Shown: positions 1 to 31,462 of the stretch, piece after piece
Position numbering within the stretch: the first letter of the stretch is position 1
Layout: each line of letters opens with the position of its first letter
Virus record (IMG/VR): IMGVR_UViG_3300031857_000875
Location: 1-31,462 of that record
Strand: one strand, 5' to 3'
DNA from: a virus
Length of the DNA: 31,462 nt
Position numbers and translations under genes: made by a program
Notes under the pieces: model-generated
What the model was told of the DNA's origin: nothing
What the model saw: the letters and a program-made list of their open reading frames with translations, nothing else
Database searches by the model: none

Positions 1-126
1 CGCCTTCAGCCAGTTCTTCGCGTAGCGGTATTTCGCGTAGTGGCCCTTTTTCAAAGCAATGCGGACCTGGCGCTTCATTTCTCGAAGCTGAAGCGTGACC
101 TGTGATCTGGTGGTGCGCTGGATCAT
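1..126 (-). CDS. Hypothetical protein, N-terminal part only (runs off the window)
   Basis: The reverse strand is open from an ATG at 126 to the window edge and gives 42 residues (MIQRTTRSQV...). The start overlaps the stop of the preceding leftward gene as ATGA (126-123), the junction used throughout this operon, so the reading frame is credible despite its short visible length. The peptide is basic, with many Lys and Arg plus a Lys-Tyr/Tyr-Ala-Lys stretch near its visible end. No family is recognised. It is the last visible member of the leftward early operon, and the gene continues outside the window. Confidence 0.55.
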   Translation of the reverse strand, partial: MIQRTTRSQVTLQLREMKRQVRIALKKGHYAKYRYAKNWLKA

Positions 127-317
127 GTGCGTTCCTTCCGAAGATGCCGGGCACGAATGGCCCGCGCGGTGCTGACTGCGACGCCAAAGCGTTGTGCGAC
201 TTGGACGGGCGCTTCCCCGCTGTCCAGCTGGGCGCGCATCTGGCGCACTTGCTCGTCCGTCAGCTTCTTGTTGTTGCGGACAAGACCACGACCGTTGCAG
301 TGGGGGCAGGGGTTCAT
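123..317 (-). CDS. Small zinc-knuckle plus helix-turn-helix protein
   Basis: This gene encodes 64 residues. The N-terminus carries a CPHCNGRG motif like the DnaJ-type zinc knuckle. Residues about 20-60 (LTDEQVRQMR, then VAQRFGVAVSTARAI) read like a resolvase-type helix-turn-helix. The ATG at 317 is chosen because GGAAGGA lies six bases upstream; a GTG at 332 in the same frame lacks such a site. The stop overlaps the next leftward gene as ATGA. A DNA-binding regulatory role is plausible but is inferred from the fold-like pattern only. A single CxxC pair cannot form a full zinc site alone, so metal binding would need a partner or dimer. Confidence 0.6.
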   Translation of the reverse strand: MNPCPHCNGRGLVRNNKKLTDEQVRQMRAQLDSGEAPVQVAQRFGVAVSTARAIRARHLRKERT

Positions 318-319
318 GC

Positions 320-580
320 CTATTCCTTCCACGGGTATTCGCTTTCAAGGCGCTTCCGCTCGTGCGCGTCTTCGCGCAGCAGGTCGGCGTCTAGGGCCTT
401 ATCGTCAGGCGTGCGCCACGACACGGCGCCAGCTTCTTTCAGCTCGTCTTCCATCTCCTTCACCAGTTCACGCAGGCGCTTGTTCTCGTCGCGCAAGCGC
501 TGGTTCTCAACGAGCAGGCGGGCTTGTAGCCGCCCCACCTCTGCAATAGTTTTCTGCAATTGAAAGAATGCGTCACTCAT
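320..580 (-). CDS. Coiled-coil protein of the MSD-start family
   Basis: This gene encodes 86 residues starting MSDAFFQLQK. Residues about 8-50 form a strong heptad pattern (LQARLLVENQRLRDENKRLR), indicating a parallel coiled coil. The rest is charged and ends EYPWKE. The ATG at 580 overlaps the upstream stop as ATGA and is preceded by a GGGGGACAAGGA purine block, so the longer in-frame extension to 658 is rejected. It shares the first three residues and the same junction sequence with three following genes, suggesting common origin by duplication. Function is unknown. Similar phage early proteins vary greatly between relatives. Confidence 0.65.
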   Translation of the reverse strand: MSDAFFQLQKTIAEVGRLQARLLVENQRLRDENKRLRELVKEMEDELKEAGAVSWRTPDDKALDADLLREDAHERKRLESEYPWKE

Positions 581-1143
581 TCCTTGTCCCCCAGTGCTTT
601 GCGTGCGATTTGACGAACGCCGTCCATTCGGTCGGGCAGTCTGATCACCCAGTCGCAATCTCTCAGACGCACCAGCGCAGCCTTCAGGCGGTCGCGCTCT
701 GCGCGCAGTTGTTTGTTCTCAGCCGCAAGGCGTTCGATGGCGGGCTGGATAGCGGGCCGAATAGGGGCACCAAGCGGGGCGCTGATCAGCTTTCCAACTT
801 CCCTCAAGTCCCAAGAAGCTTCAGCGGCCTTGGCCGCATCTTTCCACTGCTGCAACGCATCAACCTCCCTCATCAGGCGGTCGCGCTCTGCGCGCAGGGC
901 TTCGATGGTGTCGGCTGCGGCAAAAATGTCTTCTGCAATGATGTATTTGTTGGACATCAAATAAGAGCGCAACCGCCCGATCAACCTGTTGATGTGGTCA
1001 TTCATTTCCTTGACCTCCAGTGCAGCCTTCAGGCGGTCACGCTCTGCAACCAGCGCTTCCAGCGCGTCGGCTGCTTTAGGCCCGACTGACTGTGGAAGCA
1101 TGCCACGCAGCCGCTTCACCAGTTCCTTGATGTCGTCACTCAT
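577..1143 (-). CDS. Fused two-module coiled-coil protein of the MSDD family
   Basis: This gene encodes 188 residues and appears to hold two family modules in one frame. Residues 1-46 start MSDDIKELVKRLR and end ALEVKE. Residues 47-188 start MNDHINRLIGRLR and end ALGDKE. Each module has the recurring segment ALEAL-AERDRLK or IEALRAERDRL, and AERDRLKAAL appears again near residue 150. The fusion point (1001-1018, reverse strand) still looks like a gene junction with a strong Shine-Dalgarno sequence and an ATG, so a shorter 142-residue product from the internal start is possible. Long alpha-helical, probably coiled-coil structure is expected. Function is unknown. It overlaps both neighbours as ATGA. 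Confidence 0.65.
   Translation of the reverse strand: MSDDIKELVKRLRGMLPQSVGPKAADALEALVAERDRLKAALEVKEMNDHINRLIGRLRSYLMSNKYIIAEDIFAAADTIEALRAERDRLMREVDALQQWKDAAKAAEASWDLREVGKLISAPLGAPIRPAIQPAIERLAAENKQLRAERDRLKAALVRLRDCDWVIRLPDRMDGVRQIARKALGDKE
685..708. repeat. 24-bp direct repeat, copy 1
   Basis: This 24-base stretch is identical to positions 874-897, 189 bp (63 codons) away. Both encode the LRAERDRL segment of the coiled-coil gene in the same frame. Diverged copies occur near 1030-1053 and 1588-1611. It marks internal duplication within the gene family. Confidence 0.85.
874..897. repeat. 24-bp direct repeat, copy 2
   Basis: This is the exact partner of 685-708. Recombination between the two copies would remove 63 codons in frame from the coiled-coil protein. 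Confidence 0.85.
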
Positions 1144-1391
1144 TTATTGTCCTCCGCAGCAGCGCGAAGGGCTGCGCAGATGGCCTCTTTGACTTCAATC
1201 ATCTCAGCTTGGTAACTGAACTCGTCAATCATCCACTCAGCCACGGCAGCGATGGCGGCGCGTGCTTGCGTGGCATCAACGCGAACCATCACGCTAGCCA
1301 GACACCCGGTTTCCTTTGTGCACACACAAGTTGGCGCGTTTCGACTGAAACATATCGCCCGCGCCACTTCCTCAACGAGATCGTCACTCAT
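1140..1391 (-). CDS. Hypothetical MSDD-start protein with cysteine cluster
   Basis: This gene encodes 83 residues beginning MSDDLVEEVARAICFSR. It contains a CVCTKETGC cluster at about residues 22-30 and an Ala-rich amphipathic helical second half (DATQARAAIAAVAEWMIDEF). It shares the MSDD start and the GGAGG-CCAAGGA-ATGA start context with the flanking coiled-coil genes but lacks their AERDRLK module. The opening pattern resembles a common phage protein type beginning D-LVE-VARAI, which is of unknown function. It overlaps both neighbours by ATGA. Function is not assigned. Confidence 0.6.
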   Translation of the reverse strand: MSDDLVEEVARAICFSRNAPTCVCTKETGCLASVMVRVDATQARAAIAAVAEWMIDEFSYQAEMIEVKEAICAALRAAAEDNK

Positions 1392-1714
1392 TCCTTGGCC
1401 TCCAGTACTTTGAATGCGAAGTCATAAATCGACTTCACCTCCCAACTCCGGCTGCTGTCAAACCTACGGTTCAGCTTGTCGGCAATCTCCTCCGGCGCAG
1501 CCCTCAGACGGTCACGCTCATTAAGGGCGGCGTACATAGCGTTTTGCGTGTCTCCGTACTTATCGGCCCACGCGATATTTTGAGCCTTCAAGCGGTCGCG
1601 CTCTTCGACCAGCGCCTCCAGCGCGTCGGCTGCGTCATTGAACAACTTTCCCAACTCATCTTCGCGCTGCTTGGCAATGACTCGCAAAGCCAACACCTTG
1701 ATGTCGTCACTCAT
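1388..1714 (-). CDS. Coiled-coil protein of the MSDD family
   Basis: This gene encodes 108 residues. It starts MSDDIKVLALRVIAKQ, contains AADALEALVEERDRLKAQN at about residues 28-46 and a second ERDRLRAAPEE at about 66-76, and ends VLEAKE. The first 19 bases match the start of the 577-1143 gene exactly, and 24 of 25 bases match between 1609-1633 and 1050-1074. These facts show recent shared ancestry. The product should be largely helical, with two short coiled-coil blocks. Its role is unknown. It overlaps its neighbours by ATGA at both ends, so translation is probably coupled. Confidence 0.65.
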   Translation of the reverse strand: MSDDIKVLALRVIAKQREDELGKLFNDAADALEALVEERDRLKAQNIAWADKYGDTQNAMYAALNERDRLRAAPEEIADKLNRRFDSSRSWEVKSIYDFAFKVLEAKE

Positions 1715-2040
1715 GGTGCCAGCCTCGCTTCAAACCGCTGGTCGGCGCGGTCTTGTGTTTTTTCCCAATGCTGCATGCGGATAAATTCCAGTTCCACCTT
1801 GGCGCGGTTCGCTGCCGTTCGGGCGCGCACCATCTTCTCCACGTAGTCCTGCCAGCTGGGTGAACCGCGCACGGCCACTTCAGCCTTGGCGACAGGCGAA
1901 CCGCCCTTCAGCAGTTCACCCACGCGCTGCGAAAACACCGCCGTCTTGCTTTCTTCCAGCATGCGTGCGGCGGCGTCCAAGTCAGCCCAGCGCATGGCGG
2001 CTTCGCGGTACAGTTCGCTTTGGGGCCGGACGTTGGTCAT
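1711..2040 (-). CDS. Conserved phage hypothetical protein next to ERF
   Basis: This gene encodes 109 residues, hydrophilic and mostly helical. It has the stretches REAAMRWADLDAAARMLEE and AEVAVRGSPSWQDYVEKMV, followed by ARTAANRAKVELEFIRMQHW. From memory, proteins of this pattern sit beside ERF-type annealing proteins in alphaproteobacterial prophages; this was not checked. The stop forms ATGA with the next gene, and the start overlaps the ERF stop in the same way. A supporting role in recombination is inferred from position only. No catalytic motif is visible. Confidence 0.6.
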   Translation of the reverse strand: MTNVRPQSELYREAAMRWADLDAAARMLEESKTAVFSQRVGELLKGGSPVAKAEVAVRGSPSWQDYVEKMVRARTAANRAKVELEFIRMQHWEKTQDRADQRFEARLAP

Positions 2041-2663
2041 TCAGCTGCCGCCTTGAATGCCTGGGCCTGTGCCATTAGCGCCGACATGACTGCCGCGCCT
2101 TCGTCCGGGTATTTGTCCAGCAGCCTGGCGAGGTGGCCGTCCATCTTCGCCTTCCATTCCGCCAAGGCGGTCGCTGAAGTCAGCGCGCCAATTTCCTTCA
2201 CGCTGCGGCGGACAAAAGCCTTCGCAGCGGCAAGGCCCGTGTCTTCCTGCTGCTGGTTCTGCGTTCCCCGGCCCGACGCTGTTTCCCCGTCGTCATCAAC
2301 ATCGCTGACGATGGACAGGATGCTGGACAGCGTCACGCGGCGGGCATACGTCGTCGCTGCCGACAGCCCCTGCGGGTCGTCCTTTACGGGGCGGACAGGG
2401 TAGGTGCTTTCCAGCCATTGCCCGCTTGTGTGTATCAGGCGCGTGCGCAGAACCAGTGTGCCGTTTTCAAGAATGTCGTGCGCTTGAATGACGGCAATGC
2501 CAACCTTCACCAGAGTGTCCCCGATGGCGTCCTTGACGCTGGACATATCCGCATACTTTGACTTGAAGTGCGGGTTCAGGCTGTCCTTAACTGCCGACTT
2601 CATGCCGCCTTGGGCCTTTGCCAACGCAGCGGCAATTTCGTTGATGCTTTCCGAATGTCTCAT
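2037..2663 (-). CDS. erf: ERF-family single-strand annealing protein
   Basis: This gene encodes 208 residues. ERF proteins bind single-stranded DNA and anneal complementary strands during phage recombination and genome circularisation. Family hallmarks are visible in order: NPHFKSKYADMSSV at about residues 30-43, VGIAVIQ near 54, TRLIHTSGQWLESTYPV at about 74-90, PQGLSAATTYARRVTL near 97-112 and ILSIVSDVDDDG near 115-126. The C-terminal third is a variable helical region. Length matches the family (P22 Erf is about 200 residues). It overlaps the HNH nuclease gene upstream and the hypothetical gene downstream by ATGA. No paired exonuclease of the RecE/lambda-exo type was recognised nearby, so the adjacent HNH enzyme may provide the DNA ends. 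Confidence 0.9.
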   Translation of the reverse strand: MRHSESINEIAAALAKAQGGMKSAVKDSLNPHFKSKYADMSSVKDAIGDTLVKVGIAVIQAHDILENGTLVLRTRLIHTSGQWLESTYPVRPVKDDPQGLSAATTYARRVTLSSILSIVSDVDDDGETASGRGTQNQQQEDTGLAAAKAFVRRSVKEIGALTSATALAEWKAKMDGHLARLLDKYPDEGAAVMSALMAQAQAFKAAAE

Positions 2664-3034
2664 GGTTCCTGTCTCCGTTCCGTTTTTCCGTTCAGCTTCT
2701 TTTTGAATGTGCGGTCGAAGCCGCGTGACTTGATAGTGCCGGGCTGCTTTGGTTCGCCAGCCAGCACCGCTTCATGCGCGGCGCGGGCCTGTGCCAGGCG
2801 CTTCGACTTGCTGTTGCGTGAATGCTCAAAGGCGCTCTTTTCCCGATGGCACCACAGGCAGATGATCATGATGTTTTCCGCGTCATGCGCGCCGCCGTCG
2901 ACCAGCGCCTGAACGTGATCGAACTGGAACCCGTCCTGCGAACAGGTGCGCTTGCACACATAGCAGTCGGCCTGTAGACGCGCCTTTTGCAGCGCGGCCA
3001 GTTTCATCTGCGGGGTGATGGCCTTACGCTTCAC
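2660..3034 (-). CDS. HNH endonuclease
   Basis: This gene encodes 124 residues. HNH enzymes cut DNA using a beta-beta-alpha metal fold. The motif is clear: CYVCKRTC at about residues 24-31, FDHVQAL with the catalytic His at about 40, GGAHDAENIMIICLWCH with Asn near 54 and Cys59/Cys62/His63. The paired CxxC sites would hold a structural zinc. A basic C-terminal tail (FKKKLNGKTERR) follows. Start is GTG at 3034 because GGAGGT lies five bases upstream; the in-frame ATG at 3007 has no ribosome site. The start overlaps the upstream gene by 11 bases, and the stop forms ATGA with erf, suggesting joint function in recombination. Confidence 0.85.
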   Translation of the reverse strand: MKRKAITPQMKLAALQKARLQADCYVCKRTCSQDGFQFDHVQALVDGGAHDAENIMIICLWCHREKSAFEHSRNSKSKRLAQARAAHEAVLAGEPKQPGTIKSRGFDRTFKKKLNGKTERRQEP

Positions 3035-3251
3035 GTTCCACCTCCGCGATCATCAGGCCAGCGACTGCGCCCCATGCCTTGTTCAGCAGGGACAAGCAGT
3101 CTTCCAGCTCGTCCATTGTCAGGGCGGGTTGCACGTCGCCAACGCGCTTTTGCATGATGGCCACGACCGCAGCGCAGTCGCGGCGGACTTGCGCGCGGAT
3201 GTGTTGTTCGACCCCGTTCGGGCGGGGGAATGTCAGGACGTTATCTTCCAC
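3024..3251 (-). CDS. Small hypothetical protein
   Basis: This gene encodes 75 residues starting (GTG) MEDNVLTFPRPNGVEQHIRAQVRRD and ending AGLMIAEVEREA. It is acidic-to-neutral and predicted helical. The GTG at 3251 has GAGGT five bases upstream. Its first bases overlap the stop of the previous gene, and its end overlaps the HNH start by 11 bases, so it is probably translated by coupling. No family is recognised. Confidence 0.6.
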   Translation of the reverse strand: MEDNVLTFPRPNGVEQHIRAQVRRDCAAVVAIMQKRVGDVQPALTMDELEDCLSLLNKAWGAVAGLMIAEVEREA

Positions 3252-3549
3252 GGAACACCTCGCAGACTACGCAGCCCTTGCCGGGTTGCACGTAATGCTT
3301 CCCCGCCTCGCAGCGGATCTGGCCCCGGCAGTGATGGCATTCGGTTGCCATTTGCTGCGAAACGTGCGCGAAGCGCGCCCACGCCACCATGTAGCCGTCA
3401 CAACGCACGCAGCGGCGCACCGGGGTGAATTCGAATTCCGGCCCGGCCCGACGACGGCGGTGCGGCTCGTATATTTCCTGCTGGTCCCCTTCCGGGTCGC
3501 CAAGCAGCCCGTCCCATTGGTACAGGCCAAAGGTGTCGCGGTCCGTCAT
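3241..3549 (-). CDS. Small zinc-ribbon-like protein
   Basis: This gene encodes 102 residues starting MTDRDTFGLYQWDG. Three CxxC pairs are visible: CVRC at about residue 48, CHHC near 72 and CVVC near 95, with another Cys and His between. This arrangement suggests one or two zinc-ribbon folds, commonly used for nucleic-acid or protein contact. The ATG at 3549 forms ATGA with the upstream stop and is preferred to the longer frame that begins at 3600. The ribosome site is weak, in line with coupled translation. Function is unknown. Confidence 0.6.
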   Translation of the reverse strand: MTDRDTFGLYQWDGLLGDPEGDQQEIYEPHRRRRAGPEFEFTPVRRCVRCDGYMVAWARFAHVSQQMATECHHCRGQIRCEAGKHYVQPGKGCVVCEVFRGR

Positions 3550-3782
3550 GGCAGCAGCGCCTTCAAATGGTCTTGCAGCCTGTTGTACGCGCGCGCCCAT
3601 GCCATGCAGGCGTGGTCATACTTCAGCTTCCATTCGATCGAACGCACGTCGCCGCGTTCGTCGAAGACCTTGTCCTTGAAGTCTTCAAGGCGTCGAACCT
3701 CTTCGATCATCGCGCGCGTGTCGTCGCGGTCCATGGCGCGTTCCCAGCGGAACTGTTGTTCGGTCATGGGTTCTGCGGTCAT
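3546..3782 (-). CDS. Small charged helical hypothetical protein
   Basis: This gene encodes 78 residues starting MTAEPMTEQQFRWER. It is rich in Arg, Asp and Glu with a helical pattern (RAMIEEVRRLEDFKDKVFD) and Trp/Tyr residues in the second half (YDHACMAWARAYNRLQ). The start at 3782 overlaps the upstream stop as ATGA; a second in-frame ATG five codons on is possible. No motif or family is recognised. It belongs to the first, short-gene part of the leftward early operon. Confidence 0.55.
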   Translation of the reverse strand: MTAEPMTEQQFRWERAMDRDDTRAMIEEVRRLEDFKDKVFDERGDVRSIEWKLKYDHACMAWARAYNRLQDHLKALLP

Positions 3783-3943
3783 GGCAGCGTCCCCCTCACG
3801 GGAACAACCAGCGGGCGCAGCGTTCGGCACTCTGTCCGCTGCTGGGCGTCATACCGCCCAAGGTTGAACGCGGTCAGGCCCGCGCCGATGAATATGGCGA
3901 TGGCGATGGCCACCGCTGACATGCGTTCTGGTGTGTTGGGCAT
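3779..3943 (-). CDS. Single-pass membrane peptide, first gene of the left operon
   Basis: This gene encodes 54 residues starting MPNTPERMSAVAIAIAIFIGAG. Residues about 9-27 form one hydrophobic segment long enough to cross a membrane, followed by a basic, soluble tail with one Cys. The ATG at 3943 lies about 20 bases below the expected start point of the promoter at 3971-3999, and GGAG is present upstream. It is therefore probably the first gene translated from the leftward transcript. Small membrane proteins in this position can affect superinfection or host functions, but nothing in the sequence fixes a role. Confidence 0.5.
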   Translation of the reverse strand: MPNTPERMSAVAIAIAIFIGAGLTAFNLGRYDAQQRTECRTLRPLVVPVRGTLP

Positions 3944-3970
3944 TGCCGTGCTCCGTTTGTTGGTATGACG

Positions 3971-3999
3971 TATGTACGCCAGACGCACACAAGCGTCAA
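3971..3999 (-). promoter_or_regulatory. Leftward early promoter (PL-like)
   Basis: On the reverse strand, TTGACG (3999-3994) is followed after exactly 17 bases by TACATA (3976-3971). This fits a sigma-70 promoter with 5 of 6 consensus bases at -35 and 3 of 6 at -10. The predicted start point near 3964 leaves a leader of about 20 bases before the membrane-peptide gene. Inverted arms GACGC (3982-3986) and GCGTC (3993-3997) overlap the -35 and spacer, so a repressor could sit there. Confidence 0.5.
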
Positions 4000-4008
4000 C
4001 CACAAAAT

Positions 4009-4023
4009 GTGCTTTAAAAGCAC
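4009..4023. promoter_or_regulatory. Perfect 7-bp-arm palindrome, candidate operator
   Basis: GTGCTTT and AAAGCAC flank a single central base, a compact palindrome just upstream of the leftward -35 box. The left half, ATGTGCTT, recurs at 4490-4497 inside the spacer of the rightward promoter. Position and symmetry fit a site for the repressor or the Cro-like protein; binding is inferred. Confidence 0.45.
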
Positions 4024-4025
4024 AG

Positions 4026-4034
4026 TTATGCACA
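4026..4034 (+). promoter_or_regulatory. DnaA box (TTATGCACA)
   Basis: This is an exact match to the TTATNCACA DnaA-box consensus, located between the leftward promoter and the repressor gene. A one-mismatch copy lies on the other strand at 4255-4263, and two-mismatch copies at 4431-4439 and 4439-4447. It could be read by host DnaA or by the phage protein with a DnaA-like C-terminal segment. Confidence 0.45.
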
Positions 4035-4035
4035 G

Positions 4036-4065
4036 CCGCCAGTTTTGGGCGGTAAACCGCCAGTT
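4036..4065. repeat. Direct repeats CCGCCAGTT 21 bp apart with competing hairpins
   Basis: CCGCCAGTT occurs at 4036-4044 and 4057-4065, two helical turns apart. GGCGG at 4048-4052 lies between and can pair with either copy, giving two mutually exclusive 5-bp stems. There is no T-tract on either strand, so a simple terminator is unlikely. Repeated protein sites or an attenuator-like structure are both possible. Confidence 0.4.
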
Positions 4066-4076
4066 ACTAGCGGGGG

Positions 4077-4424
4077 TTAGGTTCCAGTTTTGGACAAGGC
4101 CTCAACCACGGCGGCGATGCGCGCGCGGGTTTCCGGGTCTGCCTTTTTCATTTGGTCCATGATCGACCAGGGGGCCGACTTGTCTAATGGGTTCCGCATG
4201 ATCAGGTCGGCAGGCTCGCACAGCAAGGCGTGCGCAATAGCTTCTAAAATGCGCTGTGTATAGCCGATCCTGCCATTTTCGATACGGGACAGGGTAGGGT
4301 GGGTCATCGACTTGCCCGTGAACTCCGCTACCCGCTCTGCCAGTTGGACCAGCGACAACCCACGATACTCGCGCCACTGGCGAATGTAGGTCGGCCTGAA
4401 CGGTGCCTTGCTGTTCTTGGGCAT
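4077..4424 (-). CDS. CI-like repressor, XRE helix-turn-helix, no cleavage domain
   Basis: This gene encodes 115 residues. Residues about 12-66 form an XRE-type helix-turn-helix: IRQWREYRGLSLVQLAERV, then SMTHPTLSRIENGRIGYTQRILEAIAHAL. This is followed by a short tail ending in a helix (ADPETRARIAAVVEAL). There is no S24/LexA-type serine-lysine protease domain, so induction by RecA-driven self-cleavage is not expected. It is transcribed leftward and divergently from the Cro-like gene across 92 bp, the classic phage immunity layout. The ATG at 4424 is preceded by TAGGA. It probably shuts off the promoters at 3971-3999 and 4480-4509. It could instead be an accessory regulator if another repressor lies outside the window. 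Confidence 0.75.
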   Translation of the reverse strand: MPKNSKAPFRPTYIRQWREYRGLSLVQLAERVAEFTGKSMTHPTLSRIENGRIGYTQRILEAIAHALLCEPADLIMRNPLDKSAPWSIMDQMKKADPETRARIAAVVEALSKTGT

Positions 4425-4451
4425 ATCCTATTGTGCACCTGTCCACAGCCT

Positions 4452-4472
4452 TTTGGTTTCTCCAAACGTACA
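4452..4472. promoter_or_regulatory. Candidate operator in the divergent repressor/Cro region
   Basis: TTTGG (4452-4456) and CCAAA (4462-4466) form a perfect inverted repeat with a 5-base gap in the middle of the 92-bp divergent region. It is directly followed by CGTACA (4467-4472). CGTACA recurs at 4502-4507 over the rightward -10 box and on the reverse strand over the leftward -10 box (3973-3978), so it may be a shared operator core. Confidence 0.35.
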
Positions 4473-4479
4473 AAACGCA

Positions 4480-4509
4480 TTGACGCCTTATGTGCTTCTA
4501 ACGTACACA
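4480..4509 (+). promoter_or_regulatory. Rightward early promoter (PR-like)
   Basis: TTGACG at 4480-4485 is followed after 18 bases by TACACA (4504-4509), or after 17 bases by GTACAC. The -35 is the same as that of the leftward promoter. Transcription would begin about 4515-4517, at or next to the ATG of the Cro-like gene, implying a leaderless or nearly leaderless message. Confidence 0.45.
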
Positions 4510-4516
4510 CGAGGTC

Positions 4517-4738
4517 ATGAACCTTCGTGAATGGCGCCTGCGCCAAAAGATGACCCTGTCCGAAATGGGCCGCCGCATAGGTCGGTCCCACGTCACCGTC
4601 CTGCGCTTGGAGCGCGGGGAAAACAAACCCGACACCGCAACGCTGCAAGCGATATTTGCTGCCACAAATGGCGAGGTATCGCTGCACGACTTCTTTGCGG
4701 CTGACGGCACGCCAAAGACAATTCAAGCAGCGGAATAG
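4517..4738 (+). CDS. Cro-like XRE-family regulator
   Basis: This gene encodes 73 residues, almost entirely a helix-turn-helix domain: MNLREWRLRQKMTLSEMGRRIG, then RSHVTVLRLERGENKPDTATLQAIFAATNG. It closes with EVSLHDFFAADG, an ending typical of small Cro/YdaS-type phage regulators. It is divergent from the repressor and is the first gene of the rightward operon, as expected for Cro. Only GAGG two bases before the ATG could serve as a ribosome site, which is too close for normal use. Leaderless initiation is therefore considered. It likely competes with the repressor for the operators at 4452-4509 and 4009-4023. Confidence 0.75.
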   Translation: MNLREWRLRQKMTLSEMGRRIGRSHVTVLRLERGENKPDTATLQAIFAATNGEVSLHDFFAADGTPKTIQAAE

Positions 4739-4745
4739 TCCAACC

Positions 4746-5264
4746 ATGAACAAGCCCGCCCGTCTTTGCGATTCAGCAAATTTACCAGTTGATCATGAAG
4801 ACACGGCCACGACTGCGTGGCGTGAGGGCGTGCCTGAAAGCCGGATCTGGAACGCGCGCAAATGCGGGGACAGTATCATTCGCACGCCCGCACGCGGCAC
4901 GCGCGACCTCGTCGATGAAATTCTCTGGTGGCACAACGCGCTGAACGGCACGGAACTGACGCGCGAAAGCATCATGGCGCGAACGCGCGAGGTGACCATC
5001 GTCAACGCACGCGGCGACGTTATGAAGCGGCTGCGCGAGGTGAAGGGTTGGTCCTACCCGCGCATCGGCACCTTCTTCGGGGGCATGGACCATACGTCAG
5101 TGATGAACATGGTGCGACGCCCGACCATGTACATCCACGGAACCATAAAGCTGGCGCGGGTCAACCGCGCGGCGAAGCGTAAGGCGGGGCCCAACGAAAG
5201 GAAAGCCAATGACAAAGCGACCATGGAAGCCAGTCAACCAGCTTCCCAAGCCGACATGGTTTAG
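4746..5264 (+). CDS. Protein with DnaA domain-IV-like DNA-binding segment
   Basis: This gene encodes 172 residues. Residues about 67-127 match the DnaA C-terminal domain: LTRESIMARTREVTIVNARG, DVMKRLREVKGWSYPRIGTF, then FGGMDHTSVMNMVRR. In DnaA the latter loop is usually FGGRDHTTV and reads the DnaA box. Here Arg is replaced by Met but Asp-His-Thr are kept. There is no AAA+ ATPase domain. The N-terminal 60 residues are unassigned, and the C-terminus is basic (RAAKRKAGPNERK). The ATG at 4746 is preferred to one at 4656, which lies inside the cro-like gene. The protein may bind DnaA boxes such as 4026-4034, either to direct phage replication or to compete with host DnaA. Confidence 0.75.
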   Translation: MNKPARLCDSANLPVDHEDTATTAWREGVPESRIWNARKCGDSIIRTPARGTRDLVDEILWWHNALNGTELTRESIMARTREVTIVNARGDVMKRLREVKGWSYPRIGTFFGGMDHTSVMNMVRRPTMYIHGTIKLARVNRAAKRKAGPNERKANDKATMEASQPASQADMV

Positions 5265-5283
5265 CAGGAAGGAGAATGAACCC

Positions 5284-5505
5284 ATGAACACTGCACTGAC
5301 GAAAGCAACCCTTGAACAAATTTTCGTGCAGGTGGACGCCGACCCACTCGCGGGCCGGGGCCACCTGACGAAGCGAGAAATTCTGGTGGACCGCATTTTG
5401 GCCCACGTCCGCAGCTGCGTCGTGGACAAGGCGCCGGCGAACCCGCGCCCCATACTGGAAAACGAAGCCGCCGACGTTCTTGAACTGAAGGTCGCGGCCC
5501 AGTGA
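5284..5505 (+). CDS. Small hypothetical protein
   Basis: This gene encodes 73 residues starting MNTALTKATLEQIFVQVDAD and ending DVLELKVAAQ. It is acidic, with no recognised motif. An AAGGAG purine run nine bases before the ATG at 5284 supports this start. An upstream in-frame ATG at 5209 (98 residues, MTKRPWKPVNQLPKP) also has AAGGA six bases before it and overlaps the previous gene by 56 bases, so the longer form cannot be excluded. The stop overlaps the GTG of the nuclease gene as GTGA. It may be an accessory of that nuclease. Confidence 0.55.
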   Translation: MNTALTKATLEQIFVQVDADPLAGRGHLTKREILVDRILAHVRSCVVDKAPANPRPILENEAADVLELKVAAQ

Positions 5506-5918
5506 CGAAAAACGCGCGCCAACTATCCACCCTCAAGCCCCGGCGCGCGGCGGCGGCAGACGGATCACCCTTCGCGTCTGCCGCCGCACCTTCCCAAAAG
5601 GCTTGGAAGAACAAATACCGCGCGCAGCCTGTCGTCACCGACGAAGGCCGCTTCGCGTCGAAGAAAGAATATGCCGACTGGACGGCCCTGAAGGTGCAGG
5701 AGCGGCTTGGCTACATCAGCCATCTGGAACGGCAAGTGAAGTTCTACCTGACCATCAACGGCCAGCAGGTATGCAGCTACGTCGCCGACGCCGTCTACTT
5801 CGACACGACGACCAAGCAGCGCATCGTGGCTGACAGCAAGGGCGTATCAACGCCCGTGTTCAAGCTGAAGAAGCGTCTGATGAAAGCCCTCCTGAACATC
5901 GAGGTCCAAGAGATATGA
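5502..5918 (+). CDS. DUF1064-type PD-(D/E)XK nuclease
   Basis: This gene encodes 138 residues with a GTG start overlapping the previous stop (GTGA). The pattern KNKYRAQPVVTDEGRFASKK-EY at about residues 36-57, GYISHLERQVKFYL near 70-83, SYVADAVYFD near 92-101 and IVADSKGVSTPVFKLKK near 108-124 matches DUF1064. From family knowledge DUF1064 is a phage endonuclease-like family with a restriction-type fold. Glu56, Asp96 and Asp111-Ser-Lys113 are the likely metal and catalytic residues. A role in resolving branched DNA during replication or before packaging is inferred. The N-terminal 30 residues are Ala/Arg-rich and probably disordered. Confidence 0.75.
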   Translation: MTKNARQLSTLKPRRAAAADGSPFASAAAPSQKAWKNKYRAQPVVTDEGRFASKKEYADWTALKVQERLGYISHLERQVKFYLTINGQQVCSYVADAVYFDTTTKQRIVADSKGVSTPVFKLKKRLMKALLNIEVQEI

Positions 5919-6169
5919 CCGGACGCCAGACCCCCACCAACCTTCCCACCCGCGACTGGTGCCAACGCCAGCATGCTGAAGCCTTGGCGCTTCGCATCCG
6001 CATGTTCTGGGCCGCCCAAGGGCTTTCCGTGAACCTGAAGGTTGCCGCGTCCACGGAACTGGGTGACGGCGGCTGTCAGACGCCCGGCCAGGTGTTCTGC
6101 ATTCGCAGCGACATGGTCAACGGCTGGCCTGTGAAGACAACAACCCCCAACACCACGGTGCGCGCATGA
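5915..6169 (+). CDS. Small hypothetical protein in replication operon
   Basis: This gene encodes 84 residues starting [20 protein letters not shown]. The central segment ([20 protein letters not shown]) looks like an amphipathic helix, followed by a region with Gly-Gly-Cys and ending in a Thr-rich tail. Both ends overlap neighbours as ATGA (5915 and 6166), which strongly supports the frame. The pattern (short helix, then [12 protein letters not shown]) recalls small phage proteins found next to nuclease and methylase genes, but no family is assigned. Confidence 0.6.
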
Positions 6170-7098
6170 CTGAACTCATCCGATATGAAGCCGCTTGTCG
6201 CGCGCTGTACGAAGCCAAGTCAGTCGATGAAGTCAAGGACATGCGCGACAAGGCAGCGGCTTTGAAGGCTTACGCCAGACAGGCAAAGAACCGACAGCTT
6301 GAAATTGACGCCGCTGAAATTCGCATGCGTGCCGAGCGCCGGATCGGCGAGTTGATGGAGTATCAGCGCGAGACGGTGGGGCTGGCAAAGGGTGGGAAGC
6401 CGTACCAGTCTACCGGGTCGCAATCGGACCCAGTAGCCCCGACGCTTTCAGAAGCCGGAATCGACAAGCACCTAGCCGACCGCGCCCGCAAGATGGCGGC
6501 AGTGCCAGAAGAGAAGTTCGAAGCGGCGCTAGGCGAATGGCGCGAGAAGGTGCAGGAAGAAACTGCGCGCGTTACATCATCGCTTCTGGACATGGGCAGC
6601 AAGGCCCATGTGTCAAACAATTCCGGTGACAATGAATGGTACACGCCCAGCGCCTACATAGACGCCGCGCGCCGCGTCATGGGCGGCATTGACCTGGACC
6701 CGGCGTCGAACCCGATAGCCAACGAAACGGTTGGGGCGACCACTTTCTACACGGCACAGGACAACGGGCTGGCGGCGCATTGGGAAGGCGTCGTCTGGAT
6801 GAACCCGCCTTACGAGCAACCGCTTTGCCAGCAGTTTACAGCAAAACTGACGAAGCACGTTCTCGACGGCGACGTGAGCCAGGCGTGCGTTCTGGTGAAC
6901 AACGCCACCGAAACGAAATGGTTTCAGGGCATGACTATAGCCGCAAGCGCAATTTGCTTTCCTGAGGGGCGTATCAAGTTTTGGCACCCGGAGAAGGTAT
7001 CAGCACCGTTGCAGGGGCAGGCCATTATCTACTTTGGCGACAATGCGGATGGGTTCATAGCCAATTTTAAGGGGTTTGGCTTTGTCGCTAGGATCTGA
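6166..7098 (+). CDS. Phage Dam-type DNA N6-adenine methyltransferase with helical N-terminal domain
   Basis: This gene encodes 310 residues. The C-terminal half matches the phage Dam family (PF05869-type): [11 protein letters not shown] at about residues 151-161, [11 protein letters not shown] near 173-183, [15 protein letters not shown] near 194-208 and the catalytic [10 protein letters not shown] at about 211-220. It transfers methyl from S-adenosylmethionine to adenine. The N-terminal 140 residues are a separate helical domain ([20 protein letters not shown], then [10 protein letters not shown] and a [17 protein letters not shown] segment). That arrangement is seen with ParB-like or DNA-binding partners of phage methylases. 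It overlaps both neighbours. No cognate restriction enzyme is recognised, so it is probably an orphan enzyme for protection or replication timing. Confidence 0.85.
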
Positions 7099-7582
7099 CT
7101 TCAGACAACAGCCGAAATTCAAGCGGGGCCGGGAAGGTGAAAAGGTCGTTGCTGGCTGGCTTATGGAGCGCGGCTGGCACGTCATCCCGAGTTATGACTA
7201 TTCCGGCGAGGATGGCGATAAGGCCCCGAAGATGACAGGAAAGCACACTGCTTTCGTGCTTCCTGATCTGGACATAGCCCAAAACGGAAAGCGCATGTGG
7301 GCAGAGGTGAAAACCAAAGCCGAGGCAACTCTGCACCGCAAAACGCAGACGCTGGAACACGGGATAAGCCTGCGCCATTTCAGAGACTACAAGCGCATTC
7401 AGGTCATCACCGGATGTGACGTGTATGTTTTTGTTTATGAAGAATGTTCGGAAAGCCTGCTTATGCGTCCCATTGGCGAAGAGTCGGATGGGCGTGTGTA
7501 CGACGGTGGAAAGATGGGGCGGGGCGGAATGATTTTCTGGCCGCGATCTTCCTTCAAGCTGGTGGCAGAGGTGCCTGCATGA
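7082..7582 (+). CDS. PD-(D/E)XK-type nuclease, putative
   Basis: This gene encodes 166 residues from a TTG at 7082. A conserved nuclease signature is visible: an early Glu in [19 protein letters not shown], then LPDLDIA at about residues 60-66 and [10 protein letters not shown] at about 72-81, fitting the Asp...Glu-x-Lys core. Later [23 protein letters not shown] resembles the end of Holliday-junction-resolvase-like or VRR-type folds. AAGGGG lies seven bases before this TTG; an in-frame TTG two codons earlier is too close to it. The gene overlaps the methylase end by 17 bases and the next gene by ATGA. Target DNA is unknown; branched replication intermediates are the obvious guess. Confidence 0.65.
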
Positions 7583-8559
7583 CCAACACCCGCCCCGAAA
7601 ACTTCATGCCCCTATGGATTGCAGACTATCTGGCAGACACCATGCACCTGACTGCCAGGCAACATGGCGCATATCTACTGCTGCTTATGTACTCATGGAA
7701 ACAGGACCGGCCGCTGCCAAAGGCGGACGCCGCGCTTCGGGCCATTGCTCGAGTTTCTGAGGACGAATGGCAGCAGGACAAGGACACTATCCTCGCTTTC
7801 TTTTACGAAGGACAGGACGGTCTACGTCAGAAGCGCCTTGAAGAAGAACGTGCCGAAGCCACGCAACGCTTTCTTGCTCTCAAGGCCAAGTCGCAACTTG
7901 GACACGAGGCGAAGGCCAGAAAGCGCATGACCCAACCCGAAGACGTGCCTAGGGCAGTGCCTGAAGCAGTGCCACAGGCAATGCCTGGGGCGTGCACAAC
8001 TCACAACTCACATATATCTAAAGATATAAAAGATATGTCCGGGTCTGCCGCCCCGGACGGCTATCCGGCTGCGTTCGAAAGTTTCTGGAAAGCCTACCCC
8101 CGCACCCAAAACATGAGCAAAACTGCGGCTTTCAAGGCGTGGCAGCGCGTGAAAAGCCACCTACCGGACTTGCCAAGCCTTCTTGGTTCCGTGGCCAAAT
8201 ACCGGGCTTTTCTGGACCGCGAAACGCAAAAACAGGGGGGCAGGGTGTACCCCGCAAAACATGCGCAGGGCTGGCTGTCCGAACGGCGCTGGGAAGGCTT
8301 CATGGCCGACGACAGGCCAGCGTCGGCGGCAACGGAACACGCCCCGGATTGGGCCGACAGCGTGCCTGAATGGCGCGACTTCAAGGCCAAGCTACCCCCG
8401 GCGCATTGGGCGCTTTGGTTCGCCACGGCGCACCCGAACGGCAGCGTGTCCACGCTGGTGGTGCCCAGCGCATTTGCGGCGCAAGAAATCGAAAAACGCT
8501 TCGGCCAACAACTGGCCCAGCACTTCGGCAACAGCTTTGAATTGAAGGTGAAGTCATGA
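7579..8559 (+). CDS. DUF1376 replication initiator/helicase-loader-like protein
   Basis: This gene encodes 326 residues in three parts. Residues 1-110 match DUF1376: MPLWIADYLADTMHLTARQH, GAYLLLLMYSW, then LPKADAALRAIARVSEDEWQ. Residues 120-155 are a linker with the repeat VPRA-VPEA-VPQA-MPGA; its DNA forms the candidate origin. Residues 165-242 (SFWKAYPRTQNMSKTAAFKAW, then HAQGWLSERRWEGF) match the common C-terminal region of phage replication proteins. The last 65 residues (EWRDFKAKLPPAHWALWFAT, then LVVPSAFAAQEIEKRFGQQL) resemble the DnaA N-terminal helicase-contact domain. It probably opens the origin and loads host DnaB. No phage helicase or primase is in the window. The start at 7579 overlaps the previous stop by ATGA. 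Confidence 0.8.
   Translation: MTNTRPENFMPLWIADYLADTMHLTARQHGAYLLLLMYSWKQDRPLPKADAALRAIARVSEDEWQQDKDTILAFFYEGQDGLRQKRLEEERAEATQRFLALKAKSQLGHEAKARKRMTQPEDVPRAVPEAVPQAMPGACTTHNSHISKDIKDMSGSAAPDGYPAAFESFWKAYPRTQNMSKTAAFKAWQRVKSHLPDLPSLLGSVAKYRAFLDRETQKQGGRVYPAKHAQGWLSERRWEGFMADDRPASAATEHAPDWADSVPEWRDFKAKLPPAHWALWFATAHPNGSVSTLVVPSAFAAQEIEKRFGQQLAQHFGNSFELKVKS
7942..8036 (+). other. Candidate replication origin: four 12-bp iterons plus AT-rich region
   Basis: Inside the initiator gene, four head-to-tail 12-base units start at 7942, 7954, 7966 and 7978 with core GTGCC-N5-GCA or a close variant. They are followed by CACAACT twice (7995-8001, 8002-8008) and a very AT-rich stretch (8011-8036) with AAAGATAT twice (8020-8027, 8029-8036). 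Iterons followed by an easily melted region in the linker of the initiator gene is the lambda O-gene origin layout. Confidence 0.55.
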
Positions 8560-9056
8560 AGCGCCAACCTGACAACCAGCCCCCTGACTACGGCCCCGAC
8601 GAAGCCAGAACCCATGCGCACTGGGTCTTTGAACAGCCAGACCCCCGTGACCGCTCCACCCGCCGTGTCAGGGTGGAGCAAGACATGGTGGATTGGTACT
8701 TGCGGCGCTCCTACCTCGACACCCACGAAGCCGACGCCTTGAAACGCTGGCATGCCGACGCCTACCTGGCGGGTCTTCTGCCCGCCTGTGTCGGCAGCTA
8801 CCAGCAGGCTATCAGCGGGGCGACAGGTGACCTATCGAACACCCGCCTTGCCGCCCAAGCAAGGCGCGACCATGCCATCTCAGCCCTCATGACCCTGCAC
8901 CGTCATGCGGTCCAGTTGGTGGACGCGGTGGCCCTATCCGGTATCAGCGCCGGGCGGTGGATGATGCAGCACAATGGCGGCAGTCCGAACGAAGCCCTGA
9001 ACCTCCTGCGGCATGCGGCAACCGCCCTGGCCAAGCACTATGGCTTCAGGACATAA
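8556..9056 (+). CDS. Hypothetical protein in the late-regulator position
   Basis: This gene encodes 166 residues and overlaps the initiator gene by ATGA. It is helical and ends in a segment typical of an alphaproteobacterial DUF6456-like pattern as remembered: AARRDHAISALMTLHRHAVQ (with one residue difference in the real sequence), then LSGISAGRWMMQHNGG, then LLRHAATALAKHYGF. The first 40 residues are polar and rich in Arg, Asp and Pro. It is the last gene before two strong hairpins (9099-9132, 9162-9207) and the virion genes, the place where lambda-like phages encode an antiterminator. A regulatory role is inferred from that position, and the family match is unverified. Confidence 0.6.
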   Translation: MKRQPDNQPPDYGPDEARTHAHWVFEQPDPRDRSTRRVRVEQDMVDWYLRRSYLDTHEADALKRWHADAYLAGLLPACVGSYQQAISGATGDLSNTRLAAQARRDHAISALMTLHRHAVQLVDAVALSGISAGRWMMQHNGGSPNEALNLLRHAATALAKHYGFRT

Positions 9057-9098
9057 ATCCGCTTGCAGCCGAAAAAGAACTAATTCAGAAAACGTGTA

Positions 9099-9132
9099 GC
9101 GGGCGAACTGCGTCTGATTCGCGTTTGCCCGC
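9099..9132 (+). terminator. Long hairpin after the replication operon
   Basis: GCGGGCGAAC (9099-9108) pairs with GTTTGCCCGC (9123-9132) with one G-U pair. The loop adds three more pairs (9110-9112 with 9120-9122). It lies 43 bases after the stop of the last replication-operon gene. The following CGTTTCTCC is only weakly T-rich, so it may pause or stop transcription together with the next hairpin. Confidence 0.5.
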
Positions 9133-9161
9133 CGTTTCTCCTCCTCCGTTACGACAAACTT

Positions 9162-9207
9162 GAACAGGCGTTCGCGGGCCTCGAGCCTTGCGCGCGCCTG
9201 TTCTTTT
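9162..9207 (+). terminator. Rho-independent-like terminator before the tail fibre gene
   Basis: GAACAGGCG (9162-9170) and CGCCTGTTC (9195-9203) are perfect 9-bp arms followed directly by TTTT (9204-9207). The 24-base loop can itself fold (GGC-CTCGA-GCC). It ends 13 bases before the tail fibre ATG, so read-through or antitermination would be needed for late expression unless a promoter lies in this interval. Confidence 0.55.
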
Positions 9208-9220
9208 CAGGTGTCCCCGC

Positions 9221-12200
9221 ATGGCTGACCGGACCATATTGCTGGCCCAGAACAAGCGCCATGCCACCCGTGGTCTGTCTGTCGTCAACCCGCAGGAGTT
9301 CCTGGCCTACCAAGAAGACGACGACAACCTGACCTATATCGTCGACATGGGGGCTTACCTTGACGGCGCGACCATTGTCTTGGTCACAAGGACGCCGACC
9401 GGGGTTGTGATTTCCAATGCGTCGAACACGACGACCCGCCTGACGCAGCGCCTGGCTGGCTATGGCCACGTCGATTTCCGGGTGCAGACTTCCGCCGGCG
9501 ATACTGAACAATTTCGGGTCTATATCCAGCCTCGCGCGGCAAACCCCGCTTTTTTTTTAACGGCTGGTAGCGGCGGCGGGATTACTGCGCTCGACGGCGA
9601 CAAGGGCGACGTAATCGTTTCCAGTGCCGGTTCAACGTGGACGTTGGACGCGGCTGCGGTTGCCAGTCTGAACGTCTTCACCGACACGCTGAAGGGTATC
9701 ACCCCGGCCTCTGGCGGCGGGACCAGCAATTTCCTGCGCGCTGACGGCACATGGGCAACCCCGCCAGGTGGTGGGGGCGGTGGCGGTGGCCCGGTCAGTG
9801 ACGCGGATTATGGCGACATAACGGTTTCCGGCACTGGCACGGTCTGGACAATTGATAACAACGCCGTCACCTTGGCCAAAATGGCCGACATGGCGACGGC
9901 CAGCGTGATTTACCGGAAGACCGCCGGAACGGGCGACCCGGAAGTTCAGACACTAGCGACCCTCAAGACTGACTTGGGCCTCACCGGCACCAATTCTGGC
10001 GACCAGACGATTACACTGACCGGCAACGTCACAGGCTCGGGCACTGGCTCGTTCGCCACGACGATTGCGGCAGGGGCGGTTGGTCTGTCGCAAATGGCCA
10101 ACATGGCCACAAGCAGCCTGATTTACAGAAAGACGGCGGGTTCGGGCGCGCCTGAAGTCAACACGCTGGCCACCCTGAAAACCGACTTGGGCTTGACGGG
10201 AACCAACAGCGGCGACCAGACGATAACCCTCACGGGCGACGTGACGGGGTCTGGCACCGGGTCGTTCGTAACGGCTATCGGCGCAGGCGTCATTGTAGAC
10301 GCCGACGTGAACGCCTCGGCGGCTATTGCGTACAGCAAGCTGGCCAGCATGACGGGCGGCAGCGTGCTGTTGGGCAACGCCTCAAACGTCCCGACCGTGA
10401 CCGCCCTGACCGGTGACGTGACGGTCAGCAATGCCGGGGTGACGGCGATTGGTACGGGCGTCATCGTGGACGGCGACGTGAATGCCAGCGCCGCGATTGC
10501 CTTAAGTAAACTCGCCACGCAGGCAGGCAGGACTTTTGCGGGCAATAGCACAACGTCTGCCGCCGTGCCGACCGCCGTCACGGCAGCAACTGCGGCGGGC
10601 ATGCTAGGTCTGTCGGTCAGCCTTGAAAGCTATCACACGTCAGGCGGTGGAGCGAACGCAACGTGGCAGGCGGCGCTCGACGCAGCCTGTTCGGCACTGA
10701 GCGGCACGGGCGGGGAGATAACGGCTTACCGTGACATTGAATATGCGTTTACCGGTTACCCTGCCGTCATTCCGGCTGGCGTCCTCATCCGGGGTCGCCC
10801 CAACATCACACGCTTCAAGCTGCCTTCGACGGGCGGAAATCTACTTCGCTTCCAAGGCTCGCTTGGAACCAGCTACACGCTGAACTCGAACGCCGCCATC
10901 GCAAGCAACACAATCAGCCTGACCACAAACACCAGCCTTGCCGTAAATGACACTCTCCTCATAACAAACGACCCTGTGGCATTAAGCCTTGGTGTCTATA
11001 CGCAGATTGTCGAGGTCGAAAGCATTACGGGTACAGGCCCCTACACGGTCACAATCCGTGGGCGGCTCAAGTTCGCGGTCAATACGACGGACACCTACAC
11101 CATCAACCGGATTGTGTCGCATAACGGCGGCGGTGCTTGCGGCATCATCTTTGACGGCAGCATCTGTCTTGACACGACGACGCGCGTGGCGCGTGGCATC
11201 TACGCCATATACACGCGCGGGCTTTATATCGACGACATTGGCGGGCAGGATGTATCCGGTGAAAACCCGCAGTTGGCGGTTGCGCCGTATACTTACGCTT
11301 CCGTGCTTGACTGCTACTATTGCTATGACATGCGCGGCCTCAAGACACTTTGGGCCACGCGCTCTGGCTCGTTTGTTGTCTGCGACATCCAGTTTACAGG
11401 TTGCAACGGGCACTTTGGAGACATCACCAGCCGTGACGCATCCGGGTTCGGCCCCGGCTGGTACAACTGTTTCGACGTGCATGTCGACAGCATCACGTCT
11501 CAATTTGCACAATACCGCGCAGGCAAGCTGCAATGCACGCTTGATTTTACGGTCAACAGCGTCTTCAGCGACCAGCCAGGCTACACGGGGTTTGGGTTCA
11601 CTGAAGGCAGCAAGGGCCTAATCCAAAGCGCCACCTACAACGCCAGCCGCAATGTTGCTCCGACGCAATTTTCCTTCTGGTGCAACGACACGGGCGTTGA
11701 GGTGTCGGTGGGTCAGTTGCGCTTTATGGGCGCGACCAACACAAGTGGCGACATTCACACCGGCACCGCCGACAAGGTATGGATTGGCGATGTTGTCACA
11801 GACAATTTTACGCCGACCTACGCCGGTGGAGCAGGCTCGGCGGCATCAGGTACGGGGCGCGATATTCTGCGCCTGAATGGCGTCCTCATTCATCCGTGGG
11901 CGCTTGGAACGCAAACCGCGCCGTCAATCTTTGCCAAGGGCGACCCCGACTCGGGGGTTTATTGGCCAGGGGCCGACCAAGTTGCATTGACGGCGGGCGG
12001 CGCTGTGCGTGCGGTCGTCGGAACGACATCCAGTTATTTTGGCACCAGTAGTGCAAATGCCGCTTATTCCGACAGCTCTTTCGGTGCTGGTGTGCGCTCG
12101 ACTGCCAGTGTCGAGGTGTTGATTGACGGCGACAACAATGAAACGACACGCTATTTCGGCGTGCGTAACAACAGCCTGACGGCTGGCAGCGGCGGCACGC

Positions 12201-12868
12201 TGCTGTACCAACTGAATGAAAGCGGCCAAGCCCTTCTAAGCGACGGCACCGTGTCGTTGCCATCATCCAGCTTTATCAGTGACCCTGATACTGGCATGTA
12301 TCGCGTTGGTGCAAACACCGTGGCACTGGCTGGCGGTGGCGTGAAGGGCATTGAGGTCAACGGCAGCGGCAACGTCGGTATCCCGACCGCTGATGCGAAT
12401 GTTCTGTTTTCCGTCAATGCGACGGCAAAGCACCCCGCCATCTTCAGGATGGATAACAGCTATTACGTTTACTTTGGCGGCAACGCGGCGACAAACGGCA
12501 GCGTTGGCTTCAGCCTGTATGCCAAAGACAGTGGCGGCACCGACTATTATTCGTTCGTTCTGGCACAAGCCGGAACAATGGACTTTCAAGGCCCGTTTAG
12601 CGGCAACGTGCGGTTCGGGCATAGCTCGTCGGCCAGCGGCGGGTCGTTTACCGAGCGCATGCGTATTGACGGCAACGGCAACGTGGTCATCAACACTGCC
12701 GCGCTTGCTACAACTGCAACGAACGGATTCCTTTACGTGCCCACATGCGCTGGAACGCCAACGGGAACTCCGACGACATACACGGGCCGCGCCCCTATCG
12801 TTGTCGATACGACGAACAACAAGCTTTATTTTTACAGCGGAGGCGCGTGGCGTGACGCAGGGCCGTAA
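9221..12868 (+). CDS. Tail fibre/tailspike with beta-helix region
   Basis: This gene encodes 1215 residues. Residues 1-112 are a compact beta-rich N-terminal domain, probably the virion anchor. A Gly-rich linker with eight Gly follows near 180-190. Residues about 221-362 hold two 71-residue repeats (MADMATASVIYRKTAG, LGLTGTNSGDQTITLTG). Residues about 466-900 begin TWQAALDAACSALSGTGGEI and look like a right-handed beta-helix, as in polysaccharide-binding or cleaving spikes. The C-terminal part repeats DPDSGVYWPGADQVAL and DPDTGMYRVGANTVAL, then ends with NKLYFYSGGAWRDAGP. The ATG at 9221 has AGGTG nine bases upstream and is preferred to a TTG at 9188. A T9 tract sits after the anchor domain. 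The protein probably recognises the host surface; enzymatic residues cannot be assigned by eye. Confidence 0.8.
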   Translation: MADRTILLAQNKRHATRGLSVVNPQEFLAYQEDDDNLTYIVDMGAYLDGATIVLVTRTPTGVVISNASNTTTRLTQRLAGYGHVDFRVQTSAGDTEQFRVYIQPRAANPAFFLTAGSGGGITALDGDKGDVIVSSAGSTWTLDAAAVASLNVFTDTLKGITPASGGGTSNFLRADGTWATPPGGGGGGGGPVSDADYGDITVSGTGTVWTIDNNAVTLAKMADMATASVIYRKTAGTGDPEVQTLATLKTDLGLTGTNSGDQTITLTGNVTGSGTGSFATTIAAGAVGLSQMANMATSSLIYRKTAGSGAPEVNTLATLKTDLGLTGTNSGDQTITLTGDVTGSGTGSFVTAIGAGVIVDADVNASAAIAYSKLASMTGGSVLLGNASNVPTVTALTGDVTVSNAGVTAIGTGVIVDGDVNASAAIALSKLATQAGRTFAGNSTTSAAVPTAVTAATAAGMLGLSVSLESYHTSGGGANATWQAALDAACSALSGTGGEITAYRDIEYAFTGYPAVIPAGVLIRGRPNITRFKLPSTGGNLLRFQGSLGTSYTLNSNAAIASNTISLTTNTSLAVNDTLLITNDPVALSLGVYTQIVEVESITGTGPYTVTIRGRLKFAVNTTDTYTINRIVSHNGGGACGIIFDGSICLDTTTRVARGIYAIYTRGLYIDDIGGQDVSGENPQLAVAPYTYASVLDCYYCYDMRGLKTLWATRSGSFVVCDIQFTGCNGHFGDITSRDASGFGPGWYNCFDVHVDSITSQFAQYRAGKLQCTLDFTVNSVFSDQPGYTGFGFTEGSKGLIQSATYNASRNVAPTQFSFWCNDTGVEVSVGQLRFMGATNTSGDIHTGTADKVWIGDVVTDNFTPTYAGGAGSAASGTGRDILRLNGVLIHPWALGTQTAPSIFAKGDPDSGVYWPGADQVALTAGGAVRAVVGTTSSYFGTSSANAAYSDSSFGAGVRSTASVEVLIDGDNNETTRYFGVRNNSLTAGSGGTLLYQLNESGQALLSDGTVSLPSSSFISDPDTGMYRVGANTVALAGGGVKGIEVNGSGNVGIPTADANVLFSVNATAKHPAIFRMDNSYYVYFGGNAATNGSVGFSLYAKDSGGTDYYSFVLAQAGTMDFQGPFSGNVRFGHSSSASGGSFTERMRIDGNGNVVINTAALATTATNGFLYVPTCAGTPTGTPTTYTGRAPIVVDTTNNKLYFYSGGAWRDAGP
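9550..9558 (+). repeat. T9 homopolymer in the tail fibre gene
   Basis: Nine consecutive T encode Phe-Phe-Leu at residues 111-113. Loss of one T gives TAA at once (112-residue product). Gain of one T gives Asn-Gly-Trp-stop (116-residue product). The tract lies exactly between the N-terminal domain and the linker, so slippage would release the anchor domain alone. Confidence 0.8.
9881..10306 (+). repeat. Tandem 71-residue (213-bp) repeat in the tail fibre
   Basis: Two units start at 9881 and 10094, 213 bp apart. Protein identity is high through LATLKTDLGLTGTNSGDQ and TITLTG-VTGSGTGSF, while DNA differs at many third positions. A further diverged half-unit (VIVDGDVNASAAIALSKLA) follows to about 10530. 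Confidence 0.8.
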
Positions 12869-12872
12869 AGTC

Positions 12873-13025
12873 ATGATTGCAAGCGACGATTGGCACACCT
12901 TCAACACCATCGCCACGGTCGAAGACTGGAACCCCGTCCCCGGCTCAAGCCAGGTGTGGCTGCGTTCTGACGACGGCACCCGCATCGTCGTCGCACGGCA
13001 TGACGTGGAGCCGGTGGCGCAATAA
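12873..13025 (+). CDS. Small hypothetical protein between fibre and terminase
   Basis: This gene encodes 50 residues starting MIASDDWHTFNTIATVEDWN and ending VARHDVEPVAQ. It is acidic with two Trp-containing strands and a likely small beta fold. It follows the fibre stop by four bases. The ATG at 12873 has only a weak ribosome site, and an in-frame GTG at 12852 is an alternative. The frame is kept because it fills the gap between two virion genes and shows good codon use. No function is assigned; a fibre chaperone is one possibility, by position only. Confidence 0.5.
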   Translation: MIASDDWHTFNTIATVEDWNPVPGSSQVWLRSDDGTRIVVARHDVEPVAQ

Positions 13026-13071
13026 AGTGTAAAATGCCCGGTGAGGGCGCGAAGGAATATTTCAGGACAAA

Positions 13072-13401
13072 ATGCAGAAGCACGGTTTTCAGCCCGGAAA
13101 CAACGTCAACCCCGGTGGGCGCAGCAAGAAAGACTTGGAACTCGAAGCGCATGCACGGCTTCACGCCAAGCACGCCATCGACGTTGCCGCGCAAATCTTG
13201 CTGAACACGCAAGCCAGCAACTCCGACAGGCTGAAAGCTGCACAACTCATTCTCGACCGGGGCCACGGCAAGCCCAAGGAACAAGTGACCGTCACGCATG
13301 AACGTCCAGTTACAGAATGGACTGAAGAACAACTCGACGCAGCTATTGCTGGCCTTGCAGGAGAAGCGCGCAAGGGTGAAGGCGCGGCAAAGTCTCATTG
13401 A
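13072..13401 (+). CDS. Terminase small subunit-like (DUF5681-type)
   Basis: This gene encodes 109 residues starting MQKHGFQPGNNVNPGGRSKK. This matches the opening pattern (FxPGxSGNPGGRPKG) of DUF5681-type phage proteins encoded just before the large terminase. A helical segment with ASNSDRLKAAQLILDRGHGKPK follows, also typical. These proteins are thought to recognise the packaging site. The ATG has AGGA five bases upstream. It overlaps the large subunit start by about 100 bases if that gene begins at its first ATG. Assignment as the small subunit rests on pattern and position; no pac site was identified. Confidence 0.75.
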   Translation: MQKHGFQPGNNVNPGGRSKKDLELEAHARLHAKHAIDVAAQILLNTQASNSDRLKAAQLILDRGHGKPKEQVTVTHERPVTEWTEEQLDAAIAGLAGEARKGEGAAKSH

Positions 13402-14767
13402 CTTTACGGAATACAGTTACGACCGCTACAAGACCGCCAACCACCATCGCATCATTGCCGGTCACCTGGAACGGGTCGAGCGGCGTGAAATTGACCGGCT
13501 CATGCTCTTGGTGCCCCCGCGCCATGGCAAATCGGAAATCGCCTCACGGCGCTATCCGGCTTGGGTGTTGGGCCGCAACCCGACCCGCCAGATTATCAGT
13601 GCCAGTGCCAGTGAAAGTTTCGCCCATGACTTCGGACGTGAAGTCAGGAACATCATCCGGGACGAACCCTACAGAAGACTGTTCCCCCACGTCGAACTTG
13701 CCGACGACAGCCAGGCATCAGGCCGCTGGCACACAAGGCACGGTGGAATATTCTATGCGGTTGGTGTTGGCTCGCAGATTCTCGGCAAGGGCGCGGACGA
13801 GTTCATTATCGACGACCCCTTTGGCTCCATGGCCGACGCCCAAAGCCCAGTCGAACGGCGAAGGGTGAAAGACTGGTATCAGGGCAGCGTCTACAATCGT
13901 CTCATGCCGGGTGGGGCCGTTATCCTCATCAACCACCGCATGCATGAAGACGACTTGTCGGGCTATTTGCTTGAGCAACAGGCCAACGGTGGCGACAAGT
14001 GGGAAGTGGTGGAGCTTCCCGCCATTGACGACGAAGGCCACGCCTTGTGGCCCGAAGCCTATCCGATTGACGCCCTGCAACGCATCAAGCGCAACACGCT
14101 GCCGCGCTTCTGGTCGGCGCTTTACCAGCAAGACCCGCAGCCGGACGAGGGCACGTTTTTCAAGGCCGATTGGTTCAAGCGCTACGACGACCTCCCCAAG
14201 GTCAACGTCTATGGCACCAGCGACTTGGCCGTGACCGACGAAGGGGGCGACTACACGGAACATGCGGTCTGGGGCATTGGCCCTGACAGCACCATCTATG
14301 CGCTGGATTGGTGGCGTGGGCAGACGAACGCGAGCGTCTGGATAGACAAGCAACTGGACCTGGTAGCGAAGCACAAGCCGCTCATCTGGTTCAGCGAAGC
14401 GGGCGTTATCAAGCGGGCCATTGAGGGCGTCCTCGACCGCCGCATGACCGAACGAAAGACATGGGTTGCAATGGAATGGGTCAGTTCCATTCACGATAAG
14501 CCCACGCGGGCGCGGGCGTTTCAAGCTCTAGCTGCAAACGGGAAAGTAGCGTTTCCGAAAGCCCCGTGGGCGAATGACATCATTGACCAGCTGGTGCGGT
14601 TTCCGGCTGGCAAGCATGACGACGCAGTGGACGCTTGCAGCCTCATCGGGCGCGCGGTCGCTGACACGTCGAGTGCCGTTTACAGGCTGGCGGCCCCTCC
14701 CAAGGGTGAAGACCGCTACGCCCGCACGCGGTCCTTGGCGGCACAGCAGAACTGGAAGACAGCATAA
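13298..14767 (+). CDS. terL: Terminase large subunit
   Basis: This gene encodes 489 residues, close to the 499 of P22 gp2. It is the ATP-driven DNA packaging motor and headful nuclease. Walker A is PPRHGKS at residues 73-79 and Walker B EFIIDDPF at 167-174. The RNase H-like nuclease domain shows YGTSDLAVTDEGGDYT near 308-323, IWFSEAGVIKRAI near 366-378 and the last metal site KHDDAVDAC near 448-456. The ATG at 13298 is kept because the N-terminal segment LLLALQEKRARVKARQSLIDF is typical of this terminase type, although it lies far inside the small-subunit gene. A GTG at 13376 is the alternative. The stop overlaps the portal start as TAATG. Confidence 0.95.
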   Translation: MNVQLQNGLKNNSTQLLLALQEKRARVKARQSLIDFTEYSYDRYKTANHHRIIAGHLERVERREIDRLMLLVPPRHGKSEIASRRYPAWVLGRNPTRQIISASASESFAHDFGREVRNIIRDEPYRRLFPHVELADDSQASGRWHTRHGGIFYAVGVGSQILGKGADEFIIDDPFGSMADAQSPVERRRVKDWYQGSVYNRLMPGGAVILINHRMHEDDLSGYLLEQQANGGDKWEVVELPAIDDEGHALWPEAYPIDALQRIKRNTLPRFWSALYQQDPQPDEGTFFKADWFKRYDDLPKVNVYGTSDLAVTDEGGDYTEHAVWGIGPDSTIYALDWWRGQTNASVWIDKQLDLVAKHKPLIWFSEAGVIKRAIEGVLDRRMTERKTWVAMEWVSSIHDKPTRARAFQALAANGKVAFPKAPWANDIIDQLVRFPAGKHDDAVDACSLIGRAVADTSSAVYRLAAPPKGEDRYARTRSLAAQQNWKTA

Positions 14768-16947
14768 TGGCTTATGACCAGAAAGAAGCGGACGCCTATC
14801 TGGCCGACCTAAAGCGCAAAGCCACGGTCGCCATGGATATGCTAGACCGCGCGCGCCGGGACGCACAGGTCTGGCAGAACTACTACGACGGTATCCAGTG
14901 GACCGACGCCGAGCGCCGCACGCTCGAGGCCCGTGGCCAGCCTGCGCTTGCGTTCAATCATGTGAAGCCTGCGGTCAACGCCATCATCGGCATTGTGGAG
15001 CGCGGAAGAACCGACCCGAAGGGCTGGGGCCGCACACCGAAGGACCAGGATAGTGCGGAAGTGGCCACGGACGGGCTGCGCTATGTGGCGGACGTGACGC
15101 GGTTCCAATCAAAGCGCCGCGATTGCCTGAAGGACTTTCTGGTCTGGGGCATTTGTGCGGGTGTCACGGAAATGGCGGAAGGGGCTGAGATTGGCCTGCG
15201 CCGCATCCGGCCTGAAGAGTTCTTCTATGACCCATATTCACGCGACACGGACTTTGGTGACGCGCGCTATATGGGCATCGCGAAGTGGATGGACGAGCAG
15301 GACATCATCGACCTTTATCCTGACCAAGCCGAAACCATCCGCACCTCGTTCAATTACGACCAGAGTGCTTCCGACACCTACCGCGACCGACCGAAGGACG
15401 GCTGGGCATGGGTTGACAGCCGACAGCGCCGCATCATGTGCTTTGAAATGTACAAGCGCAAAGGCGGCGACTGGGAAAAGTGCGTGTTCGTCTCGGGCGG
15501 TATTCTGGAAAGCGGCCCCAGTCCGTTCTTGGACAGCAAGACCGGACGCCCGCGCTGTGCCATCCTTGCGCAGTCGGCTTACGTGGACATCGACAACTGC
15601 CGCTATGGCATTGTCCGCGACATGCTCGGGCCGCAGGACGCCATCAACAAGGCGCGAAGCAAGGCCGTGCATATCCTGAATGTGGCGAAGCTCAGGGTTG
15701 ACCCCGGCGTCATCGACATTGATACGGTCCGCCAACAGTGGGCGAAGCCGGACGGCATTATCGAAGCGCGCGAGGGGCAGATTGAAGAACTGGGCGACCG
15801 GAACTTGGCTCCCGGCCACCTCGAACTCTTGCGCGACGCCAAGGAAGAAATGCGCCGACAGTCCCCGACGCCTGGCATTGTCGGGCGACAGGGGGCTAGC
15901 CAATCGGGCCGCGCCATCTTGGCTGAACAGCAGGCGGGCTTGACCGAACAGGCCCCGCTTCTGGCGCAGTTCGATGATTGGACGCTGCGTTGTTATCGGG
16001 CCTTCTGGGACGCGATAAAGCAGTTCTGGAACCAGCCGAAGTGGATACGGGTGACCGATGACGAGAATGCCCCGCGCTTCGTGGGCCTGAACGTGCCCCA
16101 GCCTGTCATCGACCCCATGACCGGCATGCCGCAGATTGACCCCATGACGGGCCAGCCCGCCATGCAAATGCAGAACAGTCCTGCCGACATGGACGTGGAC
16201 ATCGTCATCGACAGCACCCCGGACACGGCGGTCATTCAGGAAGAGCAGTTCCAGCGTCTGGCCGAACTGGTGCAAGCGGGCATGCCGATACCGCCCGACG
16301 TGCTGATTGAAGCCTCGAGCCTGCCCAAGAAGCGCTTGCTTCTGGACAAGCTGAAGCAGGCGCAGGAACAGCAGGCGCAAATGGCCCAGCAGCAGCCGAA
16401 CCCCGCCATGGTGCAGATTGAGGCGGAAAAGGAAAAGCAGGCGCTCATCCTCATGGCCAAGCGGGAGCAAATGGCCATGGACGCCGAAGCCCAGCAGCAG
16501 CAAATGGTCCGCCAGCAGCAGGCTGAAGCCCTGAAGCATCAGCGCGACATGCAGTTGGCGCAGTTCAAGTTCGTCTCCGACCGGCAGGGCCACGTCAACA
16601 CCATGCGCGAGGCTAGCATGAAGTCCAGCATTCGCGCCCGTGCCACGGCAGAACCCATGGAAGGCGACGACATGGAAGAGCCCAGCATCAGCTACCTGAC
16701 ACCGGGCGAGGAAGCCATGGTGGCGGCACAGCAGCAGACGGCGCAGGCCATTATTGCGGTGCAGGCCCAGACGGCGGAAGTCATGGCGCAGAACGCACAG
16801 GTCATGGCCCAAGCGGCGGACGGCATCGGGCAGGCAGCGCAGGCGATTGCACAAGTGGCCGGTGTCATGGCCGCGCCGAAGCGTTTGGTCAAGGACCCGC
16901 GCACGGGTGAGAAGCGAGTGGAAATTGTGACGGGGTCAATCAACTAA
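14767..16947 (+). CDS. Portal protein, P22 gp1-like
   Basis: This gene encodes 726 residues, almost the same as P22 gp1 (725). The ring-shaped portal sits at one capsid vertex and is the channel for DNA entry and exit. The P22-like pattern is clear: a polar N-terminus with WQNYYDGIQWTDAERRTLEA, RGQPALAFNHVKPAVNAIIG, IRPEEFFYDPYSRD near residue 150, then QSGRAILAEQQAG. The C-terminal 200 residues are Gln/Ala/Met-rich and strongly helical (QAQMAQQQPNPAM, repeated QA and MAQ blocks), matching the barrel and needle region of the P22 portal. It is joined by TAATG overlaps to the terminase and to the next gene. Confidence 0.93.
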   Translation: MAYDQKEADAYLADLKRKATVAMDMLDRARRDAQVWQNYYDGIQWTDAERRTLEARGQPALAFNHVKPAVNAIIGIVERGRTDPKGWGRTPKDQDSAEVATDGLRYVADVTRFQSKRRDCLKDFLVWGICAGVTEMAEGAEIGLRRIRPEEFFYDPYSRDTDFGDARYMGIAKWMDEQDIIDLYPDQAETIRTSFNYDQSASDTYRDRPKDGWAWVDSRQRRIMCFEMYKRKGGDWEKCVFVSGGILESGPSPFLDSKTGRPRCAILAQSAYVDIDNCRYGIVRDMLGPQDAINKARSKAVHILNVAKLRVDPGVIDIDTVRQQWAKPDGIIEAREGQIEELGDRNLAPGHLELLRDAKEEMRRQSPTPGIVGRQGASQSGRAILAEQQAGLTEQAPLLAQFDDWTLRCYRAFWDAIKQFWNQPKWIRVTDDENAPRFVGLNVPQPVIDPMTGMPQIDPMTGQPAMQMQNSPADMDVDIVIDSTPDTAVIQEEQFQRLAELVQAGMPIPPDVLIEASSLPKKRLLLDKLKQAQEQQAQMAQQQPNPAMVQIEAEKEKQALILMAKREQMAMDAEAQQQQMVRQQQAEALKHQRDMQLAQFKFVSDRQGHVNTMREASMKSSIRARATAEPMEGDDMEEPSISYLTPGEEAMVAAQQQTAQAIIAVQAQTAEVMAQNAQVMAQAADGIGQAAQAIAQVAGVMAAPKRLVKDPRTGEKRVEIVTGSIN

Positions 16948-17354
16948 TGGCCATTCAGCTATCGACAGCGGTGCGCAATGCGCGCCTCGACGCGATTGAA
17001 ACCACGGTGGGGACCAGTGCCATCATCCGCATCCGCACGGGCGCTGCCCCTGCCAACTGCGGAACGGCTGACAGCGGGACCATCCTGGCTGAACTGACAC
17101 TGCCCAGTGACTGGATGGCCAATGCGTCGGGCGGCACGAAAGCCTTGGCGGGAAGCTGGCAGGACCTGTCGGCCAACAACACGGGCACGGCGGCGCATTT
17201 CCGGCTTTACGACAGCGCGGGAACGACGTGTCACCTGCAAGGCACGGTCACGGCGACGGGTGGCGGCGGGGACATGGAAGTATCCAGCACGTCGTTCACG
17301 GCGGGGCAGTCCTTCACCATCAACACCTTCACGCTTACAGACGGTAACGCCTGA
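16947..17354 (+). CDS. Virion-associated beta-rich protein, putative
   Basis: This gene encodes 135 residues starting MAIQLSTAVRNARLDAIETT. The pattern (IRIRTGAAPANCGTADSGTI, LAELTLPSDWMANA, then SWQDLSANNTGTAAHFRLYD) is one seen in phage structural regions and is rich in short beta strands, ending in FTLTDGNA. It lies between portal and scaffold genes and is linked by TAATG and ATGA-style overlaps, so it is almost certainly a late gene. A capsid-surface or decoration role is inferred. No P22 counterpart exists at this position. Confidence 0.65.
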   Translation: MAIQLSTAVRNARLDAIETTVGTSAIIRIRTGAAPANCGTADSGTILAELTLPSDWMANASGGTKALAGSWQDLSANNTGTAAHFRLYDSAGTTCHLQGTVTATGGGGDMEVSSTSFTAGQSFTINTFTLTDGNA

Positions 17355-17794
17355 TGGCTGATAACGTAGGTTACACCCCCGGCTCGGGAGCCACCATTGC
17401 TGCCGACGATATCGGCGGTGTGCTTTACCAGCGCGTCAAGATAACTCACGGCGCGGACGGTATTGCGCACGAAACGTCCAACGGAAATCCGCTTCCGACC
17501 GAAGAGCGCGGGGAACTGTTGGAGGCCATCGAAGCCCTGCGCATGGCGGTGCAGTCTTTGACCCGCACGCAAGGCATGGCCATGCCAGATACGGCGGGCA
17601 GGCTGCGTGTGCTGGCTGAAAACGCAACAGCCGCCAACTTGCAGACAACGGCAACGATTGCGTCGGGAACCGTCACCACGGTTTCAACGGTGACCAACCA
17701 ATCCCAGGCGGGAACCTTCGCCATGCAGGACCACATTCCTGCCCTCATGCATTTGCAGGCAGACAGCCTGCGTAGAAACATAGCGGTGACGTAA
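17354..17794 (+). CDS. Virion-associated protein, putative
   Basis: This gene encodes 146 residues beginning MADNVGYTPGSGATIAADDI, then GGVLYQRVKITHGADG, a pattern common in late-region proteins of alphaproteobacterial and large phages. A helical middle (EERGELLEAIEALRMAVQSL) is followed by a Thr-rich strand region (TTATIASGTVTTVSTVTNQS). The final helix includes HLQADSLRRNIAVT. It overlaps the gene before it by one base and the gene after it by one base (TAATG). Its exact place in the virion is unknown. Confidence 0.65.
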   Translation: MADNVGYTPGSGATIAADDIGGVLYQRVKITHGADGIAHETSNGNPLPTEERGELLEAIEALRMAVQSLTRTQGMAMPDTAGRLRVLAENATAANLQTTATIASGTVTTVSTVTNQSQAGTFAMQDHIPALMHLQADSLRRNIAVT

Positions 17795-19233
17795 TGGCCA
17801 CGACCAATGGCAATCGGAAAATCCTCGACCTCAAGCGGTGGGAGTTCTGCACCCCGGCCCCGCAGGCCACGGCAGCGGCGCACTTCATTGTGTCGTCGCG
17901 TCATTATCGGCAGCAGCAGATGCTGGTTACATCTGCCACAGGCGCGCAGATGTACAATCCGAATGAGGACGGGTGGGTAACGCTTCCTTCACCCGCCCTT
18001 GGTGGTGCCTTCGCTGCCGGAGCATGTGGAACTGGAACTGCAATCGGTCCCTCTGGCACAGCAACCAGCGGCACCACATCGACCATCGTCACGAACCTGA
18101 CGCTGGCGCGGGACTTGCGTGGTTACAGCATTCACATCACTGGTGGACCTAATGCCGGTGTGACGCTGGCCATTGTCAGCAACACAATCGGCACCAACGC
18201 AACAATCACTGTCGCAGCACAAGCCAGCGCGTTCAGCGCCTCGACCACTTACCGACTTCTGACTCCTCGCTGGTATATCTTGAACGCTGTTGCCTCTGCG
18301 GGCACGACGACAGCCAACATATTCAGGTTTTACGATTTTGCCACGAACGTATGGACATCTGCCGAAACTGGAGCAACGGACGGCGTAGCCCCGGCGGCAG
18401 TCATCGGAACCGACAGTCGCCTTATTTCAACACCATCTTGGCTTGACGACGGATACAAGGCATTTGCCACGGGCACTGCCACGGCAGGCGGCGCTTCCAC
18501 GCTGACCAACAGCGCCAAGAACTGGACCACCAACCAGTGGACAAACTATCAGATTCGAATTGTCAGTGGAACGGGTGCCGGGCAGATACGCACGATTGCC
18601 AGCAACACAGCGACTGTCATCACAACGGGCACTGCATGGACGACGCAGCCAAGCACCGACTCGGCCTACAGCATCGAGGGCAATGACGACTTTATCTACT
18701 ACATGGGGTCTAACGCCGTCACTCTGTACCGCTATAGCATCAGTGGTGGCACTTGGACCACGCTGAGCCCAGGCGTTGCTCGCGGTGGCGCACCGGGTGT
18801 TGGCATGTCAGGTCAGTGGGTTCACAGTGTGTCGGCGAGCGATTGGAACACCGAAAACGCCATCCTGAACGGTCGCTACATCTACTCGTTCAGAGGGGCG
18901 GCTGGCGCCTTGCTTGACCGCTACGATATTGCAGCGAATAGCTGGAGTGCCATCACATACAGCCCTGCCGTCGAAACTTTCACGACTGGCAGCAAGTACG
19001 TGTACAACAATGACTGGCTCTACATTCATAAGGACGCGACGGGTCGCTGGTTCAGGTACGATTTTGCGCAGTCATCCATGGACGGTTGGAACACCATGCT
19101 TTACCCGAACGGCGCTGCGGTTCTGGGCGACACGGCATTTGACGTGACCTACAAGGACGGGGCCACGGAAATCGACTACATCTACATGGTGCTGAACACG
19201 TCCAACGTCATGCTTCGGCAGATGGTGATTTGA
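17794..19233 (+). CDS. Kelch-like/beta-propeller virion protein, putative
   Basis: This gene encodes 479 residues, rich in Thr, Ser, Tyr and Trp with many short strands. Two related domains are visible: residues about 92-160 (GYSIHITGGPNAGVTLAIVS) and about 226-300 (NYQIRIVSGTGAGQIRTIAS). Blade-like repeats follow, with WYILNA, RFYDFATNVWTSAE, YRYSISGGTWTTLSPG and DRYDIAANSWSAIT, the F/Y-D-x-A-x-N-x-W pattern of kelch propellers. These folds usually bind protein or sugar. Position in the late operon and the previous two genes suggest a head- or tail-surface structure. The length and composition exclude an enzyme of obvious type. Confidence 0.7.
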   Translation: MATTNGNRKILDLKRWEFCTPAPQATAAAHFIVSSRHYRQQQMLVTSATGAQMYNPNEDGWVTLPSPALGGAFAAGACGTGTAIGPSGTATSGTTSTIVTNLTLARDLRGYSIHITGGPNAGVTLAIVSNTIGTNATITVAAQASAFSASTTYRLLTPRWYILNAVASAGTTTANIFRFYDFATNVWTSAETGATDGVAPAAVIGTDSRLISTPSWLDDGYKAFATGTATAGGASTLTNSAKNWTTNQWTNYQIRIVSGTGAGQIRTIASNTATVITTGTAWTTQPSTDSAYSIEGNDDFIYYMGSNAVTLYRYSISGGTWTTLSPGVARGGAPGVGMSGQWVHSVSASDWNTENAILNGRYIYSFRGAAGALLDRYDIAANSWSAITYSPAVETFTTGSKYVYNNDWLYIHKDATGRWFRYDFAQSSMDGWNTMLYPNGAAVLGDTAFDVTYKDGATEIDYIYMVLNTSNVMLRQMVI

Positions 19234-19234
19234 C

Positions 19235-19399
19235 ATGAGCGTGCAACAGTTGATTGACCTCTGCCGGTCCCGGCTTGCGCACCTCACGCAGCTTCGCACC
19301 TCGGCTGTGTCGCTCGGCGACGTGGAGCAAATCGCGGACATAGACAACCGGATTGACGACACGCAGACCACGCTCAACCAGCTTCTGACGCTCGTCTGA
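19235..19399 (+). CDS. Small coiled-coil protein (54 residues)
   Basis: This gene encodes 54 residues starting MSVQQLIDLCRSRLAHLTQL and ending TQTTLNQLLTLV. It forms two amphipathic helices separated by SLGD (TSAVSLGDVEQIADID), a helical hairpin like those of small proteins found beside phage structural genes. It begins one base after the kelch-like gene stop (TGACATGAGC) and fills the space before the next gene. Full open frame, helix pattern and position support a real gene despite the short length. Function is unknown. Confidence 0.6.
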   Translation: MSVQQLIDLCRSRLAHLTQLRTSAVSLGDVEQIADIDNRIDDTQTTLNQLLTLV

Positions 19400-19412
19400 A
19401 GGCTAGGCTTCC

Positions 19413-20081
19413 ATGACGCTTCTCACGCTGCTTGGACCGCAGGCAGCGGGAAGCGATATCAACGGCACGCTGTCGAAGACCTTGGGGGCGGTGACGCTTT
19501 CGGGTTCCGGCACGCTGGCCAATGGCCTGACGGGCACGCTGACGGCCACGCTGGGCACGGCCACGCTGTCAGCCTCGGGCACCTTGGCTGCGGGCCTGAC
19601 CGGCACGCTGTCAAAGACCTTGGGCACGCTGACCCTTGTGTCAGACGGCACGCTGACGGGCGGCGGGCTATCGGGAAGCCTGTCGGCCACGCTTGGGCTT
19701 TTGACGCTATCGGCCACGGGCACGCTGTCGGGCACGCCGGTTGACGAAGGCGGCTCCAAGGGGGGCTTCGACCCTTACGCCTACAAGCGCCGGAACAAGC
19801 GGCGGGACAAGATTGAAGACGTTCGCCAGTTCATGGCGGACATTCTGGGGCGCGACCTTGAAGACGCACCGCCGGAGATTATCGAACAGGCTGAAGAAGC
19901 CAAGCAGGCCGCACGCGAAGTGCTGGCCCTTGCGCCGACCGGCCTTGATACCGACGCCCGCGCCGCATTGGTGCAGGCATTGGACGAAATCAACGAATTT
20001 TATCGGCTCGTTCGTGAACGTGTGCGCCTGGCGCGCGAAGCGGACGAAGACGAAGACGAAGAATTGCTGTTGCTGCACTAG
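19413..20081 (+). CDS. Structural protein with four GTL repeats
   Basis: This gene encodes 222 residues. Residues 18-110 consist of four 23- or 24-residue repeats (GTLSKTLGAVTLSGSGTL and variants), which should form regular beta-strand turns. Residues 115-222 switch to a charged helical region: YAYKRRNKRRDKIEDVRQFM, PPEIIEQAEEAKQAAREVL, and an acidic end (EADEDEDEELLLLH). The sharp change suggests a fibre-like or surface head and a separate helical part. The start ATG has no strong ribosome site. The gene is followed by an 86-bp gap before the scaffold gene. A role in the head or a scaffold partner is inferred by position only. Confidence 0.65.
   Translation: MTLLTLLGPQAAGSDINGTLSKTLGAVTLSGSGTLANGLTGTLTATLGTATLSASGTLAAGLTGTLSKTLGTLTLVSDGTLTGGGLSGSLSATLGLLTLSATGTLSGTPVDEGGSKGGFDPYAYKRRNKRRDKIEDVRQFMADILGRDLEDAPPEIIEQAEEAKQAAREVLALAPTGLDTDARAALVQALDEINEFYRLVRERVRLAREADEDEDEELLLLH
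19464..19742 (+). repeat. Four tandem 23-24-codon GTL repeats
   Basis: Units cover residues 18-40, 41-63, 64-87 and 88-110, with the common core G-T/S-L-x-x-T-L-G-x-x-T-L followed by G-T-L. DNA shares ACGCTG-rich stretches (GGCACGCTG recurs many times). Change in copy number would keep the frame. Confidence 0.85.
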
Positions 20082-20167
20082 CAACGGCCATGCGTGCCGC
20101 CCACGCATTCAAGGGGCGTTGACTTGCCTGCCGCCGGGGCTAACCGGGCGTACACCCAAGGGAAAAC

Positions 20168-20953
20168 ATGACAGACGACAAGCTCTCGTTCTTACGGGAC
20201 GAGCAAGGACGTTTCGCGCCGAAAGAAGACACGCAGCCCGCGCCGGAAGCCAATTCCGCGCCGCCTGCCAACCCGGAGCCGCCGCCCCCAGCGCCCGCTC
20301 TGGAAAGCCAGACCACAGCCCCGGTTCAGCCGGTTGGTGCGCCCGTACAGCCACCGCCCGGATACATACCCATGGCCGCTGTTCTGGACGAACGCGAAAA
20401 GCGCCAACGCCTCGAGCGCGAACTCGAAGAGTATCGCCGAAAGGTGGAAGCGGCTGAAAAGCCCCAGCAGTTGATTGACCCCATTGCAGACCCGGACGGC
20501 TTCAATCGCCAACTGGAAACGCAACGGGCACGTGACCGCTGGGAAATCATCACGTCCATCAGCCATGCCACGGCCTCGCGCCAGCATGGGGCTGAAAAGG
20601 TCAAGGCTGCGGAGGAATGGCTTGCAGGCGAACTGCAGACCAATCCGCATCTCTGGGCCACCGTCCAACGTCAGGTCGACCCTTATGACTTCGTGGTGCA
20701 GCAGCACCAGCGTTCCATGCGCTTGTCGAAGATTGGCGACGACGACCCTGAAGCCTGGGCTCAGAAATGGGCTGAAGCGAATGGCTATGTCAAACCCCAG
20801 ACACAAGCGGTGAACGCCGGGACATCTGCACCGTCCCCGCAATCGACACCGCTACCACGCCCTAGCTTGGCGTCTGCACCCAGTGCGGGCGGCAAAGGCC
20901 CCAACGTGCCCGTCGGGCCGGGGGAGGCGTTCAACGCGGTGTTCCGTTCATAA
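20168..20953 (+). CDS. Scaffolding protein, putative
   Basis: This gene encodes 261 residues. The N-terminus (LRDEQGRFAPKEDTQPAPEA) and a Pro/Ala-rich linker lead to PPPGYIPMAAVLDEREKRQR, then LERELEEYRRKVEAAEKPQQ, a coiled-coil-like helix. The middle has DPIADPDGFNRQLETQRARD and DPEAWAQKWAEANGYVK. The C-terminus is Pro/Ser/Gly-rich. This composition, and its place just before the coat gene, match phage scaffolds that guide coat assembly and leave or are removed before packaging (P22 gp8 is 303 residues). AGGGA five bases before the ATG is a good ribosome site. In the 86-bp gap upstream no convincing promoter was found. Confidence 0.8.
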   Translation: MTDDKLSFLRDEQGRFAPKEDTQPAPEANSAPPANPEPPPPAPALESQTTAPVQPVGAPVQPPPGYIPMAAVLDEREKRQRLERELEEYRRKVEAAEKPQQLIDPIADPDGFNRQLETQRARDRWEIITSISHATASRQHGAEKVKAAEEWLAGELQTNPHLWATVQRQVDPYDFVVQQHQRSMRLSKIGDDDPEAWAQKWAEANGYVKPQTQAVNAGTSAPSPQSTPLPRPSLASAPSAGGKGPNVPVGPGEAFNAVFRS

Positions 20954-20965
20954 GGAACATCTGCC

Positions 20966-22141
20966 ATGGCAGAGACACTTCTTTCGTCCGCTTTGGAAAA
21001 GCAAAAGTGGTCGAGCGACTACCTCGCGGAATATGTCCGCGAGTCCGGCTTCCTGCCCTACATGGGCCGCAAGTCGTCTTCCATCATCATGACCAAGTAC
21101 GAACTTGCTTCCGAAAACGGCAAGACCATCAACATCCCGCTGGTGACGAAACTCACCGCCGCCGGTGTGCGTGGTTCGGGCGTTCTCGACGGCAAGGAAG
21201 AGCAGCTCGGCAACTACAACTGCGCTGTTTCGGTTGACTGGATTCGTAACGCCGTCAAGGTGCCGAAGTCCACGCAGTACAAGACCGAAATCGACCTGCT
21301 GAATGCCGGTCGTGACATGCTCAAGCTGTGGTCTTCGGACACGCTGCGGGCTGACATGATTAAGTACATGGCAGGCCCGACGGTCACCACGTCTTCGGTT
21401 CCGGCGACGGACATCGTGGACAGCGACGGCAACGTCGTGGTGACGGGTGCAACGACTGCGAACTACAACACTTGGGTCAAGGCCAACAGTGACCGCGTGT
21501 TGTTTGGGTCAGCCCTTGCCAACATGACAACGGCAATCGCCGCAAGCGGCACTGAGCACGCCACGGGTCTGGGTACCGTTGACTCGACGAACGACAAGCT
21601 GACCGCTTCGGTGGTTTCGCTTGCCAAGCGCATGGCCAAGGCTGCAAGCCCTGCCATTCGTCCGTTCCGTCTGGAAGACGGGCGCGAATACTTCGTCATG
21701 TTCGCCGGCGCTCGCTCGTTCCGCGACCTGAAGAATGACAGCGTCATGATAAATGCCAACCGTGACGCGCGCGCGCGTGAAGGTGGCGGCATGAACTCAA
21801 ACCCGCTGTTCCAGGATGGCGACCTCATTTATGACGGCGTCATCGTCCGTCAGATTGAGGAAATCTCGACGCTGATTACCACGTCGTCCACCTTCGTGGC
21901 GGCGGGTAACGGTTCGATTTCGGTCGAACCCAACTTCCTCTGCGGCCAGCAGGCCATGGCGGTTGCGTGGGGTCAGGAGCCGACGCCGATTACCGACACG
22001 ACGGGCGACTACAAGTTCCGTCCTGGCGTTGCAATCGAGGAACTGCGGGGCATTTCCAAGCTGCATTTCGCGACGGGCGCAAGCTCGGCGTCGAAGCAAC
22101 ATGGGATTGTGACCGTCTATACCTCGGGCACTGGCGATTAA
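20966..22141 (+). CDS. Major capsid (coat) protein, DUF4043/N4-gp56-like
   Basis: This gene encodes 391 residues. Its N-terminus (SSALEKQKWSSDYLAEYVRE, then SGFLPYMGRKSSSIIMTKYE) and the segment GVRGSGVLDGKEEQLGNYNC followed by AVSVDWIRNAVKVPK match the phage capsid family that includes DUF4043. Further HK97-fold coat features are a long central domain (RPFRLEDGREYFVMFAGARS) and GDLIYDGVIVRQIEEISTL near residue 290. Hundreds of copies would form the icosahedral head. AAGGA nine bases before the ATG is a suitable ribosome site. It follows the scaffold as in P22 and is followed by a head-surface protein gene. Confidence 0.88.
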   Translation: MAETLLSSALEKQKWSSDYLAEYVRESGFLPYMGRKSSSIIMTKYELASENGKTINIPLVTKLTAAGVRGSGVLDGKEEQLGNYNCAVSVDWIRNAVKVPKSTQYKTEIDLLNAGRDMLKLWSSDTLRADMIKYMAGPTVTTSSVPATDIVDSDGNVVVTGATTANYNTWVKANSDRVLFGSALANMTTAIAASGTEHATGLGTVDSTNDKLTASVVSLAKRMAKAASPAIRPFRLEDGREYFVMFAGARSFRDLKNDSVMINANRDARAREGGGMNSNPLFQDGDLIYDGVIVRQIEEISTLITTSSTFVAAGNGSISVEPNFLCGQQAMAVAWGQEPTPITDTTGDYKFRPGVAIEELRGISKLHFATGASSASKQHGIVTVYTSGTGD

Positions 22142-22160
22142 TTTTAGAAAGGACTGAACT

Positions 22161-22595
22161 ATGCCTTTGTATAAAAGCAGGCAGCTTGCCAACAGCCCCA
22201 ACGTGGGCGTTGGTCCTCACCCGGGGAACGCAATCGTTCTTTGGTTCGAAGTGCCGGTGACAGCGGCACTGACGACGGCGGACACGTTTGAATTTGGCAA
22301 GGTGCCGAAGGGCTTCGTGCTGATTTCAAGCGTTCTGCGTTCGACTGACTTGGACGGCGCAACCACGCTGACCTATAATGTCGGTGACGCGGGAGACGCT
22401 GACCGTCTCTTTGCGGCGGCGACTGTTGGTCAGACGGGCACGGCTGCGTTTTCCAGCGCAGTTACGGGTGCTGGCTATGTGTACACGGCGGAGACGGTCA
22501 TCACCGGGGCCGTGGCTGCAAACCCCGGCGGCACCGTGCCAACCTCTGGCACAATCAGCCTTGGCATGATTGGGACCATTCTGGCTCTGCCATAA
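22161..22595 (+). CDS. Head decoration/virion protein, putative
   Basis: This gene encodes 144 residues starting MPLYKSRQLANSPNVGVGPH. Strand-forming segments TADTFEFGKVPKGFVLISSV, TLTYNVGDAGDADRLF and TGAGYVYTAETVITGAVAA indicate a beta-rich fold. The gene lies 19 bases after the coat stop, has AGAAAGGA upstream of the ATG, and is followed by a hairpin. Proteins of this size directly after the coat gene are often decoration or cement proteins. The assignment is by position and fold pattern only. Confidence 0.65.
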   Translation: MPLYKSRQLANSPNVGVGPHPGNAIVLWFEVPVTAALTTADTFEFGKVPKGFVLISSVLRSTDLDGATTLTYNVGDAGDADRLFAAATVGQTGTAAFSSAVTGAGYVYTAETVITGAVAANPGGTVPTSGTISLGMIGTILALP

Positions 22596-22608
22596 CAATG
22601 AAGGCACG

Positions 22609-22630
22609 GGGGCGGGCTTATGTCCGCCCC
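22609..22630 (+). terminator. GC-rich hairpin after the coat/decoration genes
   Basis: GGGGCGG (22609-22615) and CCGCCCC (22624-22630) form a 7-bp perfect stem with an 8-base loop. No T-run follows, so it may be a partial terminator or an RNA-stabilising end that raises coat messenger levels over downstream genes. Confidence 0.45.
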
Positions 22631-22655
22631 TGGCCGTTTCTGCGACGGAGAAACC

Positions 22656-22913
22656 ATGCTTATCAGATTCACAGGCGGCTATTTGAAGCCAGACGACGTG
22701 CCAGCGGAAACCCGTGCGTACGGGTACACATTCCCGGTCGGTGTGTGGGTGGTCGTCACTGACCCTGCGGCCATTGCCAAGCTGAAGGGACACCCGCTTT
22801 TCGAAGCCATGGACGAAGAGGCTGACACGGTCATGGTCGAGAACGTCTTCGACGCGCCGAAGCCCAAGCGCGGACGGCCCCGCAAGGTCGTGGCTGACGA
22901 GGCTGGCGAATGA
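22656..22913 (+). CDS. Small virion-region protein with AT-hook-like tail
   Basis: This gene encodes 85 residues. Residues 1-60 are a small beta-alpha domain (MLIRFTGGYLKPDDVPAETR, then GVWVVVTDPAAIAKLKGHPL). The C-terminus has PKPKRGRPRK at residues 68-77, the core of an AT-hook that inserts into the DNA minor groove. The ATG at 22656 is chosen because GGAGAAACC precedes it; the frame extends farther upstream without a ribosome site. It overlaps the next gene by ATGA. The tail could contact packaged DNA at the head-tail joint. Other phages have similar short basic tails, so functional meaning is uncertain. Confidence 0.65.
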   Translation: MLIRFTGGYLKPDDVPAETRAYGYTFPVGVWVVVTDPAAIAKLKGHPLFEAMDEEADTVMVENVFDAPKPKRGRPRKVVADEAGE

Positions 22914-23257
22914 CAATCACGAACACAGACCTTTATCAGTTGGTCGGCGAGGAACTGGGCCTGATTGGTCCGGGTCAGGCGTTGTCGGCAGACGACCGGG
23001 ACCGCATTGAACGGCGGGCCGACAAGGTGCGGGCATGGCTGATTGAAGAGGGTCTGGTGTACTGGATTGACAGTGCCATTCCCGACGCGGCTGCGCTTCC
23101 TTACGCGCAAGTGATTGCGGGTCAATGCGCGGAAATCTATGGGCGCGGGCCGGGCAGCGAAATCCCCTATGCCTTGGGCGATACGGGCTATCGCCTGCTT
23201 GAACGGCATGTCAGCCAGCGTTCAGCCAAGGAACCCGTGGTCACGGACTATTTCTGA
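22910..23257 (+). CDS. Head-tail connector, P22 gp4-like by position
   Basis: This gene encodes 115 residues, largely helical: TDLYQLVGEELGLIGPGQAL, RIERRADKVRAWLIEEGLV, AAALPYAQVIAGQCAEIYGR. This helical-bundle pattern is typical of phage adaptor proteins that sit under the portal ring. P22 gp4 (166 residues) holds the same place in gene order and also has peptidoglycan-cutting activity, but no catalytic residue can be assigned here. It overlaps the previous gene by ATGA. The C-terminal tail QRSAKEPVVTDYF resembles ends of adaptor proteins. Confidence 0.65.
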   Translation: MTITNTDLYQLVGEELGLIGPGQALSADDRDRIERRADKVRAWLIEEGLVYWIDSAIPDAAALPYAQVIAGQCAEIYGRGPGSEIPYALGDTGYRLLERHVSQRSAKEPVVTDYF

Positions 23258-23270
23258 AGGAACACACGCA

Positions 23271-23567
23271 ATGTCCATGAATACCTACTTTATCGAAAAC
23301 CTGACGCTACTGAGCAACGCTGCGGCGACGGGGAACTATGTCACCGTCAAGGGTGGTGACTACATTTGGGAAGCGGAAGGCACGTTCAACGCGGCGACCT
23401 TGCAGCTTCAGGCGAAGAACGCCAACGGCACGGCGACGAATATCACGGGGGCGAGCCTCACGGCGAACGGGTTCCTTGAAGTGACACTCGGGGCCGACGC
23501 TGAAGTGCGCGTGCTGATTACGGGTTCGCCGACCGGCATTTTCTCCAACCTTGTCTCGGTGCCCTGA
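23271..23567 (+). CDS. Small beta-rich virion protein
   Basis: This gene encodes 98 residues starting MSMNTYFIENLTLLSNAAAT. Strand-like segments (NYVTVKGGDYIWEAEGTFNA, then TLQLQAKNANGTATNI, FLEVTLGADAEVRVLITG) suggest a beta-sandwich like those of small head or tail decoration proteins. The ATG at 23271 is preceded by AAGGA nine bases upstream; a second ATG two codons later is possible. It lies 13 bases after the connector and two bases before the next ATG. No family is confidently assigned. Confidence 0.6.
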   Translation: MSMNTYFIENLTLLSNAAATGNYVTVKGGDYIWEAEGTFNAATLQLQAKNANGTATNITGASLTANGFLEVTLGADAEVRVLITGSPTGIFSNLVSVP

Positions 23568-23568
23568 C

Positions 23569-24012
23569 ATGGGTGTGGTCAAGAACAGCACGACCGGCGA
23601 CGTTGACACGACCGACACCGGCCCCGCGACAGAAAAATCTGTCGGTTTTCGCGGCACACCGCTTAACACCCGCACGGGTGGCACCGGCTACACGCTGGCC
23701 CTCAGTGACGCGGGCAAGGTGGTCTATAAGGGCGACAACACGGCCCAGACGTGGACGGTGCCGGCGAATGCGACGGTGGCCTTCCCGATTGGCACGGCCA
23801 TTCTGCTGGATAATACGAATGGCGGTTCAACCACAGCCACCACGGTCACGATTGCGAAGGGCGCAAGTGTCATCATTGTACGCGGTGACGGGGTGGGCAC
23901 GCTGGGTGCAGACCCGGCCACCCGCACGCTGGCGCGCGGCAACAGCGCAACCTTGCGCAAGGTGGCGACCAATACCTGGATAATCACCGGCAGCACCGGA
24001 TTGTCTTCATGA
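23569..24012 (+). CDS. Beta-rich virion protein, putative
   Basis: This gene encodes 147 residues starting MGVVKNSTTGDVDTTDTGPA. It has strands typical of fibre-like domains: GTGYTLALSDAGKVVYKGDN, TAQTWTVPANATVAFPIGTA, ILLDNTNGGSTTATTVTIAK, and ends TNTWIITGSTGLSS. The segment Y-TLALSDAGKVV followed by TVPANATVAFPIGT resembles domains found in phage fibres and in decorated structural proteins. It begins inside the TGACATG junction after the preceding gene and overlaps the next by ATGA. A tail or head surface role is inferred. Confidence 0.65.
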   Translation: MGVVKNSTTGDVDTTDTGPATEKSVGFRGTPLNTRTGGTGYTLALSDAGKVVYKGDNTAQTWTVPANATVAFPIGTAILLDNTNGGSTTATTVTIAKGASVIIVRGDGVGTLGADPATRTLARGNSATLRKVATNTWIITGSTGLSS

Positions 24013-24599
24013 CGGGCGTCGTCATTACCGGCCAGCCGTTCAACATGGGCGAACTCTACTTCCCCGGCACCACGTCGATTACCATTCCCAATGGGGCAAC
24101 GACGGTGCAGATATGGGCGCAGGCGGCTGGTGGGGCCGCTTTTGGTCGTGTGTCGCCTGTTGACGGGTCTGCCGGCGGCGGGGGTGGCTTTGCCTATCTC
24201 ACGCGTGCGGTTCTGGCCGGTGAGTGGGGAACCACGCTCACCGTTGCGATAGGGTCAGGGTCAGCCAGCAATAATGGTGGCAATACGACCGTATCGGGAA
24301 CCCTGAACGGCTCTGCCGTGTCGGTGACGTGCAATGGCGGGAACAAAGGCACCAGCCTTGCGGACGGAACTGGTGGGACGGCCTCAGGCGGGGACACCAA
24401 TATCACGGGCGAAAGCGGTTCGGGCTATGTGGCCACGCCGCCCGGTGAAGAAGCAGCGGGCACGCCGGGAAGGGCGGGCGGGGCGACATTCTCCGGGGCC
24501 TTGGCCGGGACGACGGGTGGCAGTCCGGGCGACGGGGCTTTTGCTTCGACCGCCAATGACGCCGGGTTCAATGGCTACATTCAGGTGATTTGGTCCTAA
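24009..24599 (+). CDS. Glycine-rich virion protein
   Basis: This gene encodes 196 residues with very high Gly, Ser and Thr. It starts MTGVVITGQPFNMGELYFPG, has TTSITIPNGATTVQIWAQAA and a GSAGGGGGFAYLTR block, then many GG, GT and SG pairs up to FNGYIQVIWS. The plan (a strand-forming start, a Gly-rich middle and a final IQVIW strand) matches Gly-rich domains of phage tail proteins that form shells around beta strands. Both ends overlap neighbours (ATGA at 24009 and TAATG at 24599), so it is co-translated with the gp10-like hub. Its function is otherwise unknown. Confidence 0.65.
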   Translation: MTGVVITGQPFNMGELYFPGTTSITIPNGATTVQIWAQAAGGAAFGRVSPVDGSAGGGGGFAYLTRAVLAGEWGTTLTVAIGSGSASNNGGNTTVSGTLNGSAVSVTCNGGNKGTSLADGTGGTASGGDTNITGESGSGYVATPPGEEAAGTPGRAGGATFSGALAGTTGGSPGDGAFASTANDAGFNGYIQVIWS

Positions 24600-26029
24600 T
24601 GCCCCGTATCCGCGTGCCCTTCGGGCGAGCCTTCAATGTCGGTCGGTCGAAATCGGCGGGCATGACCTCGCTCGTCAACATGTATGGCGAGCCGGTCGAA
24701 GGCGAAGGGCGCACGGACTTTGTCTGCTATGGCACACCGACACGCAATCTTTTCGCCACGATTGGCGGGGGGCAAGTGCGGGGGCAAATCACGGCGGGCG
24801 ACCAGCATTACGTGGTGGTCGGGACGACCCTGCACGCGGTGACCGGAAGTGGTTCAACCACGGCACTCGGCACCATTGAAGGCAGCCTGCCGGTCGACAT
24901 GGCCTACAACGGCGCGCAGATTGATATCGTCGGCGAAATCAAATCCTACCAGTTTGACGTGCCGACCTTGGCCTTGAGTGAGCATTCAGGGGGTGGGTTC
25001 GAACAGGCGTCAAGCTGCACGTCGATTGCCAGCTATTCGCTGATTTCGGTTGCGAACTCCGGGCGCTTTCGCTGGAAGCTAATCAACGACACGACGTTCC
25101 CGGCCAACAACTTCGCCACGGGTGAAGCGGAAAGCGACAATCTCGTTGCCATTCGTGCGGTCGCCAATGACGTGGCACTGCTGGGCTCACGCTCCGTTGA
25201 ATGGTGGGGGCCGACCGGCGACAGCGGGGCGAATGCCTTCGCCAAGACCGCAACGGCTGCGGCCAATATTGGCTGCGTTGCCCGTGACACGGCTGTGGTC
25301 GTTGATAGTGGTCTGACATGGGTCGGGCGTGACGGACGCGCCGGCGGGGTCAGCGTCTATCGCGCCGAAGGTTATGCGCCGCGCAAGATTAGCCCGCCGG
25401 AAATCGACAACTATCTGGAACAGGTGTCCGACCTGTCGGCACTCAGTGCCTTCACCTACCAGCAGCGCGGGCATTTGTTTTATGTGCTGACCTTGCCCAA
25501 CGAATGGTCCTTTGCGTGGGACATATCAACCAACCTGTGGTCCTACCGGAAGTCAGGCACCTGGCCCATGGGGTCGGACGCGACGGGCGGCTGGGACGCG
25601 CGCAACCTGACCTTGAACGGCCAGCGTCAGGTGGTCGGCTCGAGCGACGGGAACCTCTACGAACTCTTGGCCGAAAGCTATTCCGAAGGGGGCATGGGCC
25701 TCGTCCGAGAAGCCACCAGCCTGCAACTGCACCACGACGGCAGGCGTGCATTCATGTCACGTCTCGAACTTGATATCGAAGCCGGTGTGGGTTTGGTGAC
25801 GGGGCAGGGGTCTAACCCTCAGGTGCTCGTGTGCTACTCGGACGACGGCGGGCGGACGTGGTCTGACCCGCGCGCTACGTCCATGGGGCCAGTGGGGCAA
25901 AACAAATGGCGCGCGGTGTGGTTTGGCTGCGGCAGCTATCGTCACCGCATTATTCGCTTTCGCGTGTCCGACCCGGTGAAGGCCGTGTTCTTGGGCGCGT
26001 GGGCAGACATTCAGGTAGGAACGAACTGA
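24599..26029 (+). CDS. Packaged-DNA stabilisation protein, P22 gp10-like hub
   Basis: This gene encodes 476 residues against 472 for P22 gp10. It forms part of the short-tail hub that closes the portal after DNA packaging. Family pattern: MPRIRVPFGRAFNVGRSKSA, SLVNMYGEPVEGEGRTDFV, CYGTPTRNLFATIGGGQVRG at the start; VANDVALLGSRSVEWWGPTG near residue 195; GLTWVGRDGRAGGVSVYRAE near 240; FTYQQRGHLFYVLTLPNEWS near 285; and SLQLHHDGRRAFMSRLELDI near 378. A beta-propeller-like fold is expected. The ATG at 24599 overlaps the previous stop (TAATG); a start nine bases earlier is less likely. Confidence 0.85.
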   Translation: MPRIRVPFGRAFNVGRSKSAGMTSLVNMYGEPVEGEGRTDFVCYGTPTRNLFATIGGGQVRGQITAGDQHYVVVGTTLHAVTGSGSTTALGTIEGSLPVDMAYNGAQIDIVGEIKSYQFDVPTLALSEHSGGGFEQASSCTSIASYSLISVANSGRFRWKLINDTTFPANNFATGEAESDNLVAIRAVANDVALLGSRSVEWWGPTGDSGANAFAKTATAAANIGCVARDTAVVVDSGLTWVGRDGRAGGVSVYRAEGYAPRKISPPEIDNYLEQVSDLSALSAFTYQQRGHLFYVLTLPNEWSFAWDISTNLWSYRKSGTWPMGSDATGGWDARNLTLNGQRQVVGSSDGNLYELLAESYSEGGMGLVREATSLQLHHDGRRAFMSRLELDIEAGVGLVTGQGSNPQVLVCYSDDGGRTWSDPRATSMGPVGQNKWRAVWFGCGSYRHRIIRFRVSDPVKAVFLGAWADIQVGTN

Positions 26030-26454
26030 TGACGAACATGCTTTCAAAACTGGGCAACGGTCAGGGCGGTATCAACGCCAATGACGTGCAGCGCCTCAAG
26101 GCCATGCAGAAGGAAGCGGAACTGGAAGCGTACTACCAGCAGCAGCGGGAAGCCGAACGCCAGGCGCTTATGGGGTCGCTTCCGCAAGGCGCGGCCCAGC
26201 CCCAGCCCGAAAGCATTCGTGATTACATTGCGCGCGCGCGGGGTGTCATGCCGAACACGCAGCCCATGCCGCGCCCGCAATCGTCACCCTTCCAGAATTT
26301 CCTTGCATTGTTTGGGCGGGAGCGCGGGCAGGACCCCCGCGCGGCCATGGCCGGGGGGGCGGGCAACATGGCAATGAATAACCAGCGTATCATGCTGCGC
26401 ATGGACGACGCCGCGCGCATGCAGGCCCGTCAACGTATGCTGGACGGATACTGA
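26029..26454 (+). CDS. Hypothetical protein in the tail-needle position
   Basis: This gene encodes 141 residues. Residues about 17-50 form a Glu/Gln-rich coiled coil (DVQRLKAMQKEAELEAYYQQ, then QREAERQALMGSL). The second half is Pro-, Met- and Gly-rich (MPNTQPMPRPQSSPFQNFLA, then AMAGGAGNMAMNNQRIML) and ends ARMQARQRMLDGY. It starts at the TGATG overlap with the gp10-like gene. In P22 the needle gp26 occupies this place, but that protein is a long trimeric coiled coil of 233 residues, which is not seen here. Identity is unresolved. Confidence 0.6.
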   Translation: MTNMLSKLGNGQGGINANDVQRLKAMQKEAELEAYYQQQREAERQALMGSLPQGAAQPQPESIRDYIARARGVMPNTQPMPRPQSSPFQNFLALFGRERGQDPRAAMAGGAGNMAMNNQRIMLRMDDAARMQARQRMLDGY

Positions 26455-26458
26455 ACCC

Positions 26459-26752
26459 ATGGTGCGCCGCGTCAGGCCCAACGTGCCGGCAAAGCTGCAC
26501 GGGGACGACCGCGAAGTCTTGGGCTTCCTTCAGGCCATTCTGGACTATGAGGAAAGCCTTATTCCGGTGGGCGGGTCTATCAAGTATGCAGGCACGCCCA
26601 ACGCGCGCTTTCTGACGAAGACCGGGCAGACGGTCAGCAAGGCGGATTACCCCGACCTCTGGGACTATGCCCAGACGGACGCGGCCTATGTCACCACAGC
26701 CACGACCGTGACCATTCCCAATGACGTTGGCTTTATCGTGAGGGTGCGGTGA
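26459..26752 (+). CDS. Small tail protein with collar-like segment
   Basis: This gene encodes 97 residues. After a basic start (MVRRVRPNVPAKLHGDDREV) the segment PVGGSIKYAGTPNARFLTKT, then GQTVSKADYPDLWDY resembles the phage tail-collar pattern (G-x-I-x-x-x-A-G ... DGQTVSKADYPEL). It ends TIPNDVGFIVRVR. The full collar domain is longer, so this is a short version or a fragment. It lies four bases after the previous stop and overlaps the GNAT-like gene as GTGA. A tail-tip or short needle part is inferred. Confidence 0.6.
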   Translation: MVRRVRPNVPAKLHGDDREVLGFLQAILDYEESLIPVGGSIKYAGTPNARFLTKTGQTVSKADYPDLWDYAQTDAAYVTTATTVTIPNDVGFIVRVR

Positions 26753-27507
26753 AGCGGCAGCGCATTGTCCAGCTATCGACCGACGCCACCTTTGCCAATG
26801 AAGTCCTGAACGACCCTGAAGTCCTGCCCTTGGTGGCATTTGACGGCACCACGTCAATCGACCTGGCACCGCATGTGGGCGTGAATGGCAACGTATTGCT
26901 GACAACGCCACACGGGGGCTTCCTGTTTATCCGGCAGGAACCCGGCGTCTATCAGTTGCATACGTTCTTCCGAAGGGAAGGGCGCGGGCGGCATGCGCTG
27001 CTTGCGGCCCATGACGCGGCGGACTTCATGTTCGTGCAGACGGACTGCCTTGAAATCCTGACGGTGGCCCCGGACGACAACCCCTTGGCTCATCCGCCCC
27101 GGCACATGGGCTTCGTGCAGGACTTCCGGCGCGACGACTTGTTCGTGCGCAATGGCATTCGTATCGGGGCCAGTTTCCATGCGCTGCGGTATCCAGACTG
27201 GATAAGGCGCGCAACGTGGCTGGAAGATTTGGGCAAGTCGTTCCATGACCGGCTCGACGCGCGCACGAAGCGCGACGACCCACATGCCGACGACGCGGAG
27301 CATGACAAGCGGGTGGGCGCTTGCTGCGCCATGATAGGGGCGGGGCAAGTGGGCAAGGCATGCCTGCTTTACAATCGCTGGGCCATGTTTGCGGGCTACA
27401 TGCCGATATTGATTGAAAGCCACGACCCGCTGATTTTGGACATGGGCGAAAGCCGCTTGAAGATTACAGACGACCGAACAGATTTTGAGGTGTTGCCATG
27501 CCAGTAG
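26749..27507 (+). CDS. GNAT-like protein in the P22 gp14 position
   Basis: This gene encodes 252 residues from GTG 26749 (GTGA overlap). Residues about 55-120 have an acetyltransferase-like pattern: GGFLFIRQEPGVYQLHTFFR, REGRGRHALLAAHDAADFMF, then TDCLEILTVAPDDNPLAHPP and GFVQDFRRDD. Here REGRGRHAL takes the place of the acetyl-CoA pyrophosphate loop. P22 gp14 (DUF2824-like) also has a GNAT-like pattern and acts in virion assembly. Residues about 160-252 form an extra domain (FHDRLDARTKRDDPHADDAE, CAMIGAGQVGKACLLYNRWA) of unknown role. It may assist assembly of the ejection proteins that follow. Catalysis on a substrate is not assured, because structural relatives may lack it. Confidence 0.65.
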   Translation: MKRQRIVQLSTDATFANEVLNDPEVLPLVAFDGTTSIDLAPHVGVNGNVLLTTPHGGFLFIRQEPGVYQLHTFFRREGRGRHALLAAHDAADFMFVQTDCLEILTVAPDDNPLAHPPRHMGFVQDFRRDDLFVRNGIRIGASFHALRYPDWIRRATWLEDLGKSFHDRLDARTKRDDPHADDAEHDKRVGACCAMIGAGQVGKACLLYNRWAMFAGYMPILIESHDPLILDMGESRLKITDDRTDFEVLPCQ

Positions 27508-28160
27508 GTGCAATCGTTGGAAGTGCCGTAGTCGGCGCGGGGGCCAGTGTTTACGCTGGCAACAAGGCCGCCAAGGCCCAAAGCCGCGCCGCGCAGCAGG
27601 CGGCGGACGTGCAGGAGCGCATGTACCAGCAGACACGCGCCGACCTTGCACCCTATCGTGACACGGGTGCTACCGCCTTGGGCCGCTATGGTGACTTGCT
27701 TGGCATGGGGGGGCCGGACGCCTATCAGGCAGCCCTTAAGGGCTACACGCAAAGCCCGTTCCTCGCCCGCATGGTACAGGACACGGTCGGCGCTGTAGAC
27801 GCTTCGCGCGCGGCACGCGGGGGCCTGTTCTCGGGCGCGACCGCGCAGGAAATCGGCGACCGCACGGGCCAGCTTTATCTGGGCGACTTCAACAACTACC
27901 TCAGCCGCTTGGGCGGCATGGTGGATACGGGCCAGAACGCCGCCGCGCAGACGGGCAACTTCGGACAGAACGCCGCCGCTGGTCAGGCCAATGCGTATCA
28001 GGCTGCGGGCAATGCACGGGCGCAGGGCTACATCAACATGGGCAACAGTATCAACAACGCACTGAGCCAAGGCGCGCAGGCATACGGGGCTTACAAGGGC
28101 GGGTGGTTTGATAAGCCGCCTGCCGCTGCTGGCTCGACGCCTTACATGTGGGGGATTTAA
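27498..28160 (+). CDS. Ejection/DNA transfer protein, P22 gp7-like
   Basis: This gene encodes 220 residues, near the 229 of P22 gp7. It has a hydrophobic Gly/Ala start (MPVGAIVGSAVVGAGASVYA), then a helical, Gln/Ala-rich region: AQSRAAQQAADVQERMYQQT, RADLAPYRDTGATALGRYGD and repeated NAAAQTG/NAAAGQAN. The pattern (hydrophobic start followed by RxDLxPYRxxGxxAL) is characteristic of phage DNA-injection proteins carried in the head. It overlaps the previous gene by 10 bases and the next by TAATG. During infection it probably enters the cell envelope to form a path for DNA. Confidence 0.8.
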   Translation: MPVGAIVGSAVVGAGASVYAGNKAAKAQSRAAQQAADVQERMYQQTRADLAPYRDTGATALGRYGDLLGMGGPDAYQAALKGYTQSPFLARMVQDTVGAVDASRAARGGLFSGATAQEIGDRTGQLYLGDFNNYLSRLGGMVDTGQNAAAQTGNFGQNAAAGQANAYQAAGNARAQGYINMGNSINNALSQGAQAYGAYKGGWFDKPPAAAGSTPYMWGI

Positions 28161-29236
28161 TGGCAGAACTCATGCAGCCCAACATTGTCGGCAACTTCCT
28201 GAATGCCTATCAGTCCGGCCTTGAACGCCAGGAAGCGCAGAAGGAAGCCGAACGCCAGCGCATGCGGCAGGACCGTGCGGACCAAATGTCCGAACAGCGG
28301 TTTCAGTTCGATATGGACGCGGGCCAACTTGATATGGCGCTTCGTCGTGGCGCGGCCATGAACGAGATTCTGGCAGGCGTGGACGAACGCAATCCACAAA
28401 CGCTTGAGATTGCCAAGCAGCGGTATTTGACCACCTTCGGCGGCAAGCCGGAAGACGTGGCGCAAATCACCATGGCCGACATTCCGCGCATTAAGTTGCA
28501 GACGGGCCAGACCCTAAAGGAATTGGACCTTCGGCTGAAGCAGGCACAGATTGGCACCGAACAAGACAGGGGCCGCGCTGCCCGCGCCTTGGCTTCGCAG
28601 CGTTATGCGGCGGCAAGTGGTGGTGGTGCTAGTGCTGCACCTGGTGCCCCTATGCTTACTGGACCACAAGACCCGCCGCGCCCCAATATCAAGCTGACAG
28701 AGGGCCAGTCCAAAGACATCAACTTTTACAATCGCGCCCTCGCCGCAAGCACAGAATTTACAGACGAACGGGTACAGGCGTTGACTAGCCTGAAGCAGGG
28801 CATAACGCGGTCAGTACCGATTGTCGGAAACCTTGCGCAGAGCGACAATTCTCGCCAAGCCATGCAAGTCGCAAAGAATTTCATTGCGGCAGTGCTGCGC
28901 AAAGATACTGGTGCCGCTGTCACGCCACAAGAATTTGACTTTTATTCTGACATTTTCATCCCGGCTCCGGGGGATGACAAGGACACTATCGCACTGAAGC
29001 AAGGCGCGCGAAATCAGTTTTTGTCCAGCATGCGCAGTGGCATGAGCAACTTGGCGGCACTTGAGACCATGGGCATTGTTCCGCCTGAAAATTTGGGGCC
29101 GCCGCCACCGGCCAGAGCTGCCAATCCCGGCGCTCAAACAAGTATTCCGCGCATTACGACCAAACAAGAATTTGACGCATTGCCGTCTGGCGCTTTGTAC
29201 ATGGAGCAGGACGGGAAAAGGTATCGCAAACCATGA
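28160..29236 (+). CDS. Ejection protein, P22 gp20-like by position
   Basis: This gene encodes 358 residues (P22 gp20 is 471). A charged coiled-coil region fills the N-terminal third: NAYQSGLERQEAQKEAERQR, MRQDRADQMSEQRFQFDMDA. A Gly/Ala/Ser linker follows at about 150-180 (AAASGGGASAAPGAPMLTGP). The second half is helical and ends LYMEQDGKRYRKP. The ATG at 28160 forms TAATG with the previous stop; a start four codons earlier is possible but less likely. It is the second of three consecutive large late genes that occupy the gp7-gp20-gp16 order. No catalytic motif was seen. Confidence 0.7.
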   Translation: MAELMQPNIVGNFLNAYQSGLERQEAQKEAERQRMRQDRADQMSEQRFQFDMDAGQLDMALRRGAAMNEILAGVDERNPQTLEIAKQRYLTTFGGKPEDVAQITMADIPRIKLQTGQTLKELDLRLKQAQIGTEQDRGRAARALASQRYAAASGGGASAAPGAPMLTGPQDPPRPNIKLTEGQSKDINFYNRALAASTEFTDERVQALTSLKQGITRSVPIVGNLAQSDNSRQAMQVAKNFIAAVLRKDTGAAVTPQEFDFYSDIFIPAPGDDKDTIALKQGARNQFLSSMRSGMSNLAALETMGIVPPENLGPPPPARAANPGAQTSIPRITTKQEFDALPSGALYMEQDGKRYRKP

Positions 29237-31323
29237 GCAAATTCGGTGGCATTCCGGTCGAAGCCGAAGCAGGCTCGACGCAATCGCAATCGCGGTTTGG
29301 CGGCATTCCTGTCAACGACCCCGCGCAACAGACGCGGCCCCGAAATCCGTTTCAGGGTATGGGCCTGAAAGACATTCAAGCCGCGTACCAGAAGGCAAGG
29401 AAGGCTGGCGCAGACGACCAAACGCTGGCTGGCATTGCAGACGCCTACGTTGCGCGCGAGCAGCAGGAAGGCGGCTTCGGCCTTGCGCTTGACGATACAA
29501 TTCGAGGGCTTGCGCGCGGCACGCTTGGTATTGGCGAGGGATTGGACGAGGCCAGTGCCTACCTCAACACCCTCGGCGGTCTAACTGGCGACTATCAGGA
29601 AAATCTAGACTACCAGCGCGCGCGCGACAGGTATTTGGACAACAGCGCCCCCGTGCTTTCGACCGGACTGAAGGTTGCTGGTGGTGTCGCAAGCGCCATT
29701 GCAGCGGCCCCGCGCCTTGGCATTGGAACGGCCCAGACACTCGGCCAGAACGTGTTGCGTTCGGGTATTGCTGGGACGGCGGGTGGTGCCGGAACCGGGT
29801 TCCTTGCGGGCGAAGGCGGGGTTGGCAACAGGGCCGCAAAGGCAGCAGTTGGCGGCGTTGTCGGCGGCACCCTTGGCGTTGCCGTTCCTGTCGCCGCAGC
29901 GGGCCTAAGCGGCACGGGTCGCTTGATTCAGTCACGCCTTGCCCCTGGCACTGTGAACGCCGAACGGCGGGCGGGTGAAGTCTTGGGGCAGGCCATGACG
30001 CGGTCTGATATGCGCCCCGGCAATGTGTCCAGCTTTGGTGACATGCAAGCCAAGGGTATCAACAACGCCACGTTGGCCGACCTGTCGGACGAACTGACCT
30101 CACTGACCGGGGCTGTTGCCCGGTCCCCCGGACGGGGGCGGCAGATTGTCGGCGACTTCCTGCGGACGCGGCAGGAGGGGGACCCCCTTTTGGGTCAAGC
30201 TGGGGGCGGTCAATGGGCTGACCTGTTCGACGATATCTCGCGGCTGGTTTCTCCGTCCGTCAGTGCCAAGCGGGCGGGACAGGCCATGATAACCCGGCGT
30301 GCCGAAGAGGCGAAGCCGCTCTATGACCGCGCGTTTAAAGTCGGCGATATCGTCAGCGACAGGCTGCGCACGCTTGGCGGCATTCCGGCCATGAAAACAG
30401 CGTTGCAGCGTGGCCTTAACATGGCCAAGCAAGAGGGTCGGTTGCCGCCAGAGTTCAAACTTGATTTGTCCAAGCCGCTGCCTGTCGAAGTTTGGCACCA
30501 GGCGAAGCAGGGCATTGACGACATGATTGGCGCGGCTGTTCGCGCTGGCGAAAAGGGTCAGGCTCGTTCCCTTCTGACCATGCAAAAAACGCTTCTGGAC
30601 GAATTGGACAACGCTACGGGCGGGCTTTACGGCGAAGCGCGCAACAACTTTGCGGGTAATTCGGCGGTTCTGAATGCGCTTGAACAAGGCAAGAGCGTCC
30701 TTAGCAAGGAAATGGGACCGGAAGACATTGCCGACTATCTCGCGCGGCTGACCAGTGAAAGCGAAAAGCAAGCGTTTCGGGCGGGTGTTGCCCAAACCAT
30801 GCGAGACACTGTCGGGCGCGTCGGGCGCACCGGCAACGCTGCTGCAAAGTTTATAAACAGGCCAGACATACAGCAGAAGCTACAAGCAATTTTTGACGAC
30901 CCGCAGGATTATCAGGCTTTCATGGCGCGCATGGTTGGGCGCAGCCGCCAATATAGAACCTACAGTGAATTGCAGAACAGTGCGACGGCGCAGCGCCAAA
31001 TTGCTGCGCAAGACCTTGACGCTTCAATTCAAGGCGGGGTTCCGGCTGAAAACATTATCGCGTCGGCTGTAACTGGTGGACGCGCGGGCGTCGTGCGCAA
31101 TCTCATGCAGCGGCTTCAGGACGGGCCTGTCAGCCTGTTGAACGAGCGCACCAAGGCCAAACTTGCCGAAATGCTGACAACCAACGACCCGCAGCAAATC
31201 CAGCGGGTCATGGACGTTGTGGAAGCAGCCTACCGCCGCGCCCGCGAAGGAACTGCCCGCAATGCCGCTGTGCAGACGGGGCTTGTTCAGTCCGGCGTCG
31301 TGCAGCCCGTCGTTTCGCAATAA
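29233..31323 (+). CDS. Large ejection protein, P22 gp16-like
   Basis: This gene encodes 696 residues (P22 gp16 is 609). It overlaps the previous gene by ATGA. Start: MSKFGGIPVEAEAG, with FGGIPV repeated 20 residues later. Residues about 145-230 are Gly/Ala/Val-rich (LKVAGGVASAIAAAPRLGIG, SGIAGTAGGAGTGFLAGEGG, AAVGGVVGGTLGVAVPVAAA), a glycine-zipper region suited to membrane entry. The rest is helical, with RPGNVSSFGDMQAKGINN and many Gln/Arg pairs toward SGVVQPVVSQ. No lytic transglycosylase or peptidase motif was recognised, although related proteins may carry one. It is probably injected with the DNA and helps cross the inner membrane. Confidence 0.75.
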   Translation: MSKFGGIPVEAEAGSTQSQSRFGGIPVNDPAQQTRPRNPFQGMGLKDIQAAYQKARKAGADDQTLAGIADAYVAREQQEGGFGLALDDTIRGLARGTLGIGEGLDEASAYLNTLGGLTGDYQENLDYQRARDRYLDNSAPVLSTGLKVAGGVASAIAAAPRLGIGTAQTLGQNVLRSGIAGTAGGAGTGFLAGEGGVGNRAAKAAVGGVVGGTLGVAVPVAAAGLSGTGRLIQSRLAPGTVNAERRAGEVLGQAMTRSDMRPGNVSSFGDMQAKGINNATLADLSDELTSLTGAVARSPGRGRQIVGDFLRTRQEGDPLLGQAGGGQWADLFDDISRLVSPSVSAKRAGQAMITRRAEEAKPLYDRAFKVGDIVSDRLRTLGGIPAMKTALQRGLNMAKQEGRLPPEFKLDLSKPLPVEVWHQAKQGIDDMIGAAVRAGEKGQARSLLTMQKTLLDELDNATGGLYGEARNNFAGNSAVLNALEQGKSVLSKEMGPEDIADYLARLTSESEKQAFRAGVAQTMRDTVGRVGRTGNAAAKFINRPDIQQKLQAIFDDPQDYQAFMARMVGRSRQYRTYSELQNSATAQRQIAAQDLDASIQGGVPAENIIASAVTGGRAGVVRNLMQRLQDGPVSLLNERTKAKLAEMLTTNDPQQIQRVMDVVEAAYRRAREGTARNAAVQTGLVQSGVVQPVVSQ

Positions 31324-31341
31324 ACATTCAGGACACGCCCC

Positions 31342-31462
31342 ATGGCTCAACTCTTCTGGCTTTCCGGCCAACAGCTTTCTGACGGCAACGGCTCACCGCA
31401 TATTGCCGCAAAAGCCTATTTCTATGAAACAGGAACCACAACCCCGAAGGCGACTTATTCGA
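31342..31462 (+). CDS. Second tail fibre/tailspike, N-terminal part only (runs off the window)
   Basis: The last 121 bases encode the first 40 residues, starting MAQLFWLSGQQLSDGNGSPH and containing AKAYFYETGTTTPKATYS. The YFYETGTTTPKATYSD-type element is common at the start of tailspike and fibre proteins of podoviruses, where it forms the head-binding domain. AGGA lies eight bases before the ATG at 31342. It is placed after the ejection genes, the place of the P22 tailspike (gene 9). This is a different gene from the fibre at 9221, whose N-terminus has no such motif. Confidence 0.75.
   Translation, partial: MAQLFWLSGQQLSDGNGSPHIAAKAYFYETGTTTPKATYS

Follow-up and report, generated by a model that had tools for sequence, protein, structure and literature searches.

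Positions 7945-8038 of the window (the whole stretch of 31,462 nucleotides that was analysed) very probably form an origin of replication that lies within its own initiator's gene, following the plan of lambda O and ori-lambda but with an initiator from a different protein family, and this reading includes the mechanism proposed below. The composite element is real, recurs across the DUF1376 family and is conserved as DNA; from it we infer that DUF1376 binds the iterons, that the strands open, that the helicase is loaded and that replication starts there. A lambda-type origin within the initiator gene had been proposed in the original prediction, and the family comparison described here supports it, with a spacing about half that of lambda. 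The gene that holds the element, and the parts of its product, are as follows.

7579..8559, + strand: CDS of a putative replication initiator of 326 aa, with DUF1376, a disordered linker, a FWKAYP-type domain and a DnaA-domain-I/DciA-like C-terminus
7600..7848, + strand: DUF1376 (PF07120) winged helix, presumed iteron binder (Pfam, AlphaFold, structural matches)
8065..8313, + strand: FWKAYP-type helical domain, common to PHROG replication initiation proteins (AlphaFold)
8347..8550, + strand: DnaA domain-I/DciA-like C-terminal domain, presumed helicase contact (PF11638, structural matches)

The window protein belongs to PF07120, scoring 72.7 bits against a curated cut-off of 30.1 (E 3e-20, Pfam), and its PHROG links are to primosomal proteins and to proteins of replication initiation. 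Its match to PF11638 (DnaA_N) is weak, at E 0.0019 for the window protein and 2.5e-4 for that of its nearest relative, L003, both under the curated cut-off. AlphaFold predicts the DUF1376 part as a confident winged helix (pLDDT ~97), the FWKAYP domain as helical and the C-terminal domain as a-a-b-b-a-b, and it predicts a disordered linker at residues ~121-160, which coincides exactly with the DNA element. In structural comparison (VIA-align), the DUF1376 part comes closest to the winged helix of ORC2 (Z 6.7) and to plasmid RepA initiators (Z 5.2-5.5), and the C-terminal domain to DnaA domain I (Z 5.3-5.4) and DciA (Z 4.5-4.8); since every Z is below 8 and the Foldseek E-values exceed 0.04, this fold evidence is supportive but short of proof. 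The architecture of winged helix, disordered linker and DnaA-I/DciA-like C-terminus is thus one supported at the level of structure prediction. A search of solved structures by sequence with the window protein returned no relative.

In L004 (DUF6291), the region similar to window residues 121-261 shows the FWKAYP domain attached to another N-terminal domain, and the L004 linker likewise carries short AT-rich repeats (QDKDKEK), which suggests domain swapping around intragenic origins. In the DUF1376 genes L175 and L226 the linker/C-terminal region (residues ~120-200) is HNH endonuclease-like by the Cys/His pattern of the translation, and looks as if a homing-type nuclease had been placed at the origin. 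An ORF of the window itself (4656-5264) encodes a helix-turn-helix of the DnaA domain-IV kind (PF08299, E 1e-9); judged by eye, a similar ORF lies immediately upstream of the DUF1376 gene in L014, and in Rhizobium phage RHph_N28_2 a DnaA-like gene (PF08299) lies immediately downstream of it. Together with the DnaA-I-like C-terminus of the initiator, these PF08299 ORFs hint at a split DnaA-like arrangement.

The DNA element within the linker is made up of the following features.

7945..7992, + strand: four 12-bp units, GTGCCTAGGGCA / GTGCCTGAAGCA / GTGCCACAGGCA / ATGCCTGGGGCG, starting at 7945, 7957, 7969 and 7981
7952..7962, unstranded: dyad iteron 1, GGGCAGTGCCT, 9.0 bits in a site model built from other phages
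7964..7974, unstranded: dyad iteron 2, AAGCAGTGCCA, 9.9 bits in the site model
7976..7986, unstranded: dyad iteron 3, AGGCAATGCCT, a perfect palindrome, 13.2 bits, top site of the whole window
7995..8012, + strand: G-free heptamer array, CACAACTCACAACTCACA, a string that recurs in the DUF1376 genes L003, L011, L014 and L035
7995..8031, + strand: 37-nt run identical to L003, the longest identical run of the gene
8010..8038, + strand: AT-rich stretch that holds AAAGATAT twice (8020-8027, 8029-8036), a presumed unwinding element
8013..8028, - strand: inverted repeat TATATC-TAAA-GATATA, bottom strand TATATC(TTTA)GATATA, with a weak fold of -1.3 kcal/mol

The four 12-base units exist and encode VPRA, VPEA, VPQA and MPGA, as had been predicted, but they start 3 bases later than the predicted 7942, 7954, 7966 and 7978. 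The CACAACT units said to follow the iterons are indeed present (2.6 copies), as are the two copies of AAAGATAT, and the predicted AT-rich 26 bases are the most AT-rich of the window, where the 26-mers starting at 8010-8013 reach 85% AT against a mean of 40%. Lag-12 identity in 7945-7992 is 0.69, a value matched at one other place, 732-736 (7 of ~31,400 windows scanned). A second repeat of 12-bp period (GATAGCGGGCCG) is found at 732-768, inside a probable non-gene ORF, and a 69-nt tandem repeat of 2.4 copies at 19463-19628, in a late structural region. A better register for the iterons is given by the 11-bp dyad RRGCARTGCCW at 7952, 7964 and 7976. With the window and L003 left out of its training, the site model placed its top match over all 31 kb at 7976, with 7964 and 7952 as neighbours, and its best cluster at 7945-7952. 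The inverted repeat at 8013-8028 is absent from the original prediction; this hairpin is short, AT-only except for its closing pair, and weak, so that AT-rich opening would outweigh the hairpin in this phage. GC skew, which had been expected to mark an origin at about 8.0 kb, has no turning point there and lends the origin reading no support.

The product of L003 is 67% identical to that of the window gene. Within 7995-8031 the two genes have the same codon at 12 of 12 degenerate positions, against 111 of 190 elsewhere (chance ~0.002). Contrary to the expectation that relatives would keep the iteron bases, the exact iteron letters are lost even in this nearest relative, whose iterons are degenerate, whereas its heptamer and AT-rich part are 100% identical. 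An exact search of IMG/VR with CACAACTCACAACTCA gave 33 stretches, among them copies of the window's phage and of L003, and three more matches lie at the same place inside distant DUF1376 genes (L011, L014 and L035). The CACAACT string is therefore found in five DUF1376 genes in two frames, and because L035 reads it as TQLTTHN instead of TTHNSH, it is the DNA that is kept and not the peptide. An exact search for CACAACT in bacterial genomes matched at least 117 stretches, which we regard as noise because tblastn found no confident relative of the window protein among the matches listed. A 33-nt query against a phage collection gave chance-level matches only, and a DUF1376 search in five bacterial genomes gave no match; as its control matched nothing either, that search carries no information.

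We then compared the linkers of a family set assembled from four scans and from named phages (332 genes, 166 clusters at 70% identity). In this comparison, which had been proposed as a check, the arrangement recurs in related DUF1376 genes: the linker of 129 of the 166 clusters holds a G-poor array whose units are 6 or 7 nt long (none was detected in the other 37), with 11-12 bp iterons upstream of it and AT-richer, often hairpin-bearing DNA downstream. The units include TTCACC, ACAACC, TCACAA, CCAGAA, ACAGAT and CACAACT. Under one rule for both, arrays were found in 72% of the first 97 clusters and in 1 of 144 neighbouring ORFs. The linker holds an array of this kind in named phages of Pseudomonas, Azospirillum, Microcystis and Acetobacter too, and a looser one in two E. 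coli Rac-type genes and a Methylophilaceae phage. Lags 11 (z 16.4), 12 (z 10.5) and 23 (z 10.5) stand out for their identity in the 72 nt upstream of the array, while the lags beside them fall below background; the z values count related genes as independent and are thus strong but not exact. Matched sites lie 11, 12 or 22-24 bp apart with 2 exceptions in 75, their commonest core across the family is GCAATGC, and palindromes of 5+1+5 are enriched ~7-fold upstream of arrays. In the 40 nt after the array the A+T content exceeds that of the remaining gene by 9 points (p 2e-17). The window has all the parts by which we define a DUF1376-type intragenic origin, namely 11-12 bp iterons, a G-poor 6/7-nt array and AT-rich/hairpin DNA. 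A TTCACTTCGTTCAGA-like stretch (peptide SSLRSE/D), which resembles an imperfect hairpin, was also seen after the array in several unrelated phages (L325, L328, L329, L324 and L207).

A repeat in coding DNA may also reflect its protein, and the linker could be a flexible, low-complexity Pro/Ser/Ala-rich hinge whose repeated peptide gives rise to the DNA pattern. The linker is predicted to be disordered and many arrays encode SP, QP, PE or TD repeats, as would suit a hinge, but neither iteron period, 11 or 23, is divisible by 3, two reading frames are in use for the heptamer and likewise for an AACCAC hexamer, and the arrays show an extreme preference among synonymous codons: TCA serves for Ser in 150 of 166 cases (90%, against 17% outside), GAA for Glu in 17 of 17 and GAT for Asp in 14 of 14. 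With the degenerate codons shared between the window and L003 added to these points, the hinge explanation appears very improbable, and the earlier proposal that the repeat is shaped by the DNA and not by the protein is borne out. Iteron similarity tracks the N-terminal domain (r 0.51), and the correlation with the C-terminal domain is 0.03 after allowing for the N-terminal one. Since a control stretch of ordinary N-terminal coding DNA correlates with the N-terminus as well as the iterons do, this significant co-variation is confounded by linkage and we do not use it as proof.

Hairpins are concentrated past the array. Within 60 nt of it, 23 of 71 genes have one whose stem is at least 7, compared with 0.9% for control windows and 1.7% for shuffles. 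Hairpins whose stem is at least 6 reach, in the larger set, 5.5 per kb after the array against 0.67. Single-linkage clustering of hairpins at 45% identity put nearly all of them into one group and yielded no usable number of independent cases. Their loops are distinctive: TAAA makes up 14 of 42 tetraloops (0 of 209 in controls) and TNNC 18 of 42 (9 of 209), TNC makes up 11 of 17 triloops (10 of 189), and the loop is closed by C-G in 45 of 59 cases against 120 of 398 in controls. On the bottom strand these loops read TTTA, GNNA and GNA. GNNA and TTTA are compact DNA loops. C-G-closed GNA loops form very stable DNA mini-hairpins, according to the passage of PMC6479982 that cites Yoshizawa 1997 and Hirao 1994. 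The opposite loop orientation is not enriched after arrays. Hairpins that follow the bottom-strand rule occur at 4.1 per kb after arrays and at 0.04 elsewhere in the same genes; the rule emerged from these data, which are also part of the larger set used for the count, so that it needs a fresh set.

Dyad iterons are also typical of operators, and many replication initiators repress their own gene as well. The element could thus be an autoregulatory operator, an RNA element whose hairpin acts in the mRNA (attenuation, translation or RNA stability), or both, and the strong hairpin enrichment past the array would fit such a role. The site, however, lies ~370 nt into the gene, the window has no second standout cluster of dyad sites, and AT-richness is expected of an origin and not of an operator. 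The loops match compact loops of bottom-strand DNA (GNA, GNNA, TTTA), although the mRNA reading (TNC, TNNC, TAAA) fits the data equally. We consider this explanation improbable. Direct repeats and hairpins also mark recombination, packaging and partition sites, one of which might by chance have come to lie in an initiator gene, but in phages whose hosts are unlike the element goes together with the DUF1376 gene, always in the linker, and it shows no apparent tie to terminase or integrase genes, which makes such a site the least probable of the alternatives, and extremely so.

On the favoured reading as an intragenic origin, DUF1376 winged-helix domains, probably as dimers, would bind the three dyad iterons of 11 bp (7952, 7964 and 7976), spaced by 12 bp, and the resulting complex would strain and then open the AT-rich DNA at 8010-8038. 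Lying between the two, the G-free CACAACT array may either be exposed first as single strand or serve as a spacer of fixed register, and the FWKAYP and DnaA-domain-I-like C-terminal parts would recruit the host DnaB to the bubble. It is possible, though less likely than not, that the DUF1376 phages have a distinct class of origin, in which dimers stack on 11-bp dyads, the array is strand-specific and a mini-hairpin serves the helicase or primase. Initiator dimers seated on dyads every 11-12 bp might then continue along the G-poor 6/7-nt array, which could act as a strand-specific single-strand element with a role comparable to that of DnaA-trios, while the bottom-strand C(GNA)G, C(GNNA)G or C(TTTA)G mini-hairpin might be a site of helicase or primase loading or priming.

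The closest known parallel is ori-lambda, which lies inside gene O between the DNA-binding and helicase-contact parts and in which an AT-rich region comes after tandem iterons of dyad symmetry (PMC6022878). The window likewise has tandem dyads (7952, 7964, 7976) inside the initiator linker with AT-rich DNA (8010-8038) after them, but here the array intervenes. The DUF1376 gene also takes the place of O in the early operon, before the DnaC-like counterpart of P; in Rac-like prophages and Pseudomonas phages its upstream neighbours are cro/cII-like genes and the gene downstream is DnaC-like. Lambda differs in its iterons, which are 18 bp long with a period of 20-24 bp, whereas the dyads of the window and the family are 11 bp long and come every 11-12 bp. 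The lambda record has no C/A-rich 6/7-nt array such as the G-poor one of the window, and the strand-specific hairpin rule is an extra of the DUF1376 family. Phage_rep_O, which represents lambda O homology, has no match in the window protein, where Pfam detects DUF1376 and the weak DnaA_N only. The window element works like ori-lambda but is not a lambda O system, as no homology to O was detected and its iteron spacing is not that of lambda.

YdaU of the E. coli Rac prophage shares the DUF1376 N-terminal family, and the K-12 ydaU linker shows periods of 23, 12 and 11 and GATACAGATAAAGAT; the Rac-SA53 protein differs in ending in DnaT (PF17948), where the window protein has a DnaA-I-like end. 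Rac is said to carry an active origin, oriJ (PMC3945230), whose position relative to ydaU was not found in the database records and literature searched. Bacterial oriC contains DnaA-trios and a DnaD recognition element (PMC10201434), and resembles the window in that double-strand binding sites adjoin, next to the DNA that melts, an element that is strand-specific and of short period; the structure matches of the window protein include both DnaD and DnaA domain I. It differs in that the array units of the window are 6-7 nt and no AAA+ initiator is present. An origin based on DnaA boxes was rejected, since the whole window has one match to TTWTNCACA, at 4026, against 1.48 expected by chance, and no cluster. 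Plasmid RepA proteins (pdb 4pql, 4pt7, 5kbj) are winged-helix iteron binders that match the DUF1376 part structurally (Z 4.8-5.5), but no sequence similarity to them was found, and their length and domain set are different.

No description of DUF1376 in connection with an origin of replication was found in the literature searched, which covered mostly journals outside subscription, and earlier work may exist. DUF1376 is a domain of unknown function found in very many phages and prophages, including Rac of E. coli K-12, and the sequence comparisons point to a likely job for it as an iteron-binding initiator. The sequence by itself would then show where the origin lies in many uncultured phages. 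The comparisons also indicate that such origins have two more elements, namely a hairpin that is strand-specific and the G-poor array.
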